A stretch of 64,000 nucleotides of DNA. Origin: Gammaproteobacteria bacterium (lineage in GTDB: Bacteria > Pseudomonadota > Gammaproteobacteria > Natronospirales > REEB76). The DNA is taken from contig DATEHU010000040.1 of assembly GCA_035279405.1 (NCBI GenBank), positions 1-64,000 on the forward strand, in the 5' to 3' direction. Below the pieces are notes generated by a model, which worked only from the letters and a program-made list of their open reading frames with translations, was not told where the DNA came from and made no database searches. The position numbers and the translations under genes were made by a program. Positions 1 through 64,000 of the stretch are shown piece after piece; the first letter of the stretch is position 1; every line of letters begins with the position of its first letter.

Positions 1-404
1 TGCTTGATCGGCTCTTTGGCGCGGTCGAGCAGTCCGGTGAGTTCCAGAACCTCACGGATGCGGCTTTGGAGTTGAGTGCCGCGCAATCCTTGAGCGCCGC
101 CCCAATAGCTCAAGTTTTCGTGCGCGGACAAATCATCGTACAGCGCGATCTCTTGCGGCACGACGCCAATGCTGCGGCGGGCAGCCACTCCGTCGCGAAC
201 CACATCATGTCCCATCACACGAATATGACCGGCAGTTGGAGCAAGGAGGCTGGAAACGCATCCGATGGTGGTGGTCTTGCCGGCGCCGTTCGGCCCGAGC
301 AGCGCAGTGAACTCGCCTTCGCTTACCTCAAAGTCGATGCCTTTGAGGGCGACGACGCCGTTGCCATAGGTCTTGGTGAGGCCGTGAATACTGAGCGCTT
401 GCAT
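1..404 (-). CDS. ABC transporter ATP-binding protein, truncated by the window edge
   Basis: The first 134 codons of an ABC ATPase start at an ATG at 404 and run off the left edge. The Walker A motif GPNGAGKTT lies at about residues 37-45, followed by a Q-loop region reading GVVPQE. The N-terminus (SIHGLTKTYGNGVVALKGID) is typical of ABC-2 type exporters of the YadG/DrrA/NatA kind, which energise export of drugs, lipids or polysaccharide through a separate permease. The signature motif, Walker B and any permease gene lie outside the window, so the substrate is unknown. No clear Shine-Dalgarno precedes the ATG, and a hairpin plus T-tract sits just upstream. Confidence 0.88.
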   Translation of the reverse strand, partial: MQALSIHGLTKTYGNGVVALKGIDFEVSEGEFTALLGPNGAGKTTTIGCVSSLLAPTAGHIRVMGHDVVRDGVAARRSIGVVPQEIALYDDLSAHENLSYWGGAQGLRGTQLQSRIREVLELTGLLDRAKEPIK

Positions 405-416
405 GCCGGCTAACGT

Positions 417-461
417 AAAAAACCGCGGGAATCCGCGGCCTGATGGGGCGCAATCATAGCA
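417..461 (-). promoter_or_regulatory. Extended -10 promoter followed by a terminator-like leader hairpin
   Basis: On the minus strand TGC-TATGAT (461-453) is a near-perfect extended -10 element. About 15 nt downstream is a perfect CCGCGG-ATTC-CCGCGG hairpin (438-423) followed by six T (422-417), ending 12 nt before the ABC ATPase start codon. This looks like the ABC gene promoter with an intrinsic terminator or attenuator in its leader. No -35 box is obvious. Confidence 0.45.
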
Positions 462-563
462 TGTGACCCTTCAGTTGGATGAGGCGTCCGGCCGAACTGA
501 GCGCCCGTTACGACATTAGCTGGCTCGCTATTCTGTGGCATAGTGCCGCATGCGGGGGAAGAC

Positions 564-1055
564 ATGAATTTGCGCGAGCTTAAGCTGTCGCGATTGGTCA
601 TTGCGCTCCTGAGCGAGGGCATGACGCCGCACAAGATTGCCTTGACGTTGGCACTGGGCGTGATGCTCGGCGCGACTCCGGTGCTCGGCACCACGACGAT
701 TCTGTGTGCGCTGGTCGCCGTGGTGTTCCGCCTCAATCTGCCGCTGATCCAGGCGGTGAATTTTCTGGCCTATCCATTGCAACTGCTGTTGCTGATTCCC
801 TTCATGCAGGCAGGACAGTGGATTTTCCATCAGCCGCCGCTGCCGTTCACCCGCAGCCAGTTGCTGGAGCTGCTGCATTCCGGATTTCGGCACGCGCTCG
901 AACAGCTCTGGCTCTACAGCCTGCACGGCGTGGTGGCGTGGCTGCTTCTGGGCGGCGCCGGCGCCGCGCTGATTTATCTGATTCTGCGTCCGCTGCTCGG
1001 CTATACGCTGGCGCGCCGGAGCGCAGGCAACAAACCTGCGGTCAATGGACCGTGA
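564..1055 (+). CDS. DUF2062 family inner-membrane protein
   Basis: This 163-residue membrane protein starts at ATG 564, preceded by GGGGGAAG at 554-561. An in-frame GTG at 543 is less likely. The conserved DUF2062 core is visible: an N-terminal MTPHKIALTLALG stretch, a GATPVLGTTTILC segment, then RLNLPLIQAVN and YPLQ. Hydrophobic helices fall near residues 30-50, 60-90 and 125-150. The function of the family is unknown. The last 14 bases overlap the convergent DUF192 gene. The gene is divergent from the ABC ATPase. Confidence 0.85.
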   Translation: MNLRELKLSRLVIALLSEGMTPHKIALTLALGVMLGATPVLGTTTILCALVAVVFRLNLPLIQAVNFLAYPLQLLLLIPFMQAGQWIFHQPPLPFTRSQLLELLHSGFRHALEQLWLYSLHGVVAWLLLGGAGAALIYLILRPLLGYTLARRSAGNKPAVNGP

Positions 1056-1488
1056 ACCGATTGCCGGACTTGAGGCCCAGCTTCGCGGCCATGCCGGCAT
1101 TGAGTTCCAGCACGTATTGAGCCGGCGCGGTGCTGGCGTAAGTGGAACAGGGATCAGCCTTGCAGGGCGGGGTGTCGGCCGACACGTTGATGAGCCGCTT
1201 GTGGGCATCGAAGAAAATGATGTCGAGCGGGATCAGCGTATTCTTCATCCAGAAGTAGCGCGTCTGCACGTCGGGGAATATAAACAGCATGCCGTGATTC
1301 GCCGCCATGTGTGTGCGGAACATGAGGCCGTGCTCCCACTGCGGCGGCGTGGTCGCGATTTCAACCGTGAAGTGATGGCCAGCAAGCGCCAAGCGTTCGG
1401 TTGCCGGTGTGGCCGCCACGGTATATGTGGCCTGCAGCAGCAGGACCGACAACAGTGTCAGGGCAAAAATGACTTTGCTTTTGTTCAT
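1042..1488 (-). CDS. DUF192 family exported protein
   Basis: This 148-residue protein has an N-terminal signal peptide (cleavage probably after about residue 25, at the TVAATPA region), followed by one DUF192 domain. Family hallmarks are HGMLFIFP and FWMKNTLIPLDIIFFD at about residues 65-92, and a C-terminal YVLELNAG. DUF192 proteins are small beta-barrel periplasmic proteins without an assigned activity. It overlaps the 3' end of the DUF2062 gene by 14 bp and lies 18 bp downstream of the lipase-like gene, so the two may be cotranscribed. Confidence 0.87.
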   Translation of the reverse strand: MNKSKVIFALTLLSVLLLQATYTVAATPATERLALAGHHFTVEIATTPPQWEHGLMFRTHMAANHGMLFIFPDVQTRYFWMKNTLIPLDIIFFDAHKRLINVSADTPPCKADPCSTYASTAPAQYVLELNAGMAAKLGLKSGNRFTVH

Positions 1489-1506
1489 GACCGCAACTCC
1501 AAATAA

Positions 1507-3009
1507 TCAAGTTATGGGCTTGCCCGGCGGCTGCTTGGTGAAATCTTCAGGCGAGGGGTTCTGGGTCAGGCGATAGACTCCCTCGCGCACGATACGGCGC
1601 ATGACGATGTCCACTATGGTGGTCTGGTTGGGCTTGATGAAATTCGCGAGATTCTCCGCGGACGCCGTGAGCGTGGCGGGCTGATACAACACGAAACCTT
1701 CCTGCGGATAGGGAATCACGTGCAGGCCCAGGCTCTCGCAGGGCCGTAGGGTGGGACGCAATTGTTTGTCTTTATAGGTCACCGCCGGGCTTCCCTGCAT
1801 GCGCGCGTAATTGAGGTAATAGGTCAGCGTGCCTGGATCCAGATGATTGCGTTGCCGGGCGATGAAAAATCCCGGCGGCAGGCTGTTGGGATTGCCGTCC
1901 TTGCCGGTAAGCAGCAAGTCGAAATCCTTGAGTGCATTACCCTGATCGTCGCGCACCCGGAACACCAGCATGCTGCAGGGGTCCACGATTACCTGGTGAT
2001 CGAACGGGCCGATGACGCTGCGGTCTTCCACCTGTTCGCGCTGCTGCACTTCCGCGGTTTGCACACGGAAGGCGTCGAACAGTGAGGCGTAATCCTTGCG
2101 ACTCGCGACGCGCAAACACTGCAGAATGGCGTCCACGGTGGCGTTGGGCGTGACGTCCGCGGGAATGCTGCGCATGATGCCCATGCGCAGGTCCGAATGG
2201 CACACGCCTGGAATCACGGCTAGCGGCACCGCCGGCGATACTGCCGGCGCATCGGGAACGAGCCGCGGCGCGCTGAAGCCGAGTTTCGATTTCTGGTCGG
2301 GCACGGGCGCCATCTGCTCGAGGCGCACATGCGTGTAGTTCAGGTTGGCCGCAGCCACGCGGATCACGCCGTCGGAGCCCATCTCCGCGGTGTAGCTGTT
2401 GATGAAATCGTATAGCTTGGGATCGTGCGACTGGCCGGCGAGCACAAACGGGAAAAATCCCTGCGGGCCGATGTAAGCCGCACCCTGCTGCAGCCATTCG
2501 AGATTGAGCGCCAGGCTTTGGGCGCTGCCGAGTTCCAGCCAGTCGAGCACGCCGGTGCCCACGTCCACGCCTTCGAACCAGGCTTTGAGGCGCGAGAGCT
2601 TCGACAGGCCGAGCTGCACCAGCGCCGAGCCGAAATTTGCCGGTGCCAGCATGATGAGATGGCTGAGCGGCGGTTTGCGCTCGCCGCGGCCGATGTAGAA
2701 GTGCTGCAACCAGGCGCGGACGACGGGCGCGCCGGTCGAGTGCGTGATGCACACGAAGCGCTGTTTGTGCTTGAGCGCGTCACCCAGCTCGCGCACGAGC
2801 GCTGCCTGCAAGGCGCGCGCGATGTCGGGGATGGTGACTTCGTTGTGGAAGCTGATGTATTCCGACAGCCAGATCTGGCGCACGTCTAGTTCCAGATCGG
2901 GACTGTGCCGGGCTTCCAGCTTCAGGCGTTCCGGCAACCCGCCGTAAGTGTCGGTATTGCGCACGCTCCAGCCGTGCACCAGGACCACTGTACGTTTTTG
3001 TCGCGCCAT
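1507..3009 (-). CDS. Alpha/beta-hydrolase, lipase/phospholipase-like
   Basis: This 500-residue cytoplasmic-looking protein has no signal peptide. It opens with the oxyanion strand VVLVHGWS (residues 8-15), and the nucleophile elbow reads ITHSTGAPVVR near residue 93, so the first Gly of GxSxG is replaced by Thr. A Cys-His-Ser-Asp stretch near residue 270 (GVCHSDLRMG) is a plausible catalytic His region. The C-terminal 170 residues are probably a separate beta-rich domain. The organisation resembles bacterial triacylglycerol lipases and phospholipases; substrate and partner are not evident. The start ATG is followed by a good family N-terminus. Confidence 0.68.
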   Translation of the reverse strand: MARQKRTVVLVHGWSVRNTDTYGGLPERLKLEARHSPDLELDVRQIWLSEYISFHNEVTIPDIARALQAALVRELGDALKHKQRFVCITHSTGAPVVRAWLQHFYIGRGERKPPLSHLIMLAPANFGSALVQLGLSKLSRLKAWFEGVDVGTGVLDWLELGSAQSLALNLEWLQQGAAYIGPQGFFPFVLAGQSHDPKLYDFINSYTAEMGSDGVIRVAAANLNYTHVRLEQMAPVPDQKSKLGFSAPRLVPDAPAVSPAVPLAVIPGVCHSDLRMGIMRSIPADVTPNATVDAILQCLRVASRKDYASLFDAFRVQTAEVQQREQVEDRSVIGPFDHQVIVDPCSMLVFRVRDDQGNALKDFDLLLTGKDGNPNSLPPGFFIARQRNHLDPGTLTYYLNYARMQGSPAVTYKDKQLRPTLRPCESLGLHVIPYPQEGFVLYQPATLTASAENLANFIKPNQTTIVDIVMRRIVREGVYRLTQNPSPEDFTKQPPGKPIT

Positions 3010-3104
3010 GCCAACTCCCCGTCTTCCATGCGCAGGTTAAATTGCGGGTCTGTGCCCATATTAACCCGTGCGTCCGGCACCCAGGGCGGCCGTCACGGGC
3101 GCGG

Positions 3105-3113
3105 TGCTATGAT
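3105..3113 (+). promoter_or_regulatory. Extended -10 promoter of the lemA operon
   Basis: TGC-TATGAT followed by TGCGC is an extended -10 element 40 bases before the lemA start codon. It has the same core as the element in front of the ABC ATPase gene. No good -35 is visible. Confidence 0.4.
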
Positions 3114-3152
3114 TGCGCGCAATTCCAGCGCTTTGGATTGAGAGGCCTTGCC

Positions 3153-3767
3153 ATGTTGAGTCATCCCGTACGCAAGTTGACCGCCTTGGCGGCTGTGTTT
3201 AGTTGTACGCTGCTGCTGGCCGGTTGCGGCATCAATGCCATTCCGGCCCAGAAGCAGGGCGTGGAGGCCGCCTGGAGCCAGGTGCTGAACGAATACCAGC
3301 GGCGCACCGATCTGATTCCCAACCTCGTGGCCACCGTGAAAGCCTATGCGGCGCACGAATCGAGCACGCTGGAAGCGGTCACCGATGCGCGCGCCAAGGT
3401 CACGCAGACGCAGATTCCCGCCAACATCCTCACCAATCCGCAGGCCTTCCACCAGTTCGAGCAGAACCAGGCGACGCTGAGCGGTGCGCTCTCGCGCCTC
3501 ATGGTGGTCACGGAAAATTACCCGAACCTCAAGGCCAACCAGAACTTCCTGGTGTTGCAGGCGCAGCTCGAAGGCACGGAGAACCGCATCGCGGTGGCGC
3601 GGCGCGATTACATCCTGGCGGTGCAGCAGTACGACACTACGCTCACCACCATACCCGGACGCTGGTACCACTCGATGTTCTACAGCACCTACCAGCCGGT
3701 GCAGAACTTCACGATCTCGGAGCAGGCGCAGCAGGCGCCCAAGGTCAACTTCTCCGGCACGCCGTAA
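3153..3767 (+). CDS. lemA: LemA family lipoprotein
   Basis: This 204-residue protein starts at ATG 3153 behind AGAGG. The signal sequence ends in a lipobox (LLLAGC, Cys near residue 23), so the protein is probably lipidated. The mature part carries the LemA signature: EAAWSQVLNEYQRRTDLIPNL, alternating alpha-helical segments, and YPNLKANQNF in the middle. Family function is uncertain; LemA proteins are alpha-helical envelope proteins commonly encoded beside TPM-domain proteins, exactly as here. It is the first gene of a three-gene operon with the two TPM genes that follow. Confidence 0.92.
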   Translation: MLSHPVRKLTALAAVFSCTLLLAGCGINAIPAQKQGVEAAWSQVLNEYQRRTDLIPNLVATVKAYAAHESSTLEAVTDARAKVTQTQIPANILTNPQAFHQFEQNQATLSGALSRLMVVTENYPNLKANQNFLVLQAQLEGTENRIAVARRDYILAVQQYDTTLTTIPGRWYHSMFYSTYQPVQNFTISEQAQQAPKVNFSGTP

Positions 3768-3773
3768 ATTAAG

Positions 3774-3801
3774 TGAGGGGTGAGGAGTGAGGCGTGAGGG
3801 G
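3774..3801 (+). repeat. Heptamer repeat TGAGGNG, four units
   Basis: Four perfect-length heptamers (TGAGGGG, TGAGGAG, TGAGGCG, TGAGGGG) fill the gap between lemA and the next gene. The downstream GTG start codon (3794) lies inside the repeat, and the second unit supplies the AGGAG Shine-Dalgarno core. The same unit occurs in polA (54607-54634) and at the end of speA. Confidence 0.8.
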
Positions 3802-4633
3802 TAAACCGGGAGCATTCAAGCCTGCAACGCATGGCTTGGCCGCGCTGCTGATGGTGCTGGCTGGGTCATGCGCGACGCCCGTATTCGCGGCGAGCAATCC
3901 TCTCAATGCCGGCATGCCGCCGTTCCCGCCGTTGAGCGGTCCGGTGGTGGACACGGCGCACCTGTTGTCACCTGCGGTCTTCAATTCACTCTCACAGCAG
4001 CTCGCGGGCTACGCGCAGAGCACTGGCACCCAGCTGGTGGTGGTGACGGTGCCGACGCTCAACGGCTATCCCATCGAATACTGGGGTTATCAGCTCGGCC
4101 GTCACTGGGGCATTGGTGAGAAGGGCAAGAACACCGGCGCGCTGCTGATCGTGGACGTGGGCGAGAAGCAGATGCGCATCGAGGTGGGTTACGGCCTCGA
4201 AGGTACGCTCACCGACGCGCAGAGTTTCGAGATCATCCACAACATCATCGCGCCGCGTTTCCAGCAGGGCGATTATTCAGGCGGCATTACGGCAGGTGTG
4301 CAGGCGATTCTCGGCGTGCTTGGCCACAAGCAGCAGGCTGTGCAACAGCAGCAGGTGCGCAATCGTTCGGGTACCGGCTTGCTGCTTTTGTTGATCATTG
4401 CGTTTGCACTCATTCCGCTGATCCGCGCGATTTTCTACCGCGGTGGCGGCGGGCCGGGCGCTCCCGGCATGCACGGCAGCGGCATGGGCTGGCTCGGCTG
4501 GATGGCCTTGGGCATGCTGGGCGGGAGTCTCGGACGCGGCGGATTTGGTGGCGGCTTCGGAGGCGGGGGCTTTGGCGGATTTTCCGGCGGCGGCGGCTCG
4601 TTCGGCGGCGGCGGCGCTTCTGGAGGATGGTAG
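3794..4633 (+). CDS. TPM-domain (YgcG-type) membrane protein
   Basis: This 279-residue protein starts with GTG 3794 inside a heptamer repeat. An N-terminal hydrophobic signal (about residues 14-33) precedes the TPM domain (residues 50-170; VVDTAHLLSP, GTQLVVVTVPTL, NTGALLIVDVGEKQMRIEVG, GYGLEGTLTD). A transmembrane helix follows near residues 195-212, and a Gly/Phe-rich tail ending GGGGASGGW. This is the canonical YgcG architecture; TPM domains are implicated in envelope or photosystem maintenance and, in some cases, phosphatase activity. The LemA partner is immediately upstream. Confidence 0.9.
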   Translation: MRGKPGAFKPATHGLAALLMVLAGSCATPVFAASNPLNAGMPPFPPLSGPVVDTAHLLSPAVFNSLSQQLAGYAQSTGTQLVVVTVPTLNGYPIEYWGYQLGRHWGIGEKGKNTGALLIVDVGEKQMRIEVGYGLEGTLTDAQSFEIIHNIIAPRFQQGDYSGGITAGVQAILGVLGHKQQAVQQQQVRNRSGTGLLLLLIIAFALIPLIRAIFYRGGGGPGAPGMHGSGMGWLGWMALGMLGGSLGRGGFGGGFGGGGFGGFSGGGGSFGGGGASGGW

Positions 4634-4646
4634 GAAGAAGTACCGC

Positions 4647-4718
4647 GTGCTGTGTGCTGGGTGCTGCGTCGGAGACCGACCCTCTTTTCCGCAGCACGCA
4701 GCACTTAGCACGTAGCAC
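4647..4718. repeat. Long imperfect hairpin made of GTGCTGN heptamers
   Basis: The left arm (4647-4668) consists of GTGCTG units with 7-base periodicity. The right arm (4690-4718) is the matching CAGCAC-rich complement. Together they form a stem of more than 20 bp with a few bulges. It sits between the two TPM genes and could act as a processing or partial termination signal. Confidence 0.7.
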
Positions 4719-4776
4719 AAAAAACGTAGAACCCCGCACCCAAGTGTTCAAGCGGGGAGCAAAGAAGCAACGAGGC

Positions 4777-5403
4777 ATGGACATGATCGAGTTTTCTGAC
4801 TCCGACAAAGCCCGCATTACCGCCGCCATTCATACGGCGGAGAAAAACACCAGCGGCGAATTCGTGGCGGTGGTAGCGCGCATCAGCGACCACTATGTGT
4901 TTCTGCCGCTGCTGTGGGCCGCGATGGCCGCGCTGATTCTGCCGGGCATCCTGTATCTGGTTTCCGCGCCGCTCGCCTGGATACACATCTATCAGATCCA
5001 GTTATTGTTGTTCGTCGTGTTGGCACTGCTGTTTTTGTTCGCGCCGGAACTGCACCTGCGCCTGGTGCCGCGCTGGGTGAAGCACTCACGCGCCCGCCGC
5101 CTTGCGCACGCCCAATTCTATGAACAGGGCGTGCACATGACGCGTGAGCACTCAGGCGTGCTGTTCTTCGTGTCGCTGGCGGAGCATTACGTGGAAATCG
5201 TGGCGGACAAGGGCATCCACGAAAAAATCGGCGCAGCGCACTGGCGGGGCATCGTCCAGGCGTTCGTGACAGATGTGAAGGCCGGACGCGTGGTGGACGG
5301 CTTCGTGGCTGCAATCGGCGCCTGCGGCACCGCCATGGCCAAGCACTACCCGCCCGAGCCCGGTAATCCCGAGGAACTGTCCGACGGCTTGATAGAGATT
5401 TGA
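4777..5403 (+). CDS. TPM-domain integral membrane protein
   Basis: This 208-residue protein is read from ATG 4777 (CGAGG at 4771); an ATG at 4783 is possible. The TPM domain is split by two transmembrane helices (about residues 43-62 and 70-92). The N-terminal part has a SGEFVAVVARISDHYVF motif; the C-terminal part has HSGVLFFVSLAEHYVEIVADKGIHEKI. It ends in the family tail HYPPEPGNPEELSDGLIEI. It is the third gene of the lemA-TPM-TPM operon. Its last 19 codons reappear at 6732-6788, synonymously diverged, after an AT-rich insertion. Confidence 0.88.
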   Translation: MDMIEFSDSDKARITAAIHTAEKNTSGEFVAVVARISDHYVFLPLLWAAMAALILPGILYLVSAPLAWIHIYQIQLLLFVVLALLFLFAPELHLRLVPRWVKHSRARRLAHAQFYEQGVHMTREHSGVLFFVSLAEHYVEIVADKGIHEKIGAAHWRGIVQAFVTDVKAGRVVDGFVAAIGACGTAMAKHYPPEPGNPEELSDGLIEI

Positions 5404-5539
5404 AAAGCGAGATGGGCGTGTGTATTTGAGCGATTCCACCATTGACAACCACTATAGGGGGGCGGGGAATATTCGGTTAACTGCGAAGTAACTGAACATT
5501 GCAGGATTTCCTCCACCCTTAATTTTGAGGAGCATTCAC

Positions 5540-5741
5540 ATGAAGAAATTATTGTCTGCCTCTTTTGGGGTTGTCAGCCGCAGCCGTGTCGGCTAACGTC
5601 GGGTATAGTCAATTATCGGTTTGGAATCGCATTGAAAATGCTGTTCTTCAATTCTTCGGCTTTAACCATGTACAGCCCAATAATGGCGGCATAACAAACT
5701 GCCCAGATCAAAAAGCACCTACCTGCACCTCAACGCCCTGA
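5540..5741 (+). pseudogene. Small secreted peptide with a +1 frameshift in the signal sequence
   Basis: A good Shine-Dalgarno (TTGAGGAG, 5525-5532) precedes ATG 5540. As written, translation stops after 18 codons. Removing one base from the TTTTGGGG run (5563-5570) gives a 66-residue product with a textbook signal peptide (MKKLLSASFGLSAAAVSA, cleavage before NVGYS) and a mature part of about 48 residues with two Cys (TNC, TCT) and aromatic residues (SVWNRIENAVLQFFGFN). It is either a recent frameshift mutation, a sequencing error in the homopolymer, or slippage-controlled expression. I do not recognise the family. A terminator follows. Confidence 0.6.
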
Positions 5742-5773
5742 GGCTTGGAGTCATTGGTATGATTTGAAACCAA

Positions 5774-5803
5774 CCCGCCTAGGCTTTGCTTAGGCGGGCT
5801 TTC
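5774..5803 (+). terminator. Rho-independent terminator after the small secreted peptide
   Basis: CCCGCCTA (5774-5781) pairs with TAGGCGGG (5791-5798). Two further inner pairs are possible, and CTTTC follows. It lies 33 bases after the peptide stop codon. Confidence 0.7.
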
Positions 5804-5833
5804 ATATCGAGATCGGATCAGCGTTGACGGGAT

Positions 5834-6706
5834 ATGATTGTGACCTTTATCTGCAAACACGGCAAACGACCGATATCTTATTTTCTTATTCTAACGGCGT
5901 ACTTCGCTCAAGCCGGCATTCTTGCAGCACATGCGGAGTCAATTGACACTACAATCAACCATTACATCTCCACAGGTAAACAGTTTTCTGAGCAATTGAT
6001 ACAAGCGCAGAGCAAACAACAGACGTTGATGGGGGAAAAAAAACAGCTCGATGCTGAAAACGCTCGGCTATCGAAAGATCAAGATGAGTATGCGAAGCGT
6101 TTAAAGCGACATGACAAACAGACTAACGAGCACAAGCGTGAGCTTGAGACGGTGCGCAAACAATGTAACCAATACGGAGGACCCAACCGTCTGGAGCAAT
6201 TGGCGAAAAATGCGGATTCCGCTGCATTGTCGTCAGGCTGCAGTGGTTTTTGTAACAACGGCAGCATGATTACCAATTCTGCGCAAGCTCCCGGTTATGT
6301 ACGCCACTGCAATGCCAAAATTGCCGCCTCTAACGAAAAAACGTTGCAGGATCTCAGAGACACCGCTTCGCTTCTCGAAAAGAATGCGCAGCTTGCGGCA
6401 CGAACTCTCAATCTCAATTCCAAAATTTTTAGCTGGAATCAAAGCGAAGCACAGACAGTAAACTTAATCAACGACATTTATGTCAAGCTGAATGCCTGGC
6501 AGCAGGAGGTGGAGGCCTTTATGCAATCATCCGAATTCCAAAGAGAGATTGTCCAGGCCAATGCCTCAAATATCTGTACGACTCCTGAAATATCCGGTTC
6601 CCCTGAACAAAAGTCCAGGCGAATCAGCGCTTTTATTTTTGGCTGCTTGGAAACCGTGGGAAATTCGCGCGATCATTACTACAAGCACCAAAGACAGAAC
6701 TCATAG
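5834..6706 (+). CDS. Secreted coiled-coil protein of unknown function
   Basis: This 290-residue protein has an N-terminal signal sequence (hydrophobic residues 14-34, cleavage near AAHA-ES). A long charged heptad-like region follows (about residues 50-115, rich in Gln, Lys and Glu, e.g. KKQLDAENARLSKDQDEYAK). The centre is Cys-rich (KQC, SSGCSGFC, RHC) and a second helical region extends to the C-terminus, with two more Cys. The Cys content suggests disulfides in the periplasm or outside. Base composition and codons are clearly AT-richer than the neighbours, which suggests acquisition by transfer together with the small peptide upstream. I do not recognise the family. Confidence 0.75.
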   Translation: MIVTFICKHGKRPISYFLILTAYFAQAGILAAHAESIDTTINHYISTGKQFSEQLIQAQSKQQTLMGEKKQLDAENARLSKDQDEYAKRLKRHDKQTNEHKRELETVRKQCNQYGGPNRLEQLAKNADSAALSSGCSGFCNNGSMITNSAQAPGYVRHCNAKIAASNEKTLQDLRDTASLLEKNAQLAARTLNLNSKIFSWNQSEAQTVNLINDIYVKLNAWQQEVEAFMQSSEFQREIVQANASNICTTPEISGSPEQKSRRISAFIFGCLETVGNSRDHYYKHQRQNS

Positions 6707-6728
6707 GCTCACTGCGGCTGTAATCAGG

Positions 6729-6788
6729 CACTATCCGCCCGAACCCGGTAATCCCGAGGAACTGTCTGACGGTCTGATCGAGATTTAG
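6729..6788 (+). pseudogene. Duplicate 3' end of a TPM-domain gene
   Basis: The frame at 6732-6788 encodes HYPPEPGNPEELSDGLIEI and a stop, identical in protein to the end of the TPM gene at 5347-5403. Six codons differ, all synonymously (Tyr, Glu, Ser, Gly, Leu, Ile). About ten residues upstream (LTAAVIR) still resemble the intact gene (FVAAIG...AK) weakly. No start or TPM domain precedes it, so it is a gene remnant that marks the right border of the AT-rich insertion. Confidence 0.8.
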
Positions 6789-6802
6789 GTCTTTATTCCA
6801 AC

Positions 6803-6866
6803 TGTAGGAGCGGCTTTCAGCCGCGATCTTGTGCCCGAATCGCGGCGAATATCGCCACTCCCACAA
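6803..6866. repeat. REP/BIME-type palindromic repeat pair
   Basis: TGTAGGAGCGGCTTTCAGCC continues with GCGAT (6803-6827). It is followed in opposite orientation by a related unit beginning AATCGCGGCGAATATCGCC (6839-6866) and ending ACTCCCACAA. This is the common gammaproteobacterial GTAGGAGCGGC REP class. A related unit lies at 40518-40546. Confidence 0.75.
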
Positions 6867-6878
6867 TCTCAGGCCTGA

Positions 6879-7556
6879 TCAATTCGCCGTCAACGGCGCG
6901 AGATGCAATTCTACGCGCCGATTCTGCGCGCGGCCTTCGGGCGTGGCATTGCTGGCGATGGGGTTGGCCTCGCCGAATCCCTGCACCGCGATGCGCGCCG
7001 GCAGGATGCCCTGGGCTTCGAGATTGCTGGCCACCGCCTGGGCGCGCAGTTGCGACAGCATGACGTTGTACTGCGGGGAGCCGGTGCTGTCGGTGAAACC
7101 GTCCACGTCGATCAGCGTCTTGTTGTATTCCTTGAGCACCAGCGTTACGGAATGCAGCACGTTGGTGAACGCGGGATTGAGCTGGGAGCTGTTGGTCTGG
7201 AAGGTGATGTTGCCCGGCATGTTGAGCACGATGTCGTTGCCGTTGCGCGTCACCGATACGCCGGTGCCCTGCAACTGCTGGCGCAGTTTCGCTTCCTGCA
7301 CGTCCATGTAGTAGCCGATGCCCGCGCCGGTGAGCGCGCCGACGCCGGCGCCGATGAGTGCGCGCTTGCGGGCGCTGCCACCGCCGATGAGCGCGCCGGC
7401 CACCGCGCCGCCGACCGCACCGATGGCGGCGCCCTTGGCGAGGCCGCTGGTCTGCTGCTGACCGGTGTAGGGGTTGAGGGTGGTGCAGGCGCCGAGCGCC
7501 GTGCAAGCGGCGAGCGCGATGACGCTCGTGAAAATCAGCGGGCGGCATGTGTTCAT
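6879..7556 (-). CDS. OmpA/YiaD-family outer-membrane lipoprotein
   Basis: This 225-residue lipoprotein starts at ATG 7556 behind AAGGA; longer in-frame readings are not needed. The lipobox is ALGAC (Cys near residue 24). It is followed by a glycine-zipper region (GAAIGAVGGAVAGALIGGG, residues 43-61) and a C-terminal OmpA-like peptidoglycan-binding domain. That domain shows ITFQTNSSQL, VDGFTDSTGS, LSQLRAQAV, GFGEANPIASN and the closing NRRVEL. It probably tethers the outer membrane to peptidoglycan. It is monocistronic, with repeats upstream of the divergent neighbour. Confidence 0.9.
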   Translation of the reverse strand: MNTCRPLIFTSVIALAACTALGACTTLNPYTGQQQTSGLAKGAAIGAVGGAVAGALIGGGSARKRALIGAGVGALTGAGIGYYMDVQEAKLRQQLQGTGVSVTRNGNDIVLNMPGNITFQTNSSQLNPAFTNVLHSVTLVLKEYNKTLIDVDGFTDSTGSPQYNVMLSQLRAQAVASNLEAQGILPARIAVQGFGEANPIASNATPEGRAQNRRVELHLAPLTAN

Positions 7557-7635
7557 GGCGGCTTCCTTGGAGAGAGGCAATGGCGGTATTTTCCGGCCGG
7601 CGCCGGCCGCATGCAATCCCGGCGAAAATTCAGGC

Positions 7636-8151
7636 CTATTGGCGCGCCCTGTTGAGGTCCACCTGTTCCGTGCTGGTCTTCGCATAACCGCGCGGGCGGA
7701 TGGCGACCGTATTGACGATGCGCGTGCACTGCACGCCGCCGGCGAGAAAATAGCCGTACTCGAAAGTGGGTGTGGCGCGGCCGTTGGCCGCGAGTTCCGC
7801 GGCGATGGCGGCTTCCTGTTCCGGCTGCATGTCGAAGCGCAGTTCCAGATCCGTGCGTCCCGGCTTTTCAAAGTCAATGCTCATGGCGCGCGTGAATACG
7901 GCATAACCGGGGAACACGCGCGCGCAGGCCAGCGCCGCAATCGGATCGGCGAGCGCCGCCTGCCAACCGCCGAACATGTCGCCGGAAAGATTGCGCGAGA
8001 ACGCGGTGAGCGGCAGTTTGACACGCACGTGCCGCCAGTCGTCGCGCACTTCCAGCACCTTGATGCGCATCTTGAAGAATGGCGGATACAGCTCCAGCCG
8101 CCGGGCTTCCGGCAGAAATCTGAGTTTGGCGATGAATTGCAGCAGGCCCAT
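7636..8151 (-). CDS. DUF4442 hot-dog fold protein
   Basis: This 171-residue protein shows the DUF4442 features PFFKMRIKVLEV, NLSGDMFGG (around residues 54-62) and TRAMSIDFEKPG. These belong to the hot-dog thioesterase superfamily of YiiD/PaaI type. Acyl-CoA or acyl-ACP thioesterase activity is inferred; the substrate is unknown. The gene is separate from the OmpA-like gene (79 bp) and divergent from the Mpo1-like gene. Confidence 0.8.
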   Translation of the reverse strand: MGLLQFIAKLRFLPEARRLELYPPFFKMRIKVLEVRDDWRHVRVKLPLTAFSRNLSGDMFGGWQAALADPIAALACARVFPGYAVFTRAMSIDFEKPGRTDLELRFDMQPEQEAAIAAELAANGRATPTFEYGYFLAGGVQCTRIVNTVAIRPRGYAKTSTEQVDLNRARQ

Positions 8152-8205
8152 GCAGGCTCCGGGGAAAGCGCGTTATTCTAAGGCCAGTGTCACGGAGACA
8201 GGTCC

Positions 8206-8673
8206 ATGCGCACGGTACAAAGCTGGCTGGACGAATACGGCGAAAGTCACGGCCACCCCGTGAACAAGACGCTGCACTGGGCGTGCGTGCCGCTCATCAT
8301 GTTAGCGGTCATCGGTTTGCTCTGGTCCATCCCTGTGCCTCAGGCATGGGCTGCGCGCTCGGCATTTTTCAATTGGGGAGTACTGGTGGCCGTTGTGGTG
8401 TTGATCTACTACTACGCGCTCGCCTGGCGCTTGGCGCTCGGCATGACGCTGGTGACGGCGGCGATGATTTTTATCGTCTACGGCGTAAACCTTACGGTCG
8501 CCTGGCCGTGGCTTGTGTGGGCAATCGTGTTCGTGGTCGCCTGGATTGGCCAGTTCATCGGTCACAAGATCGAGGGCAAGAAGCCGTCGTTCTTCAAGGA
8601 TCTGCTGTTCCTGCTGATCGGCCCGCTGTGGCTGCTGGCGTTTTGCTATCGGCGCTACAGGTGGGTTTACTGA
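8206..8673 (+). CDS. Mpo1-like (DUF962) membrane protein
   Basis: This 155-residue membrane protein has about four helices. Conserved histidines occur in the N-terminal SHGHPVNKTLHWACVP motif (residues 15-30) and in the fourth helix (GQFIGHKIEGKKPSFFKD). This is the signature of DUF962/YGL010w; the yeast member Mpo1 is an Fe(II)-dependent dioxygenase in alpha-oxidation of 2-hydroxy fatty acids. A similar lipid role is inferred. The stop codon region overlaps the convergent secreted protein gene by 7 bp. Confidence 0.87.
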   Translation: MRTVQSWLDEYGESHGHPVNKTLHWACVPLIMLAVIGLLWSIPVPQAWAARSAFFNWGVLVAVVVLIYYYALAWRLALGMTLVTAAMIFIVYGVNLTVAWPWLVWAIVFVVAWIGQFIGHKIEGKKPSFFKDLLFLLIGPLWLLAFCYRRYRWVY

Positions 8674-9500
8674 ATCGAGCTGGCTCCGGCGGCTTTGGTT
8701 GCCGGTTTGGCAGCTTGCACGATCAGCGTGTAAACAATGTGACTGTCGGTATTCTGCCCCAGGCCGGACAGTTTTTGATCGCGCGATACCAAGGTAGCCA
8801 CCAGGCGGCCGTTGACCACATCGAGTCGGTCCGACTCGGTGCTGTCGGTGGTGGCACAGAGGAACAGCAGGCACGCCTTGAACTGGCTATGATCGGTAAA
8901 CGCAAGGGGTACGCCGTCGGCATTGAGCCAGATGCTCACCGTACGCTGATAATCCTTGAGACTCACGTCCTTGGATTTAGGCTGCGGCAACTGAACCAGG
9001 AGCTCACGTGCAGGCTGTCCCCAAAGCGTGGTTTCACTGACAGTCGCGGCCGAGGCGTTTGCCAGCAGACGCAGCAAGGCGGGTCCGCGCGTGAGCAGAT
9101 GTTCCATGGTGAGTGGATCAACGTCGTTTCCGAGCAGTGCCACGGTGGGTGTAGGGTGATCGGCATCTCCGATCGCAGCTTGGAGCTCGGTATCAGCCTG
9201 CTGCAGTGACGCCGAGCTGAAATGCATTCTTAAACCGCTGCCCAGCTCAATGTCGAACAACACCGTTGCTGATTGCGGCTTGCCGCTATTCTCTTTCTTG
9301 TTGACGTTGCTCCATTTCACGTCCACCGTCGCTTCGAGTGGTGATTGGTCGCTTAGCTTGCTGAGTGTCGTACGCAGATCGCTCAAGGCATCCGCGTGCG
9401 CAGCGATTTCCGGGGCGATGCCGGCCGCTAACAGCACGGCAGATATGACGTAGACCGCGGAAATATGACGGGCAGTTGTTGCGTGGCGTTTGAGGTGCAT
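8667..9500 (-). CDS. Secreted hypothetical protein
   Basis: This 277-residue protein starts at ATG 9500. A signal peptide (about residues 15-37, cleavage after AAHA) precedes a beta-rich mature domain with LEATVDVKW, SATVLFDIELGSGLRMHFSS, LLTRGPALLRLLANA, WGQPARELLVQLP and IVYTLIVQAA. I recognise no family or catalytic motif. The pattern resembles periplasmic proteins that sense or score a lipoprotein-like fold, but that is only an impression. It is convergent with the Mpo1-like gene. Confidence 0.7.
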   Translation of the reverse strand: MHLKRHATTARHISAVYVISAVLLAAGIAPEIAAHADALSDLRTTLSKLSDQSPLEATVDVKWSNVNKKENSGKPQSATVLFDIELGSGLRMHFSSASLQQADTELQAAIGDADHPTPTVALLGNDVDPLTMEHLLTRGPALLRLLANASAATVSETTLWGQPARELLVQLPQPKSKDVSLKDYQRTVSIWLNADGVPLAFTDHSQFKACLLFLCATTDSTESDRLDVVNGRLVATLVSRDQKLSGLGQNTDSHIVYTLIVQAAKPATKAAGASSIQ

Positions 9501-9567
9501 GTAAGGCGGCTCCCGGGTAAGACCGTGAATGTGATTTCCTGGTGGATGCAGCCAGACGCGGCATGCA

Positions 9568-10860
9568 TCAATGCATCGCGGCTGCCTTGACGGCTTCCGC
9601 CACTTGCAGATGCACGGACTTATCCAGCACGTGCGGGAGCAATTCGTCGGGCGGGGCGAGTTCCGCGAGCTTTTGCGCGGCTGCCAAGTACATTTCATGG
9701 GTGAAACGCTTGGCGCGCGCATCGAGCGCGCCGCGGAACAACGCCGGGAAGCCGAGCGCATTGTTGACGCTGCGCCCATCGGTGGCGAATACCGCGCCGT
9801 GTTCGAGCGCAAGGCGCGGCTCGATCTCGGCTTCCGGGTTGGAGAGCGCGAAAATCAACTGCCCTTTGCGCACCAGCTCCGGTTTGATCAAACCCTTCAC
9901 GCCGCTGGTGGCGATCACAATGTCGGCCTTCTGCATCACCCCGGAAAGCGTGGCGCGCTTGCCGCCCATGCGTTCCAGGCGTGTCAGAGCTTCCTCGCGC
10001 AGGTCGGTGCCCAGCAGCTGGCGCACGCCGTAATGCAGCAGCAATTGTGAAATGCCGATGCCGGCGGCGCCCAAGCCGATCTGGCCGATGACTGAATCTT
10101 TCAGCTCACGTTTGACGCGGCGGGTGGCGGTGAGCAGCGCGCCCAGCGTCACCACCGCGGTGCCGTGCTGATCGTCCTGCATCACCGGCTTGGCGAGTTT
10201 TGCGGCCAGGGTCTCCTCGATCTCGAAACACGCGGGCGCGGCGATATCCTCGATGTGGATGGCGCCGAACGAGGACTCGATGGCGAGGACCGCATCAATC
10301 ACTTTTTTCGGATCCGTATCACTCAGCAGGATCGGCACGCCGGAAATGCCGACGAACTTGGCGTAAATCATCGCCTTGCCTTCCATTACCGGCAGGCCGG
10401 GAATCGCGCCGATGTTGCCGAGCCCGAGGATCGCCGTGCCGTTGGTGACGATGCCCACGGTGTTGCCGAGGTTGGTGTAGTCCCAGACTTCTTCCGGATG
10501 CTTCTGGATTTCCAGGCACACGCGCGCGACGCCCGGTGTATAGACATCGCGCAACTGCTGGATGGAGTCCAGCGGGACTTTGGAAACGGTTTCAATCTTG
10601 CCGCCGCGATGGCGGTTGAACACGCGGTCGGAGCGGCCCAGCAGCTTGCCGTAGGGCAGTTCGGCGAGCCGGGCATTGAGTTGCTGGCGCGCAGCTTCGT
10701 CCATCTCCACGGTGATTTCCCACACGCTCTTGTCTTGCGCGCGGCGCATCAGCGTGATGTGATCCACCATGATCCCGCATTCGCCGATGGCAGTGAGGAT
10801 GCGGCCGAGGTTGCCCGGCCGGTGCTGGGATTCAATCACCAGGATTTCGGGTATTTGCAT
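9568..10860 (-). CDS. NAD(P)-dependent malic enzyme with N-terminal ACT domain
   Basis: This 430-residue protein oxidatively decarboxylates malate to pyruvate. Residues 1-75 form an ACT domain (LVIESQHRPGNLGRILTAIG, DHITLMRR), a ligand-sensing module suggesting amino-acid control. The malic enzyme part follows: RDVYTPGVARVC (catalytic Tyr), GKAMIYAKF, metal-site motif CFEIEETLA, QDDQHGTAVVTLGAL, and the Rossmann motif GLGAAGIG near residue 265. It ends with ALSNPEAEIEP and RSVNNALGFP. It lies alone. No clear Shine-Dalgarno precedes its ATG. Confidence 0.92.
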   Translation of the reverse strand: MQIPEILVIESQHRPGNLGRILTAIGECGIMVDHITLMRRAQDKSVWEITVEMDEAARQQLNARLAELPYGKLLGRSDRVFNRHRGGKIETVSKVPLDSIQQLRDVYTPGVARVCLEIQKHPEEVWDYTNLGNTVGIVTNGTAILGLGNIGAIPGLPVMEGKAMIYAKFVGISGVPILLSDTDPKKVIDAVLAIESSFGAIHIEDIAAPACFEIEETLAAKLAKPVMQDDQHGTAVVTLGALLTATRRVKRELKDSVIGQIGLGAAGIGISQLLLHYGVRQLLGTDLREEALTRLERMGGKRATLSGVMQKADIVIATSGVKGLIKPELVRKGQLIFALSNPEAEIEPRLALEHGAVFATDGRSVNNALGFPALFRGALDARAKRFTHEMYLAAAQKLAELAPPDELLPHVLDKSVHLQVAEAVKAAAMH

Positions 10861-11005
10861 GTTGGGTCAGTAATTCACGAAAGAAGTTTTTGGGGTTATG
10901 TCGGCATCCATGAACAAATCGTAATCCAAATTTAATCTTGGTCACCGGACCGATGTCGGCTCCCATGGTAGCCTCTGGCCGTCAGTAACAACAAGGAGTC
11001 AGGTC

Positions 11006-11311
11006 ATGAAAATATCTACTGCGTGCATCATCGCCGTCTTGGCATGCACGCTGCCACTGATAGCCGCTCAGGCTTACAGCGGGCAGCCATACGCCCGGGA
11101 AGCCCGGATCAGCCTTGCGCAGGCTCGCACCATCGCGCTCAAAACCTTTCCCGGCAAAATTCTCAAGGAAGGGCTGGAAAAAGAGAAGGGTGGCAGCGGC
11201 TTGCGCTATTCGTTCGACATCCGCCGCGGAAAACTGATTCACGAAGTAGGCGTGGACGCGAAGACCGGTAAGGTGTTGGAAAATTCCGACGACTCGAAAG
11301 ATTCTGATTGA
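11006..11311 (+). CDS. Small periplasmic PepSY-domain protein
   Basis: This 101-residue protein has a strong Shine-Dalgarno (AAGGAG) and a signal peptide ending near residue 23 (AAQA-YS). It contains a single PepSY domain with ISLAQARTIALKTFPG, RYSFDIRRGKLIHEVGVDAKTGKVLE. Such proteins are often found with peptidases, two-component systems or ferric reductases and may inhibit peptidases or sense metals. Here no partner is adjacent. Confidence 0.88.
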   Translation: MKISTACIIAVLACTLPLIAAQAYSGQPYAREARISLAQARTIALKTFPGKILKEGLEKEKGGSGLRYSFDIRRGKLIHEVGVDAKTGKVLENSDDSKDSD

Positions 11312-11381
11312 TCTTCTTGCGACAACAATTCAAAAGATTTGAGGCCCGCGTATGCGGGCTGATATACAGTAACGATTGAAT

Positions 11382-12617
11382 TCAGCCGCGCACACGGCGC
11401 AAGCGCGGTTTGCCGGGTTTGAATGCCTTGATCTTCTGACCGAGCGACAGCGCCAGACCGTCGCTGAATGCCTGCATGGCGTGTTCCGGCTCGCCCAGGG
11501 TCTTGAGCAGCCGACCGAGTTCCTCGTAGGCCTCAGGGCGCGCGCCCAGCACGATGCTGGATTCCAGGTAACTGCGCGCCTTGCCCCAGAGGCGGGCTGT
11601 GGCGCACAGCCGGCCTGCGGTCAGCAGCAGCGCGGCACTTTCGCCTTTTTCCGCCAGCCATTCCTCGGCACGCGCCAATTGCCGCACTGGATCATCGCCG
11701 CGCGTTTGACCGTAGAGCAGAATCAATTCCTCGTCCCAATTGGCTTTGAGCGCCTCACGCACGACACTTTCGGCGGTCTTGGACTCGCCGCATTTCAGCA
11801 GAAACTGCGCATACGCGCGCACGATGCCGGCGTCGCTGTGCTGGCGCCGCGGCAATGCGTTCCACATGGCCTCGGCCTGCGGCGCTCCCGCGGAGGTATC
11901 CAGGCGCTCCAGCAGTACACTCACCGCTTGGGTTTCCAGCCGGTCGATTTCCGCGCGCGGCAAGGCGCGCGTGTCGCGCAGTTTGGGCAGCAGCGCATGC
12001 AGCGCCTGCCAGTCGCCGAGCTTGCGGTACAGGCGTGCCAGCAGTTTCAAGCCGTAGGCGTGATCCGGGTCGAGTTCCTGCAGACGCCGCAGCGTGGCAA
12101 GTGCGTGCTCGTACTGGCGATGCGCGATCTGCAATTCAGCCTGGGTGAGCAGCACTGCGAGTTGCGCCGCGGGTTCGCGCTCGTAGGCGCGGCGCAGATA
12201 AGTGTCGCGGCGCTCGTGTGCGCCCTGCATCTGTGCGGCGCGCGCTGCCGCGATGTAGGTGATCATCGGCACCTTGCTGTCGGCGGCGTGGCGAATCAGA
12301 TGGCGCTCACTGTCGGCCCAGCGGCCCTCGGCGAGATCGATCAGGCCGCGGATGGCGGAGCGCCGCGAACGCGCCTCGCGACGCCGCTCCATGGCCTCGT
12401 GCACGCGTCGCGGGAATGCCCAGAGTTTGACCACCAGCGTGGTTAGCAGGTACAGGCCGAAGAACACCACCAGGATCAGCACCGCGAGCGTGCCGAGCGA
12501 CATCTCCACGCTGGTGTTGCGCCACGAGAGCAGCACGTAGCCGCTGTCTACGTGCAGTGCGCCGGCAATGATCACTGCAGCCAACAGCGCCAACAGGATG
12601 TAGAACGCGTATTTCAT
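11382..12617 (-). CDS. hemY: HemY protein, haem-operon TPR membrane protein
   Basis: This 411-residue protein has two N-terminal transmembrane helices (residues 4-24 and 39-63) around the conserved GYVLLSWRNTSVEMSLGT. An R-rich linker and a series of TPR-like helices follow (e.g. LAVLLTQAELQIAHRQYEHALATL). This is proteobacterial HemY, not the unrelated protoporphyrinogen oxidase. Its start overlaps the hemX stop by 4 bp, so translation is coupled. It is the last gene of algZ-algR-hemC-hemD-hemX-hemY. Family work suggests a role in coordinating late coproporphyrinogen and haem biosynthesis. Confidence 0.93.
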   Translation of the reverse strand: MKYAFYILLALLAAVIIAGALHVDSGYVLLSWRNTSVEMSLGTLAVLILVVFFGLYLLTTLVVKLWAFPRRVHEAMERRREARSRRSAIRGLIDLAEGRWADSERHLIRHAADSKVPMITYIAAARAAQMQGAHERRDTYLRRAYEREPAAQLAVLLTQAELQIAHRQYEHALATLRRLQELDPDHAYGLKLLARLYRKLGDWQALHALLPKLRDTRALPRAEIDRLETQAVSVLLERLDTSAGAPQAEAMWNALPRRQHSDAGIVRAYAQFLLKCGESKTAESVVREALKANWDEELILLYGQTRGDDPVRQLARAEEWLAEKGESAALLLTAGRLCATARLWGKARSYLESSIVLGARPEAYEELGRLLKTLGEPEHAMQAFSDGLALSLGQKIKAFKPGKPRLRRVRG

Positions 12618-13696
12618 GGCGCGCTGGCGCGCGGCGGCTCCAGGCGCCGCAACAGCGTGAGCGATGCGGAGATGTCCGGCAGCGGCGGATTGAGCTGCTG
12701 CCCCTGCATTTGCGTGAGCTCCTGGATCGCGGCCTTCACGCTGGTATCCTGCGGGTTGAAATACGTTGCCAGCCAGGTGTGCGCGAGTTGGGCACTGCTC
12801 TGGAACGCCGCACTGTCACGTTGCAGCAAGGCGGCGCGTGCCGCCGCGAGCCGCAATTCCAGGTTCTGGCGCAGGAAGTAATCCTGTTCGGGCGTCAGCA
12901 GGGGTTCAATCGGCTGGTTGCGGTGATGCACCGTGAAGATGTCCCGTCCCAGGCGGTCCAGGCCGGCCTTGAAACGCTGCCACAAGGTGAGCCGCGCGCG
13001 GTCGTTATCGGCAGGCTGAGCTGCGGTGCCCGGGGTGTAGCGCTCCGGCGCCACGCGCTTCAGCGGAAATTTCCCTGCGGATTCCATGAGGCTGGTGAGC
13101 GTGACCGCCATGCCGGGGATGTCGGCTTGCGGCACTGTGCGCAGCGCGGCTTCTTCCCTGGCAATCAACTGGCGTACCGGGATCAGCCCCGGGTCGGAAA
13201 GCAATTTCAGGCGTTCGTCGGCGGCGGCCAGTGCTTTCAACGCCAGTGCCGGATCGGAATTCAGTTCCACTTGGTCGTTGGCGGCTAAAAGCAGGGTGGC
13301 GGCTTCCGCCTTGATCCAGGCATCGCGGCCGCGCTCGGAGCGCCGCCGCAGATCGGTGAGCGCCGCACCCATGCTGTCGAGCTGATCGCTGAAGTTCTTG
13401 AGTGCCTGCTGGGTGTTGTTCTGCTCGCTGTCCAGCTGGCTCTTGAGCGCCGCGGTCTGGCTGAGCACATCCAGCCGCCGATTCGCGGCCTGCAGTTCCG
13501 AGTTCTGACGCGCGAATTGCTGTTCTTCAGTGCGGCTGAAGTTCACCCAGCCTGCAATCGCCAGCGCCAGTGCCACCAGCGCGAGCAGCAATGCCAGCCA
13601 TCCCGGCCAATGCCGGTGCCGGGCCGGGAACGCTGCCGCAGGCATCGCGGTCTGCTCGCGACTGCCGGCTTCGCGGGGATCAGGCGCTTCGCTCAT
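12614..13696 (-). CDS. hemX: HemX, uroporphyrinogen-III C-methyltransferase-like membrane protein
   Basis: This 360-residue protein starts at ATG 13696 with GGAGGGAGC directly upstream; a start nine codons earlier lacks this signal. It has one transmembrane helix (about residues 31-51), then a coiled-coil region (ELQAANRRLDVLSQTAALKS) and the conserved RDAWIKAEAATLLLAANDQV segment. It ends in a helical domain with PLLTPEQDYFLRQNLELRL. Although often labelled methyltransferase, HemX has no SAM site. It overlaps hemD by 17 bp and hemY by 4 bp. Confidence 0.93.
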   Translation of the reverse strand: MSEAPDPREAGSREQTAMPAAAFPARHRHWPGWLALLLALVALALAIAGWVNFSRTEEQQFARQNSELQAANRRLDVLSQTAALKSQLDSEQNNTQQALKNFSDQLDSMGAALTDLRRRSERGRDAWIKAEAATLLLAANDQVELNSDPALALKALAAADERLKLLSDPGLIPVRQLIAREEAALRTVPQADIPGMAVTLTSLMESAGKFPLKRVAPERYTPGTAAQPADNDRARLTLWQRFKAGLDRLGRDIFTVHHRNQPIEPLLTPEQDYFLRQNLELRLAAARAALLQRDSAAFQSSAQLAHTWLATYFNPQDTSVKAAIQELTQMQGQQLNPPLPDISASLTLLRRLEPPRASAP

Positions 13697-14504
13697 GCTC
13701 CCTCCGGTGTTTGCGTTGTTCACGTCCCTGGCGGGCCCACCAGTTGACGAGCGCGTGCACGAGCGCGCGGTCGCTGGCGTCCGCCGCGACCAGCGGCCGG
13801 CGCCGCACGCCCAGCGCTCCCGCCAGTTTAATCACACGCGTGCTCGACACCAAAAGCTGGGAGGCACGCAGATACGGAGTCAGCCCCGGGCTCAGCATGT
13901 GATCGAGATTCAGCAGCGCCTCGCGGCTGGTGACCGCGACGGCATCCACCTTGCCCTGTCGGAACCAGCTGCCAAGTTCGGCGTGGTCAATGCGGGGTAT
14001 TGCGCGCCGGTAAACCTCGGCGTACTCCACCTCGGCGCCGCGTTCTTCCAGGGTCTCGGCCAGCAACTCGCGTCCGCCCTGGCCGCGCACGATGAGGATG
14101 CGTTTGTTGGTCACGGCATTCAGCGCCTTGAGCTTCAGCAACGCCTCGCTGCTCGCGCCGTCGCGCGGCAGCATGTCGGGTTTGCGGCCGTGCACACTCA
14201 GGGCGCGCGCGGTACCCGGGCCGATCGCGGCTAGCTTGAGCTTGGGCGGCAGCGACCCGAAATCCATGAAGTCGGCGGCGTAATCCACGGCGTTGGGGCT
14301 GATGAAAATCGCGTAGTGGTAGCGCTCCAGCCGCCCGAAGCAGTCCTGTAATTCGCTGCTGCGCGCGGCCGGCAGGATCTCGATGGTAGGGAAGTGCAGC
14401 ACGCTCGCACCCTTGGTTTCCAGCCGCGCCTGGAGCGCCTCGCCCTGGTGCACCGGCCGGGTGATGACGATGCCGGTGTCGCGCAGCGGTTTGGGGGCGG
14501 CCAC
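13680..14504 (-). CDS. hemD: Uroporphyrinogen-III synthase
   Basis: This 274-residue enzyme cyclises and inverts ring D of hydroxymethylbilane to uroporphyrinogen III. Weakly conserved family landmarks are visible: GIVITRPVHQGEAL at the N-terminus, HFPTIEI, IFISPNAV, AIGPGTARAL, ILIVRGQGGRELL and DAVAVTSREALLNL. The C-terminal arginine-rich tail is probably a local extension. It starts 2 bp after the hemC stop and overlaps hemX, as in a translationally coupled operon. Confidence 0.93.
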   Translation of the reverse strand: MAAPKPLRDTGIVITRPVHQGEALQARLETKGASVLHFPTIEILPAARSSELQDCFGRLERYHYAIFISPNAVDYAADFMDFGSLPPKLKLAAIGPGTARALSVHGRKPDMLPRDGASSEALLKLKALNAVTNKRILIVRGQGGRELLAETLEERGAEVEYAEVYRRAIPRIDHAELGSWFRQGKVDAVAVTSREALLNLDHMLSPGLTPYLRASQLLVSSTRVIKLAGALGVRRRPLVAADASDRALVHALVNWWARQGREQRKHRREHERSA

Positions 14505-14506
14505 GG

Positions 14507-15439
14507 TCAGGCTCCGGACACTTGGCGCAGCACATCGGCGGCACCGCGTGCCAGCAAGTCATGGGCGAGTTGCAAACCGAGTTCTTCGGCCTGGGCCGCC
14601 GAGCCGCGAGCCTCGCCCGCAATCAGGCGGCTGCCGTCCGGCAGGCCGACGCAGCCGCGCAGCCGCAGGCTGGCGTGCTGCTGCAGTTCCGCGTAACCCG
14701 CGACCGGCAGCTGGCAACTGCCGGACAGGCCGCGATTCAGCGCGCGCTCGGCGAGCGTGCGCTGCCATGTGGGCGCGTGGCTGAGGGGCGTGAGCAAATC
14801 CAGAATCTCCCGGTTATTCGCGCGGCACTCGATGCCGATGGTGCCCTGGGCGATGGCCGGCAGGCAGATTTCAGGCTCGAGCACGCTGCTGATTGTGTGC
14901 GCAAGTCCGAGCCGCTTCAATCCCGCGACCGCCAGCACCACGGCGTCGTATTCACCGCGCTCAAGCTTGCGTAGCCGGGTATCTACGTTGCCGCGCAGCG
15001 GCTGCAGCTCGATGTCCGGGCGGTGGTGGCGCAGCTGGCACGCGCGCCGCAGGCTGGAACTGCCGACGCGCGCACCCTGGGGCAGCGCCGCGAGGCTCGG
15101 CCAGCGGCGCGACACAAAAGCGTCGCGTGCATCCTCGCGCTCCAGCACCGCGGCAATCACGAACCCGTGCGGCAGCGCAACCGGTACGTCCTTCATGGAG
15201 TGCACCGCGAGATCCGCGCGCCCGTCGGCGAGCGCGGTTTCCAGTTCCTTGATGAACAAGCCCTTGCCGCCGGCTTGCGCCAGCGAAGCGTTGAGCGCGC
15301 GATCGCCTTGGGTTACGAGCGGCAGCAGTTCCACCGGTTGCGCGGGCGCGAGCGCGCGCAGCCGCGCGGCGACGTGCCCGGCTTGCCACAAGGCGAGTGC
15401 GCTGTTGCGCGTGGCAATGCGGAGCGGGCGCGGGGACAT
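14507..15439 (-). CDS. hemC: Hydroxymethylbilane synthase (porphobilinogen deaminase)
   Basis: This 310-residue enzyme joins four porphobilinogens. It starts at ATG 15439, which gives the canonical LRIATRNSALALWQA start; the longer in-frame reading is spurious. Hallmarks are GDRALN, GGKGLFIKELE, DLAVHSMKDVP with the catalytic Asp, GSSSLRR, LRGNVDTRL and IAQGTIGIECR. The dipyrromethane cofactor Cys is present in GSCQLPVAGYAE near residue 240. No strong Shine-Dalgarno is visible, and 43 bp separate it from algR. Confidence 0.95.
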   Translation of the reverse strand: MSPRPLRIATRNSALALWQAGHVAARLRALAPAQPVELLPLVTQGDRALNASLAQAGGKGLFIKELETALADGRADLAVHSMKDVPVALPHGFVIAAVLEREDARDAFVSRRWPSLAALPQGARVGSSSLRRACQLRHHRPDIELQPLRGNVDTRLRKLERGEYDAVVLAVAGLKRLGLAHTISSVLEPEICLPAIAQGTIGIECRANNREILDLLTPLSHAPTWQRTLAERALNRGLSGSCQLPVAGYAELQQHASLRLRGCVGLPDGSRLIAGEARGSAAQAEELGLQLAHDLLARGAADVLRQVSGA

Positions 15440-15482
15440 GGCGGGCGCGGAAATGCTGGCGACGGAAACGCAGCGCGCGGAT

Positions 15483-16220
15483 TCAGAGCCGGCCGCGCAG
15501 GCGCGCGCGCACCGTGGCCACCAACCGGCGGCTGACTTCAACGGGCTGTTCGCGCCCACGCAGGCGGATGAGAAAGTGTCCGTCGTCGCTCTTGTCCAGG
15601 CTCTGCACATATTTGAGCGCCACCAGCGCGTTGCGGTGCACACGCAGGAAACGCTCGCCGAACTCGGTTTCCAGGTCCTTGAGGGATTCATCAATGAGCA
15701 GTTCGCCTTCGGTGTGACAGACCGTGACGTATTTCTGGTCGGCGATGAAACATTGAACGTGTTCCACCGGCACCACGTGCAGGCGCTCGCGCAGGCGCGC
15801 GCAGATATGCTGGCGCACGTTCGCGGTCCGGGTCTCGGTGGTGACGCGCGTCAGTTGCATGCGGTTCAGGCGTTGGGCGCGCGCCAGGGCGCCGGCCAGC
15901 TTTTCCTGGCGCACCGGTTTCAACAGGTAAGCAATGGCATGGGTGTCGAAAGCATCCACCGCGAATTCGTCATACGCGGTGGTGAAGATCACCGCCGGCG
16001 GATTGTCCTGCGCGGCAAGATGGCGCGCGGTTTCCAGCCCGTCCATTACCGGCATGCGGATGTCGAGTAGCAGCACGTCCGGCTGCTTGGCCTCCCACAT
16101 CTGCAGGGCCTCGCGGCCGTCGGCCGCTTCGCCTGCGACTTCACAGTCGGGGATTGCAGCCAGCAGTTCCTTGAGCCGGGTGCGCGCCGGCAACTCGTCG
16201 TCCACTACCAGCACTTTCAT
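15483..16220 (-). CDS. algR: AlgR-type LytTR response regulator
   Basis: This 245-residue protein has an N-terminal receiver domain (VVDDELPAR, phospho-acceptor Asp in LLLDIRMP near residue 54, FTTAYDEFA, LKPV). A C-terminal LytTR DNA-binding domain follows (residues 140-240; VEHVQCFIADQKYVTV, FLRVHRNALVAL, VSRRLVATV). Its start overlaps the algZ stop by four bases (ATGA), the usual AlgZR pair. In Pseudomonas AlgR controls alginate and twitching; here no alginate genes are visible, so the regulon is open. Confidence 0.93.
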   Translation of the reverse strand: MKVLVVDDELPARTRLKELLAAIPDCEVAGEAADGREALQMWEAKQPDVLLLDIRMPVMDGLETARHLAAQDNPPAVIFTTAYDEFAVDAFDTHAIAYLLKPVRQEKLAGALARAQRLNRMQLTRVTTETRTANVRQHICARLRERLHVVPVEHVQCFIADQKYVTVCHTEGELLIDESLKDLETEFGERFLRVHRNALVALKYVQSLDKSDDGHFLIRLRGREQPVEVSRRLVATVRARLRGRL

Positions 16221-17287
16221 GGGGTATGGCTCTCGTAGGGGAAACTCAGGTGCACACGATACACGCCATCGACCGCCTGGGCGTCAAGCGTGGCATGGTC
16301 CGGCCAGGCCAGCGCCAGCCGCTGGCGCACGTTGTCGAGCGCAATCCGGTTGCCGCGCCGCCGCGGGGCGCCCTCGGGCGGCAGCGGGTTGCTGATCAGG
16401 ATGTTCAGGGTCCTGGCCTCGAAACGGCCGACCACGTCCACGCTGCCGCCGTGCGGCTGGGGCTCGATGCCGTGATAGATGGCGTTTTCCAGCAGCGGCT
16501 GCAGCATCAATTGCGGCACGTTCGCATCCACGGGCAACGCGTCAATCTGCCAGTTGACCTTGAGACGCTCGCCCAGACGCAATTCCTCGATGCCCAGGTA
16601 CTGGCGCGTTATGGCCAGCTCGTCGCTCAGTGGCACCATCGGGCTGGTCTGCTTGAGGCTGGCGCGAAACAGATCGGAGAGATCCTCGATGGTGCGTTCC
16701 GCCAGGTCCGGGGTGCTGCGAATCAGGGCCGCGATGGTGTTCATGCTGTTGAACAGGAAATGCGGGCGGATGCGCGACTGCAGCACCTCGATGCGTGCGC
16801 GCGCCTCGCGCTGCACGTTGGCTTTCCACTGATGTTGCACGTAGAAATAGCGCAGCACCAGCACGCTGACGATGGCGCAGATGATGAGGTTGCGCAACAG
16901 GAAACCGCCATGACTGCCGGGCAGGAAACCCTGGCCGATGCCGGTATAGCGTGCGAGCTCGAAAGCCACTTCGCTCAGCACTCCGGTGGTGATGAGCAGC
17001 AGGATAAAACTTACGCCGGCGGCGTGACGCAGCGGCATACGCCGCAGGTACTTGCGTGTGGCGCACAGCACCCCGGCGCTGGTGAGTGCGATCCATTGTA
17101 AAAACAGCGAAATGCGCGCCAGGTCCAGCCACAGGGCCGGACCCTCGCCCGGCAGGTTGCGCGCCACCACCAGCACGAAGGCGGTGAGTTCGGCGATCAG
17201 CACCACGATCAATACCACCGGCGCGGAGCAGAAATCCGGCAGGAAAAACTCGTCGGTTGCGCGTCGGGCGTATTCGGCTTTAGCCAT
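16217..17287 (-). CDS. algZ: AlgZ/FimS-type LytS-family sensor histidine kinase
   Basis: This protein of about 356 residues carries four hydrophobic helices between residues 20 and 145. The His_kinase domain follows, with IRPHFLFNSMNTIAALI as the phospho-acceptor His region (about residue 178), QYLGIEELRLGERL, and an ATPase region LLENAIYHGIEPQPHGG. The ATG at 17287 is used; a TTG 12 codons upstream is possible. It is cotranscribed with algR. The atypical LytS/YehU kinase class lacks several Bergerat-fold motifs of standard kinases. Confidence 0.92.
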   Translation of the reverse strand: MAKAEYARRATDEFFLPDFCSAPVVLIVVLIAELTAFVLVVARNLPGEGPALWLDLARISLFLQWIALTSAGVLCATRKYLRRMPLRHAAGVSFILLLITTGVLSEVAFELARYTGIGQGFLPGSHGGFLLRNLIICAIVSVLVLRYFYVQHQWKANVQREARARIEVLQSRIRPHFLFNSMNTIAALIRSTPDLAERTIEDLSDLFRASLKQTSPMVPLSDELAITRQYLGIEELRLGERLKVNWQIDALPVDANVPQLMLQPLLENAIYHGIEPQPHGGSVDVVGRFEARTLNILISNPLPPEGAPRRRGNRIALDNVRQRLALAWPDHATLDAQAVDGVYRVHLSFPYESHTP

Positions 17288-17364
17288 GTACACCAGTGTC
17301 GGCGGTTCCGCTGCGGCCGGCAAGGGTACCGGCAGGTTTGCGCCGTGCGGCCAGCGCGCCCGGC

Positions 17365-18231
17365 TCAGTGCCCGAACAGTTGGCGCTTGAGACGGAACAA
17401 GGCCGAAATGTCCTCGTCCCCGTGTCCGTCCTGCATGAGGCGTCGGTAATGTACGCGCGTCATTTCCACCACCGGCAACTGCACACCGTGCGCCACGGCC
17501 ATCTGCTGCACGATGCCCAGGTCTTTGTCATGCAGGCTGACCTTGAAGCCCAGCGGGTAGCGGCCCTCCCTCATCGTGGGGCCACGGTGCGCCATGAACC
17601 ATGAACCGGCCGCGCCGCTGCCGACCACGTCAATTACTTTGTCTAACGGCAAACCTTCGGCTTCCGCAAAGGCCAGAGCTTCGGTGACCGCTTGGGCGAT
17701 GCCGGCCACGGCAATCTGGTTCACCGCCTTGGTGGCCTGGCCGGCGCCCACCGGGCCCATGAGCACAATGCGCTTGCCGAGTGCTTTCAGAATTGGCTGT
17801 GCACGTTGGAAAGGTTTTTCCTTGCCGCCGCACATGATGGCGAGCATGGCGTGCTTCGCGCCCTCAGTGCCGCCGGAAACCGGGCAGTCGACAAAATCAA
17901 TTTTGCGTTTGGAAAGACGCGCGGCGGCTTCACGCGCAGTCGCGGCGCTCACCGTGGAGCAGTCAATCACCAGGCTCCCCGGCTTGAGTGTTGCGGCCAG
18001 CGCGTCTATGACTTGCAGCACGTCCTGATCAGCCGCGACGCAAATCACCACGGCGTCGCACAATCCGGCCAGTGCGCTGATGTCTTGCGCCGCAACACAG
18101 CCGGTTTCCTGCGCCAGTGCCTCAGCCTTCGCGCCTGTGCGGTTGAATACTGCGGTGAGCAATTTCGCCCTGTGCAGATTGAGCGCCATGGGATAGCCCA
18201 TGGCACCGAGACCGATAAATCCCACTTTCAT
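17365..18231 (-). CDS. 3-hydroxyisobutyrate dehydrogenase family NAD(P)-binding oxidoreductase
   Basis: This 288-residue protein starts at ATG 18231 with GGGGAG upstream. The Rossmann motif GFIGLGAMGYPMALNL is at the N-terminus. The beta-hydroxyacid dehydrogenase motifs follow: DCPVSGGTEGA near residue 118, VLMGPVGAGQATKAVNQ (catalytic Lys near residue 168) and GFKVSLHDKDL. It could act on 3-hydroxyisobutyrate, tartronate semialdehyde or glyoxylate-related substrates. The neighbours do not decide. It is read in the same direction as the membrane protein upstream. Confidence 0.85.
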   Translation of the reverse strand: MKVGFIGLGAMGYPMALNLHRAKLLTAVFNRTGAKAEALAQETGCVAAQDISALAGLCDAVVICVAADQDVLQVIDALAATLKPGSLVIDCSTVSAATAREAAARLSKRKIDFVDCPVSGGTEGAKHAMLAIMCGGKEKPFQRAQPILKALGKRIVLMGPVGAGQATKAVNQIAVAGIAQAVTEALAFAEAEGLPLDKVIDVVGSGAAGSWFMAHRGPTMREGRYPLGFKVSLHDKDLGIVQQMAVAHGVQLPVVEMTRVHYRRLMQDGHGDEDISALFRLKRQLFGH

Positions 18232-18299
18232 GGATGCGTACTCCCCGGGTCTGCTGGAAACATCAATTGCTGAGGCCGCTCTTTGGTCAGACGATGGTA

Positions 18300-19607
18300 T
18301 CAAGACATCAGTGACGAATTATCGAGCACGCGATGCAGCGCCGTGATGCGCGTGTGCCAGGGATGCGCCCGCGCAGCCAGCAGCGGTTGGAGTGCCGCCA
18401 GCGCCGCCGCATCGTCTTTGCGGATCTCGGCCAGGTAGCGTGCGCTCAGGAATTGCAAGGAAATGGTGATGTCCGTGCCCGGGTGGCGAGCGCTGATTCC
18501 GGCGACAATTTTTTCGAACAGGCCGAAGCGCCGGATTTGCAGCGCGGTTTCGGCGAGCGGGACGCCGTGTGCCAGCCTGCGCGGCTCGAAACGCCAGGCA
18601 ATATCCAGGCATTGTTCGTAAATATCCAGCGCGCGTTCGCGCCGCATTTCCTCCAGCAGTACTTCCATGAGTTTCGCGCCGGCGAGCAGGGCCAGCGCCA
18701 TATGCCGGCGTGCGCGCAGCGCCTCGAAAAGTTGCTCGTGGAAAACCCGTGCCTGTAGCGGCGTTACGGCAGGCGCGAGCACCAGCACGGCCGCCGCGTG
18801 GGCATGGTTTTGCGCTGCCAGGCGGTCAATGTTTTGCAGCAGGCGATTGAGCGCAGCCTGCCGCGCTTCGGTTTGGCGTGTCTCCTGTGTGGGTTTGTCT
18901 GTTGCCACGCTCAGCCCGAGCTGGTCCTGGCGGTGATACGCGACAAAGCCCAATGTATGGCAGGCGAGAATCAGACAGTAAAGGAGCAGCATGTAGGCCA
19001 GTGCCGAGACGAGATGCCGGCCAAGCACGATGGCTATCGCAAGAGCCGTGATCATGACCGCGCAAATCATCAGATAGGCAAATCCCGTTCGCCAAATAAA
19101 CAGCACCAGCTTGACCGGATTGAGTGCTTGCCAGAAGCGGTCTTCCATGGCCAAAAGTGCGATGAACGCCGGCAGGAAAAACAGCATGACAATCGCGAGC
19201 CAGCGTGCCGCGGACTGATGATGGAACACCGCGAAATACGCCGGAACCATTTCGAGAAAGACCAGATAAGCCAGCAGCAGGCCGATGCTGCCGAAATCAA
19301 ATTCACTGAAAACCTCGGTGCCCAGCGGCGGCGGTAGCGCATGTCCCGAAGCTGTATCGCCCACCACTTCGAGCGCATAGAAGCACAGCCAGCAAGCCAG
19401 TAGCGCGAGCATGGCCAAGCCGAACACGCCGGCCTGGAACGTCAGGGCGAGCAGTGCGCCCAATACCACCAGCACGCCCAACGCATAACCGCGTACCGGA
19501 TAACGCAACAACTGCGGGAGATAGCTCCACAAGGAAGCCGCCTCGGCCATGTGTCGGTCGGCCGCCGAGTCCTGGAATTTCACACTGCTGTTGGAGTCGC
19601 GGTCCAT
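18300..19607 (-). CDS. Multipass membrane protein of unknown function
   Basis: This protein of about 435 residues has seven or eight hydrophobic segments between residues 35 and 235 (e.g. GALLALTFQAGVFGLAMLAL, IVMLFFLPAFIALLAM, MICAVMITALAIAIVL). A soluble helical C-terminal half of about 200 residues follows, with TPR-like features. I recognise no family. The ATG at 19607 is chosen; TTG 19643 and ATG 19550 are alternatives without clear Shine-Dalgarno. It is 69 bp upstream of the dehydrogenase gene. It may be conserved in related genomes as a DUF family, but I cannot name one. Confidence 0.68.
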   Translation of the reverse strand: MDRDSNSSVKFQDSAADRHMAEAASLWSYLPQLLRYPVRGYALGVLVVLGALLALTFQAGVFGLAMLALLACWLCFYALEVVGDTASGHALPPPLGTEVFSEFDFGSIGLLLAYLVFLEMVPAYFAVFHHQSAARWLAIVMLFFLPAFIALLAMEDRFWQALNPVKLVLFIWRTGFAYLMICAVMITALAIAIVLGRHLVSALAYMLLLYCLILACHTLGFVAYHRQDQLGLSVATDKPTQETRQTEARQAALNRLLQNIDRLAAQNHAHAAAVLVLAPAVTPLQARVFHEQLFEALRARRHMALALLAGAKLMEVLLEEMRRERALDIYEQCLDIAWRFEPRRLAHGVPLAETALQIRRFGLFEKIVAGISARHPGTDITISLQFLSARYLAEIRKDDAAALAALQPLLAARAHPWHTRITALHRVLDNSSLMS

Positions 19608-19700
19608 GCGCGTCACGATCAGCCAGGGATGTGGGGCAGGCAATTCGCGGAAGTTCGGGATTCGCCGCCCGGGGTTTTAACCGCGGCCAAGGATGCGTTC

Positions 19701-21005
19701 CTAGGTACCGGCAGTTTTTGCCGGCTGCGGCTCAACGGCGCGGATACCGCGCAATTGCCGGCTGGCCAGGCAGCAGAGTGCAATCACGGTAAGCGCCAGG
19801 CCAGCGATGCCGAACAAAGCGCCCAGCGAGATCACCTTGAGCAGGGCCCCGGCGATCGCGGCTGAGATCGGCCCCAGCCCCATAAAGGTAAATATCAAAA
19901 TGCTCATGGTGCGGCCCATCAGTTCCTGCGGCACGCGCTGCTGAATCCAGGTAAATATCGCGATTTGCACGATGCCGGTGAGCAATCCGACGCACAGCAG
20001 CAATACCGCACCACTGTAGGTCGCGTGCACGAGCGTCAGGCCGGCGACCGCCAGACCGGAGAGCGCATCGAAGCCGAGCACCATGAAGCCCAGGCGGCCG
20101 CGCAGCAGACGGGTGCCCACTCCCGACAGGAAACTGCCGGCGAACATGCCCACACCGTTCGCGGTCATGAGGATGCCGAGCGAGGCCGCGCCCATGTTGA
20201 GACGCGTGTCCGCCAGCACCGGCAGTCCCACCTGGATCGGGCCGCCCACGAAGACGGAGACGATGGCGACGTACAGCACGAAGGCGCGCAACGGCAGATC
20301 CTTCCACACGCCGTGCAGGCCGGCCGCCACGCTGGCGAACATGCCGCCGCGGGCCGCGGCCGGATGGAAATCAGCGCGGATACGGATCATGAGCAATGAA
20401 ACCAGCGACGCGACAAAACTGACCGCATCGATGCTGAACGCCAGACCCATGCCGCGCGCGTCCGGCAGGTGTTGCGCGGACACTGCATGCGCGCCGAGCG
20501 CGATCACGAATCCGGCCAGCACCGGCCCGACGATCAACGCCAACTGACGCATACCCATGAACAGCGCGTTGGCCGAGCGCAACTGCTGCAGCTCCACGAG
20601 CTGCGGCAGGATGGCCGTGCCCGCCGGATAGGCGAACGCCGTGGACAGGCCGATGCCGAGCGCCAGCAGATAAATCATCCACATGTGGATGGCGCCGGTC
20701 AGTACCAGCACCGCCAGGATCACGATGCACGCGGCGTTGGCGGCGCGCGCTTCGAGCAGCACGCGCCGCGGCGAGCGCCGGTCCACGACCGCGCCGCCGA
20801 TGAGCATGAAGGCTGCGCGCGGAAACGCCATCACCGCCAGCACGATGCCGAGCGCCGCGGGATTGCCGGTGAGCTTCAGCACCAGCCATGGCAGCGCCAC
20901 CAGCGTGAATTGATCGCCGATCGCCGAAATCGAGCTGCCGCCGAACAGCAGCGTGAAGTTGCGGTTGGCGAAGAGCGAGGCGCGAGCTTGGGGTGGCGAT
21001 TGCAT
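19701..21005 (-). CDS. MFS transporter, EntS-like (MFS_3)
   Basis: This 434-residue protein is predicted to cross the inner membrane 12 times. It begins FANRNFTLLFGGSSISAIGDQ and has the A-like loop VDRRSPRRVLLEARAAN between helices 2 and 3. It also has FVGGPIQVGLPVLAD and VPQELMGRTMSI in the second half, which places it in the MFS_3/EntS exporter group. Substrate is unknown; small-molecule or siderophore efflux is typical. It stands downstream of speA, separated by a repeat-rich intergenic region. Confidence 0.83.
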   Translation of the reverse strand: MQSPPQARASLFANRNFTLLFGGSSISAIGDQFTLVALPWLVLKLTGNPAALGIVLAVMAFPRAAFMLIGGAVVDRRSPRRVLLEARAANAACIVILAVLVLTGAIHMWMIYLLALGIGLSTAFAYPAGTAILPQLVELQQLRSANALFMGMRQLALIVGPVLAGFVIALGAHAVSAQHLPDARGMGLAFSIDAVSFVASLVSLLMIRIRADFHPAAARGGMFASVAAGLHGVWKDLPLRAFVLYVAIVSVFVGGPIQVGLPVLADTRLNMGAASLGILMTANGVGMFAGSFLSGVGTRLLRGRLGFMVLGFDALSGLAVAGLTLVHATYSGAVLLLCVGLLTGIVQIAIFTWIQQRVPQELMGRTMSILIFTFMGLGPISAAIAGALLKVISLGALFGIAGLALTVIALCCLASRQLRGIRAVEPQPAKTAGT

Positions 21006-21102
21006 TTCTGGTTACCGGTGCGAAACGCTTCGAGTGCGGGCGGTTGTGAGGAAGTCAGGCGGTTCGTTGCATGTGAGCGGATGCGGGAATGATGAGTCAA
21101 CA

Positions 21103-21147
21103 TCCTCACAGGGCGCGTAGCGCCCGGCCTCACTTCCTTACCCCTCA
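21103..21147 (-). repeat. Heptamer repeat and small hairpin at the speA 3' end
   Basis: On the minus strand TGAGGGG, TAAGGAAG and TGAGGCC (21147-21126) belong to the TGAGGNG family seen at 3774 and 54607. The TGA of the first unit is the speA stop codon. A GGGCGC-GTA-GCGCCC hairpin follows (21125-21111). It may serve as the speA transcript end, although no T-tract is present. Confidence 0.6.
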
Positions 21148-23031
21148 CTTCTCGAGATAGGTGTAGCCCTTGAGGCCTTCTTCCAGTTCCTTCAGATACT
21201 GGGCGCGCTGGTAGGGATCAAGAGCCGTGGCCAGGTCAATCTTGCTGCGGTAGCGCACCACCAGGTCGCTGGGTTCAAAGTGCACGTAGCGCAGCACTTC
21301 CTCGACCGTGTCGCCCTGTTCGGACTTGAGCAGCTTGTAGCCGTTGGCGGCGTCCAGTTCGACATTCACCGAGTCGGTGTCGCCGAACAGGTTGTGCATG
21401 TCGCCGAGGATTTCCTGGTAAGCGCCCACCATGAAAAAGCCCAGGTAATAAGGTTCGCCGTTGTGCATGGCGTGCACCGGCATGGTGGCCTCGAGTTCTT
21501 CCTCGTCCACGTACTGTTCGATGCGGCCGTCGGAGTCACAAGTCAGGTCCTGCAGGACAGCGCGCCGCGTGAGCGGCTCTTCGAGGCGGTGCACCGGCAT
21601 GATGGGAAACACCTGATCAATGGCCCAGACATCCGGCACCGACTGGAACACGCTCATATTGCAGAAGAACTTGTCCGCGAGTTTCTCGTCAATTTCGAAT
21701 ATCGCATCGGAGTGCGCGCGCGTGGTGGGCTTGAGACCGTCACGCACCTTGCGACAGGTGGCATGGTAAATCTGCTCGGCGCGCGCGCGCTGCTCGAGCG
21801 TCAGCACGCCGTGGATGTACATCGTCTGGGCCTCGCCGTTCCAGTAGAGCGCATCCTGATAGACCTCGAGCAGCGAACGGCCATCGGTGTTCTCGTAATC
21901 CTCCCACAGGTCCATGAGGATCTGCGGATCCTCGGGGTCGGGCGCGGTGAGCGGCTTGTCGGGTATGGACTCGCGGTCCACCACTTCGGTCACGAGCACC
22001 GCGTGATGCGCGGTAATGGCACGTCCCGACTCGGTGATGATGCCGGGGTGCGGCAGCTCGTATTCCTCGCAGATTTCCCACAGCGAACGCACGATAGTGT
22101 TGGCATACTGCTCCATGCTGTAGTTCATGGAGCAGGAGCTGCGCGAGCGCGTGCCTTCGTAGTCCACGCCGAGTCCCCCGCCCACGTCCAGGATACGCAC
22201 GCCCACACCCAGTTCCGCGAGTTCCGCGAAACAGCGGCCGGCTTCGAGCATGCCGCGCTGCACGTCGCGGATGTTGGCGATCTGCGAGCCCAGATGGAAA
22301 TGCAGCAGCTGCAGGCAGTTGAGCATGCCCGCGGTCCGGAGCCGCTCCACGGCTTCCAGAATCTGTCCGGCCGACAGGCCGAACTTGGATTTCTCGCCGC
22401 CGGTGTGCTCCCACTTGCCGCGCCCGGTGCTGGTCAGGCGCACGCGCACGCCGAGCGTGGGTTTGACGCGCATCTCGGCCGCTTCCTTGAGCAGCAGGTC
22501 CAGTTCGTTCAATTTTTCGATGACGATGTAAACCTTGTGACCGAGTTGCTGGCCGATGAGCGCTAGGCGCAGGTATTCGCGGTCCTTGTAGCCGTTACAC
22601 ACTATGGTGGCGCCGGGTGGCGCGAGCGCCAGCACCGCCAGCAATTCCGGTTTGCTGCCGGCTTCGAGACCCACGCGGCCCTCGCCGTGCCGGAGAATGT
22701 CCTCGACCACCGCGCGCTGCTGGTTGACCTTGATGGGATAGACCGCGGTATAGCCGGCCTTGTACTCGTGGTATTCCATGGCCTTGGCGAAGGCGTTGCA
22801 CAGCCGGTCCACGCGATCGCGCAAGATGTCGCCGAAGCGGAACAGCACCGGCAGGTTTAGATTCCACTTGCCGACCTCGGTGGCCAGCCGGTGCAGGTCC
22901 ACGCAGCCGTCCTCGCGCTTGCGCGTGGGGAATACCACCAGGTGCCCCTGGTCATTGATGTCGAAGTAGCCGTCGCCCCAGCGCAGCACATTGAAAATTT
23001 CGCGGGCGTCTTCGATCGGCTGGTTGCTCAT
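21145..23031 (-). CDS. speA: Biosynthetic arginine decarboxylase
   Basis: This 628-residue PLP enzyme makes agmatine from arginine for putrescine and spermidine synthesis. ATG 23031 (SNQPIEDAREIFNVLRWG) gives the usual family start; the TTG further upstream is unlikely. The PLP-lysine is in AVYPIKVNQQ (about residue 99). Other motifs are GYKDREYLRLAL, GEKSKFGLS, LLHFHLGSQIANI, LDVGGGLGVDYEG, and ESGRAI. The C-terminal PYYLGFFMVGAYQEILGD and residues near LFGDTDS complete the type III fold. It ends at a stop that is part of a heptamer repeat. Confidence 0.96.
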   Translation of the reverse strand: MSNQPIEDAREIFNVLRWGDGYFDINDQGHLVVFPTRKREDGCVDLHRLATEVGKWNLNLPVLFRFGDILRDRVDRLCNAFAKAMEYHEYKAGYTAVYPIKVNQQRAVVEDILRHGEGRVGLEAGSKPELLAVLALAPPGATIVCNGYKDREYLRLALIGQQLGHKVYIVIEKLNELDLLLKEAAEMRVKPTLGVRVRLTSTGRGKWEHTGGEKSKFGLSAGQILEAVERLRTAGMLNCLQLLHFHLGSQIANIRDVQRGMLEAGRCFAELAELGVGVRILDVGGGLGVDYEGTRSRSSCSMNYSMEQYANTIVRSLWEICEEYELPHPGIITESGRAITAHHAVLVTEVVDRESIPDKPLTAPDPEDPQILMDLWEDYENTDGRSLLEVYQDALYWNGEAQTMYIHGVLTLEQRARAEQIYHATCRKVRDGLKPTTRAHSDAIFEIDEKLADKFFCNMSVFQSVPDVWAIDQVFPIMPVHRLEEPLTRRAVLQDLTCDSDGRIEQYVDEEELEATMPVHAMHNGEPYYLGFFMVGAYQEILGDMHNLFGDTDSVNVELDAANGYKLLKSEQGDTVEEVLRYVHFEPSDLVVRYRSKIDLATALDPYQRAQYLKELEEGLKGYTYLEK

Positions 23032-23152
23032 GGGCGTCGGATACCGCTGGCGGTCGGAAAAAACCGCGCAAGCGTACGGCAAGCGTGTGCAATATTAAAG
23101 AGGTCGGGGATGGTCAAATACAGATCGGATGGCGCTATGCCGGGCTCCGCAT

Positions 23153-23617
23153 TCAAGTGCCGGCACAGGCTTTGTCTACCTGTTGCTGCGTCTGCTCGCG
23201 GAGTTTCACCAGATCGTCCCCGGTGTAATACGCGGGGCTGGCGCTCGTCGAGTTGGTGATGACCCGATGGGTGTCCATGTAGGCCTGTAACTGCTTGCGT
23301 GCGGCGTCGCAGGCCTGCTGCTGTTGGGCCTTTTTGGCCGCGGCCTGTGCGGCTTCCTGCGCCGCCTTCTGTTGTGCAGCATCGGCCGCCGCCACCGATT
23401 TGACCAGCTGCTGCTGCTGCGCCACCCCGGTGGGATCGGGCGGCGGCGGTGCAACTTCGATTAGCTTGGCTTTGGTGGCGGCCGAGGGCGGCGGTGTCTG
23501 CGAATAATGCACGTTGCCCTGTGCGTCCACCCAGCGATAAACCTGCTGTGCCTGGGCCACGGCGAATACCAGGACGGCAGGCACAATCAGGGCCGGCAGC
23601 AGATATTTCACGTTCAT
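23153..23617 (-). CDS. DUF4124-containing exported protein
   Basis: This 154-residue protein has a signal peptide (cleavage near AQA-QQ, residue 24), followed by the DUF4124 motif VYRWVDAQGNVHYSQTPPP. A Gln/Ala-rich helical tail follows with Cys residues. DUF4124 proteins are small periplasmic proteins without an assigned function, often present in several copies in gammaproteobacteria. It overlaps its neighbour by four bases, so the two are translationally coupled. Confidence 0.88.
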   Translation of the reverse strand: MNVKYLLPALIVPAVLVFAVAQAQQVYRWVDAQGNVHYSQTPPPSAATKAKLIEVAPPPPDPTGVAQQQQLVKSVAAADAAQQKAAQEAAQAAAKKAQQQQACDAARKQLQAYMDTHRVITNSTSASPAYYTGDDLVKLREQTQQQVDKACAGT

Positions 23618-24039
23618 GGCGGCGAGGTCTGCGATGCGCAGGCCTGGGTCACGGTGTTTCTGGCTTGCGCGATCGCAGCGGCCTGCTGCTGCGCGTCAAG
23701 CTTTTGCTGTTTGCCGTCTTTTCCCAGGGTGTACAGATAGCTGGCGCTCATGTATTTCGCCAGAGTTTCACGCGCAGTCTTGCAGGCGGGGGAATCATCG
23801 CCCTTGATGGTGGTGAGGGCCGCGACCGCGGACGCAGCCGACGGCGCGCTGCGCGCGGCAGGTGCAAACTCGTCGGCGGAATTGACGATGGCTGTGGGCG
23901 CAAGCGTGGAGTTCGGCGGCACCGAGCTGTAATGCACGTTGCCGCTCTTGTCTACCCATTTGTAGACGGCGCCTTGGGCCAATGCCGCCGTCGTGATGAG
24001 CGTGGCCACCAGCAAAATCAGACTATGGGGTTTCATCAT
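23614..24039 (-). CDS. DUF4124-containing exported protein, paralogue
   Basis: This protein of about 141 residues starts at the ATG-ATG doublet 24039/24036 behind GAGG. It has a signal peptide (cleavage near ALA-QG) and the DUF4124 motif AVYKWVDKSGNVHYSSVPP. The rest is Ala-rich and helical, with a Cys in SPACKTARE and another in TQACAS. It is a tandem paralogue of the downstream gene, with a 4 bp overlap, and lies 7 bp after glnK on the same strand, so it may share the glnK transcript. Confidence 0.87.
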   Translation of the reverse strand: MMKPHSLILLVATLITTAALAQGAVYKWVDKSGNVHYSSVPPNSTLAPTAIVNSADEFAPAARSAPSAASAVAALTTIKGDDSPACKTARETLAKYMSASYLYTLGKDGKQQKLDAQQQAAAIAQARNTVTQACASQTSPP

Positions 24040-24046
24040 GCCATCC

Positions 24047-24415
<369 letters not shown>

Positions 24416-24498
24416 CTATCAGTCTAGCACCCCCTCCCGCACGCGGAGCGGGGTGCGGTATATACTGGCTGCGAACTGCGAGCGGCAAGGTAGCAGGC

Positions 24499-24777
24499 AT
24501 GGCGCTGGATCCCAAGATACTCGACGACCTCGCGCGGAAACTCGCCGACAGCGTGCCGGCGGGCCTGCGCGACTTCAAGGCAGATGCGGAAAGGAACTTC
24601 CGTGCGGTGCTGCAGAGCGTATTCGCCAAACTCGATCTGGTGACGCGCGAGGAATTCGACGTGCAGGCCGCGGTACTGTCGCGTACCCGTGAGCGCCTCG
24701 AGGAACTGGCCGCGCGCCTGCAGGAACTGGAAGCCGAGTTTGAAAGCCGCGCGGCCCCGGCTACAAGGAAAAAGTAA
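24499..24777 (+). CDS. ubiK: Ubiquinone biosynthesis accessory factor UbiK (YqiC/BMFP)
   Basis: This 92-residue protein is an all-helical coiled coil (residues 45-90, RTRERLEELAARLQELEAEF), with the N-terminal region LDPKILDDLARKLADSVPAG and LDLVTREEFDVQAAVL. It matches the UbiK/YqiC family, which assists aerobic ubiquinone biosynthesis and binds membranes. It is followed 29 bp later by comM, the usual gammaproteobacterial order. A possible -10 (TATACT, 24461-24466) lies 32 bases upstream. Confidence 0.93.
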   Translation: MALDPKILDDLARKLADSVPAGLRDFKADAERNFRAVLQSVFAKLDLVTREEFDVQAAVLSRTRERLEELAARLQELEAEFESRAAPATRKK

Positions 24778-24806
24778 TCGCCGCATCAGGGAAGGAATCG
24801 GCAAGG

Positions 24807-26318
24807 ATGCTGGCCCGCATATTCAGTCGTGCTCTGGTAGGCATTGACGCTCCCGAAGTCACCGTGGAGGCGCATCTTTCGATGGGCCTGCCGGCGTTTG
24901 CCATCGTGGGCCTGCCGGAAGCCGCGGTGCGCGAGTCCCGCGATCGGGTGCGCAGCGCCCTGCTCAATTCACGCTTCGATTTTCCCGCGCGCCGCATCAC
25001 CGTGAATCTCGCGCCCGCCGACCTGCCGAAAGAAGGCGGGCGGTTTGACCTGCCGATTGCGCTCGGCGTCCTGGCCGCCTCCGGCCAGCTGCCGTTGGAA
25101 GTTTCCCGCGACGTGGAATTTCTGGGTGAACTGTCGCTCTCCGGCGAACTCAAGCCGGTGCGCGGTGTATTGCCCGCGGCACTCAAGACGCGCGCCGCCG
25201 GCCGCAGCCTGATGCTGCCCTGCGACAATGCCGACGAGGCCGCATTGGTGTCCGGCGTCACGGTGCATGGAGCACGCCATCTGCTCGACGTGTGTGCGCA
25301 TCTGACCGGGGCGCAGCGTTTGCGTCCGCATGTATCTGCGCTGGTCGCTCACGCGCCGCAATACGATGATCTCGCCGAGGTACGCGGCCAGCATCGGGCC
25401 AAACGCGCGCTGGAAATCGCCTCCGCCGGCGGCCACTCGCTCCTGTTCATCGGGCCGCCCGGTACCGGCAAGAGCATGCTGGCGCAGCGCCTGCCGGGCA
25501 TCCTGCCACCCATGAGCGAAGAAGAGGCGCTGCAGACCGCGGCCATTGCCTCGATCAGCGACAGCGGGTTCAGCGCCAGGAGCTGGCGCCAACGGCCGTA
25601 TCGCGCACCGCACCACACTGCGTCCGGTGTGGCCTTGGTGGGCGGCGGCTCGGTGCCGCGCCCGGGCGAAATCTCGCTCGCCCATCACGGCGTGCTGTTT
25701 CTCGATGAGCTGCCGGAATTCGACCGCCACGTGCTCGAAGTGCTGCGCGAACCGCTGGAGACCGGCCAAGTCGTGGTATCGCGCGCGGCGCACCAGGCGG
25801 AATTTCCGGCGCGCTTCCAGTTGATCGCCGCCATGAATCCATGCCCCTGCGGTTACTTGGGAGATAACTCGGGCCGTTGCCGCTGCACCGAGGAGCAGGT
25901 GCAGCGCTATCGCGCGCGCATTTCAGGGCCGCTGCTGGATCGCATTGACCTGCACGTGGAGGTGCCGCGCCCGCCGCGCGAGGCACTCAGGCCGGACACA
26001 CCGCCCGATGGCGAGCCGAGCACCGCGGTGGCGGCGCGGGTCTTGGCGGCGCGCAACCGTCAATTGCAACGCTGTGGCAAGCCCAACGCGCGGCTCACGC
26101 CGCGTGAAACCGGACATTTCTGTGCGCCCGACGGCCAGGGACTCGATTTGCTGGAGCGCGCCACCGAACGCCTCGGGCTTTCCGCGCGCGCCTACCACCG
26201 CATCCTCAAGACCGCGCGCACCATCGCGGATCTGGCCGCAAGTGACGCAGTACAAACTACGCACGTGGCCGAAGCCATCGGCTATCGCCTGCTGGATCGC
26301 CAGCCGACCGCGCGTTGA
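24807..26318 (+). CDS. comM: ComM/YifB family Mg-chelatase-like ATPase
   Basis: This 503-residue AAA+ helicase acts in branch migration of integrated DNA during natural transformation. An N-terminal ChlI-like domain (residues 20-140, ITVNLAPADLPKEGGRFDLPIAL) is followed by the ATPase core with Walker A GPPGTGKSM near residue 217. The core also has the Walker B region HGVLFLDELPEF, NPCPCGYLGD with zinc-binding-like Cys, and the sensor DRIDLHVEVPR. A helical C-terminal domain closes it (ATERLGLSARAYHRILKTARTIADL). It may share the ubiK promoter. Confidence 0.94.
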   Translation: MLARIFSRALVGIDAPEVTVEAHLSMGLPAFAIVGLPEAAVRESRDRVRSALLNSRFDFPARRITVNLAPADLPKEGGRFDLPIALGVLAASGQLPLEVSRDVEFLGELSLSGELKPVRGVLPAALKTRAAGRSLMLPCDNADEAALVSGVTVHGARHLLDVCAHLTGAQRLRPHVSALVAHAPQYDDLAEVRGQHRAKRALEIASAGGHSLLFIGPPGTGKSMLAQRLPGILPPMSEEEALQTAAIASISDSGFSARSWRQRPYRAPHHTASGVALVGGGSVPRPGEISLAHHGVLFLDELPEFDRHVLEVLREPLETGQVVVSRAAHQAEFPARFQLIAAMNPCPCGYLGDNSGRCRCTEEQVQRYRARISGPLLDRIDLHVEVPRPPREALRPDTPPDGEPSTAVAARVLAARNRQLQRCGKPNARLTPRETGHFCAPDGQGLDLLERATERLGLSARAYHRILKTARTIADLAASDAVQTTHVAEAIGYRLLDRQPTAR

Positions 26319-26333
26319 TTCGCGCGCAACGGG

Positions 26334-26723
26334 TCAGGCTTTCCGCAGCGCGAACGAAAAAATCAGTGTCAGTCCGCCCAGGATTACGAACACGCTCCAG
26401 AAAGGCTCCCGCATGTAGGCGAGCGCAAGCACGCCGGTTAACAGGTAGAAGCTGCCGATGAGGCCCGCGACGGGCAGCCAGCGGTTTTCGCCGCGCCAGC
26501 CCCGCCAGGCGCTGGCGATTACCAGCAGACCAAATACCAGCATGCAGCCGCCGCAGAAATACCACACCAGGTAAATCAGCTTGTCGGTGTGCGCATCGAG
26601 CACTACGCGCGCGAGTCCCATGTCCAAAGTCTTGCGCCCCATAAAACTGTGGCCAAAGGCGCCGAGCGCGATCAGCAGGCCCGTTAAGGCAAGCGCCAGA
26701 GAAACCAGTCTGCGAGTCATCAT
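26334..26723 (-). CDS. Small four-helix membrane protein, unknown function
   Basis: This 129-residue protein starts at the ATG-ATG doublet with GAGGAG upstream. Four hydrophobic helices lie at about residues 5-24, 42-64, 77-97 and 101-122. I recognise no conserved domain. It is the last gene of an operon with two SRPBCC genes and an ArsR regulator; the context suggests a stress or membrane function, but this is inference. Confidence 0.72.
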   Translation of the reverse strand: MMTRRLVSLALALTGLLIALGAFGHSFMGRKTLDMGLARVVLDAHTDKLIYLVWYFCGGCMLVFGLLVIASAWRGWRGENRWLPVAGLIGSFYLLTGVLALAYMREPFWSVFVILGGLTLIFSFALRKA

Positions 26724-26748
26724 TCTCTCCTCGAAGTAAAAACTGCAT

Positions 26749-27204
26749 TCAGGCGGCAGGCTTGCGCGAAAACACATCATCCGGATGTGGCATGCCCTTG
26801 CCGGTCTCCAGGTACTGCTTCAGGCTGACTATGAAATAACCCCAGGCGGTGGCCGAATAGGCAAACAGGTCGTCCGCATCCTTGAAGCCGCTATGCGCAA
26901 AGTGCACGAGCGTGCCGCCATCATCTTCGGCGCGCAGTTCAAAACGGATGGTCGTACCTGCCCAAGTGGGTATCGGGGCGGACAATGCCTTCCACACCAC
27001 GCGGCTGGATGGCTGAAGTTCCTCGATCCGTACTTTGGTGATGCGCTTGCCATTGGCGAAGCGGAACTCACCGTTGCCGCCGACCTTCGCGTCAAGGTCG
27101 GCGTCGCGTGTCCACCAGTTGCGGATGCCTTCGACCGTGGAAATAGCCTGATACGCCATTTTGGGCGCGGCATTGATTTTGATGAGATGCAGGATCTCGG
27201 CCAT
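26749..27204 (-). CDS. SRPBCC (AHSA1-like) domain protein
   Basis: This 151-residue START-like protein has the N-terminal strand ILHLIKINAAPKMAYQAIS, the conserved NWWTRDA, GGNGEFRFANG and VHFAHSGFKDADDL, and a C-terminal helix WGYFIVSLKQYLE. The fold binds hydrophobic ligands or acts as an Aha1-type co-chaperone. It is in the ArsR operon and follows another SRPBCC gene. Ligand unknown. Confidence 0.86.
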   Translation of the reverse strand: MAEILHLIKINAAPKMAYQAISTVEGIRNWWTRDADLDAKVGGNGEFRFANGKRITKVRIEELQPSSRVVWKALSAPIPTWAGTTIRFELRAEDDGGTLVHFAHSGFKDADDLFAYSATAWGYFIVSLKQYLETGKGMPHPDDVFSRKPAA

Positions 27205-27249
27205 ACAGGTTCTCCAGTTTGAATTGTGGTCTGAGATTGACGCACGCAG

Positions 27250-27738
27250 TCAGGTCTTGCTGGCAGTCCGAGCGTAAGCTGCAAGCAATTTGGCCCAGCC
27301 TTTTGTCACGGCGTCGTGCATCGCCTGGCCGCGCGCCCCGTGACGTTCAAAGTTGCGATGTTCGAATTCCACGCGCGTGCGCGTCGCGGTTTCTGCGACG
27401 AAGCGGACCTCGTATTCGCTGCCGTGCGCGGGGTTGGGATCGAACCCCCAGTCGTGTTGTATCTGCCAAGACACCACGAGGCGCGCAGGCGGTTCCCACA
27501 CCAGCACCCGGCCCCAGTCGCATTCCGCCCCGTGGATGCCGCGCTCGTACACGCGCCCGCCGGCGCGCGGCTCCATCACGGCCTCTTGCAGGGGTTCCTT
27601 GCCGATGTGGTGGTCGCGGAACCACCAAGTGTCGAGACCGCGGGTGAACACGTCGAATGCGTGCGCGCGCGGCGCTTCCACGATGACGGTGTGACGCACG
27701 GACGGGATGGCCGTCGTTTCGGTCATGGGCTGGTTCAC
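27250..27738 (-). CDS. SRPBCC (AHSA1-like) domain protein
   Basis: This 162-residue protein is read from GTG 27738, which overlaps the arsR stop codon (GTGA) with GGAG eight bases upstream. The ATG four codons later lacks a Shine-Dalgarno of its own. The START-like domain has HTVIVEAPRAHAFDVFT, GLDTWWFRDHHIG, GGRVYERG, WGRVLVWEPPARLV and a C-terminal helix AMHDAVTKGWAKLLAAY. ArsR-SRPBCC gene pairs are common, with the SRPBCC protein probably handling a hydrophobic signal or damage product. Confidence 0.86.
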   Translation of the reverse strand: MNQPMTETTAIPSVRHTVIVEAPRAHAFDVFTRGLDTWWFRDHHIGKEPLQEAVMEPRAGGRVYERGIHGAECDWGRVLVWEPPARLVVSWQIQHDWGFDPNPAHGSEYEVRFVAETATRTRVEFEHRNFERHGARGQAMHDAVTKGWAKLLAAYARTASKT

Positions 27739-28058
27739 TTGGTTTTCTCCTTGAAGGATTTTTCCGCGGTTTTTTTGAATGTTTGCAGGGATTGCTGCCA
27801 AAACTGGTCGAGGTAATCCCGCAGCGCGGCCACGCCTGCGGGGTTCAGCTGATACAGATTGCGGTTGGCCGCGCGTTCATTGGTTACCAAGCCTGCCTCC
27901 TTCAGCACCTTCAGGTGCTGGGACACAGCCGGGCGGGTCACCGGCAGGCCGTCGGCAATGTCCACCACCGCCAGGGGACCGTGAGCCAGGCGCTCGAAGA
28001 TCGCCCTGCGCGTGGGGTCACCCAGCACCTGCAGCTTGAGTTGTAGGTTAGTATGCAC
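27735..28058 (-). CDS. ArsR-family winged-helix transcriptional regulator
   Basis: This 107-residue repressor starts with GTG 28058. The winged helix-turn-helix is clear: LGDPTRRAIFERLAHGPLAV, VDIADGLPVTRPAVSQHLKVLKEAGLV, with NRNLYQLNPAG as the wing. No metal-binding Cys pair is present, so it probably senses something other than arsenite. It controls its own operon (SRPBCC, SRPBCC, membrane protein). The promoter places the transcription start 1-3 bases before GTG, so the message appears leaderless. Confidence 0.9.
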   Translation of the reverse strand: MHTNLQLKLQVLGDPTRRAIFERLAHGPLAVVDIADGLPVTRPAVSQHLKVLKEAGLVTNERAANRNLYQLNPAGVAALRDYLDQFWQQSLQTFKKTAEKSFKEKTK

Positions 28059-28063
28059 TGACG

Positions 28064-28094
28064 GTTAGTATAGGCTAACGCTCAAACCTGTCAA
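28064..28094 (-). promoter_or_regulatory. Promoter and operator of the ArsR-SRPBCC operon
   Basis: A perfect -35 TTGACA (28094-28089) is 16 bases from -10 TATACT (28072-28067). The inverted repeat GTTAG-TATAGG-CTAAC (28064-28079) overlaps the -10, a typical autoregulatory operator position. Only 8 bases separate the -10 from the GTG start codon. Confidence 0.75.
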
Positions 28095-28107
28095 GCCAGT
28101 ATTACCA

Positions 28108-28133
28108 ACAAAAAAGCCGCTCAGGGAGCGGCT
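28108..28133 (-). terminator. Rho-independent terminator of the cytochrome c gene
   Basis: On the minus strand AGCCGCTC-CCT-GAGCGGCT (28133-28115) is followed by six T (28114-28109). It lies 26 bases after the cytochrome stop codon. Confidence 0.85.
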
Positions 28134-28158
28134 GTGGGTATCAACGGTAGATCGCGGT

Positions 28159-28716
28159 TTACTTGTGTATCAGATCCGCGCCGCCGCTCTGGCTGATCAT
28201 GTACTCCAGCGCCTTGATCACCTGGGCGTCAGTGAGCGAAGGGTTTCCGCCTTTGGCGGGCATCTGCAGGAAACCATGCAGGGCGTGCTGCTCCAGTACG
28301 GGCAAGCCCTTGGCGAGATGGGGTGCCCATTCGGCTTTGTCACCGATCTTTGGCGCTCCGAGCACGCCTGCCTGATGGCAGGCGGAGCAGGTGCCTTCCC
28401 AGATTTGCTTGCCACTTTCGGAGACAGACGCTGCACCAGCGGCAGGAGCCGGCGCCGGGGATTCTGTCTGGGTGTTGGCATTGCCTGCGATCCGCACGTC
28501 GCCGATGGGCGCGAGGCGCTGGTCAATGAGCTTTTCCTGCATCGCGCCGCCCAGGTCATAGGACCCCGGCGACTTATTGGCGACCGACATGGCAATCCAG
28601 TACACGCAGATGGCGAACAGCGCCAGCACCCCGAACACCAGCAGAAAGGAGTCGTAAAAATGCTGGTCGTGACGTTTGCTGTGTTCGTGCAGTTGCTGGT
28701 GATCTTGATGGTCCAC
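28159..28716 (-). CDS. Membrane-anchored cytochrome c, c5-type
   Basis: This 185-residue protein has a cytoplasmic N-terminus rich in His and Asp (DHQDHQQLHEH), one transmembrane helix (residues 24-46), a Pro/Ala linker and a class I cytochrome c domain. The haem motif is CSACH (about residue 111), and the axial Met is probably in LQMPAKGG. It is an electron carrier facing the periplasm, of the c5/CycB group, likely feeding a terminal oxidase or other acceptor. It ends with its own strong terminator. Confidence 0.9.
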   Translation of the reverse strand: MDHQDHQQLHEHSKRHDQHFYDSFLLVFGVLALFAICVYWIAMSVANKSPGSYDLGGAMQEKLIDQRLAPIGDVRIAGNANTQTESPAPAPAAGAASVSESGKQIWEGTCSACHQAGVLGAPKIGDKAEWAPHLAKGLPVLEQHALHGFLQMPAKGGNPSLTDAQVIKALEYMISQSGGADLIHK

Positions 28717-28868
28717 CGCGGGTCCTCTGCTGAAGATTGGCTCGGCCGACGATTGGCGACCGGGCTTGCAAGGCGCGGATTATATAACTGCGGGACCAGC
28801 CGGAGGAAATTGCTGAGCGGCATTGGACGCTTGTGCTGCTTGGCGGTATCCTTCCCGCCCGTTTTTTC

Positions 28869-29149
28869 GCGCCCGTAGCTCGGCGGGGTGAGCCGGGGCT
28901 TTCAGACGAAACGTAGTTTCGTCCCGGCGAACGCCCAGCCATGGATGGCTGGGCTGGCGGGACTACCATGGATGGGTGATACCACAGATAGTTTGAAATG
29001 ATTACGCGCCCGTAGCTCAGCTGGGCTCGGCCGGTGTCTTCATGCGAAATGCCAGTGGCATTTCGCTCCGGCCGAGCGCCGCGACACGACGTCGCGGCTG
29101 GCGGGGCCCACCAGGGATGGTTATTACCGCTGATGGTTTAAAAGAGATT
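28869..29149 (+). repeat. Two tandem cassettes, each a tRNA-Arg 5' fragment plus variable hairpins
   Basis: Cassette A (28869-29005) and cassette B (29006-29149) each begin with the 5' end of the tRNA-Arg(CCG) gene: 13 bases in A, 19 in B (GCGCCCGTAGCTCAGCTGG). Two hairpins of different sequence but equal placement follow: GACGAAAC/GTTTCGTC then GCCCAGCC/GGCTGGGC in A; GCGAAATGCC/GGCATTTCGC then GCCGCGAC/GTCGCGGC in B. Both close with TGGCGGG, a CCATGGATGG or CCAGGGATGG box, and an AT-rich leader like that before the intact tRNA. Confidence 0.75.
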
Positions 29150-29226
29150 GCGCCCGTAGCTCAGCTGGATAGAGTGCTGGCCTCCGAAGCCAGAGGTCGT
29201 GGGTTCGAATCCCGCCGGGCGCGCCA
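29150..29226 (+). tRNA. tRNA-Arg(CCG), CCA-encoded
   Basis: The 77-base cloverleaf has acceptor stem GCGCCCG/CGGGCGC, D-arm GCTCAGCTGGATAGAGT, anticodon stem CTGGC/GCCAG with loop CTCCGAA (anticodon CCG), T-arm with GGTTCGAAT, and CCA encoded at 29224-29226. It is flanked by two upstream 5' fragments and two downstream 3' fragments of itself. Confidence 0.97.
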
Positions 29227-29260
29227 GACAAAAAACCCGCCATGCGCGGTTTTTTTGTCT
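29226..29260 (+). terminator. Terminator of tRNA-Arg
   Basis: AGACAAAAAACC pairs with GG-TTTTTTTGTCT around a GC core immediately after the CCA end. The T-run is part of the stem. Confidence 0.8.
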
Positions 29261-29472
29261 GGCGATTTTCAATGCGGATGCGAACCCACGACACCCAATC
29301 AGCGGGGTTCGACAAAATCGCCGGGGTTCGGCGCATGCGCCGAACGAGTTTGTCAGGATGACAAACTCCGGGTTCTTGGCGAGGCAGGGAAAGCCGAGAC
29401 TAGAGCGATTTTGAACAGCGCCGCGCAGCGGCGATGGCCCGAAGGGCGGAGGGCAGGTGCCCGGAGTAATCT

Positions 29473-29629
29473 CGCCGGGCGCGCCAAATTCATCCACTTC
29501 ACGCTCACGGAGTCATCCCTGACGCGCTTACCGGCCCGGACTTCCTGTCCGGGCGTTCGGCCGGAACAAATAGCCACCAAGCCTGTTTGTTGGAAGACAC
29601 CGGCCGCACACCGCCGGGCGCGCCAGACA
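29473..29629 (+). repeat. Two 3'-end fragments of tRNA-Arg
   Basis: CGCCGGGCGCGCCA at 29473-29486 (14 bases) and CCGCCGGGCGCGCCAGACA at 29611-29629 (19 bases) match the 3' end of the tRNA gene at 29212-29230. The second also repeats the first bases of the terminator. Hairpins such as GTTCGGCGC-AT-GCGCCGAAC (29326-29345) and GAGTTTGTC-AGGAT-GACAAACTC (29346-29368) lie between. They look like attachment-site remnants. Confidence 0.75.
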
Positions 29630-29660
29630 GAAATCCCCACGTTGCGTGGGGATTTCTGTC
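29626..29660. terminator. Perfect 15-bp terminator hairpin
   Basis: GACAGAAATCCCCAC pairs with GTGGGGATTTCTGTC around GTTGC. It follows the last tRNA fragment, in the position of the tRNA terminator, and also lies 31 bases beyond the hemolysin III stop codon on the minus strand. Confidence 0.75.
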
Positions 29661-29690
29661 AGAAATTGCGTGCAACGAGCACGCATCGAG

Positions 29691-30341
29691 TTACGTCCCC
29701 AGTAGGAAGAATGCCGCCGTGAACTGCAGCACGCTGCCGCCGAGACAAAATACATGCCAGATGGCGTGGTTGAAGCGCAGCCTGTCCCAAGCATAGAACA
29801 ACGCGCCGACGGTGTAAGATCCGCCGCCCGCCAATACCAGAACCAGCGAAGGCCGCGGCAGATGTTCAGCCAGCGGCACGATGGCTATGAGTCCAATCCA
29901 GCCCATGATCACGTAGGCAATGGTGGAGACCAGCTCGTAGCGGTGACCGAAACTCAGTTTTGCCACGATGCCAATTAGCGCCAATCCCCAGAGCACACCA
30001 AACAGACTCCAGCCCCAAGCGCCGCCGAGACCCACGATCACGAAAGGCGTATAGGTACCGGCGATCAGCAAGTAGATTGCCAGATGATCCAGACGCCGCA
30101 GGATGCGTTTCCACGCGCCGGGTTCCACGTAGTGATACAGCGAGGAACTCAGGTAGGTGAATATGAGCGCAGCGCCGAAGATGCTGAAGGTTGTAACCTC
30201 GCGTGCATTGCCGTAGAGCGCCGCCAGCATGATGAGCACAGGCACCGCGCCGACCGTCAGCAGCAGACCCACGAAATGGGTCAGCGTGTTCAGCCATTCG
30301 TCGGAGTTGAATTCATTCGGGTTGATGGCGGTTTCGTTCAC
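29691..30341 (-). CDS. Hemolysin III family (PAQR-like) membrane protein
   Basis: This protein of about 216 residues is predicted to have seven transmembrane helices. Family motifs are SDEWLNTLTHFVG, YLSSSLYHYVEPG, RRLDHLAIYLLIAGTYTPF and FNHAIWHVFCLGGSVLQF, with the conserved Ser/His/Asp/His residues of the CREST/PAQR superfamily. Metal-dependent lipid hydrolase activity is inferred for the superfamily; the haemolysin name is historical. GTG 30341 is chosen; a TTG 13 codons upstream is possible. Confidence 0.88.
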   Translation of the reverse strand: MNETAINPNEFNSDEWLNTLTHFVGLLLTVGAVPVLIMLAALYGNAREVTTFSIFGAALIFTYLSSSLYHYVEPGAWKRILRRLDHLAIYLLIAGTYTPFVIVGLGGAWGWSLFGVLWGLALIGIVAKLSFGHRYELVSTIAYVIMGWIGLIAIVPLAEHLPRPSLVLVLAGGGSYTVGALFYAWDRLRFNHAIWHVFCLGGSVLQFTAAFFLLGT

Positions 30342-30485
30342 GATAGTCCCGATTTTCTCAGCGCTGGCATGGCAGCCCAACTAGTTTGCCGGATAGTCGC
30401 GAACAGCGCCAGATTTCAAGCATGTCCGCGCGCTGGATGAGCTTGTGGCATGCTGTTCGCTCGAAATCATCCGGAATAAATCCAC

Positions 30486-31886
30486 GTGCAGGGGATTCTT
30501 GACAGCCTGGACGAGGCGCGCATCGGGCGTGTCCACCGGCGTTCCGCCTGGGCGGCGGGACTCGGCATTTTTCTGGACGGCTATGATCTTTCGATTATCG
30601 CCATTGCGCTCATCCTGCTGAAACCGCAGTGGCAGCTGGGTCCGCTGCAAACCGGATTGTTGGGCGGCGCAGCGCTTGCCGGTGCGCTGCTCGGCGGACT
30701 CATTGGCGGACCGCTCGCCGACCGCTATGGCCGCAAGGCGATTTATCTTCTGGACATGGCGACGTTTCTGGTGGCCGCACTGGCTTCCGGTTTTGCCTGG
30801 GACATTGCCTCGCTGGTTGCACTGCGCTTTGTGCTGGGCGTGGGCGTGGGCGCCGACTATCCGGTCTCCGCCACTTATCTGGTCGAGTTTCTGCCGCGCG
30901 CACGCCGCGGCCGCATCACCGTGTGGGTGTTCGCGCTGTGGATGGGCGGCGCAGCGGTGTCGAGCGCCGTGGGCCTCGCGCTCCTGCCGCTCGGCGAACA
31001 CGCCTGGCGCTTCATGCTGGCTTCCGGCGCGATTCCCGCGCTCGGCATCCTGTGGCTGCGCAAGAACCTGCCTGAGTCGCCGCGCTGGTATCTGCGCCGC
31101 GGCCGTGTCACCGAAGCCGTAGCGGTACTGGGGCAACTGGTGCCAGCGCTCAACGAAACAGAAAAGCGAGCGCTCATCGAAGCGCAGCAACACCGTCGCC
31201 AAACGCCGCGTGCAGCCTGGCGCACCCTGTTCGCGCGCACCTATATACGGCGCACGTTGTTCATCACCCTGCCCTGGTTCCTGTTCGACATCATGGGCTA
31301 CAGCTTCGGCATCTACGCGCCGCTGCTGCTGTTGGGGCTTGGCCTGCGTACCAATGTGCAATCGGTCATCGGCAACACGCTGCTCGATGTGGTGGCGATC
31401 ATCGGCACGGCTTTACTCGCTGAGACCATCGAACACGTGGGCCGCTTGCGTGCGCAGGTCATCGGCTTCGTGGGCTCGGTCGTCGGCCTGCTGCTGATCT
31501 GGGTGTTCGCGCTGCACGGTCCGCCGCCGCTTGCCGTGCTGGCGGCGGGACTGTTGCTGTGGCAAGTCGCCGTCAGCTATGGCCCGAGTAACACCTGCTG
31601 GGTGTTTCCGGTGGAACTCTTCCCGACTGACCTGCGTGCTTCCGCCCACGGCCTGGCGACCGCAGTGTCGCGCGCGGGCGCGCTGCTCGCGGTGTTTCTG
31701 CTGCCGCTGGTGCAGCATGTCATCGGCATAGCCTGGCTGATGCTGATCTTCGCCCTCATCGGCGTTGCCGGTGCGGTGCTCAGCGCCTGGCTCGGCGAAG
31801 AGACCGCGCAAAAGCCTCTGCCACAGGAAGCGTCAATTCCTGCAATGACCGTTCAAACGGAACCGGGGAAACGCCTGTCGCCTTGA
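30486..31886 (+). CDS. MFS transporter, sugar-porter/metabolite symporter type
   Basis: This 466-residue protein is predicted to cross the membrane 12 times and is read from GTG 30486. Motifs are GYDLSIIAIAL in helix 1, GGPLADRYGRKAIYLLD between helices 2 and 3, RFVLGVGVGADYPVSATYLVEF in helix 4, and PESPRWYLRRGR after helix 6, the sugar-porter signature. VFPVELFPTDLRASAHG occurs in helix 10/11. The substrate could be a sugar, organic acid or phosphate. It is not clearly linked to neighbours. Confidence 0.86.
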   Translation: MQGILDSLDEARIGRVHRRSAWAAGLGIFLDGYDLSIIAIALILLKPQWQLGPLQTGLLGGAALAGALLGGLIGGPLADRYGRKAIYLLDMATFLVAALASGFAWDIASLVALRFVLGVGVGADYPVSATYLVEFLPRARRGRITVWVFALWMGGAAVSSAVGLALLPLGEHAWRFMLASGAIPALGILWLRKNLPESPRWYLRRGRVTEAVAVLGQLVPALNETEKRALIEAQQHRRQTPRAAWRTLFARTYIRRTLFITLPWFLFDIMGYSFGIYAPLLLLGLGLRTNVQSVIGNTLLDVVAIIGTALLAETIEHVGRLRAQVIGFVGSVVGLLLIWVFALHGPPPLAVLAAGLLLWQVAVSYGPSNTCWVFPVELFPTDLRASAHGLATAVSRAGALLAVFLLPLVQHVIGIAWLMLIFALIGVAGAVLSAWLGEETAQKPLPQEASIPAMTVQTEPGKRLSP

Positions 31887-31900
31887 GCGCCGGCCCGTGC

Positions 31901-32518
31901 TTACACCGCCAAACGCAGCAGAATCCCGACACCAAACGCGGCGACAACAAGATTGCCGGCGAGACTGAACAGTCGCTGCATGCCGGCGGGCAGGCGCTTT
32001 TTCAACAGTGAAGCGCACGCCGCCAACAATGTTTGCCAGGAAAGCGATGCGAGCCCGGCGCCCAGCACGAACAGGACTGCCGCGGTCACGCCCGCCCGCG
32101 CGCCGGCGCTGCCACCGAGAATGAGCGCGGCGAAATACACGATGGTCATGGGATTGAGCAGCGTGAGTCCCAAGAACTGAAAATAAGTGCTGCCGTGGTT
32201 ATTTACGTTTGCCGAACTGTTACCCGTGGATTTTGGTTTGAAGACTTTCCACATGCCGTAGCCGCCCAGCGCGAGTAACACCAGACCGCTGGCGATTTTC
32301 AGCGGCAGCGCGAATGAAGCAACCGCTACGGCCGCCGCGCTGCCGGCCGCCACCGCCACGGCTGCGTACAGGAAATCCGCACTGGCGGCGCCGGCGCCCG
32401 CGAAAAATCCCCGCGCGAATCCCTCGCGCAGGCCAGTTTCCAGGATCAATATCGCGATCGCCCCGACGGGAATCGCGATGCCGTAACCGGCCAGGACGCC
32501 GGTCCAAAAAGCGTTCAT
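31901..32518 (-). CDS. LysE-family exporter
   Basis: This 205-residue protein has six hydrophobic helices. Family features are FWTGVLAGYGIAIPVGAIAILILETGLREG at the N-terminus and LGLTLLNPMTIVYFAALI in the middle. The start ATG 32518 is clear. It is downstream of arsR and arsI on the same strand (gap of 49 bp). LysE proteins export amino acids or cations; the operon context suggests efflux of a metal(loid) or its product, an inference from position only. Confidence 0.85.
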   Translation of the reverse strand: MNAFWTGVLAGYGIAIPVGAIAILILETGLREGFARGFFAGAGAASADFLYAAVAVAAGSAAAVAVASFALPLKIASGLVLLALGGYGMWKVFKPKSTGNSSANVNNHGSTYFQFLGLTLLNPMTIVYFAALILGGSAGARAGVTAAVLFVLGAGLASLSWQTLLAACASLLKKRLPAGMQRLFSLAGNLVVAAFGVGILLRLAV

Positions 32519-32567
32519 GCAAGTGCGCGCTGAATTGTATGGTGGGTTGAGAGGCGAGGCGGCGCGC

Positions 32568-32990
32568 TCACATGCCGCAACCGCAAGCAGATTTGGTCCC
32601 GGCCGCGACCGTGTCCAGGCCATAGGTGGTGATTTCGCCGTGGGTATGGAAACTCTCCCAGCGGATGCCGGAGGGATCGGTGCTCCAAGTCTTGTCGGAG
32701 CGCGCATAGCAGCAGTGCGCGTCGCTTTCCTGATGGGTAGCATTCTCCGCCGTGCTCAGTCTGGCGGTGATGGCCGCGAGTTGCTCCGACTCCTCCACCT
32801 GGATGCCGAGGTGGTCCACGCCCGGCGCGCGACCGCGGGCGGAAATGGCGAAGTTGACGCGCGGGTCTTCCAGCATCCACTTGGCGTACTCGTCCTTGCG
32901 CACCGTGGGCTCGGCACCAAACAGCGTCGAGTAGTAGCGGACGGACTCCGCGAGGTTGCGGACGGCGACGTGGACATGCAGACGGTTCAT
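32568..32990 (-). CDS. arsI: ArsI/CadI family vicinal-oxygen-chelate protein
   Basis: This 140-residue protein has the glyoxalase/bleomycin fold: RLHVHVAVRNLAESVRYYST, GAEPTVRKDEYAKWML, VDHLGIQVEES. The CCYA motif (vicinal Cys pair near residue 102) is followed by DKTWSTDPSGIRWESFHTHG, which is the C-As lyase ArsI/CadI pattern. ArsI cleaves the C-As bond of methylarsenite; CadI is a cadmium-induced relative, so the substrate is unproven. It is preceded by arsR and followed by lysE, and ends in a Cys-rich tail (CGCGM). Confidence 0.87.
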   Translation of the reverse strand: MNRLHVHVAVRNLAESVRYYSTLFGAEPTVRKDEYAKWMLEDPRVNFAISARGRAPGVDHLGIQVEESEQLAAITARLSTAENATHQESDAHCCYARSDKTWSTDPSGIRWESFHTHGEITTYGLDTVAAGTKSACGCGM

Positions 32991-33087
32991 GGCAATGCTC
33001 CTGTGGGGAAACGACAATGCAACCAGCCGCCGCCACAGGGCGCGGTAAAGCGCCGCCATGGCGGACAGGGATACTGGAATGTCGCGC

Positions 33088-33432
33088 TCAAGCACGGCGG
33101 CTCCGGGTCTTGTGCGGGCGTGGCGAGGCCGGGTCTGGCGCGCAACTGGCGCCTTGGCAGCAGTTTTCCGTGAGATAGGCGATGAGCGCGTCCATGGCGG
33201 CGTAGTCCGCGGCGTAGTAGATAGCGCGGCCCTGGCGGCGCTGGCTCACAAGGCCCGCGTGGCGCAGTTCCTTGAGATGAAAGGACAACGTGGCGGGCGG
33301 GAGCTTGAGCCGTGCGCCGAGATCGCCCGCCGCGAGACCCTTGTCGCCGGCGGGCACCAGCAGGCGGAACAGCGCCAGGCGCGTGTCGTGGGCGAGTCCG
33401 GTGAGCGCCGCCATGGCAGTTTGTGTTTCCAT
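33088..33432 (-). CDS. arsR: ArsR-family metalloregulator
   Basis: This 114-residue regulator starts at ATG 33432. The winged HTH is LGARLKLPPATLSFHLKELRHAGLVSQRRQGRAIYYAADYA. Two adjacent Cys followed by another (ENCCQGASC) in the C-terminal tail may bind metal, which suits an As(III)/Cd sensor with a C-terminal site. It heads an operon with arsI and the LysE exporter. Its promoter-operator overlaps the start codon region and gives an apparently leaderless transcript. Confidence 0.88.
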   Translation of the reverse strand: METQTAMAALTGLAHDTRLALFRLLVPAGDKGLAAGDLGARLKLPPATLSFHLKELRHAGLVSQRRQGRAIYYAADYAAMDALIAYLTENCCQGASCAPDPASPRPHKTRSRRA

Positions 33433-33468
33433 TCTTCCATTATTGTGGAAGGATAGAATAGTTGTCAA
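33433..33468 (-). promoter_or_regulatory. Promoter and operator of arsR-arsI-lysE
   Basis: -35 TTGACA (33468-33463) is 18 bases from -10 AATAAT (33444-33439). The inverted repeat CTTCCA-TTATTG-TGGAAG (33434-33451) overlaps the -10 and supplies the GGAAGA in front of ATG. The expected transcription start is the A of ATG or one base from it. Confidence 0.75.
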
Positions 33469-33590
33469 GGCCTGTCTATCCGGAATCGGTAAAATTTTGT
33501 CAGCCTGGCCCGGCCAATGCGGCTAAACTTAACGCCCCCGCGCCGGTCTTAAACCGGCATCCGCACCCCGACTAATTAAGGAACCGCACC

Positions 33591-36500
33591 ATGCGCCTGC
33601 GCCTCTGGGTTTTTGCCGCCCCCCTGTTGTTCCTCGCCGTGGCCGCACAGGCGGCCGGATTTGATCCCGGCCTGTATTCCAACCTGCACTGGCGCTTGAT
33701 CGGGCCCTACCGTTCCGGCCGCGTGCTGGCGGTGGCCGGCATACCCGGCCAGTCCAACCATTTCTATTTTGGTTCCGTAGACGGCGGCGTGTGGCAGACC
33801 AACGATGCAGGCCGCACTTGGGAGCCGATTTTCGACAACGAGCCGGTTGGTTCCATCGGCGCAATCGCAGTAGCGCCGTCGGATTCCCAAGTGATTTACG
33901 TCGGTTCGGGTGAGGCCGACATGCGCTCCGACATCGGCTACGGCAACGGCATGTACAAGAGCACCGACGGCGGCAAGACCTGGAGCCACATCGGACTCAC
34001 CGACACGATGCAGATCGGCAAGGTATTGGTGGATCCGAAAAACGCCAACGTGGTGTACGTGGCAGCGCTCGGCCACGCGTACGGACCGAACACCGAGCGC
34101 GGCGTGTTCAAGACGACCGACGGCGGGCAGACTTGGCAGAAGGTGCTGTACAAGAATAACAACACCGGCGCCATTGACCTGGCGTTCGGTGCCGACGACC
34201 AGACGATTTATGCGTCACTCTGGCAGACGCGCCGGCCGCCGTGGAACGTGTATCCCCCGTCCAACGGACCGGGCAGTGGCCTGTATGTTTCCCACGACGG
34301 CGGTGCCCATTGGACGCAGATCACCGGCCAGGGATTCCCGAGCGCGGGTGTAGGCCGCATCGGCCTCGCGGTTGCCGCCAGCGATCCGCAAACCGTGTAT
34401 GCGCTGGTGGATGCCAAAGAAGGCGGCTTGTACAAGTCCACCGACGGCGGCACGAACTGGACGCATATCTCCAGCGACCGGCGCATTTGGCAGCGCGGCT
34501 GGTATTTCGGCGGCGTAAGTGTGGACCCGAAGAACGCCGACATCGTGTATGTCAGTGACACCGTGCTCTATAAATCCACTGACGGCGGCAAAAATTTTCT
34601 ACCCTTCAAGGGCGACCCCACCGGCGACGACTATCACAGCCTGTGGATCGATCCGGACAACTCCGCGCACATGATCGCGGGCGTGGATCAAGGGGTGATC
34701 ATCACCCTCAACGGCGGACAGACCTGGAGCTCGTGGTTCAATCAACCCATCGGCCAGATGTATCACGTGACCACCGACACCCGATTCCCGTACTGGGTGT
34801 ACGGCGCACAGCAGGACTCCGGCGCGGCCTCGGTACCGAGCCGCGGCCGGGACACCGACGGCATCAACATGATGAACTTTCGTGAGATCACCGCCGGCGG
34901 CGAAAGCGGCTACATCGCCGTGGATCCGCTCAATCCCGATCTGGTGTACGGCAGCGACTACGGCGGCGGCGTGGACCAGCTCAACCTGGCCACTGGGCAG
35001 ACCCGCAGCGTCGGCCCGGCGCTCGCCTATCCCGGCATTTACCGCCAAGTGTGGACCATGCCGCTGGTGTTTTCACAGGCCGACAAACAGGCGCTGTATT
35101 TCGGAAACCAGTATGTGTTCCGCACCACGGATGGCGGCGCGCATTGGGACAAGATCAGCGGCGACCTGACGCGTGACACGCTCACGGTGCCGGCCACGCT
35201 CGATCCGGTTACCGCCAAAGACAGCGCCGTGCTGGGTCCGCGCCGCGGCGTGGTCTACGCGCTGGCGCCCTCGCCGCTAAAGAAAAACCTGCTCTGGGCC
35301 GGCACCGATGACGGCCTCATCTGGCTCACGCGCGACGGCGGCAAGCACTGGTCGAATGTCACGCCGTCAGCACTCACACCTTGGTCGAAGGTCGGCATCC
35401 TCGAGGCCGGTCATTTCAGCCCCGGCACCGCCTATGCGGCGATTGACCGCCACCGCCTCGACGATTACCAGCCGTACATTTATGCCACGCATGATTACGG
35501 CAAGTCTTGGCAGTTGATTGTCAACGGCATTCCCGCCGGCCACTTTGTGAACGTGGTGCGCGAGGATCCGGTGAAGCGTGGCCTGTTGTACGCCGGTACC
35601 GAGATGGGCGTGTACGTGTCATTCGACGACGGCGCGCATTGGCAGTCGCTGCAGCAGAATCTGCCGGTGACTTCGGTGCGCGACATTGACGTGCACGGCG
35701 CCGATCTGGTGATCGCCACGCACGGCCGCGCCTTCTGGATCATGGACGACGTGTCTGCGCTGCGGCAACTCACCGATCCGGTGGCGAGCAGCAGTGCCTG
35801 GCTGTTCAAGCCGGCGCTCGCCTATCGGGTACTGCCGGCCGGTTTCGTAGGTACGCCGCTGCCCGCTGACGAAGCGCACGCACCCAATCCGCCGCTGGGC
35901 GCCTACATTGATTACTACCTGAAAAATGACAGCGTGGCTCCGGTAACCCTGGATATCTACGATGTCCTCGGTAATCAGGTGCAGCATTTCAGCAGCGCCA
36001 CGCCGCGGCCAAATATCGATCTTTCCAGAATCGAAACCACGCCGCAGTGGATTCCGCAGCCTACGCCGCTGTCAGCGAGCGCCGGTGTGCACCGCTTTGT
36101 CTGGGATTTGCGCTACGCGCAGCCGGCAGCGCTCAAAAATCCCTTCGGCTTCGGTGGCGGCGGACTGTGGGCGGTGCCCGGAACCTACACGCTGAAGCTC
36201 ACAGTGAACGGCAAGACCTACAGTCAGCCGCTGGTCGTCAGGGAAGATCCGCGCGTAAAGGTCAATACCCGTGAGCTCAAGCAGCAATTCGAATTTGCGC
36301 GGCGCATTGAAAGCACGCGTGTGCAAGTAGCCGAAGCCAGTCACGCGGTAGGTTCGCTACTCACGCAACTCGCAGGGGTGAAAGACAAAGTCAGCGGCAA
36401 TCTGGCGGCTCAGGTGGCCGCGCTGACTGCCAAGCTGGATGCCATCGGCGGCATCGCGCCCGTCAACCCGGACAATTCGGTGGGCGTGCCGCCTGCGAAT

Positions 36501-36719
36501 CTCAACAACCTGACGTACCTGGATAACGCGTTCGCCACCTTGGCGCGGGCGGTGGAAAGTGCGGATGCCGCACCCACAAAGGACATGCGCAGCGGGTTTG
36601 CGGAACAACAGAAGCTGCTCGCGCCGGTGATGCAGCAATGGCGCCAGTTGCAGCTGACGGATGTGCCGCAAGCCAGCGCGGCTTTGCAGAACGCAGGACT
36701 CGAGGCGTTGAAATACTGA
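33591..36719 (+). CDS. Exported BNR/VPS10-type beta-propeller protein, 1042 residues
   Basis: A signal peptide (residues 1-21, AQA-AG) precedes a large beta-propeller with many Asp-box (BNR) repeats: GGVWQTNDAGRTW, GMYKSTDGGKTW, GVFKTTDGGQTW, GLYVSHDGGAHW and similar up to about residue 720. A beta-sandwich with YTLKLTVNGKTYSQPLVV (around 865) follows, then a helical C-terminal region. Proteins of this type are labelled glycosyl hydrolase or VPS10/sortilin-like, but catalytic residues of a sialidase are not obvious. Adhesion or peptide handling is possible. It ends near a strong bidirectional hairpin. Confidence 0.82.
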   Translation: MRLRLWVFAAPLLFLAVAAQAAGFDPGLYSNLHWRLIGPYRSGRVLAVAGIPGQSNHFYFGSVDGGVWQTNDAGRTWEPIFDNEPVGSIGAIAVAPSDSQVIYVGSGEADMRSDIGYGNGMYKSTDGGKTWSHIGLTDTMQIGKVLVDPKNANVVYVAALGHAYGPNTERGVFKTTDGGQTWQKVLYKNNNTGAIDLAFGADDQTIYASLWQTRRPPWNVYPPSNGPGSGLYVSHDGGAHWTQITGQGFPSAGVGRIGLAVAASDPQTVYALVDAKEGGLYKSTDGGTNWTHISSDRRIWQRGWYFGGVSVDPKNADIVYVSDTVLYKSTDGGKNFLPFKGDPTGDDYHSLWIDPDNSAHMIAGVDQGVIITLNGGQTWSSWFNQPIGQMYHVTTDTRFPYWVYGAQQDSGAASVPSRGRDTDGINMMNFREITAGGESGYIAVDPLNPDLVYGSDYGGGVDQLNLATGQTRSVGPALAYPGIYRQVWTMPLVFSQADKQALYFGNQYVFRTTDGGAHWDKISGDLTRDTLTVPATLDPVTAKDSAVLGPRRGVVYALAPSPLKKNLLWAGTDDGLIWLTRDGGKHWSNVTPSALTPWSKVGILEAGHFSPGTAYAAIDRHRLDDYQPYIYATHDYGKSWQLIVNGIPAGHFVNVVREDPVKRGLLYAGTEMGVYVSFDDGAHWQSLQQNLPVTSVRDIDVHGADLVIATHGRAFWIMDDVSALRQLTDPVASSSAWLFKPALAYRVLPAGFVGTPLPADEAHAPNPPLGAYIDYYLKNDSVAPVTLDIYDVLGNQVQHFSSATPRPNIDLSRIETTPQWIPQPTPLSASAGVHRFVWDLRYAQPAALKNPFGFGGGGLWAVPGTYTLKLTVNGKTYSQPLVVREDPRVKVNTRELKQQFEFARRIESTRVQVAEASHAVGSLLTQLAGVKDKVSGNLAAQVAALTAKLDAIGGIAPVNPDNSVGVPPANLNNLTYLDNAFATLARAVESADAAPTKDMRSGFAEQQKLLAPVMQQWRQLQLTDVPQASAALQNAGLEALKY

Positions 36720-36726
36720 GAGACGA

Positions 36727-36752
36727 GCCGGCCGCACCCAGGTGCGGCCGGC
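36727..36752. terminator. Bidirectional terminator hairpin
   Basis: GCCGGCCGCACC pairs perfectly with GGTGCGGCCGGC across CA. It lies between the convergent propeller-protein and peroxiredoxin genes. There is no T-tract. Confidence 0.65.
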
Positions 36753-36804
36753 CGTCAGCCGACTGTCAGTTCAGCTCGCAGCGGTCACGCCGCAAACCGG
36801 CGGC

Positions 36805-37413
36805 TCAGCGTCCCTTGGCTTTGTGCAGGTGTTCCACGATTGCCAGCGACCGGGTCACGTGTTCGTCGGGCGTCAGGTGATCGGCTTGCGACGATAACGT
36901 CGCGACCACTTTCCCCTCGCGGTCAATGACGAATGTGGTGCGCGGGAAGAAGCCGTGGGTTACGGTGTCGCCACGCACGTCCACGACTCCCTTCTGAGGC
37001 GGGATCATCTTCAGGTCGTAATCGGCCGCAATCTTGCCGTCCGGGTCCGAAGCCACCGCAAATTTGCCTGCGCAGTATTCCGGGTCGGATGAAAACGCAT
37101 TGAGCCGTGTGATGGAATCCGCCGACACGCCGATGATGGAAGCGCCCGCCGCGGTGAACTGCTCCGCGTGCGTCGAGAAGGTGTGGGCTTCGAGGTCACA
37201 GCCCTTGGTGAAGGCCGCGGGATAGAAGTAAACGACCACCGGTCCCTTGGCGAGAGCCTGCTTGAGGGCAAAGGTGAAATCCTTGCCTGCCAGGCTGGCG
37301 GTGGCGGTGAAATCCGGTGCCGCTGCCCCCGGTTGCAGGGCCGCGAACGCTGGAATCGTAAGCAGTGTGAGCAGCGCACCGGCCAGAATGGAACTGATGG
37401 GATGTTTGCGCAT
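36805..37413 (-). CDS. Exported peroxiredoxin (AhpC/TSA, PrxQ-like)
   Basis: This 202-residue protein starts at ATG 37413 behind AGGAGG. It has a signal peptide (residues 1-24, AFA-AL). The peroxidatic Cys lies in the YFYPAAFTKGCDLEAHTF motif (about residue 71), consistent with PxxxTxxC; a second Cys in DPEYCAGKF could be resolving. The C-terminal motif PRTTFVIDREGKVVAT is typical. It reduces peroxides in the periplasm with a thioredoxin-like donor. It is monocistronic and convergent with the propeller gene. Confidence 0.89.
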   Translation of the reverse strand: MRKHPISSILAGALLTLLTIPAFAALQPGAAAPDFTATASLAGKDFTFALKQALAKGPVVVYFYPAAFTKGCDLEAHTFSTHAEQFTAAGASIIGVSADSITRLNAFSSDPEYCAGKFAVASDPDGKIAADYDLKMIPPQKGVVDVRGDTVTHGFFPRTTFVIDREGKVVATLSSQADHLTPDEHVTRSLAIVEHLHKAKGR

Positions 37414-37552
37414 GGGGAATCCTCCTGAAGTCAGCCGCAAGCTAGCACAAAACACCCCATGCGTCAGGTTGAACCGGCAGGCGCGGCTGTCCAAAGGACT
37501 TGGCGCGGGAATAAGATAGCCGGCCCGCAGTGGCTGGTTTGAGGCGCATCGC

Positions 37553-38410
37553 ATGACGGAGGAGTCGGACAGGCTGCCGGAGTTGGTCATAAGCCGGCGG
37601 GTGCGCGGCTGGCAGATCGCCTTTTTCGTTGTTTTGGTGGTGGCCTTTGCCACGGTCAATGTCTTCACCGCGCTTGCCAACAAGGCCAGCGACGGCATAG
37701 TCCTTTCTCCTTGGGAACCGGTGGTCTGGGAATTTTCAAGTGCCATACTCATTTGGGCGCTGATTCCGGTGATTGCTTGGTTCAACAGCCGCGTGCTGAT
37801 CTCGGTGCGCTCGTGGAAATGGGCGTTGCCGTCGCATCTCTTGGCCACCTTACCCTTTTCAATCATTCACGTAAGCGGCATGGTGGCATTGCGCGAGCTT
37901 GCCTATACAGCCGCCGGCCGGCACTACGAGTTCGGCGCGCCGCTCGGCAACTGGATTTATGAATACCGCAAGGATTTCGTCACTTATTGGATGATTCTGG
38001 CCGCGCTGTACGCATTCCGCGTGTATCGTCTGTGGCTGGAAAGCCGCCTCGCGCCGGCGCCTGTACCCACGGCCACTGGTGGCGTTGAACGGCTGGTGGT
38101 GAGAAAACTCAACCGCGAGTTCATTCTGAATACCGCGGAAATTGACCGCATCGAATCCGACGGCAACTACGTCACCATCCACGCCCAGGGTGCGAGCTAT
38201 CCGTTGCGCGAATCGCTGGCCTCACTGGAAAAGCGTCTGGATCCCAAGCGCTTCGCGCGCGTGCACCGCGGCCACATCGTGAACCTGGATCGCATCCGCG
38301 AAATCCAGCCCTGGGACAGCGGCGATTACCGCATCCTGCTGAAAGACGGCAGTTTCGTGAATTTCAGCCGCCGCTACCGCAGCCGCCTGCCACAGCTTTT
38401 TGACTCCTGA
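37553..38410 (+). CDS. Membrane-bound LytTR-domain transcription regulator
   Basis: This 285-residue protein has four hydrophobic helices in residues 20-165 (e.g. WQIAFFVVLVVAFATVNVF, FSSAILIWALIPVIAWF, YWMILAALYAFRVY). A LytTR DNA-binding domain follows (residues 185-283; NREFILNTAEIDRIESDGNYVTIHA, FARVHRGHIVNLDRIREI, VNFSRRYRSRL). No receiver domain is present, so regulation would act from the membrane. It is 119 bp upstream of the PQQ dehydrogenase gene and might sense or regulate neighbouring transport. Confidence 0.88.
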   Translation: MTEESDRLPELVISRRVRGWQIAFFVVLVVAFATVNVFTALANKASDGIVLSPWEPVVWEFSSAILIWALIPVIAWFNSRVLISVRSWKWALPSHLLATLPFSIIHVSGMVALRELAYTAAGRHYEFGAPLGNWIYEYRKDFVTYWMILAALYAFRVYRLWLESRLAPAPVPTATGGVERLVVRKLNREFILNTAEIDRIESDGNYVTIHAQGASYPLRESLASLEKRLDPKRFARVHRGHIVNLDRIREIQPWDSGDYRILLKDGSFVNFSRRYRSRLPQLFDS

Positions 38411-38529
38411 GCGGAATTCATCACTCCACCGACGCCGCTCGGCCCGAGCGGCTGCCGCTTGTCACCTTTGACGTTGCAGACGCTCGCTCTGCAGCCTAAT
38501 TTGCGTGCCACCTGGTGAGGAGGCGAGCC

Positions 38530-40503
38530 ATGCGCATAATTTCCCGCTACGTTTTGTTGAGTCTGCCATTAGTCCTGGTGTTGGCCGGCTGCGGCCGCAG
38601 CCAAGTGAGTGTGTCGCCAGCGCCCGACGTCGGCTGGAGCTATTACGGCGGCGATGCGGGAGGTACGCGCTATTCAACCGCGGCCCAGATCACCCCGGCT
38701 AATGTCAAAGACCTGAAAGTGGCGTGGACTTTCCGCACCGGTGACACCGGCGCCGGCTTCCCCGATGACGAGTGGAAATCACACATGACTTTCGAGGCGA
38801 CGCCCATTCTCTATGAGGGCACGCTCTTCCTCACCACGAGCGAAACCAATGTGGTCGCGGTCAGCGCAGCCACCGGCAAATTGCGCTGGCGCTACGACAC
38901 CAACGTCAGCAAACTCTGGTATTCCGACGCGGCTTCGCGCGGCGTGACCCTGTGGGTGGACGGGCAGTCGTCGTCAAACGCGCCCTGTCACGCACGCATC
39001 TTCGCGCCCACGCTCGACAGCCGCATCGTGGCGTTGGATGCCAGCACCGGAAAACCCTGTGCGGATTTTGCCGACCACGGCATCCTCGATCTCCTGCACG
39101 GGATTCGTTCCACGTACGAAACCGGCAGCCGCTACCGCAACTATCTCGTGACTTCGCCGCCCGTGATTCTGGACAGCAAGCTCATTTTCGGTTCCTCCAT
39201 AGGCGACAACCGCGGTGTGGCGTTGGAGTACGGCACGGTGCGTGCCTATGACGCACGCACGGGCCAATACCTGTGGGGCTGGGACCCGATTCCGCGCGAC
39301 CCGTCGAACCCCGTGTACAAGGAGTGGGCGCCCGAGGCCGCAAAGCTCACCGGCGCGGCCAATGCCTGGCCGCCGCTTTCGGTGGATCCCGAACGGCATC
39401 TGGTGTTCGTGCCCACGGGCTCGCCCAGCCCGGACGTGTACGGCGGCGAACGGCCCGGCGACAACCGCTGGGCGAATTCCGTGGTTGCACTCAACGCCGA
39501 CACCGGGAAGTTGGTGTGGGGCTACCAGTTGGTGCATCACGATCTCTGGGACTACGACACCGTGGCGCAGCCGACATTGGTGGACCTGAACCACGATGGT
39601 CAACGCGTACCGGCAGTCATCGAAGCCACCAAGACCGGCATGTTGTTCACCTTCAACCGCGAAACCGGCGCGCCGATTTTCCCCATCGTGGAGAAACCCG
39701 TGCCGCAGGACGGCGCGGCGGGCGAAGTGTTGTCCAGGACCCAGCCGTTTCCCGTGTTACCCGCACCACTCGCACGCCAGGGCCCGGTGACTCCGAGCGA
39801 CGCCTGGGGCCTGACATTCTGGGATGAGGGCAAGTGCCGCAAGCTGATCGAGCAATACCGCTCCGAGGGCATCTTCACGCCGCCCGGATTGAAAACTACG
39901 ATTGAACAGCCGGGCAACGCCGGCGGCGTCGAGTGGGGCGGCATGGCCTTCGACCCCGTACATCAGCTGGCCGTGGTCAACACCATGAATCTGCCGTGGG
40001 AATATGCCCTGATTCCCCGCGATCAACTCAAGGCCGAAGCCGATTCCGGTAAATACGACGGCTGGGAATTCGCGCGCATGACCGGCACGCCTTACGGCAT
40101 GCGTCGCCGAGTGCTGCTGTCGCCGCTCGGCATTCCTTGTGTCAAACCGCCGTGGGGTGAGCTGGCGGCAGTGGATATGCGGACCGGCGCAATTAAATGG
40201 CAAGTGCCGCTCGGCAATGCCGTGCTCAATCACTGGAACCTGGGCGTACCCAACATCGGCGGACCGATCGTGACCGCCGGCGGAGTGATTTTCATCGCCG
40301 CCACCATGGATCAGGACATCCGCGCCTTTGACTTGAATACCGGCAAAATGCTGTGGCAGCACAAGCTGCCGGCCGGTGGCCAGGCCACGCCCATGACTTA
40401 CAGCGTGAATGGTCGCCAGTACGTGGTGATTGCCGCCAGCGGGCATGGCGACGGCTTCGGCAAGCGTGGCGATTACGTGATTGCGTTCGCCCTGCCGCAA
40501 TGA
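38530..40503 (+). CDS. PQQ-dependent dehydrogenase lipoprotein (quinoprotein glucose dehydrogenase-like)
   Basis: This 657-residue protein starts at ATG 38530, preceded by AGGAGG. The lipobox LVLAGC (Cys near residue 20) makes it a periplasmic lipoprotein. The eight-bladed quinoprotein fold is evident: WSYYGGDAGGTRYS at the start of the blades, ITPANVKDLKVAWTF, VVAVSAATGKLRWRYD, HHDLWDYDTVAQPTLVDL, MAFDPVHQLAVVNT and GGQATPMTYSVNGRQYVVIAASG. It oxidises a sugar or alcohol with PQQ and passes electrons to ubiquinone or a cytochrome. No pqq biosynthesis gene is present in the window. Confidence 0.9.
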   Translation: MRIISRYVLLSLPLVLVLAGCGRSQVSVSPAPDVGWSYYGGDAGGTRYSTAAQITPANVKDLKVAWTFRTGDTGAGFPDDEWKSHMTFEATPILYEGTLFLTTSETNVVAVSAATGKLRWRYDTNVSKLWYSDAASRGVTLWVDGQSSSNAPCHARIFAPTLDSRIVALDASTGKPCADFADHGILDLLHGIRSTYETGSRYRNYLVTSPPVILDSKLIFGSSIGDNRGVALEYGTVRAYDARTGQYLWGWDPIPRDPSNPVYKEWAPEAAKLTGAANAWPPLSVDPERHLVFVPTGSPSPDVYGGERPGDNRWANSVVALNADTGKLVWGYQLVHHDLWDYDTVAQPTLVDLNHDGQRVPAVIEATKTGMLFTFNRETGAPIFPIVEKPVPQDGAAGEVLSRTQPFPVLPAPLARQGPVTPSDAWGLTFWDEGKCRKLIEQYRSEGIFTPPGLKTTIEQPGNAGGVEWGGMAFDPVHQLAVVNTMNLPWEYALIPRDQLKAEADSGKYDGWEFARMTGTPYGMRRRVLLSPLGIPCVKPPWGELAAVDMRTGAIKWQVPLGNAVLNHWNLGVPNIGGPIVTAGGVIFIAATMDQDIRAFDLNTGKMLWQHKLPAGGQATPMTYSVNGRQYVVIAASGHGDGFGKRGDYVIAFALPQ

Positions 40504-40517
40504 ATTCGAATTTTTGG

Positions 40518-40546
40518 AATCGCGGTCGGGACGACCGCTCCCACAA
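40518..40546. repeat. REP unit
   Basis: AATCGCGGTCGGGACGACCG followed by CTCCCACAA is homologous to the REP unit at 6839-6866. It immediately follows the PQQ dehydrogenase stop codon. Confidence 0.7.
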
Positions 40547-40628
40547 TGAGCTTCGCTCTTATGGTTGGAGCGACAGTCTCCGCCGTGACAGCTCGTCGTT
40601 TTTTTCTCAGGCTCCCTCTTTTGAAAAA

Positions 40629-40780
40629 GAAGGGCGAGCTGCGCAGCAGCGAGCGGGTTGCCAGGGGCACATCGCGAAGCGATGTGCGGGAGACCAGGGA
40701 TGGTTTCCCTGGACCGGAACACGATGCAGGATGACAGAGTGTTCAGGGCAACCCTGGACTTTCAGGCGAAGCAGGGTAAG
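40629..40780. repeat. Dispersed mosaic repeat with variable hairpins
   Basis: Its parts include GAGCGGGTTGCCAGGG, hairpin GCACATCGC-GAA-GCGATGTGC, the box GACCAGGGATGGTTTCCC, and CCCTGGACTTTCAGGCG near the right end. The right end matches 60953-60979 (inverted) in 25 of 27 bases, and the CCAGGGATGG box matches the tRNA-linked cassettes at 28969 and 29110. Confidence 0.65.
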
Positions 40781-40811
40781 CGGCAACGCCGCGAACGCCC
40801 ATGCAGGACGC

Positions 40812-43052
40812 ATGGACTGGACTTTTGGCGGAGCAGGACTGCGCAGCCAACAAGCGCAGACTGAAAGGGGGTGGATTTGTCAATTTACAAATCCTCCTCT
40901 ATCCCCCTTTGATAAAGGGGGAAATACGGCAAAGCGCCCTTGTGGGAACCGCGGGCGAACCACTGGTTCACGCCGCGATTGGTTGGCCTGTGCGGCGTGC
41001 CTGTGTTTGCTGATTGGCTTCGCACAGACGGCGCGCGCCGACGACCCCGTGCAGCTTGGGCCGGTCGTGGTGACCGATACCGGCGCACCAGTGCCGTTGC
41101 AGATTCTGCCCGGCAACACCGCGCTGGTGAACGGACAGACGCTTGCGCTGATTGGCGAAACCCATCCGGCGCAGATTTTCTACAATGTACCCGGCGCCTG
41201 GGTGACCGAGGGCAGCGGGCAGGAGAGCCTGGTCTCGATCCGCTCGCCGCTCCTGACCGGCAGCGGCGCCTGCGGCGCGTTCCTGTTCCTCGAAGATTCC
41301 GTGCCCATCCAGCCCGCGGGTTTCTGCGACGTAAACGCGCTCTTCGAGATCAACACCGAACAGGCCGCGGCGGTGGAAGTGGTGCGCGGTCCGGGTTCGG
41401 TGCTGTACGGCTCGAATGCCTTGAACGGCATCGTTAACGTGCTGACACGCGGGCCGCAGTACCAACCGCAGACAAGCGCGAGCTTGGAGCGTGGCACAAA
41501 TGACTACACGCGCGCAGAGGCCAGCGCGGGCCACTGGAGCGGCACGGACGGTTACCGCGTCGGTGCCAATGCGGCGCACGACAGCGGCTTTCGCGCCGAT
41601 TCCGGTTATGACCAGCAAAAGCTCACGCTGCGTCTGGATCACGATACCGGTGCGCTCAGCCGCGAAACCCTGGTGGAAGCCACCAACCTCGACCAGCAAA
41701 CGGCGGGTTACATTTACGGCCTGGATGCCTACGAAAACCCCGCGCTGCGCTATTCCAATCCCACATCCGGTGCATTCCGCAAGTCGCAGAACCTGCGCCT
41801 GTTGCAGAAATGGCAGGTGAATCTGTCCACCACGCGCGAGTTGGACATCACGCCCTACGCGCGTCACAACTGGACGAGCTTCACCCAGCATTTCCTGCCC
41901 GGCGAACCGATCGAGACCACGGCGGCCAACAGCGGCGGCGTGCTCGTCAAACTGCGCGCGCAGCTGTCGGCGGACACCTCGGTGATCTATGGCACGGACG
42001 CGGAATATGCCCACGGCCGCTCAAGCCAGTACCAGCCGGCGGCGATCACCAACATGCCGCCAGCCCAGGCCGACATCCGGCCGCAGGGCCTGCACTACGA
42101 TTACGCTGCCGACAGCCGCACTCTCGCCGCGTATGCGGATATCGCGCATTACTGGAGTCCGCAGTGGTTGTTCTCAGGCGGGGTGCGCGTCGAAGGCGCG
42201 CGCTACAGCTACGAAAATTTTCTACCGGCCGGAAACGCGCAGCCGGACGGAACGCCCTGTGGTTTCGGCGGCTGTCTATACAACCGGCCGGCGGATCGCA
42301 GCGACCAGTTCGTGAACGTGCTGCCGAAGTTCGGCGTGAGCTGGCTCGCGAGTCCGCAGCAGACCGTTTACCTGAACGTCGGACGCGGGGCACGTGCGCC
42401 GCAGGTCTCGGAGCTGTACGAGTTGCAGCGCGGCCAGGATGTCGCGGACCTGAATTCCGTGACGCTCAATTCGTTCGAGTTTGGCTGGCGCGGAGTTTCC
42501 GGCCCGTGGACCTGGGATGCGGATGCCTACTACATGCTCAAAGACCACTACATCTTCCGTGATTCCAACGGCTTCATCGTGAGCAACGGCCGCATCCGCT
42601 CTCAGGGTCTGGAGTTTTCATTTGCCTGGCGTCTGGACGCGCACTGGCAGTTGCTCGCGGACGGCACGTATGCATTACATCGCTATGCGTTCTCCGCCAC
42701 GCTCAACCAGGGCAATTTCATCGCCTACGGCAACGACGTGAAATACGCGCCGCGCAGCGTGGGCAGCGTGCGTTTGCGCTGGCAACCCGCGGACTGTACG
42801 CAACTGGAACTGGCCTGGACGCACGTGGGCGGCTATTTCCTCGACGAGTACAACCAGCATCGTTACGGCGGTCAGGACCTGCTGAATCTGCGCGGCGCGC
42901 AGCAACTGGCGGGCGGCTGGTCGCTGGCGCTGCGCGTGACCAATCTCACCAACAAGGCCTATGCCGAGCGTGCCGATTACAGCTTCGGCAATTACCGCTA
43001 TTTCCCCGGTGACGGCCGTGAGTGGTTTGTGGAGCTTGGCAAGAGTTTCTAG
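40812..43052 (+). CDS. TonB-dependent outer-membrane receptor with uncertain start
   Basis: This protein of about 746 residues (690 from TTG 40983) has a plug domain (LGPVVVTDTGAPVPLQIL, IFYNVPGAWVTEGSG, GSVLYGSNALNGIVNVL) and a 22-strand barrel ending in WFVELGKSF. The terminal Phe is the BAM signal. A signal-peptide core (WLACAACLCLLIGFAQTARA) begins at about 40980, but no ATG or GTG lies in frame just before it. ATG 40812 with AGGACGC upstream would give a 57-residue N-extension made of repeat sequence; TTG 40983 is the alternative. It follows the PQQ dehydrogenase. Confidence 0.8.
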   Translation: MDWTFGGAGLRSQQAQTERGWICQFTNPPLSPFDKGGNTAKRPCGNRGRTTGSRRDWLACAACLCLLIGFAQTARADDPVQLGPVVVTDTGAPVPLQILPGNTALVNGQTLALIGETHPAQIFYNVPGAWVTEGSGQESLVSIRSPLLTGSGACGAFLFLEDSVPIQPAGFCDVNALFEINTEQAAAVEVVRGPGSVLYGSNALNGIVNVLTRGPQYQPQTSASLERGTNDYTRAEASAGHWSGTDGYRVGANAAHDSGFRADSGYDQQKLTLRLDHDTGALSRETLVEATNLDQQTAGYIYGLDAYENPALRYSNPTSGAFRKSQNLRLLQKWQVNLSTTRELDITPYARHNWTSFTQHFLPGEPIETTAANSGGVLVKLRAQLSADTSVIYGTDAEYAHGRSSQYQPAAITNMPPAQADIRPQGLHYDYAADSRTLAAYADIAHYWSPQWLFSGGVRVEGARYSYENFLPAGNAQPDGTPCGFGGCLYNRPADRSDQFVNVLPKFGVSWLASPQQTVYLNVGRGARAPQVSELYELQRGQDVADLNSVTLNSFEFGWRGVSGPWTWDADAYYMLKDHYIFRDSNGFIVSNGRIRSQGLEFSFAWRLDAHWQLLADGTYALHRYAFSATLNQGNFIAYGNDVKYAPRSVGSVRLRWQPADCTQLELAWTHVGGYFLDEYNQHRYGGQDLLNLRGAQQLAGGWSLALRVTNLTNKAYAERADYSFGNYRYFPGDGREWFVELGKSF
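40871..40922. repeat. Two palindromes in front of the TonB receptor
   Basis: GGATTTGT-CAATTT-ACAAATCC and TCCCCCTTT-GAT-AAAGGGGGA are perfect hairpins within the repeat-filled 5' region of the receptor gene. Confidence 0.7.
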
Positions 43053-43107
43053 GGAAGTGGCCCTGAGTCGTTGCATTTCTTGCCATACCTTCTGTCACCA
43101 AAAGACA

Positions 43108-43659
43108 ATGATTTCCACATCACAATTCCTCAATACCGAACGGTTAACTCTCCGGAGCTTCGTACAAGTCGATGCGTCGAGACTGGCGCAACTTGCTGGC
43201 AACCGGAACATCTCGGACACGATGATTTCAGTGCCACACCCGTATTCAACGGAACAAGCGAGTTCCGCCATCACGGGTTTTTTGGGGGACTTCGCGACCC
43301 GCCGCGGGTTCCATTACGCCATGGCGCTACGCAGCGACACGGATAATTTCGTCGGCTATATCGCGCTCAAAGACATCGACTGGGAGCATCGGCAGACGGA
43401 GCTGAGCTTCTGGCTCGATTCCGGGCACACAGGTCGTGGTTATGTCACTGAAGCGGGAAGAGCCATGCTCGTGCTCGCATTCGAGGGATTGGAACTGAAC
43501 AGGGTGTGTGCGTATCACATGAGGCGCAACCCCGCATCGGGGAAAGTGCTGAATCGTCTTGGGTTCGCCCGCGAGGGATGCCTGCGCCAGCGAGTAATGA
43601 AATGGAACAAATTCGAGGATGCATGCGTCTGGGCTAAGTTGCGCCAAGACCCCAGATAG
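43108..43659 (+). CDS. GNAT-family N-acetyltransferase, RimJ/RimL type
   Basis: This 183-residue protein has the RimJ/L pattern: LNTERLTLRSFVQVDA at the N-terminus, FVGYIALKDIDWEHRQTELSFWLD in the middle and the acetyl-CoA site GRGYVTEAGRAMLVLAFEGLELNRV. The C-terminal AYHMRRNPASGKVLNRLGFAREG completes it. It acetylates a protein N-terminus or small molecule; the substrate is unknown. ATG 43108 lacks a strong Shine-Dalgarno but gives the correct family start. The TonB receptor stop is 55 bp upstream. Confidence 0.88.
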   Translation: MISTSQFLNTERLTLRSFVQVDASRLAQLAGNRNISDTMISVPHPYSTEQASSAITGFLGDFATRRGFHYAMALRSDTDNFVGYIALKDIDWEHRQTELSFWLDSGHTGRGYVTEAGRAMLVLAFEGLELNRVCAYHMRRNPASGKVLNRLGFAREGCLRQRVMKWNKFEDACVWAKLRQDPR

Positions 43660-43798
43660 CACCCATATAAACTTGGCCGTCAAAAAGCAGACGCCCTGAC
43701 ACAAGTCCGGGTGACACAATCATGCTGTTTACGCTTGCGCGCCGGGGTCTGGAAAGGAAATAAGGCGTGTCGGCGCACCGCGAAGGTGCCCCTCAGAA

Positions 43799-45163
43799 TC
43801 AGCGCGTGAGCCAGGACTTTGCGCGCACCGTGATGACGGCGTAAGGGAAGATCCAGAACAGCGCGAACGCAGAGTAATAGGAATAGAAAATCCCGTAGAT
43901 GAAATCCCAGGAACGCTCGCTGCGCAGGTAATACAGCATGTTGAACGCGGCCACCAGCCCGATGACGTACAGGAAGCGCAACAGCAGCGTGGGATCCCAG
44001 ACGAAGATCACCGCCAGCAGGCCGAGCGCCGCCCAACTGATGGGATAGCGCAAATTGGTCACGACGGCGTCGGCGACGGCGATGGCGCGCGCGGCCGGCG
44101 GGCGTTTCCACACGATGCTGGCGAAACGCACTTCCTCGCGGATGTAGCTGCGATCCCAGCGCAGAAACATCTTGCAGAGTTTCGCGTAACTGTGCGGCAC
44201 CACGGTGTGCACCACTGCGGCGCGCTGGTACACGGTGTCATATCCCTGGTCGAGGATGTAGTTGGTCATGGAGCGGTCCTCGCCGTAGGTGCAGGCCACG
44301 CCCATGAACTTCTGCTTTACCCAATCGTCGAGCACCGCGCGCACCGTGCTCGCGCGGTAGCCGGCAAGCGCTCCCGGGCAGCAGTACACGGTACCGTACG
44401 TGGACTGCACCGCGCGCAGGTAATCGAACGACAGCGCGTAGCGCACTTTGAGCATGCGCGGAATCAGGCCATCGCCGCGGTTATAGACCGTGACTTTGCC
44501 GGCCACCGCGCCGACTTTGGGATCACGGAACGGTCCGGCCATGGCGAGCAGCGTGCCGCGCTCGATGACGCTGTCGGAGTCAATGGTGACGATGACTTCG
44601 CCGCGCGCGTGGCGGAAACCGGCTTCCAGCGCCGCGCGTTTGCCGCGGTTCACGGCAAAGCGCAGCGTCGTCACCAGCCCCGGATGGCGCCGCGCGGCGG
44701 CTTCGATATGCTCCCAAGTGTCGTCGCGGCTGCCGTCGTCCACCACGAAAATTTCGAGCTGGCCGGGCGGGTAACGTGCCGCGGCCACCGAATCTATGGA
44801 TTGCGCCACCATCGGCCCCTCGTTGTAGGCCGGGATGATGACGGTGAGCGGCGGCGCGTCGGCAAAGCCGGCGACCGGCGGCAACCGGTAGCGGAACCAC
44901 AGCAGCGTGCGGAACAGCAGCATGAGCAGCCCCATGCACATCCACAGCAGGCTGGGGTGCACGATAAAGCGCGTCCAATGATGTGTCTCGGCGGCATGCA
45001 GCAGCGGTTGGAACAGCGCCCAGCGCAGGCTCAGGTAAAGCGTGACCGCCAGACCCAGCAGAATGGCCGCCCGATACAGCCCGTCCCAGGGCATGAGGTG
45101 CATGTGGTGCTGAGCCAGCGACTCGGCACCGCTTGCCTCGGCCATCGAGTCAAAGGGTGACAT
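43799..45163 (-). CDS. Family 2 glycosyltransferase, processive polysaccharide synthase type
   Basis: This 454-residue protein has two N-terminal helices (residues 31-53 and 69-89), a GT2 domain and three or four C-terminal helices. Catalytic landmarks are IIPAYNEGPMV, VVDDGSRDDTWE, ITIDSDSVIE and a YGEDRSMTNYIL acceptor Asp region. The Q-x-x-R-W motif reads MFLRW here, so Gln is Met. Architecture matches hyaluronan/chitin synthase and NodC-like proteins. It stands alone, without the partner genes of a known polysaccharide locus, so the product is unknown. Confidence 0.85.
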   Translation of the reverse strand: MSPFDSMAEASGAESLAQHHMHLMPWDGLYRAAILLGLAVTLYLSLRWALFQPLLHAAETHHWTRFIVHPSLLWMCMGLLMLLFRTLLWFRYRLPPVAGFADAPPLTVIIPAYNEGPMVAQSIDSVAAARYPPGQLEIFVVDDGSRDDTWEHIEAAARRHPGLVTTLRFAVNRGKRAALEAGFRHARGEVIVTIDSDSVIERGTLLAMAGPFRDPKVGAVAGKVTVYNRGDGLIPRMLKVRYALSFDYLRAVQSTYGTVYCCPGALAGYRASTVRAVLDDWVKQKFMGVACTYGEDRSMTNYILDQGYDTVYQRAAVVHTVVPHSYAKLCKMFLRWDRSYIREEVRFASIVWKRPPAARAIAVADAVVTNLRYPISWAALGLLAVIFVWDPTLLLRFLYVIGLVAAFNMLYYLRSERSWDFIYGIFYSYYSAFALFWIFPYAVITVRAKSWLTR

Positions 45164-45390
45164 AAAAGGGGGGTGCCGTTCCTTGGGGGGGCGGAAGTCT
45201 ATCGGAACTGCCGGAGCGTTTCATCCACCCTGAGCCGCAGGCGCCGCATGATCTTGCTCCCGGTAAATTCCGTCGTTCGTGAGTGACTGCTAACGCCGCA
45301 GGCGGCAGGTTGTTGACAGCGCCCGCCGCTCACAACCGGGCCGATTCGGCCCAGCGTCGCGAATCAGGCGGCGCGCGGCCGCAGCCCGCG

Positions 45391-47208
45391 TTATCCGTGG
45401 GCGGTCGCAGCGGCCAGCGGCGCGCAGCGCGCCTCGAGCCAAGCCCGGTCGCCGCCGTCCGCGAGCAGCGGCAAAAGCCGCTCACGCACCTTGGCGTGAT
45501 AGGCATCCAGCCAGGCGATTTCGACCGCATCGAGCAGCGCGGGTTCCAGCAGGCGGCTATCAATCGGGCACAGCGTCAGGGTCTCGAATGCCAGGAATTC
45601 GCCGAACTCCCCGCCGCCGGCGGGCACGGTCGCGACCAGGTTTTCGATACGCACTCCATGCCGTCCGGGCTTGTAAATGCCTGGTTCGATGGAGGTGATC
45701 ATGCCCGCTTCCAGCGCCACCAACGGCAGCGAACGCGGCGGGCGTATCGCCTGCGGGCCTTCGTGCACGTTCAGGCAGTAGCCCACGCCATGACCGGTAC
45801 CGTGGCCGTAGTCCATCCCCGCGGCCCAGATCGGTGCGCGCGCGAGCGCGTCGATCTGTTGGCCGGAAGCGCCGTGCGGAAACTTTGCGCGTGATAGCGC
45901 GATCACGCCCTTCAACACCAGGGTCACGTCGCGGCGCTGCTCGGCCGTGGTTTCACCGAGCGCCCACACGCGCGTGATGCCGGTGGTGCCGCCGAGATAT
46001 TGCGCGCCGGAATCAATCAGCAACATGCCGCGCGGATGCAATTCGGCGTGCGCTGCGGCAGTCGCACGGTAATGCGGCAGCGCGGCATTGGCTTGGTAAC
46101 CGGCAATGGTTGCGAAGCTCTCGCTCACGAATCCGGGCTGCGCCGCACGCAGTGCGCGCAACTTGGCGTCCACATCGAGTTCCGCGAGTCGTTCACCGCG
46201 TGCCAGCGCGGCTTCGAGCCAATGTGCGGCCTCGACCAAGGCCACGCCGTCATGTCGCATGGCCGCGTGCACACGCTCGAGTTCGCCTTCATTCTTGACT
46301 GCCTTCGCGGTCGTGATCGGGCCCGGGGATTGTTCAAGGATGATGCCGTGAGGAATCGCGCCGGCCGTTTCCGCGGCCGTGTGCGCCGGGTCCAGCAGCA
46401 GTTTGGCATCTTTCGGCAGCTCGCCGAGCGCGCGACCAATGGCGGCGTACGGCGCGATGTTCACGCCGTCCCGCTGCAGTTGCCGCTGCAGAGCGGGGTC
46501 CAATCTGGCGGCATCCACGAACAGGGTCGCATCGCGTTCAGCGATCAGCAGATACGCCAGAAACACCGGGTTGTATTCGATGTCGCTGCCGCGCAGGTTG
46601 AGCACCCAGGCAATTTCATCCAGCGCCGACACCAGATGATGGGTGGCGCTGGCCGCGCGCATGACAACCCGAATTGTGTCCAGCTTTTCCGTGCGCGTGC
46701 GCAGGGCATATTCCGGCGCATGTTCGAAGATCCGAGCCGTGGGCAGCGGCGGCCGTTCTTTCCACAGGCCTGCGGTCATATCTTCCAAGTTCAGGCGCGC
46801 GCCGCACTGCCCGAGCCGCGCGCGCACGGCGCGTTCCTGAGCGAGCGACAGCATGTCGGGCGCGCAGGCGGCCATGGCGCCCTTGGCGAGGCGCGTGCCG
46901 AGCGACTCGATCCATTCCAGCGGATCGGGAATGACGAGGCGCACGAGTTCGATGCCGCTGCCCGCGAGTTGCCGCTCAGCCTGGGAAAAATAGCGCGAGT
47001 CGGTCCACAGCCCGGCGAAATCCGCAGTGACGATCAGCGTCCCCGCCGAACCGGTGAAACCCGAGAGCCACTCGCGTGCTTTCCAGTGCGCCGGCAGATA
47101 CTCGGAAAGATGCGGATCGGCGGTGGGAATGATGCAGGCGGATACCTTGCGCTGGTGCATCACGATACGCAGGGCAGCGACGCGTTCCGGAACGTTATTC
47201 AGGCTCAT
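45391..47208 (-). CDS. Xaa-Pro aminopeptidase (M24B) with one metal ligand replaced
   Basis: This 605-residue protein has two creatinase-like N-terminal domains (VAALRIVMHQRKVSACIIPT, FAGLWTDSRYFSQAERQL) and the pita-bread catalytic domain from about residue 310. HGTGHGVGYCLNVHEGP carries the His ligand. SIEPGIYK and RIENLV carry the two Glu ligands, and LIDSGAQY the first Asp. The second Asp of the usual TTDITR is Gly (GGTTGITRV). It would remove N-terminal residues before Pro if active. ATG 47208 lacks a Shine-Dalgarno; GTG 47268 is an alternative. Confidence 0.88.
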   Translation of the reverse strand: MSLNNVPERVAALRIVMHQRKVSACIIPTADPHLSEYLPAHWKAREWLSGFTGSAGTLIVTADFAGLWTDSRYFSQAERQLAGSGIELVRLVIPDPLEWIESLGTRLAKGAMAACAPDMLSLAQERAVRARLGQCGARLNLEDMTAGLWKERPPLPTARIFEHAPEYALRTRTEKLDTIRVVMRAASATHHLVSALDEIAWVLNLRGSDIEYNPVFLAYLLIAERDATLFVDAARLDPALQRQLQRDGVNIAPYAAIGRALGELPKDAKLLLDPAHTAAETAGAIPHGIILEQSPGPITTAKAVKNEGELERVHAAMRHDGVALVEAAHWLEAALARGERLAELDVDAKLRALRAAQPGFVSESFATIAGYQANAALPHYRATAAAHAELHPRGMLLIDSGAQYLGGTTGITRVWALGETTAEQRRDVTLVLKGVIALSRAKFPHGASGQQIDALARAPIWAAGMDYGHGTGHGVGYCLNVHEGPQAIRPPRSLPLVALEAGMITSIEPGIYKPGRHGVRIENLVATVPAGGGEFGEFLAFETLTLCPIDSRLLEPALLDAVEIAWLDAYHAKVRERLLPLLADGGDRAWLEARCAPLAAATAHG

Positions 47209-47560
47209 GTCGAAGTCATTCGGGCAGTGTGTCGCTGCACGGCGTTTCCCATCAATCGAATTCGCCACTCACAGCGCTTGAAACTTCGGTATCAGCCCCC
47301 GTCGCCGCTTGCATTGGCGGGAGCCGCGGTCCAGATTTGGCGCACAGGGGCGGCGCACATTACTGCCGGGCGGCAGTGCGGGTCAACGGGGGGAGCCGTC
47401 ACGTTAACGGCGAATACTTCCGTGACACCACGTGCCCGCGCCAGTTTTGTACGGCGGGCGTGTTGGTGGCAGGGGTAGAGGTAAAGCCGGGATGAATCCG
47501 TCACGGCCGCGATTTCTGACCGTCGCAAAGCCGGATTGCCGGCCGTGACGTTCACACCGA
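47209..47560. other. Intergenic region without a recognised gene
   Basis: This 352-base gap separates the aminopeptidase start from the MFS stop. It holds a small palindrome ACTGCC-GGGC-GGCAGT near 47363 and GC-rich sequence. Open frames here are short and lack start signals. I see no RNA gene. Confidence 0.5.
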
Positions 47561-48772
47561 CTATACCGTCCGCGGCCGTTCCCTGCGAAACAGTATAACG
47601 GCGGTACCCGCAGCGGCCAACGCAACAGCGCCGAATAGAACGAGTGCGCCGGTAAACCTGAGCATCAAGGCCGCCTGGAACAACAAGCTGCCGACGCCGA
47701 ACCCGATGAACAGTGAGAACGCCATCAACGCTACTGCCTGGCCCCTGCCGCCGCCGCGCAGGTCGGTGGCAATCGCCGCTAACTGCGGGTGGGTCAAATC
47801 AAAACCCAGCGACAGCAGCACGATGGCGACCCGCGTTGCGCCCAGTGACAATGGCAGTGCGAGCAGCAGTGCGCACACGCCAGTCAGGGCTACCCCAGCG
47901 GGAACGATCTTTGCGCGGCCGTAGCGATCTGCTAGCTTTCCGATCACCGGACCGAACAGCAAGCCGGGCACGCCGTAGCCCAGCAACATCAGACCAATGC
48001 CGGCCTCGTCCATCCCGAATCGCTGGTGGAGATACACACCCAGCCACGTGAATACGCCTGATTGCAGAACCGCGTTGAGCAGTACATAGCCGTAGGTCCG
48101 CTGCGCGCGTGCCTGAGACAACAGCTCCGTGTAACCGTGCATAACGGCCAACCACGTCGCCCTGACGCGCGGACGGATCAGCCTTGGAAACGCACCAGTG
48201 ACCGATGCAAGCACGACTATCAAGGCACACAACGCGGCTACGCCGAGAAACAAGCTGCGCCAGCCCAGCACGGGCTCCAGCAGCGCCCCTACGACAGCGC
48301 CGGTCGCGGTCCCGCCCGCGATGGACCCGAACAGCCAGCCGACCGCGCGACCGCGCCTCTCGAACGGCACCACATCGCCGATCAGCGTGAGGCAAATGGG
48401 TACGACGCCGGCCGCACTCACACCGGTGACGATGCGCCACGCGATGAACGCACCGACGTGACGGGCGGTGGCGGTGGCCGCAGTGAACGTAATGAAAACA
48501 AATAGCGAACCGAATATCACTGCGCGCCGGCCTAGCCGGTCCGAGAGTGGCCCGACCCACAACGTCGCCAGTCCCTGCGGGATAACGTACGCCGGCACCG
48601 CCAAGGCCACCCACGCCGTCGCGCTGTGAAACACGACCGACAGTTGCGGTATCAACGGTGCCACCATGAAGGTCTGCACGAATACCAGGAAGGCCGCGCT
48701 GCAGATGACTGCCAGCATCCAGCGCGGGGGGGCCACTTGTACGGGTGGTAACGGATTCGTCAGCGTGTGCAT
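47561..48772 (-). CDS. MFS transporter, drug-efflux-like
   Basis: This 403-residue protein has 12 predicted helices and starts at ATG 48772, overlapping the CGNR stop (TGATG), so it is translationally coupled to the regulator. Motifs are VGPLSDRLGRRAVIFGS between helices 2 and 3, GVSAAGVVPICLTLIGDVVP in helix 5, and GKLADRYGRAKIVP between helices 8 and 9. It is of the DHA1 drug:H+ antiporter type. The substrate is probably the effector that the CGNR regulator senses. Confidence 0.85.
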   Translation of the reverse strand: MHTLTNPLPPVQVAPPRWMLAVICSAAFLVFVQTFMVAPLIPQLSVVFHSATAWVALAVPAYVIPQGLATLWVGPLSDRLGRRAVIFGSLFVFITFTAATATARHVGAFIAWRIVTGVSAAGVVPICLTLIGDVVPFERRGRAVGWLFGSIAGGTATGAVVGALLEPVLGWRSLFLGVAALCALIVVLASVTGAFPRLIRPRVRATWLAVMHGYTELLSQARAQRTYGYVLLNAVLQSGVFTWLGVYLHQRFGMDEAGIGLMLLGYGVPGLLFGPVIGKLADRYGRAKIVPAGVALTGVCALLLALPLSLGATRVAIVLLSLGFDLTHPQLAAIATDLRGGGRGQAVALMAFSLFIGFGVGSLLFQAALMLRFTGALVLFGAVALAAAGTAVILFRRERPRTV

Positions 48773-49344
48773 CAGCGCGCTGCGTGCCGGCGCAGATAGT
48801 GTCTCGCCACGCGCGCGCGGTTGCCGCACAACGCATCGGAACACCAGCGGCGCCGTGGGTTGCGTGCCACAAACTGCAATATGCAGTCCGGATGCGCGCA
48901 TTTACGCAAGTGATCAGCCTGCGGATCCGTTAGCAGGGCTACCGCGTCCGCTGCCAGCGCGCGCAACAACGCGCCGCGTCTCGACCGGCGTGTCGGCGGA
49001 GTCGAGCGCGGGCCTGCTGCATTCCATGTCAGACGGGACCGGGCCGCCGGATTCGCCAAAGCTCGGTTCACCTTGCCCAAGGCGGCTGACGGTGGCTGCG
49101 TGTGCTCGCGTTTGGCGCGCAGCAAATGCCCAATAGCGTCACGCAGCGTGCGCACGGCTTCGAGGTCGGCCGCGTCAGCCGTGCCGGTCCAGGCGAGACG
49201 CGCGTGCTCGGCGCGCAGCCAAGCGGTCAATGCGGCAGGCTTGTCCAGCAAGTCCGCAGCAACGCCGTTGCGGCGTACCCGGGTGTTCACCAAGTCGACC
49301 ACGAGCGGCTCTCCCAGCAGCGGAAAACGGGATGTGGCGATCAT
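48772..49344 (-). CDS. CGNR zinc-finger (ABATE) transcriptional regulator
   Basis: This 190-residue protein has an N-terminal ABATE domain (RFPLLGEPLVVDLVNTRVRR, LDKPAALTAWLRAEH, LRDAIGHLL). The C-terminal CGNR zinc finger reads LRKCAHPDCILQFVARNPRRRWCSDALCGNRARVARHYLRRH, with four Cys. The family represses efflux or stress genes. It lies upstream of the MFS gene (1 bp overlap), and its promoter carries a strong inverted repeat, likely its own operator. The divergent DJ-1/PfpI gene begins at 49531. Confidence 0.87.
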   Translation of the reverse strand: MIATSRFPLLGEPLVVDLVNTRVRRNGVAADLLDKPAALTAWLRAEHARLAWTGTADAADLEAVRTLRDAIGHLLRAKREHTQPPSAALGKVNRALANPAARSRLTWNAAGPRSTPPTRRSRRGALLRALAADAVALLTDPQADHLRKCAHPDCILQFVARNPRRRWCSDALCGNRARVARHYLRRHAAR

Positions 49345-49380
49345 GGGTGCGAGCTCACCATTGGCGGCCGGTAGACGGGT

Positions 49381-49404
49381 AGCTAATGGGAGTATACATT
49401 AGCT
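49381..49404 (-). promoter_or_regulatory. Operator-promoter of the CGNR-MFS unit
   Basis: AGCTAATG-GGAGTATA-CATTAGCT is a perfect 8-bp inverted repeat with an 8-base spacer. The spacer contains the minus-strand -10 TATACT (49396-49391), 47 bases before the CGNR ATG. The geometry suggests autorepression and possibly control of the divergent DJ-1 gene 127 bases away. Confidence 0.65.
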
Positions 49405-49530
49405 GCACGAATGCGTCCGCCACCCGGCGTGACTATCCCGTTCCCGACCCGCGTCAGAGTGCCTTGGCGAGTCTGACGTTGGCGCAATCCGTCATCGCCG
49501 CGCCGCCTGTCCGGCGCCGAGGAGAGCAGC

Positions 49531-50163
49531 ATGAGCAAGCGTTTGGGAATCTACGTTTTCGATGGAGTGGAGGTCGTTGATTTCACGGCCCCGTTTGGCG
49601 TCTTCGCGGTAGCGCAGCGCATGGACCCCGAGCTGGATGTCTTTTTGGTCGGCGACACCGCCAAGTGCGTGCAAGCCACCGCGGGACTGCAGGTGACGCC
49701 GCGCTACGGGCTCGACGATCACCCCGATATGGATGCTTTTCTGATCCCCGGTGGCATCGGCACGCGACGCGAGATGCACAACGCACGCCTGCTAGGGTTC
49801 GTGCGCGCGTTGCCCGAAAAAACCTGCCTGGTGAGCGTGTGTACCGGTTCGTGGATCTATGGCAAGGCGGGTATCTTGGACGGCCTCAAGGCGACCAGCC
49901 GCAAGAATGGAGATCCATCCGAGAAGATCATCCCGATTGACCGCTTGGCCCGGATTGCGCCGAAGTGTTCCATAGACCGTCACCGCATCGTTGACCAAGG
50001 CCGCGTGATCACAGCCGGGGGAATCTCCTCCGGGCTGGAAACGGGGCTTTACCTGCTGTTGCGATTCGGCCACGACGAAACATTTGTCGAGAGCGTAGCC
50101 CGGATCATGGAGTACGAGCGGCAGTGGGAACTGATGAAAGCAGACCGTCTGGTCGTCGGATAA
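49531..50163 (+). CDS. DJ-1/PfpI family protein
   Basis: This 210-residue protein starts at ATG 49531 behind GGAGAG. It has the DJ-1/PfpI fold: LGIYVFDGVEVVDFTAPFGVF, AFLIPGGIGTRREMHNARLL, and the nucleophilic Cys in LVSVCTGSWIYGKAGILDG (about residue 108). A conserved GGISSGLETGLYLL occurs near the end. Members include isonitrile hydratase and glyoxalase/deglycase enzymes. The CGNR operator lies upstream in the divergent intergenic region, which may place it in the same regulon. Confidence 0.88.
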   Translation: MSKRLGIYVFDGVEVVDFTAPFGVFAVAQRMDPELDVFLVGDTAKCVQATAGLQVTPRYGLDDHPDMDAFLIPGGIGTRREMHNARLLGFVRALPEKTCLVSVCTGSWIYGKAGILDGLKATSRKNGDPSEKIIPIDRLARIAPKCSIDRHRIVDQGRVITAGGISSGLETGLYLLLRFGHDETFVESVARIMEYERQWELMKADRLVVG

Positions 50164-50234
50164 CCCAGCCTGCGTTCGTGGCCCTCATCGCGCGCGGCGG
50201 GCTCTGGCCGCGTGGCGGCCAGAGTTAGGAGCGG

Positions 50235-50897
50235 CTATTTCTTCAGTGCCGCTTGTTCCTGCTGTATCAGAAAATCCACGCATTGCATCGCCTGCTGCGG
50301 CGGCATCTGATAGCCGGCACCGGTCATCCATTTGCCGTTGACCACGAACGTGGGCACGCCCTGGATGCCGTAGCGGGTGATGGTCTGCAGCGCCTGGTTC
50401 ATTTTGAGATTGACGCCGAACGAGTTCCAGGTGGCATTGAACTGCTGTTTGCTCACGCCGTACTTGGCGAAGAACCCCTGCAAAGCCGACTGACTCTGGG
50501 TCAGGTCAAAACGGTTGTCCACGTGAATGGCGTTGAACAACGGGTTGTGGATTTTCGGCTCCAGTCCCAAGGCCTGTGCGGTGTAATAGGCGCGTGCATC
50601 GATGTCCATGTGTTCGCCGCCGGTCCAGGCTGCCGGAATGAGTTTGAACACTACGTTCGCGGGCTTGTGCTTGAGCCAGGCATCCACGTAAGGCTCGTAG
50701 GCGAAGCAGTGCGGGCAGCCGTACCAGAAGAACTCGATAACTTCGATCTGACCGGGTGCAACCGTGGTCGGCTGGGCCGGCGATACCGGCACGTAGTTCA
50801 CGCCTTCCTGAAACTTGCCGGCCGCCAGGGCGCTGGCGCCGAAAATCAGCAGGCCGGCCGCCAGCGCGGCGGCAGTCAGGGTTTTTGATATTTTCAC
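50235..50897 (-). CDS. dsbA: Thiol:disulfide interchange protein DsbA
   Basis: This 220-residue periplasmic oxidase is read from GTG 50897, preceded by CAGGAGAGTCACA. The signal peptide is about residues 1-26. The thioredoxin fold with helical insertion has active site CPHC in VIEFFWYGCPHCFAYEP and the cis-Pro loop GVPTFVVNG. It introduces disulfides into exported proteins. It follows a paralogue and cytochrome c4 on the same strand; the two DsbA genes are 48 bp apart. Confidence 0.94.
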   Translation of the reverse strand: MKISKTLTAAALAAGLLIFGASALAAGKFQEGVNYVPVSPAQPTTVAPGQIEVIEFFWYGCPHCFAYEPYVDAWLKHKPANVVFKLIPAAWTGGEHMDIDARAYYTAQALGLEPKIHNPLFNAIHVDNRFDLTQSQSALQGFFAKYGVSKQQFNATWNSFGVNLKMNQALQTITRYGIQGVPTFVVNGKWMTGAGYQMPPQQAMQCVDFLIQQEQAALKK

Positions 50898-50945
50898 TGT
50901 GACTCTCCTGTATCTTCCGCGCCATCGCGGATCACAAATCCGCAT

Positions 50946-51659
50946 TTACTGTTGCACACTCGCCGCCAGCGCGCTCTCGTCCTGCTGCACCAGCCAGCCC
51001 ACCGCCGGCACGATCTGTGCGGCGCTCAAATGGTAGCCCGCACCGGTCAGCCACTTGCCGTCCACCGTGAGTGCCGGCAGGTTGGTGACGCCGTAGCGTT
51101 GCGCCAGAACCTTGGCCTGCGCGAGGCGTGCGGCCACCTGCAGCGAATTCCACGTGGTGTTGAACTGTTGCGCGCTCACATCGAGCTGGCTGGCGAACAG
51201 GCGCTGAAAATCGCTTTGCGTGCCGAGACTCAGGTGCTGGACATGCATGGCCGCGTAGATCAGCGCATTGGCCCGGTCCGCGATACCCAGCTGTACGGCC
51301 ACGTAATAGGCGCGCGCCGCGACGTCCCACTGGGGATTCAGCGTGGCCGGCACGCGCGTCAGTACTATGTTTGCCGGCAGGCTTTTCTGCCATGCGTCCA
51401 GGTACGGTTCGAGCGCGAAGCACTGCGGACTGCCGTACCAGAAAAATTCCAGCACCTCGACCTGGCCGGGATTCACATTCACGGGCTGGGCCGGCATCAC
51501 CGGGATGTAATTCACGCCCTCCCGGTAGGCCGGTGCCGCGCTGGCCGCGAAAGCCGTTCCGGCAAAGACGCAGCACATTAGCAGCGCGCCGGCCGCGCAC
51601 AGTTTGCTTACCGTGTCTCTGTTCACGTTCCTCTGGAATTCAGGATAACGCACAGCCAT
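50946..51659 (-). CDS. DsbA paralogue with SPQC in place of the CPHC active site
   Basis: This protein of about 237 residues is paralogous to the neighbouring DsbA over its whole length (YREGVNYIPVMPAQPV, VEVLEFFWYG, VSAQQFNTTWNSL, NLPALTVDG with cis-Pro). The active-site motif reads SPQC: the exposed nucleophilic Cys is Ser (codon AGT), leaving a single Cys. It cannot carry out normal disulfide exchange by a Cys pair; isomerase, chaperone or regulatory roles are possible. A signal peptide ends near AFA-AS. ATG 51659 is chosen; GTG 51626 is an alternative. Confidence 0.85.
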   Translation of the reverse strand: MAVRYPEFQRNVNRDTVSKLCAAGALLMCCVFAGTAFAASAAPAYREGVNYIPVMPAQPVNVNPGQVEVLEFFWYGSPQCFALEPYLDAWQKSLPANIVLTRVPATLNPQWDVAARAYYVAVQLGIADRANALIYAAMHVQHLSLGTQSDFQRLFASQLDVSAQQFNTTWNSLQVAARLAQAKVLAQRYGVTNLPALTVDGKWLTGAGYHLSAAQIVPAVGWLVQQDESALAASVQQ

Positions 51660-51684
51660 TGTGAACGTGCACGCGGCTGCAAGT

Positions 51685-52323
51685 TCACGGCTGGATGGGC
51701 GCGTAGTGCAGGCCCTGGATGTAACTGGCCACCGCCTGCATCTGCGCCGGCGTGAGCCGCGCGGCAATGGTATCCATCATCGGAGATTGGCGGCTGCCGT
51801 TGGCGAAGGCTTGCAGCTGGCTCACCACGTATTCGGCGTGCTGACCCGATAGTTGCGGGATTTTCATCGGCGGGTTGCCGGCGCCATCCGGACCGTGGCA
51901 GGCGAGGCAGGCCGGCACTCCGGATGCGGCATCGCCGCCGCGGTACACCGCTTCGCCGGTCTTCACCAGGCTGGGGTCGGCCTCACCGGGTTTGACCGTC
52001 TGGCTGGAAAACCAGGCAGCCAGGTCTTCCATGTCCTGCGTGCTCAACGGCGCAGCCATGGGCTGCATGATCGGGTTTCTGCGCTCGCCTGATTTGAAGC
52101 GCTGCAGTTCGCGCACGATGTAGTCTGCATTCTGGCCGGCAAGCTTGGGGAATTGCGAGCTCACGCTATTGCCGTCGGCGCCGTGGCAGGCGGCGCAAGT
52201 GGCGGACTTGGCCTGGCCGGCGGCCGCGTTTCCGGGGACCGCGCTTTGATCGCTGGCGGCGCCGGCGTTGGCGGCCACCGCCACCGCGGCTGCGGTGGCC
52301 AACATCAATACCCATTTGTTCAT
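51685..52323 (-). CDS. Dihaem cytochrome c4
   Basis: This 212-residue protein starts at ATG 52323 with AGGAG upstream. A signal peptide is followed by two class I cytochrome c domains. Haem sites are CAACHG (about residue 43) and CLACHG (about residue 140), with axial Met candidates in NPIMQPMAAPLS and SPMMDTIAARL. Cytochrome c4 carries electrons from the bc1 complex to terminal oxidases. It heads the c4-dsbA-dsbA run. Confidence 0.93.
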   Translation of the reverse strand: MNKWVLMLATAAAVAVAANAGAASDQSAVPGNAAAGQAKSATCAACHGADGNSVSSQFPKLAGQNADYIVRELQRFKSGERRNPIMQPMAAPLSTQDMEDLAAWFSSQTVKPGEADPSLVKTGEAVYRGGDAASGVPACLACHGPDGAGNPPMKIPQLSGQHAEYVVSQLQAFANGSRQSPMMDTIAARLTPAQMQAVASYIQGLHYAPIQP

Positions 52324-52484
52324 GCGCAAGGCTCCTGACGGCAAAGCGGCGGACGGCACATGGGCCAAGGCAGTCTTGCGGGCCGGGAGTCCGCGTGCAG
52401 TGCGCCGCAAGGAAGGCGCGATTCTACACCAAGCCCGGAAATCCACTCCACGCATGAGCGCCGCAAGCCGCGGCAAAACGCAGG
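52324..52484. other. Cytochrome c4 upstream region
   Basis: This holds the c4 ribosome site and presumably its promoter. I see no gene here. The engB gene often found between polA and cytochrome c4 in related bacteria is absent. Confidence 0.45.
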
Positions 52485-52612
52485 CAAAAGAAACCCCGGT
52501 GCCAAAGGGGTAAAACACCGGGGTTAAACGCTTCACCCGGCTTGGGGAGACCGGATGGCTTTTCCCGCTCAGGGAGGTGAGCAGGAGTGAGCGCTATTGC
52601 GGCGCTCGAAGG
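52485..52612 (-). ncRNA. Candidate small RNA adjacent to polA (Spot 42/ErsA/sX13 position)
   Basis: On the minus strand there are three short hairpins followed by a terminator. GAGCGC-CGCAATA-GCGCTC lies at 52607-52589; GCTCA-CCTCCC-TGAGC at 52582-52567; CCGG-TCTCCCCAAG-CCGG at 52554-52537. The terminator stem AACCCCGGTG/CACCGGGGTT (52525-52492) has loop TTTTACCCCTTTGG and T-rich tail TTTCTTTT. Three loops expose C-rich runs that could pair with Shine-Dalgarno sequences. A -35-like GGAACTT (52641-52635) resembles an AlgU/sigmaE box; TTGTCA at 52688-52683 is an alternative sigma70 -35. The exact 5' end is unknown. Confidence 0.6.
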
Positions 52613-52755
52613 ATTGGAGCCTTGGCCCGGGGAAAAGTTCCGCGGGTACGTGACATTTTAAATCAGCACTAACTTGCTGAATTGACAAAATAATTTTCTC
52701 TCATCCCGCCATAGGCGAAGCGAAATGTAGTAACAGAAGACACCCCCTCATCCAG

Positions 52756-52775
52756 CCTCTCCCCGAGGGGAGAGG
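52756..52775. repeat. CCTCTCCCC/GGGGAGAGG palindrome after polA
   Basis: A perfect 9-bp inverted repeat with loop GA lies 20 bases after the polA stop codon. It belongs to a common bacterial intergenic palindrome class and may slow or end polA transcription; no T-tract follows. Confidence 0.55.
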
Positions 52776-52794
52776 AGATAAGGAACGTTTCCAT

Positions 52795-55578
52795 TTAGTG
52801 GGCTTCATCCCAGTTCGCGCCTGAACCGATGTCCACCACCAAGGGCACCTTGAGCTCCGCCGCGCCGCTCATGAGACGCGGCACCTCGCGTTGCACGTCA
52901 TTGAGCGCGGGGTCTTCAACTTCGAATACCAGTTCATCGTGCACCTGCATGATCATCTTCGCCGGCACGCGCTGCTCTCCCAGCCAGCGGTGTACCGCAA
53001 TCATTGCGCGCTTGATGATGTCGGCGGCAGTGCCCTGCATGGGCGCGTTGATGGCGCTGCGTTCGGCGTACTGGCGCAGCTGCGGATTCTTGGCGCGGAT
53101 CTCGGGCAGGTACAGGCGCCGGCCGAATACAGTTTCCACATAGCCCTGCTCGCGCGCCACTGCGCGTGTTTTGTCCATGAACTGCTTAACACCGGGATAA
53201 CGCGCAAAGTACAGGTCCACGTAATCCTGGGCCGCACCGCGCTCGATGCCGAGCTGTTTGGCCAGGCCGAAGGCGGACATGCCATAGATGAGACCGAAAT
53301 TGATGGCCTTGGCGGCGCGGCGGCGCTCGTCGCTGACCTCCTCCAATTTCAACCCGAAGACTTCGGCCGCCGTGGTGCGATGGATGTCCATGCCCTGCTC
53401 GAAGGCCGCCATGAGACCGGCGTCGCCCGAGAGGTGCGCCATGATGCGCAGTTCGATCTGCGAGTAATCGGCGGATACGATGCAGTTTCCCGGCGGCGCG
53501 ATGAACGCCTGCCGGATGCGCCGGCCTTCGGCAGTGCGCACTGGGATGTTCTGCAGATTCGGATCCATGGAGGACAGGCGCCCGGTGGCCGCGACGGCTT
53601 GGTGATAGCTGGTGTGCACGCGTCCTGTCTGGGGATTCACCTGCGTCGGAAGCTTATCGGTGTACGTGGACTTGAGCTTGCTCAACGCGCGGTAATCGAC
53701 AATCACTTTCGGCAGCTCGTAGCCTGCCGCCAGTTCCTCCAGCACGTCCTCGGCCGTGGACGGCTGGCCGCCCGGCGTCTTGCGCATCACTGGCAACTGC
53801 ATTTTCTCGAACAGTACGCTCTGCAACTGCTTGGGCGAGTCCAGGTTGAAGGGCTGGCCGGCGAGTTCATGGGCGCGCAGTTCAAGTTTGCGCAGGCTGG
53901 CGGTGATCTCGCTGCTCTGTTGCCTGAGCATGGCGCTGTCCAGCAGCACGCCGTGGTTTTCCATGGCGAGCAGCACTGGCACCAGCGGCATCTCGATGTC
54001 TTCGAACACGCGCTTGAGCGCGGGCACGGCGCGCAACCGCGGCCATAGGGTCGCGTGCAGGCGCAGGGTCACGTCCGCGTCCTCGGCGGAGTAACGCGTG
54101 GCTTCCTCGATGCGCACCTGCTCGAAGCCGATTTGCTTCGCGCCCTTGCCGGCCACGTCTTCGTAGTGAATAGTCTTGTAGTTCAGGTACTTTTCCGCGA
54201 GCGCGTCCATGTTGTGCTGGCTTGCCACGCTGTCGAGCACGTACGATTCCAGCATCGAATCGTATTTGATTCCGGCCAGCGCGATGCCGTGATTGGCGAG
54301 CACGTGAGCGTCATATTTGATGTGGTGGCCGAGCTTGGCATGTGCAGCGCTTTCCAGCAGCGGTTTGAGGCGCTGCAGCGTGCGTTCGCGGTCCAGTTGC
54401 GGCGGCACGTCCGCATAGCGGTGCGCGAGCGGCAGGTAGGCGGCCTCGCCGCTTTTGACCGCAAACGACACGCCGACGATGCGCGCCTGCATGTAATCGA
54501 GGCCGGTGGTTTCGGTGTCGACAGCGAAAAGCTCCGCGGATTCGAGCTTGGCTATCCATTTGTCCAAAGCGGTCTCATCCAGAATCGTTTCATAGCTGGG
54601 CTCGGGCGAGGCGTGAGGAGTGAGGGGTGAGGATGCAGCGGCAACAGGGACAGGCGCCGCTTCCATCGGTTTGGTTTCGCCGCCGTCCAGTTCGCGTAAC
54701 CAGGTCTTGAATTCCAGCCGCGTGTACAGCTCGCGCAACGCAGCCGCGTCGGGTGCGCGCATCGCGAGGTCGGCCAGCGTCACCGGAAGTTCCACGTCGC
54801 AGCGAATCACCGCCAGTTGGCGGGAAAGCATCGCTTGTTCGTGCTGAGCGCGTAATTTTTCCGGCAACTGTTTGGCGCCGCGGATCGCCAGTTGCGGTAC
54901 CTCGTCCAGACGCGCGTAGAGGCTTTCGAGTGTGCCGAAATGTTCGAGCAGCGGGGCGGCGGTCTTGGGACCGATGCCGGAGACCCCGGGAATGTTGTCG
55001 GAACTGTCGCCCACCAGCGCCAGATAATCGATGATCTGCTCCGGCCACACGCCGAATTTCTGCTTCACGCCCTCGCGATCGAGTACGGTGCCGGTCATGG
55101 TGTTCACCAGCGTGACCTGCGGATTCACGAGCTGGCCCATATCCTTGTCGCCGGTGGAAATCAGCACCGGCAGGTGATCGTCCGCGGCCTGTTTGGCCAG
55201 CGTTCCGATCACATCATCAGCCTCGACCCCGGGGATTTGCAGCACCGGAAAACCCAGGGCTTTGACCAGTGCATGCAGCGGCTCGATCTGCTCCACCATG
55301 TCGTCCGGCATGGCGGGCCGGTTGGCCTTGTACTCCGCGAACAGCTCGTCGCGGAAGGTCTTGCCGCTCGCGTCGAATACCACCGCCAGGCGTTCGGGAG
55401 CGTAGTCCGCGAGCAGCTTCTTCAGCATGGCGGCAACGCCGCGCACCGCGCCGGTGGGTTCGCCTTTGGAATTGCTGAGCGGCGGCAGAGCGAAATAGGC
55501 GCGATACAGATACGACGAACCGTCCACGAGAATCAGGGGCTTCTTCGGGGTGTCGTTGGCGGCTGCGTTTTCAGGCAT
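52795..55578 (-). CDS. polA: DNA polymerase I
   Basis: This 927-residue enzyme has all three domains. The 5'-3' exonuclease is at residues 14-300 (LILVDGSSYLYRAYFAL, DKDMGQLV). The 3'-5' exonuclease with proofreading motifs VDTETTGLDY, IKYDAHVL and YSAEDAD is at about 330-520. The polymerase has motif A VSADYSQIELR, B RRAAKAINFGLIYGM and C QVHDELVFE. It fills gaps in repair and replication. A TGAGGNG heptamer repeat (54607-54634) codes for the Ser/Pro linker SSPLTPHASPE between the two exonuclease domains. Confidence 0.97.
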   Translation of the reverse strand: MPENAAANDTPKKPLILVDGSSYLYRAYFALPPLSNSKGEPTGAVRGVAAMLKKLLADYAPERLAVVFDASGKTFRDELFAEYKANRPAMPDDMVEQIEPLHALVKALGFPVLQIPGVEADDVIGTLAKQAADDHLPVLISTGDKDMGQLVNPQVTLVNTMTGTVLDREGVKQKFGVWPEQIIDYLALVGDSSDNIPGVSGIGPKTAAPLLEHFGTLESLYARLDEVPQLAIRGAKQLPEKLRAQHEQAMLSRQLAVIRCDVELPVTLADLAMRAPDAAALRELYTRLEFKTWLRELDGGETKPMEAAPVPVAAASSPLTPHASPEPSYETILDETALDKWIAKLESAELFAVDTETTGLDYMQARIVGVSFAVKSGEAAYLPLAHRYADVPPQLDRERTLQRLKPLLESAAHAKLGHHIKYDAHVLANHGIALAGIKYDSMLESYVLDSVASQHNMDALAEKYLNYKTIHYEDVAGKGAKQIGFEQVRIEEATRYSAEDADVTLRLHATLWPRLRAVPALKRVFEDIEMPLVPVLLAMENHGVLLDSAMLRQQSSEITASLRKLELRAHELAGQPFNLDSPKQLQSVLFEKMQLPVMRKTPGGQPSTAEDVLEELAAGYELPKVIVDYRALSKLKSTYTDKLPTQVNPQTGRVHTSYHQAVAATGRLSSMDPNLQNIPVRTAEGRRIRQAFIAPPGNCIVSADYSQIELRIMAHLSGDAGLMAAFEQGMDIHRTTAAEVFGLKLEEVSDERRRAAKAINFGLIYGMSAFGLAKQLGIERGAAQDYVDLYFARYPGVKQFMDKTRAVAREQGYVETVFGRRLYLPEIRAKNPQLRQYAERSAINAPMQGTAADIIKRAMIAVHRWLGEQRVPAKMIMQVHDELVFEVEDPALNDVQREVPRLMSGAAELKVPLVVDIGSGANWDEAH
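54607..54634 (+). repeat. TGAGGNG heptamer repeat inside the polA linker
   Basis: CGAGGCG, TGAGGAG, TGAGGGG and TGAGGAT are four heptamers read on the plus strand. They lie in the coding sequence of polA and are in frame as a flexible linker between structural domains. Confidence 0.75.
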
Positions 55579-55639
55579 GGGGTAAGTTTAGGGTATTTAG
55601 CGTGGCCTCCGGCCGTAGAGTTTTTGGATGCGGGTACCC

Positions 55640-55860
55640 GCACCCGCGGGCGGGGCACTTTCGTTTCGGCGAAAGTGCCCAAAGCCATTCCCCCGGAGAG
55701 CGGGCCGCGCAAAGCGCGGCTACCCTGCGCGCCTTGTTCGCAGCGGAGTCCCGCCGACGGGCCATCCCTGGCCCGACGGCGGGAGTGCGGCCATCCTGTC
55801 CGCACCCCTTTCGGGCTATTCCTTGCTCACTGCGGTGCTCGGCTCGCTCTACGGGTACAG
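55640..55860. repeat. Repeat-rich intergenic region between lysA and polA
   Basis: The 322-base gap contains hairpin GGGCACTTTCG-TTTCGG-CGAAAGTGCCC, GGGCCGCGC-AAA-GCGCGGCT-like sequence, and the palindrome CCCGCCGACGGGCCA-TCCC-TGGCCCGACGGCGGG (one mismatch, 55751-55784). Short frames across it, such as 55602-56018, are repeat translations and not genes. Confidence 0.7.
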
Positions 55861-55900
55861 ATACCTCAAGACTCTCGATATCGAGCGCATGCATAATTGA

Positions 55901-57151
55901 TTATTTGTGCAGCCGTTCTTCGTGCGCCATCAGATCATCGAGAGTCTCGCGGCGGCGGATGAGTGCGGAACGCGCGCCGTCCACCAGCACTTCGGCGGCG
56001 CGCGGGCGGGCGTTGTAGTTCGAGGCCATGCTTGCGCCGTAGGCACCTGCGTTCATGATCGCAAGCAAATCGCCCGGTTGGACGGCGAGCCGGCGATCGC
56101 GGCCGAGAATATCGGCACTTTCGCACACCGGCCCCACCACGTCGCAGAGCTCGGCCTCGTCGGCGCGCGGCACAACTTCCCGGATCTCGTGCCAAGCGTC
56201 GTAGAGTGCCGGACGGATCAATTCGGTCATGCCCGCATCCACGACGGCAAATCGCCGCTGTGCCGTACGCTTCAGGTATTCAACGCGCGTGAGCAGCACA
56301 CCCGCGGGCGCCACCATCGCGCGTCCCGGCTCGATGCGCATGGCCAGCCCGCGCGTCTCGGCGAGTGCGCGCAGCTCGCTGAGCAGCGCGGCCACATCCG
56401 GCAGCGGTTCATCGGGGCGATAGCGCACGGGAAAGCCGCCGCCGAAATCCAGGTGCGCGAGCCCGATGCCGCGCGCGCGCAAGCGGTCGGCCAGTTCGGC
56501 GAGCCGTGTTGCCGCTTCGAGAATTGCCTGGCACTCGGTGATTTGCGAACCGACATGGCAGGCGAGCCCTTGCAGTTGCACGCCCGGCGGGCCGGTTGCG
56601 TGCAGCGCCAGGGATTCAACCTGGGCCAGCTCGATGCCGAATTTCGCGCCACTGTGGCCGGTGGCGATATGCGGATGCGTGCGCGTTTCGACGCCCGGGT
56701 TGACGCGCAGCGCCACCGGTGCACGCTGCTTGCGCGCCGAGGCCAGCGCATTCAGCCGCTCCAGCTCGGCGGCGGATTCCACGTTGAAACAGCCGACGCC
56801 TGCGGCCAGCGCCTGTTCCAGTTCATCGCTGCGCTTGCCGACTCCGGAAAACACCACGCGCCCGGGTTCGCCGCCGGCGCGCAGCACGCGCGCGAGTTCG
56901 CCGCCGGACACGATGTCGAAGCCTGCGCCGAGTTGCACCAGCACCTGCAACAGCGCGAGCGTGCCATTGGCTTTGACTGCGTAACACACCTGATGGGGCG
57001 TGTGGGCGAACGGCTGGGCAAACTGCAACCAGGAATCCGTGAGTGCGCAGCGCGCATATACATATAAAGGTGTACCGAAGGCCGCCGCGAGTTGCGGCAG
57101 CGGCACATCCTCGGCGTGCAGCATGCCGTCGCGGTATTGGAACGCGGACAC
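55901..57151 (-). CDS. lysA: Diaminopimelate decarboxylase
   Basis: This 416-residue PLP enzyme forms lysine from meso-diaminopimelate. GTG 57151 gives the usual SAFQYRDG start; the TTG three codons upstream is less likely. The PLP-Lys is in VCYAVKANG (about residue 58). Other motifs are GFDIVSGGEL, FSGVGKRSDEL, VNPGV, CHVGSQI, LDFGGGFPV, EPGRA, GPVCESAD with the catalytic Cys, and the YGASMASNYN C-terminal loop. It follows lptM by 19 bp, the standard gammaproteobacterial lptM-lysA order. Confidence 0.95.
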   Translation of the reverse strand: MSAFQYRDGMLHAEDVPLPQLAAAFGTPLYVYARCALTDSWLQFAQPFAHTPHQVCYAVKANGTLALLQVLVQLGAGFDIVSGGELARVLRAGGEPGRVVFSGVGKRSDELEQALAAGVGCFNVESAAELERLNALASARKQRAPVALRVNPGVETRTHPHIATGHSGAKFGIELAQVESLALHATGPPGVQLQGLACHVGSQITECQAILEAATRLAELADRLRARGIGLAHLDFGGGFPVRYRPDEPLPDVAALLSELRALAETRGLAMRIEPGRAMVAPAGVLLTRVEYLKRTAQRRFAVVDAGMTELIRPALYDAWHEIREVVPRADEAELCDVVGPVCESADILGRDRRLAVQPGDLLAIMNAGAYGASMASNYNARPRAAEVLVDGARSALIRRRETLDDLMAHEERLHK

Positions 57152-57170
57152 CGGTGCCAAGGGGCGCCGG

Positions 57171-57359
57171 TCAGTGCGGTTTGGATGCCGCCGGCGCGGA
57201 ATGCGTGGCGGAAGCGGGCGCGGCGTGCGTTGCGGCTTGTGGCATGGATGGGATGGTGCGTGGCGGCGTCACCGGCAGGTACAGCGGCCCCTTTTGGCCG
57301 CAGCCGGCCAGTCCTGCAAGCAGCAGGAACGCCAAACAAACCAATACAGGACGCCGCAT
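57171..57359 (-). CDS. lptM: LptM (YifL) lipoprotein
   Basis: This 62-residue lipoprotein has the signal and lipobox LAGLAGC, followed by the conserved GQKGPLYLP. The tail is Pro/Ala-rich. LptM promotes assembly of the LPS translocon LptD/LptE in the outer membrane. It lies immediately upstream of lysA, the conserved arrangement. Confidence 0.93.
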   Translation of the reverse strand: MRRPVLVCLAFLLLAGLAGCGQKGPLYLPVTPPRTIPSMPQAATHAAPASATHSAPAASKPH

Positions 57360-57423
57360 CGCAAGAGTATAACCGCGCTTCGCATTGCGCGTGCTAGAGT
57401 CTTGCCGTCACAGGAGAGCGTGT

Positions 57424-58095
57424 ATGTCATTCCAGGTGCCGGTGTCGTTGTGGATTGCCGGGCTGGTGGTGATTCTGGTAGCGCTCATCGGCCTCGCCGT
57501 GTTTTTCCGCGGTTGGCAGCGGCTGTTCCGGGGCAAATTCGCCGGTGGCATCGGCCGCGTGATCGTCGGCGCAATCCTGCTCGCGGCGGTGGGGCTGACG
57601 GTGGCGGTGGCGATCAATCTGCGCAGCTATCATCGTCTGACCTACGAGCAGCCGGTAGCGGATCTGGCGTTCACTCAGCTTGCACCCCAGGAGTTTCGCG
57701 CGAGCCTCACGGATGCGCGCGGCCGGGTACGCACCAAGGTGCTGCGCGGCGACGAGTGGGAGCTTTCAGCACGAGTGCTCAAGTGGACCGGCCCGGGCAA
57801 TCTGCTGGGTTTCAATGCGCTGTATCACCTCGACCGGCTCGAGGGTCGTTACCGGAATATCGAGCAGGAGCAACGCGATTACCACACGGCGGTGGACCTT
57901 GCGGGCGGCGGCGGACTGGACGTGTGGAGTTTCGCGCGTGCCCACGCCTGGCTGCCGTGGGTGGACGCGAGCTACGGCAGCGCCACCTACCTGCCGATGG
58001 CGGACGGCGCCGAATATCGCGTGAGCATGAGCCAGACTGGATTGTTGGCGCGGCCTGCGAACGCCGCGGCCCAACAGGCGGTGGCGCACTGGTAA
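57424..58095 (+). CDS. Membrane protein of unknown function
   Basis: This 223-residue protein starts at ATG 57424 behind AGGAG. Two N-terminal helices (residues 9-28 and 42-64) precede a soluble beta-rich domain (YEQPVADLAFTQLAPQEFRASL, DEWELSARVLKWTGPGNLLGFNALYHLDRLEGRY). The architecture matches proteins often annotated as cation/multidrug efflux pump in Xanthomonas, but no transport motif is seen. The family name is not certain. It is divergent from lptM, 64 bases away. Confidence 0.72.
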   Translation: MSFQVPVSLWIAGLVVILVALIGLAVFFRGWQRLFRGKFAGGIGRVIVGAILLAAVGLTVAVAINLRSYHRLTYEQPVADLAFTQLAPQEFRASLTDARGRVRTKVLRGDEWELSARVLKWTGPGNLLGFNALYHLDRLEGRYRNIEQEQRDYHTAVDLAGGGGLDVWSFARAHAWLPWVDASYGSATYLPMADGAEYRVSMSQTGLLARPANAAAQQAVAHW

Positions 58096-58325
58096 ACGCT
58101 GGTGGCTGCCGTACATCAGAACGCCCGCTGATTTTTGCGCGCCACACCTACCGCCTAATGCAGCGGTGCCACCTTCGAGGAACGCGCGGGATTGGCCAAC
58201 TGGCTCGCGTGCGCAGTTTCTTAACGATTGATCATCCAGTTCGAAAAGCGGCGCGTTCCAAAACCGTCATGGGCCCAGCGTGAGCCAGCCGATCGGCGCG
58301 CCACGCATGGCTCATGGAACGACCG

Positions 58326-58763
58326 TCAACTCTTGATTGTTGAGCGATCCAGCACCGCCATCGTGATCCGCGACACACACACCAGGCGATCCTGATCGTC
58401 GGTGATTTTGATTTCCCACACTTGGGTAGTTCTGCCGACGTGCAGCGGCCGCGCGGTGCCGGTGACCTGGCCCTCGCGCATCGCGCGGATGTGATTGCAG
58501 TTGAGTTCCAGCCCCACGCACAGGGTTTTGCTCCGGTCCACCACCAGATTGGCGCCGGTGGAGCCCAAGGTTTCGGCGAGCGCCGCGGAGGCCCCGCCGT
58601 GCAGGATGCCGGCCGGCTGTTTGGTGCGCGCATCCACCGGCATTGTGGCCTTGAGGTAATCCTCGCCCACCTCCGTGTAGCGGATGCCGAGGTGCGTCAC
58701 CAGCGTCTGCTGTTGGTAGCGGTTGAGGTCATCCACGTTCACCGGTTTAAGCCAGATCGTCAT
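58326..58763 (-). CDS. Hot-dog acyl-CoA thioesterase, YdiI/PaaI-like
   Basis: This 145-residue thioesterase has the hot-dog core. The HGGASAALAETLGSTGAN motif (residues 54-71) provides the catalytic Glu and the loop typical of MenI/EntH/PaaI. The sequence around CVGLELNCNHIRAMREGQV also matches. It hydrolyses an acyl-CoA, possibly of aromatic or quinone biosynthesis; the substrate is not known. It overlaps the ATP pyrophosphatase gene by 17 bp, suggesting coexpression. Confidence 0.9.
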   Translation of the reverse strand: MTIWLKPVNVDDLNRYQQQTLVTHLGIRYTEVGEDYLKATMPVDARTKQPAGILHGGASAALAETLGSTGANLVVDRSKTLCVGLELNCNHIRAMREGQVTGTARPLHVGRTTQVWEIKITDDQDRLVCVSRITMAVLDRSTIKS

Positions 58764-59442
58764 ACCGAGCCTCCGCAGAAATCAGGTCGCAGAAATGGAA
58801 ATGCTCATCGCGGCGCACGCGCTCGCCACGCCGGAAAGCAATTGGTCGCCGGAATACCGGGCCGGCATACACGAAGGTGTGGAATTCGCCGTGCTCCCCG
58901 CAGGGATCCACGGTAGCCGGCAACGCACCTAGCAAGGCGGCATCGTACTCGCGGCCGGCGAATTCGCCGCTGAGCTGCTGCTCGTCCACGCAACACAGCA
59001 CGGCCTTGAATCTGAGTGCAATGAATTCCCGCGCCAGTTGGTCCGTAGGCTTGTGCCATAGCGGGAACACACATTCCATGTCCACCTTGTGCATATTGTC
59101 CAACCGGTATTGGCGGATGTCCTCCAGAAACAAATCGCCGAAGGCTACATGCCGGATACCTTGAACTTTGAAGCCCTCCAAAGCAATGCGCATTTTCTGC
59201 TCGTATTCCTCGTTGGACGGGCGCTCCGAAAGCTTCACCTTGTAAAGCGGCAGGCCGATGGATTCCGCCTGTGCATTCAGCAGTGCCTCGTGCACGCCGT
59301 GCATGCTGACGCGGCCGTAATGCCCGTTCACACTGGTGAGCAGACCTACGACCCGGTAGCGCGGGTCATGCCGCAGGGCGTGCAGCGCCAAGGCGCTGTC
59401 CTTGCCGCCGCTCCAGGACAGGATCAGCGGCAGGCGGCTCAT
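58747..59442 (-). CDS. Dph6-related ATP pyrophosphatase (PP-loop, DUF71)
   Basis: This 231-residue protein has the N-terminal PP-loop LILSWSGGKDSALALHAL. The DUF71 motifs are SMHGVHEALLNAQAESIGLPL, EEYEQKMRIALEGFK and GIRHVAFGDLFLEDIRQYR, with GREYDAALLGALPATVDPCGE near residue 170. The eukaryotic relative Dph6 amidates diphthine; bacterial members have unproven substrates, presumably an ATP-dependent amide or tRNA modification. It overlaps neighbours by 17 and 4 bp. Confidence 0.87.
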   Translation of the reverse strand: MSRLPLILSWSGGKDSALALHALRHDPRYRVVGLLTSVNGHYGRVSMHGVHEALLNAQAESIGLPLYKVKLSERPSNEEYEQKMRIALEGFKVQGIRHVAFGDLFLEDIRQYRLDNMHKVDMECVFPLWHKPTDQLAREFIALRFKAVLCCVDEQQLSGEFAGREYDAALLGALPATVDPCGEHGEFHTFVYAGPVFRRPIAFRRGERVRRDEHFHFCDLISAEARYDDLA

Positions 59443-60149
59443 GGCGCGCGGCGCTTGCGGATCTGCAGATTGAGCATCTCGACGCCGAAGGCGAAGGCCA
59501 TGGAGAAGTAGATGTAGCCTTTGGGGATGTGCACGCCGAGTCCGTCCGCGATCAGTGCCACGCCGATCAATACCAGAAACGCCAGCGCCAGCATCTTGAG
59601 CGTGGGGTGGCGCTGCACGAAGCGGCTTACTGCGCCGGCATACATCAGCATGAAGCCCACCGCGATGATGATGGCCGCGGCCATCACTGCCAGTTTGTCC
59701 GACATGCCGATGGCGGTGATGACCGAATCCAGCGAGAACACCACGTCCAGCAGCAGAATCTGGGTCACCGCCGCAAAGAACGATCTACGTTGCGCTGCGC
59801 GTTGACGTGTATGGCTCTGGTCGATATCGCCGTGGATTTCAAGCGTGCTCTTGGCCAGCAGGAACAGGCCGCCGCCGATCAGCACTAGGTCGCGGAGCGA
59901 AAACGGCTGTTCGAACAGCGTGAACAGCGGACGCGTCAGGCGCGACAGCCAGAAAATGGACGCCAGCAACAGCAGCCGCGTGACCACCGCCAGAATCAGG
60001 CCGGTGCGACGCGCCGAGGCCTGGCGCTCGACCGGCAGGCCGCCGGTCACGATGGAAATGAAAATGATGTTGTCGATGCCGAGTACGATCTCCAGCGCGG
60101 TCAATGTCACCAGCGCGGCCCAGATGTTCGGATCGGTAATCCAGTCCAT
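59439..60149 (-). CDS. TerC family integral membrane protein
   Basis: This 236-residue protein has about seven helices. TerC hallmarks are ALEIVLGIDNIIFISIVTG near residue 25 and LLDVVFSLDSVITAIG near residue 135, which carry conserved Asp residues. TerC-type proteins are linked to metal-ion (Mn2+) export or tellurite resistance. It is in the same direction as the SDR gene (11 bp upstream) and the ATP pyrophosphatase (4 bp overlap). Confidence 0.9.
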   Translation of the reverse strand: MDWITDPNIWAALVTLTALEIVLGIDNIIFISIVTGGLPVERQASARRTGLILAVVTRLLLLASIFWLSRLTRPLFTLFEQPFSLRDLVLIGGGLFLLAKSTLEIHGDIDQSHTRQRAAQRRSFFAAVTQILLLDVVFSLDSVITAIGMSDKLAVMAAAIIIAVGFMLMYAGAVSRFVQRHPTLKMLALAFLVLIGVALIADGLGVHIPKGYIYFSMAFAFGVEMLNLQIRKRRAP

Positions 60150-60160
60150 GGCTTACTGCC

Positions 60161-60919
60161 TCAGCTTCGCAAATACGACGCGCCATTCACGTCCAGGATG
60201 CAGCCGGTAGCGTACAACATGCCGTCGGCGGCAAGTCGAACGACAGCTTCAGCGATTTCTTCCGGGGTGGCCACGCGGTTGAGCGGGCTTTGTTTGCGGA
60301 TGGCTTCGCCCTGCGGGCCATCTAGCAGTGCGGTCGCCATGTCGGTGCGCACGAAGCCGGGAGCGACCACGCCCACGAAAATGTTCCAGGGCGCAAGTGC
60401 CTGGGCGAGGGATTGGGAAAACTGGTTCAATCCCGCTTTGGATGCGCCATAGGGGAGAGCCTCCGGCTCGCCGCGAAAGGCGCCGCGCGAGGAGATGTTG
60501 ATGATGTGACCGCTTTTCTGATTCATCATGACTTGCGCGGCGAGGAAACAGAGATTGGCGGGTGCGGTGAGGTCGGCGGCCAGTGTGTTCTTCCAGGTCA
60601 GTTGCCAGCCGGCGTAGTTCAAATCCTTGAGCGGCCTGACTTCATAAATGCCGGCGTTATTTACCAGCACATCCAACCGGCCGTAATGGTTGACCACCTC
60701 GTTGATCAACGATTCACAGGCGGGGGGATCGGTGAGGTCGGCGCCGAAGGCGCGATGATTTTTACCGGCCAAGGCATGAACAAGTTGCTCGGCCTGTTTT
60801 TGGCTCGTGTGGTAATGCACCGCTGCGCTGCCGCCGAGCTTAGCAAAGGCTTTGGCTGTCGCGCGGCCGATGCCGCGCGCCGCGCCGGTGATAAGAATAG
60901 TTTTGTTTGAGAAATCCAA
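60161..60919 (-). CDS. Short-chain dehydrogenase/reductase, FabG-like
   Basis: This 252-residue SDR has the nucleotide motif ILITGAARGIGRATAKAF and the NNAGIYEV segment. The catalytic set is Ser in NISSRGAF plus Tyr/Lys in PYGASKAGLNQF. GFVRTDMA and CILDVNGASYLRS complete the fold. It reduces or oxidises a small carbonyl; the substrate is unknown and pteridine or 3-oxoacyl reduction is possible. It heads the minus-strand run ending with the thioesterase. Confidence 0.9.
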   Translation of the reverse strand: MDFSNKTILITGAARGIGRATAKAFAKLGGSAAVHYHTSQKQAEQLVHALAGKNHRAFGADLTDPPACESLINEVVNHYGRLDVLVNNAGIYEVRPLKDLNYAGWQLTWKNTLAADLTAPANLCFLAAQVMMNQKSGHIINISSRGAFRGEPEALPYGASKAGLNQFSQSLAQALAPWNIFVGVVAPGFVRTDMATALLDGPQGEAIRKQSPLNRVATPEEIAEAVVRLAADGMLYATGCILDVNGASYLRS

Positions 60920-60934
60920 AGCTGTTTCCCCTCA

Positions 60935-61030
60935 CCCTTTCAGGCTGCGCAATCCTGCTGCGCCTGAAAGTCCAGGGCTGCCATCCGTGGCAGCCCGCTC
61001 ATTGCTTTGCAATTCGCCCTCTCCCTTCCG
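60935..61030. repeat. Dispersed mosaic repeat between SDR and esterase
   Basis: Inverted relative to 40629-40780, it shares CCTGAAAGTCCAGGGCTG (matching 25 of 27 bases over the wider region) and GAGCGGGCTGCCA. It contains the hairpin CTGCCA-TCCG-TGGCAG (60978-60993). The stem sequences differ between copies while flanks are conserved. Confidence 0.6.
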
Positions 61031-61098
61031 GGGGCGAGGGGACAAGGAAAAGGATTGGTTCTTCGTTACAATCGCCGCTCATTCTAGCGGAGAGCGCG

Positions 61099-61776
61099 AT
61101 GGCGGATTTGCCCGAGTGCGTCGAGATTGAAACCGGTGGTGCGCCTACAGCCAGCATCATCTGGCTGCACGGCCTGGGGGCGGATGGCCACGACTTCGGA
61201 CCCATCGTGCCGGAACTCAGGTTGCCCGCCACGCTGCCGGTGCGTTTCGTATTTCCGCACGCACCGGTGCGGCCGGTGACGCTCAACAACGGCATGCCGA
61301 TGCGCGCCTGGTTCGACATCGTGAAAATCGGCGCACACCAGCCGCGCGACAAGGCTGGCATGCTGGCTTCACGCGCATTGGTGGAAGCGCTGATTGCACG
61401 CGAAAACCAGCGCGGCGTTCCAGCCGCGCGCATCGTGCTCGCGGGGTTTTCGCAGGGCGGCGCGGTCGTGCTCTATACCGGCCTGCAATACCGCGAACGG
61501 CTCGCGGGCATCATGGCGTTGTCCACCTACCTGCCGCTCAATGAAGGCCTGGATTTTGCGATCCACGCCGCCAATACCGCGACGCCGATTTTCTACGGTC
61601 ACGGCACGCAGGACCCGATTGTGCCGCTGCCGCTGGCCGAGCAGACACGCAAGGTGCTGACAGCGCGCGGTTGTCGGATCGCTTGGCATACTTATCCGAT
61701 GCCGCATGCAGTTTGTCCCGAGGAAATCCAGCACCTGCGAGCTTGGCTTTTGAGCGTATTACCGCACACCGTGTAA
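61099..61776 (+). CDS. Carboxylesterase/phospholipase family alpha/beta hydrolase
   Basis: This 225-residue esterase starts at ATG 61099. It has the oxyanion motif IIWLHGLGADGHDFGPIVPEL, the nucleophile elbow LAGFSQGGAVVL with catalytic Ser near residue 119, the acidic Asp in HGTQDPIVP and the His in YPMPHAVCPEEIQ. It is a short-chain carboxylesterase of the EstB/lysophospholipase-like type. It is preceded by a repeat region and followed by a TonB receptor gene. Confidence 0.92.
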   Translation: MADLPECVEIETGGAPTASIIWLHGLGADGHDFGPIVPELRLPATLPVRFVFPHAPVRPVTLNNGMPMRAWFDIVKIGAHQPRDKAGMLASRALVEALIARENQRGVPAARIVLAGFSQGGAVVLYTGLQYRERLAGIMALSTYLPLNEGLDFAIHAANTATPIFYGHGTQDPIVPLPLAEQTRKVLTARGCRIAWHTYPMPHAVCPEEIQHLRAWLLSVLPHTV

Positions 61777-61941
61777 GTCAGGCGCAATGACGGCCGTGCC
61801 TCGGAGTCCGTTCCCAGCCCGGACAAAATACCGTTGGACGGCCTCGGAACTATTTCCACCTCCGGAAGTCACATTAGGATTACCGAAATCCCCGCTTCTT
61901 TTTCCCCACCAAAATATAATTGCAACAAGGTCAAATCCCTC

Positions 61942-64000
61942 ATGAAAATCACGTCATCGGGTTTGCTAATTTCCGTTCTGCTTCCTGTTGCCTTCATGTG
62001 CAACACCGCTTTAGCGGACACTCCGGACCAGCTTCAAACCACGACCCTGGGCTCGGTGGAAGTCACCGCCACGCCCTTGCCCGAAAATCTGGGCAGCGTG
62101 CCGCAGAGCATCAACATCATCAACCACAATCAACTAATGGCGATGGGCGCCACGGACCTGCGCAGCGCCCTGGCATTGTCAGCCGGCGTGGAGATTGCAC
62201 CGGGCGGCGATGGCGGACCGGCGAGCGCGGTGCCCGAGTTCCAGGGTCTGCGCGAGTTCGATGCCTTCCTGCTGTTGGTGGACGGCGTCCCGGTGGGCGG
62301 CGCTTTCAACCCGGATCTGGCGAGCATTAGTCTCAACGACGTGGAGCGCATTGAGGTGATCCGCGGTTCGGCACCGGTGAAATATGGCGCCACCTCGTTT
62401 GTGGGGGTCATCAACATCATCCACCGCAAGGCCGGCGCACCCGGCGCCACCGCTACGGCATCCTACGGTTCCTACGGCAGCAGCAGTGCCGGCGTGGCCG
62501 CGCCCATCACCAGCGACGGTCCGGTCCGCCAATCTATCGCGGCGGACGTGACCCAGCGCAATTTCAGCGATCCGCGCACCGCCTATACGCGCTCCCACGT
62601 CCTGTATCGCAGCGCCGTGGACACGGACAGCGGTGAGTTCCGTCTGGACCTGGACGGCCTGCTGCTGCGCCAAAAACCCGCGAGCCCGCGCCCACTGCCC
62701 GACGGTGCAAGCGCGCTGTCGCCACTGGTGCCGGTTGACACCAACAACAATCCGAGCGACGCCAGGATGGATGAGGACCGCGTCAGCCTGGTGCTCAGCA
62801 ACGACACCAGCCTGAAGTGGGGCCAGTGGAGCACGACGCTTGCCAACGTTTTTACCCACAACCGCAACATCCGCGGCTTCCTGCGCTCGGACCAGTTGAC
62901 CAACAACGGCCTGCCCAATGCGGACGGCTTCAATCAGAGCCAGGACCATACGGATATCTATTTCGACAGCCACCTGACTTTCTCGCTCCGGGATGATTTC
63001 GAACTGGTCGCGGGTTTCAGCTATCTGTACGGTTCGGGACAGGAGCAAAGCGCCAACTTCGAGTATTTCATCGCGCCGGACGGCGCCAATCCGCCTGCCA
63101 GCACCTCTGTGCCGGTGGACGAGTACACCGGCATGCAGGACACGCGCCGCTTCTTCGGGCTGTACTCGCAGGCCGATTGGACGTTTGCGCCGCGCTGGGA
63201 CTTCAACCTCGGCCTGCAATTTAATCACGACCTCGAATCCCGGAGCGCCACGCTGTTTCCCACCGACCCGGCCCAGACGCCACAGTCCGGCGGCGATCAG
63301 CGCAGCAATACGCGTTTTTCCGGAATCGTGGCGCTGGGCTACACCGCTTGGCAGAGCGGCGCGGATGACCTGGTCGTTTACGGCAATTACCGCAACACTT
63401 TCAAGCCCGCGGCCACCGATTTCGGGCCGGAGTACACGCCGAATATTCTGGAACCCGAGACCGCCCAGGCCTATGAAGCCGGACTCAAGGGCAAGCTGTG
63501 GCAAGGCCGCCTCGACTGGGAGGCAAACGCGTTCCTGACCAATATGAACAACACGGTGATCTCGACGGATGTGAACGGCCTGCCCGGCATCGCCAACGGA
63601 GGCCAGAACCGCTTCAAGGGAATCGAATTGGCCGCGGATTGGCGCCTGAACCGGGACTGGCGCTGGCAGCTGGCTTACAGCTACCACGATGCCACTTACC
63701 GCAATTTCATCAACCAGACGCCCACCGGTTTGGTACAAGATGCCGGCCATCGCTTGGAGATGTCACCGCTCGATCTGTTCTCCACCGGCCTGTTTTACAT
63801 GCCGGAGCACGGCTGGATCGGTTCGCTCCTGGTGCGCTATACCGGCCAACGTTACTTCGATCCGGAGAATACCGTCTCCACCCCCGCTTTCGTCACTTAT
63901 GACGCGGGCATCGGATATCGCTTTGAGAAATGGACCCTGAGGCTCGACGGCCGTAATCTCAATAATCAGCGGCCCCCGATTTCCAACAGCGAGCTGGGCA
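61942..64000 (+). CDS. TonB-dependent outer-membrane receptor, truncated by the window edge
   Basis: The first 686 codons of a receptor start at ATG 61942. A signal peptide (residues 1-27, TALA-DT) is followed by a plug domain with VEVTATPLPENLGSVPQSI, VDGVPVGGAFNPDLASIS and IEVIRGSAPVKYGATSFVGVINI. Barrel strands follow until the end of the window. The substrate, probably a siderophore or metal complex, is unknown. No TonB-box is obvious. The gene lies 165 bases after the esterase. Confidence 0.9.
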   Translation, partial: MKITSSGLLISVLLPVAFMCNTALADTPDQLQTTTLGSVEVTATPLPENLGSVPQSINIINHNQLMAMGATDLRSALALSAGVEIAPGGDGGPASAVPEFQGLREFDAFLLLVDGVPVGGAFNPDLASISLNDVERIEVIRGSAPVKYGATSFVGVINIIHRKAGAPGATATASYGSYGSSSAGVAAPITSDGPVRQSIAADVTQRNFSDPRTAYTRSHVLYRSAVDTDSGEFRLDLDGLLLRQKPASPRPLPDGASALSPLVPVDTNNNPSDARMDEDRVSLVLSNDTSLKWGQWSTTLANVFTHNRNIRGFLRSDQLTNNGLPNADGFNQSQDHTDIYFDSHLTFSLRDDFELVAGFSYLYGSGQEQSANFEYFIAPDGANPPASTSVPVDEYTGMQDTRRFFGLYSQADWTFAPRWDFNLGLQFNHDLESRSATLFPTDPAQTPQSGGDQRSNTRFSGIVALGYTAWQSGADDLVVYGNYRNTFKPAATDFGPEYTPNILEPETAQAYEAGLKGKLWQGRLDWEANAFLTNMNNTVISTDVNGLPGIANGGQNRFKGIELAADWRLNRDWRWQLAYSYHDATYRNFINQTPTGLVQDAGHRLEMSPLDLFSTGLFYMPEHGWIGSLLVRYTGQRYFDPENTVSTPAFVTYDAGIGYRFEKWTLRLDGRNLNNQRPPISNSELG

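Follow-up and report, generated by a model that had tools for sequence, protein, structure and literature searches.

Small RNAs (sRNAs) encoded next to polA have been described in several bacteria. One of them is sX13 of Xanthomonas, an expressed sRNA that acts without Hfq and represses its targets via C-rich loops directed at G-rich motifs near translation starts; mutations in the loops and tests of the G-motifs in targets support an action on mRNAs (PMC3771888). The same study, which found homologues of the Xcv sRNAs mainly in Xanthomonadaceae, raised the question of whether other bacteria also encode sRNAs at this locus (PMC3771888). In Pseudomonas, ErsA (also Pseudomon-1, RF01719) is expressed, has sigma22 promoter motifs (PMC7565897) and targets mRNAs (PMC7565897, PMC5819304). 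Expression has also been reported for anti-hemB (RF02837), which is ncS04 in Burkholderia cenocepacia (PMC5688073), and Spot 42 of Escherichia coli is known to depend on Hfq (PMC3771888). anti-hemB, sX13 and ErsA are catalogued as separate RNAs; we could have missed a prior published unification, since subscription journals were mostly outside our literature search.

The stretch of DNA analyzed here (64,000 nt, hereafter the window) contains an RNA gene of ~125 nt on the minus strand (52484..52608), as indicated by its fold, its covariation and its matches to the two covariance models described below. Like sX13, it is located 3' of polA (52795..55578, minus strand), which NCBIfam identifies as encoding DNA polymerase I. 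Its downstream neighbor, on the same strand, is a gene for a cytochrome c4-like diheme cytochrome (51685..52323) that matches cytochrome c families and is syntenic in relatives. The RNA folds into four hairpins, the last three of which expose C-rich motifs in their loops. Hairpin 1 (52589..52607), supported by fold and alignment, has the sequence GAGCGC-CGCAAUA-GCGCUC with GCAA in its loop. Hairpin 2 (52563..52586), supported by fold, covariation and loop count, displays CCUCCC (52577..52572); its UCACCUCC segment is identical to the anti-Shine-Dalgarno stretch of 16S rRNA. Hairpin 3 (52534..52557), supported by fold and covariation, presents CUCCCC in the loop CUCCCCAA (52549..52542), and the terminator hairpin (52485..52525), evident from sequence, fold and covariation, exposes ACCCC in the loop UUACCCCUUU and is followed by the T-tract TTTCTTTT. 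The fold is unusually stable (-59.1 kcal/mol, z = -5.81), with none of 200 shuffles equally stable. An initial annotation of this DNA had placed hairpins and a T-tailed terminator on the minus strand here, with CCTCCC, TCTCCCC and ACCCC in loops; sequence and fold bear out both the elements and their coordinates, and the three motifs are present in hairpins 2-4. A consensus scan for promoters and terminators reported neither at this site, because the scanner covers sigma-70 promoters only and loops of at most 8 nt. There was no match to the RNA in a plasmid collection. Between polA and the promoter of the RNA, the window also contains a palindromic CTCTCCCC-type repeat (52745-52778), of which four similar sites occur in the genome.

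We searched 56 related genomes at the DNA level and obtained 15 matches, including that in the genome itself. Within the genus, nine of 11 genomes have one; another match comes from the family, and five more come from the order. All 15 copies are downstream of polA and on the same strand. In their alignment (A1), produced with MAFFT and without using structure, the C-rich loop cores are invariant and the stems vary, with 96.4% of cells paired. Two-sided changes affect 16 of the 30 pairs, amounting to 46 such cells versus 16.2 in shuffles, and slid controls score far lower than the true pairing. An alignment of the region downstream of polA was one of the checks put forward in the initial annotation, and the compensatory changes and invariant loop cores in these 15 copies satisfy it. 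A class-wide alignment of 91 members (A3) displays covariation in 30/30 pairs, with a score of 0.618 versus 0.199 when shuffled, A3 having been fitted to the model, which favors the structure. The remainder of the region 52485-52688, outside the RNA gene and its promoter, is poorly conserved upstream sequence. Two other readings of the region were discarded: a coding role, because the stems co-vary and the lengths of indels are not multiples of three, and a DNA operator at hairpin 1, because its varying stem has G-U pairs, frequent in the order-level set, around a GCAA loop that is constant. In four loci (L010, L011, L014 and L015), a second terminator-like hairpin directly follows that of the RNA, with a C-rich loop in three of them.

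The distribution of the RNA was defined using a covariance model built from A1 (R1) and a second-round model built from the 91 matches (R2), both covering the RNA only and excluding the promoter. The window RNA is matched by R1 at 137 bits (52484-52611) and by R2 at 114 bits. Across 369 gammaproteobacterial genomes, R1 finds the RNA in 165 at E<=0.01, mostly in one place, and R2 in 214. At E<=1e-5, these numbers are ~150 and ~197, respectively, counted from printed rows. The stricter counts are safer, because weak matches near E 1e-3 are commoner outside the class than the E-values predict; E-values of short-calibrated models are rough. Only one match was found outside the class at E<=1e-5 (L195 in genome G529), which we attribute to chance since it lacks a promoter, polA, engB and c4. 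A scan of named genomes with a DNA pattern including neither the promoter nor full stems matched 64 contigs. Nearly all of those from Gammaproteobacteria and Betaproteobacteria are also model matches; Ectothiorhodospira, Thioalkalivibrio and Steroidobacteraceae are among the carriers that have names. The pattern matches in Akkermansia, Arthrobacter, Nannocystis and other unrelated phyla, none of which has a model match, are ascribed to chance. In the gammaproteobacterial sample, about every second genome has this RNA gene next to polA or engB.

The order polA-sRNA-engB-cytochrome c4 is kept across the class. In the 75 loci that we fetched besides the window, polA is upstream on the same strand in 54 and in the opposite orientation in two; 13 lack polA within the fetched stretch, with engB or c4 adjoining the RNA, and in six all of these genes are absent. 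engB, the usual neighbor in relatives, typically faces the RNA. This differs from the genome under study (G000), in which no EngB/YsxC scored over the NCBIfam cut-off and engB is missing from the polA-c4 gap. Five loci contain tandem arrays of two to four RNA copies (L036, L061, L065, L074 and L078, with four in L036 and L061), most copies having their own sigmaE-type promoter and mostly intact loops. A second locus with two copies occurs in L092 (4285-4654) and L093 (4667-5047), which in L092 is beside a gene for an RlmL-type methyltransferase, away from polA. L040 and L071 have the RNA unit, promoter included, in the orientation opposite to polA. At least two CCC-bearing hairpin loops are present in 89/90 family members and at least three in 72/90, versus 0/90 on the antisense strand and 1/270 shuffles with three.

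Upstream of the RNA is a sigmaE/AlgU-type promoter, consisting of a -35 element GGAACTT (52635..52641, minus strand) and, 16 nt past it, a -10 element TCCAA (52614..52618), both kept in relatives and class-wide. This GGAACTT-N16-TCCAA site (52641..52614) stops 5-7 nt before the 5' end of the RNA, and the spacing predicts an as yet unmapped transcription start region at 52606..52608. It fits the RpoE/AlgU consensus GAACTT-N16-17-TC (PMC3247240). A single such site is not significant by itself, with four GAACTT-N16/17-TC occurrences in the window versus 1.7 expected; its significance comes from its conservation. Of the 15 order-level copies, 14 have it at a constant spacing and register, and GAAC[T/C]-N17/18-TC is located just upstream of the RNA in 73/91 class matches and 46/53 DNA-pattern matches (80-87%), versus 196/24477 control windows of the loci themselves (0.8%). 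The spacer after the 7-base -35 element is 16 nt in 103 cases and 17 nt in 16, the -10 element varies across the family (TCTTA, TCATA, TCTAA, TCTGA, TCAAA), and the model matches begin 1-6 nt past it in most copies. The genome also encodes Hfq and an RpoE (TIGR02939, 310.8 bits), which is followed by an RseA-like gene and preceded, 39 nt before its start, by a sigmaE-like site. What had originally been only a hint of AlgU/sigmaE control, the GGAACTT element, has thereby gained a matching -10 element that the initial annotation lacked, a conserved promoter and, in this genome, an RpoE with an RseA-like protein. Therefore, the window RNA is most likely under the control of an envelope-stress sigma factor, a dependence that we infer from a predicted promoter and that has been established experimentally for ErsA only.

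How does the window RNA relate to the known families? At gathering scores, Rfam reports nothing at this site, and it names only 0/20 loci in one set and 4/32 in another, all anti-hemB. The best Rfam match, which the initial annotation had not named, is to anti-hemB on the same strand, at 38.6 bits (E 1.6e-7) versus a cut-off of 49.5 bits. The alignment overlaps the window RNA, with a common CUCCCUGAGCGGG hairpin and terminator; the Rfam model omits hairpin 1, unlike the window RNA. Reciprocally, R1/R2 match in place 12/12 of the Rfam-level anti-hemB genes in the fetched loci, several of which adjoin engB. Matches to sX13 (RF02232; 25.1 bits, E 0.01) and ErsA (18.6 bits, E 0.36) are again on the same strand and below the cut-off of 50 bits, and weak Rfam matches to these two families fall largely where R1 finds the RNA. 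This comparison with Rfam, suggested in the initial annotation, supports the view that the window RNA is an unannotated member of a group of polA-linked sRNAs with C-rich loops.

Three sX13 genes above the RF02232 cut-off are matched by R1 at 49.0, 47.6 and 47.6 bits (E 2e-11 to 5e-11). sX13 shares with the window RNA three C-rich loops, and the R1 alignment is full length, reaching the 5' GCAA hairpin. In L094-L096, the Rfam sX13 model begins within this conserved hairpin, where the annotated 5' end is also found, so that this end may be a processed one or may result from another promoter. R2 matches six ErsA loci in place at a modest 28-33 bits (local E ~2e-6 to 4e-5), but did not find the RNA genome-wide in G179. 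All six have a sigmaE-type promoter in register, and five of them, as fetched, the polA-engB-c4 order; ErsA also resembles the window RNA in its C-rich loop and terminator and differs in its 5' half. Spot 42 is encoded on the polA strand between polA and yihA/engB, a similar position. However, it has no sigmaE site, Rfam Spot 42 (RF00021) gave no match in this region of the window up to E 10, and R2 matches the E. coli gene in the right place at a weak 18.8 bits that rest largely on the terminator. The polA-linked family originally proposed thus holds for sX13, gains anti-hemB and may extend distantly to ErsA; for Spot 42, nothing goes beyond position and those 18.8 bits. At the level of sequence and predicted structure, these matches demonstrate that the window RNA is homologous to anti-hemB and sX13, and its in-register match to ErsA suggests a more distant relationship. 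Since the models match genes of all three families in place, the families appear to be branches of a single one. We think it probable, with less assurance than for the function discussed next, that together with the window RNA they descend from one ancestral sigmaE-driven sRNA gene between polA and engB, present in the ancestor of Gammaproteobacteria (Betaproteobacteria included).

From the gene, its fold, conservation and synteny, the conserved promoter, the presence of RpoE-RseA and Hfq, and the homology to sX13 and anti-hemB, we consider it very likely that the window RNA is an envelope-stress-induced, trans-acting sRNA whose loops block G-rich ribosome-binding sites; its transcription and its action on mRNAs are inferred. 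Upon envelope stress, RpoE (sigmaE/AlgU) would drive this stand-alone gene from its own promoter, yielding a stable, highly folded RNA that ends at the intrinsic terminator. Three of its stems would display C-rich loops able to base-pair with mRNAs, either at G-rich ribosome-binding sites or at enhancer motifs close by, and so reduce translation; hairpin 2 copies part of the anti-Shine-Dalgarno sequence. Such repression, experimental for sX13 only, is deduced here from homology with sX13 and ErsA. Among 291 called genes, loop complements of at least 7 nt at ribosome-binding sites number nine versus five for reversed loops, too few for a clear target enrichment; they include starts resembling those of a TonB-dependent receptor and MscL. 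No convincing target emerged from duplex scans against the starts of polA, c4, dsbA, rpoE and rseA.

We weighed three other explanations. The hairpins could merely be the transcription terminator region of polA, with no separate RNA, which would account for their position directly 3' of polA, the terminator at their end and the engB gene that usually converges on them. We find this highly implausible, because the hairpins are separated from polA by a conserved promoter of their own, the C-rich loops are on one strand only, the unit can be tandemly duplicated, or inverted versus polA with its promoter kept, and the homologues sX13, ErsA and anti-hemB/ncS04 are expressed (PMC3771888, PMC7565897, PMC5688073). 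Alternatively, a genuine sRNA of this family could work chiefly through protein binding, such as the titration of a regulator, rather than by pairing with mRNAs. The very strong structure, the several similar loops, the tandem multiplication of the gene and the unclear target enrichment would all be compatible with this, yet it remains unlikely given that the mutated loops of sX13 and the tests on G-motifs of its targets favor an action on mRNAs (PMC3771888) and that the conserved C-rich loop cores complement G-rich ribosome-binding sites.

The last possibility is that the sRNA is conserved and GGAACTT-TCCAA is idle in its own genome, another sigma factor being responsible. Control by sigmaE is indeed not universal in the family, since four anti-hemB loci (L196-L199) have no sigmaE-type promoter upstream and the site is degenerate in sX13 loci. 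The missing promoter in L196-L199 suggests rewired control, and it seems likely that another sigma factor drives the RNA in some anti-hemB loci. For the window RNA, which unlike these has the site, we give this little credence: the site is not significant in one window, but its constancy in order-level relatives, and the RpoE of this very genome with a similar site before rpoE, argue against it. Regulation by RpoE thus remains our preferred reading.

These models answer the question of whether the polA locus encodes sRNAs beyond Xanthomonadaceae: it does, in about one of every two gammaproteobacterial genomes sampled. They indicate a common envelope-stress promoter, which is testable in laboratory strains. 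A single covariance model could supersede several narrow models and serve to annotate genomes by the thousand, and the results obtained with sX13 loops and with ErsA could transfer to many genera. If there was indeed one ancestral gene, few of the known sigmaE-dependent sRNAs would be more widespread, with most copies lacking annotation, and Spot 42 would possibly be its highly diverged enteric form.
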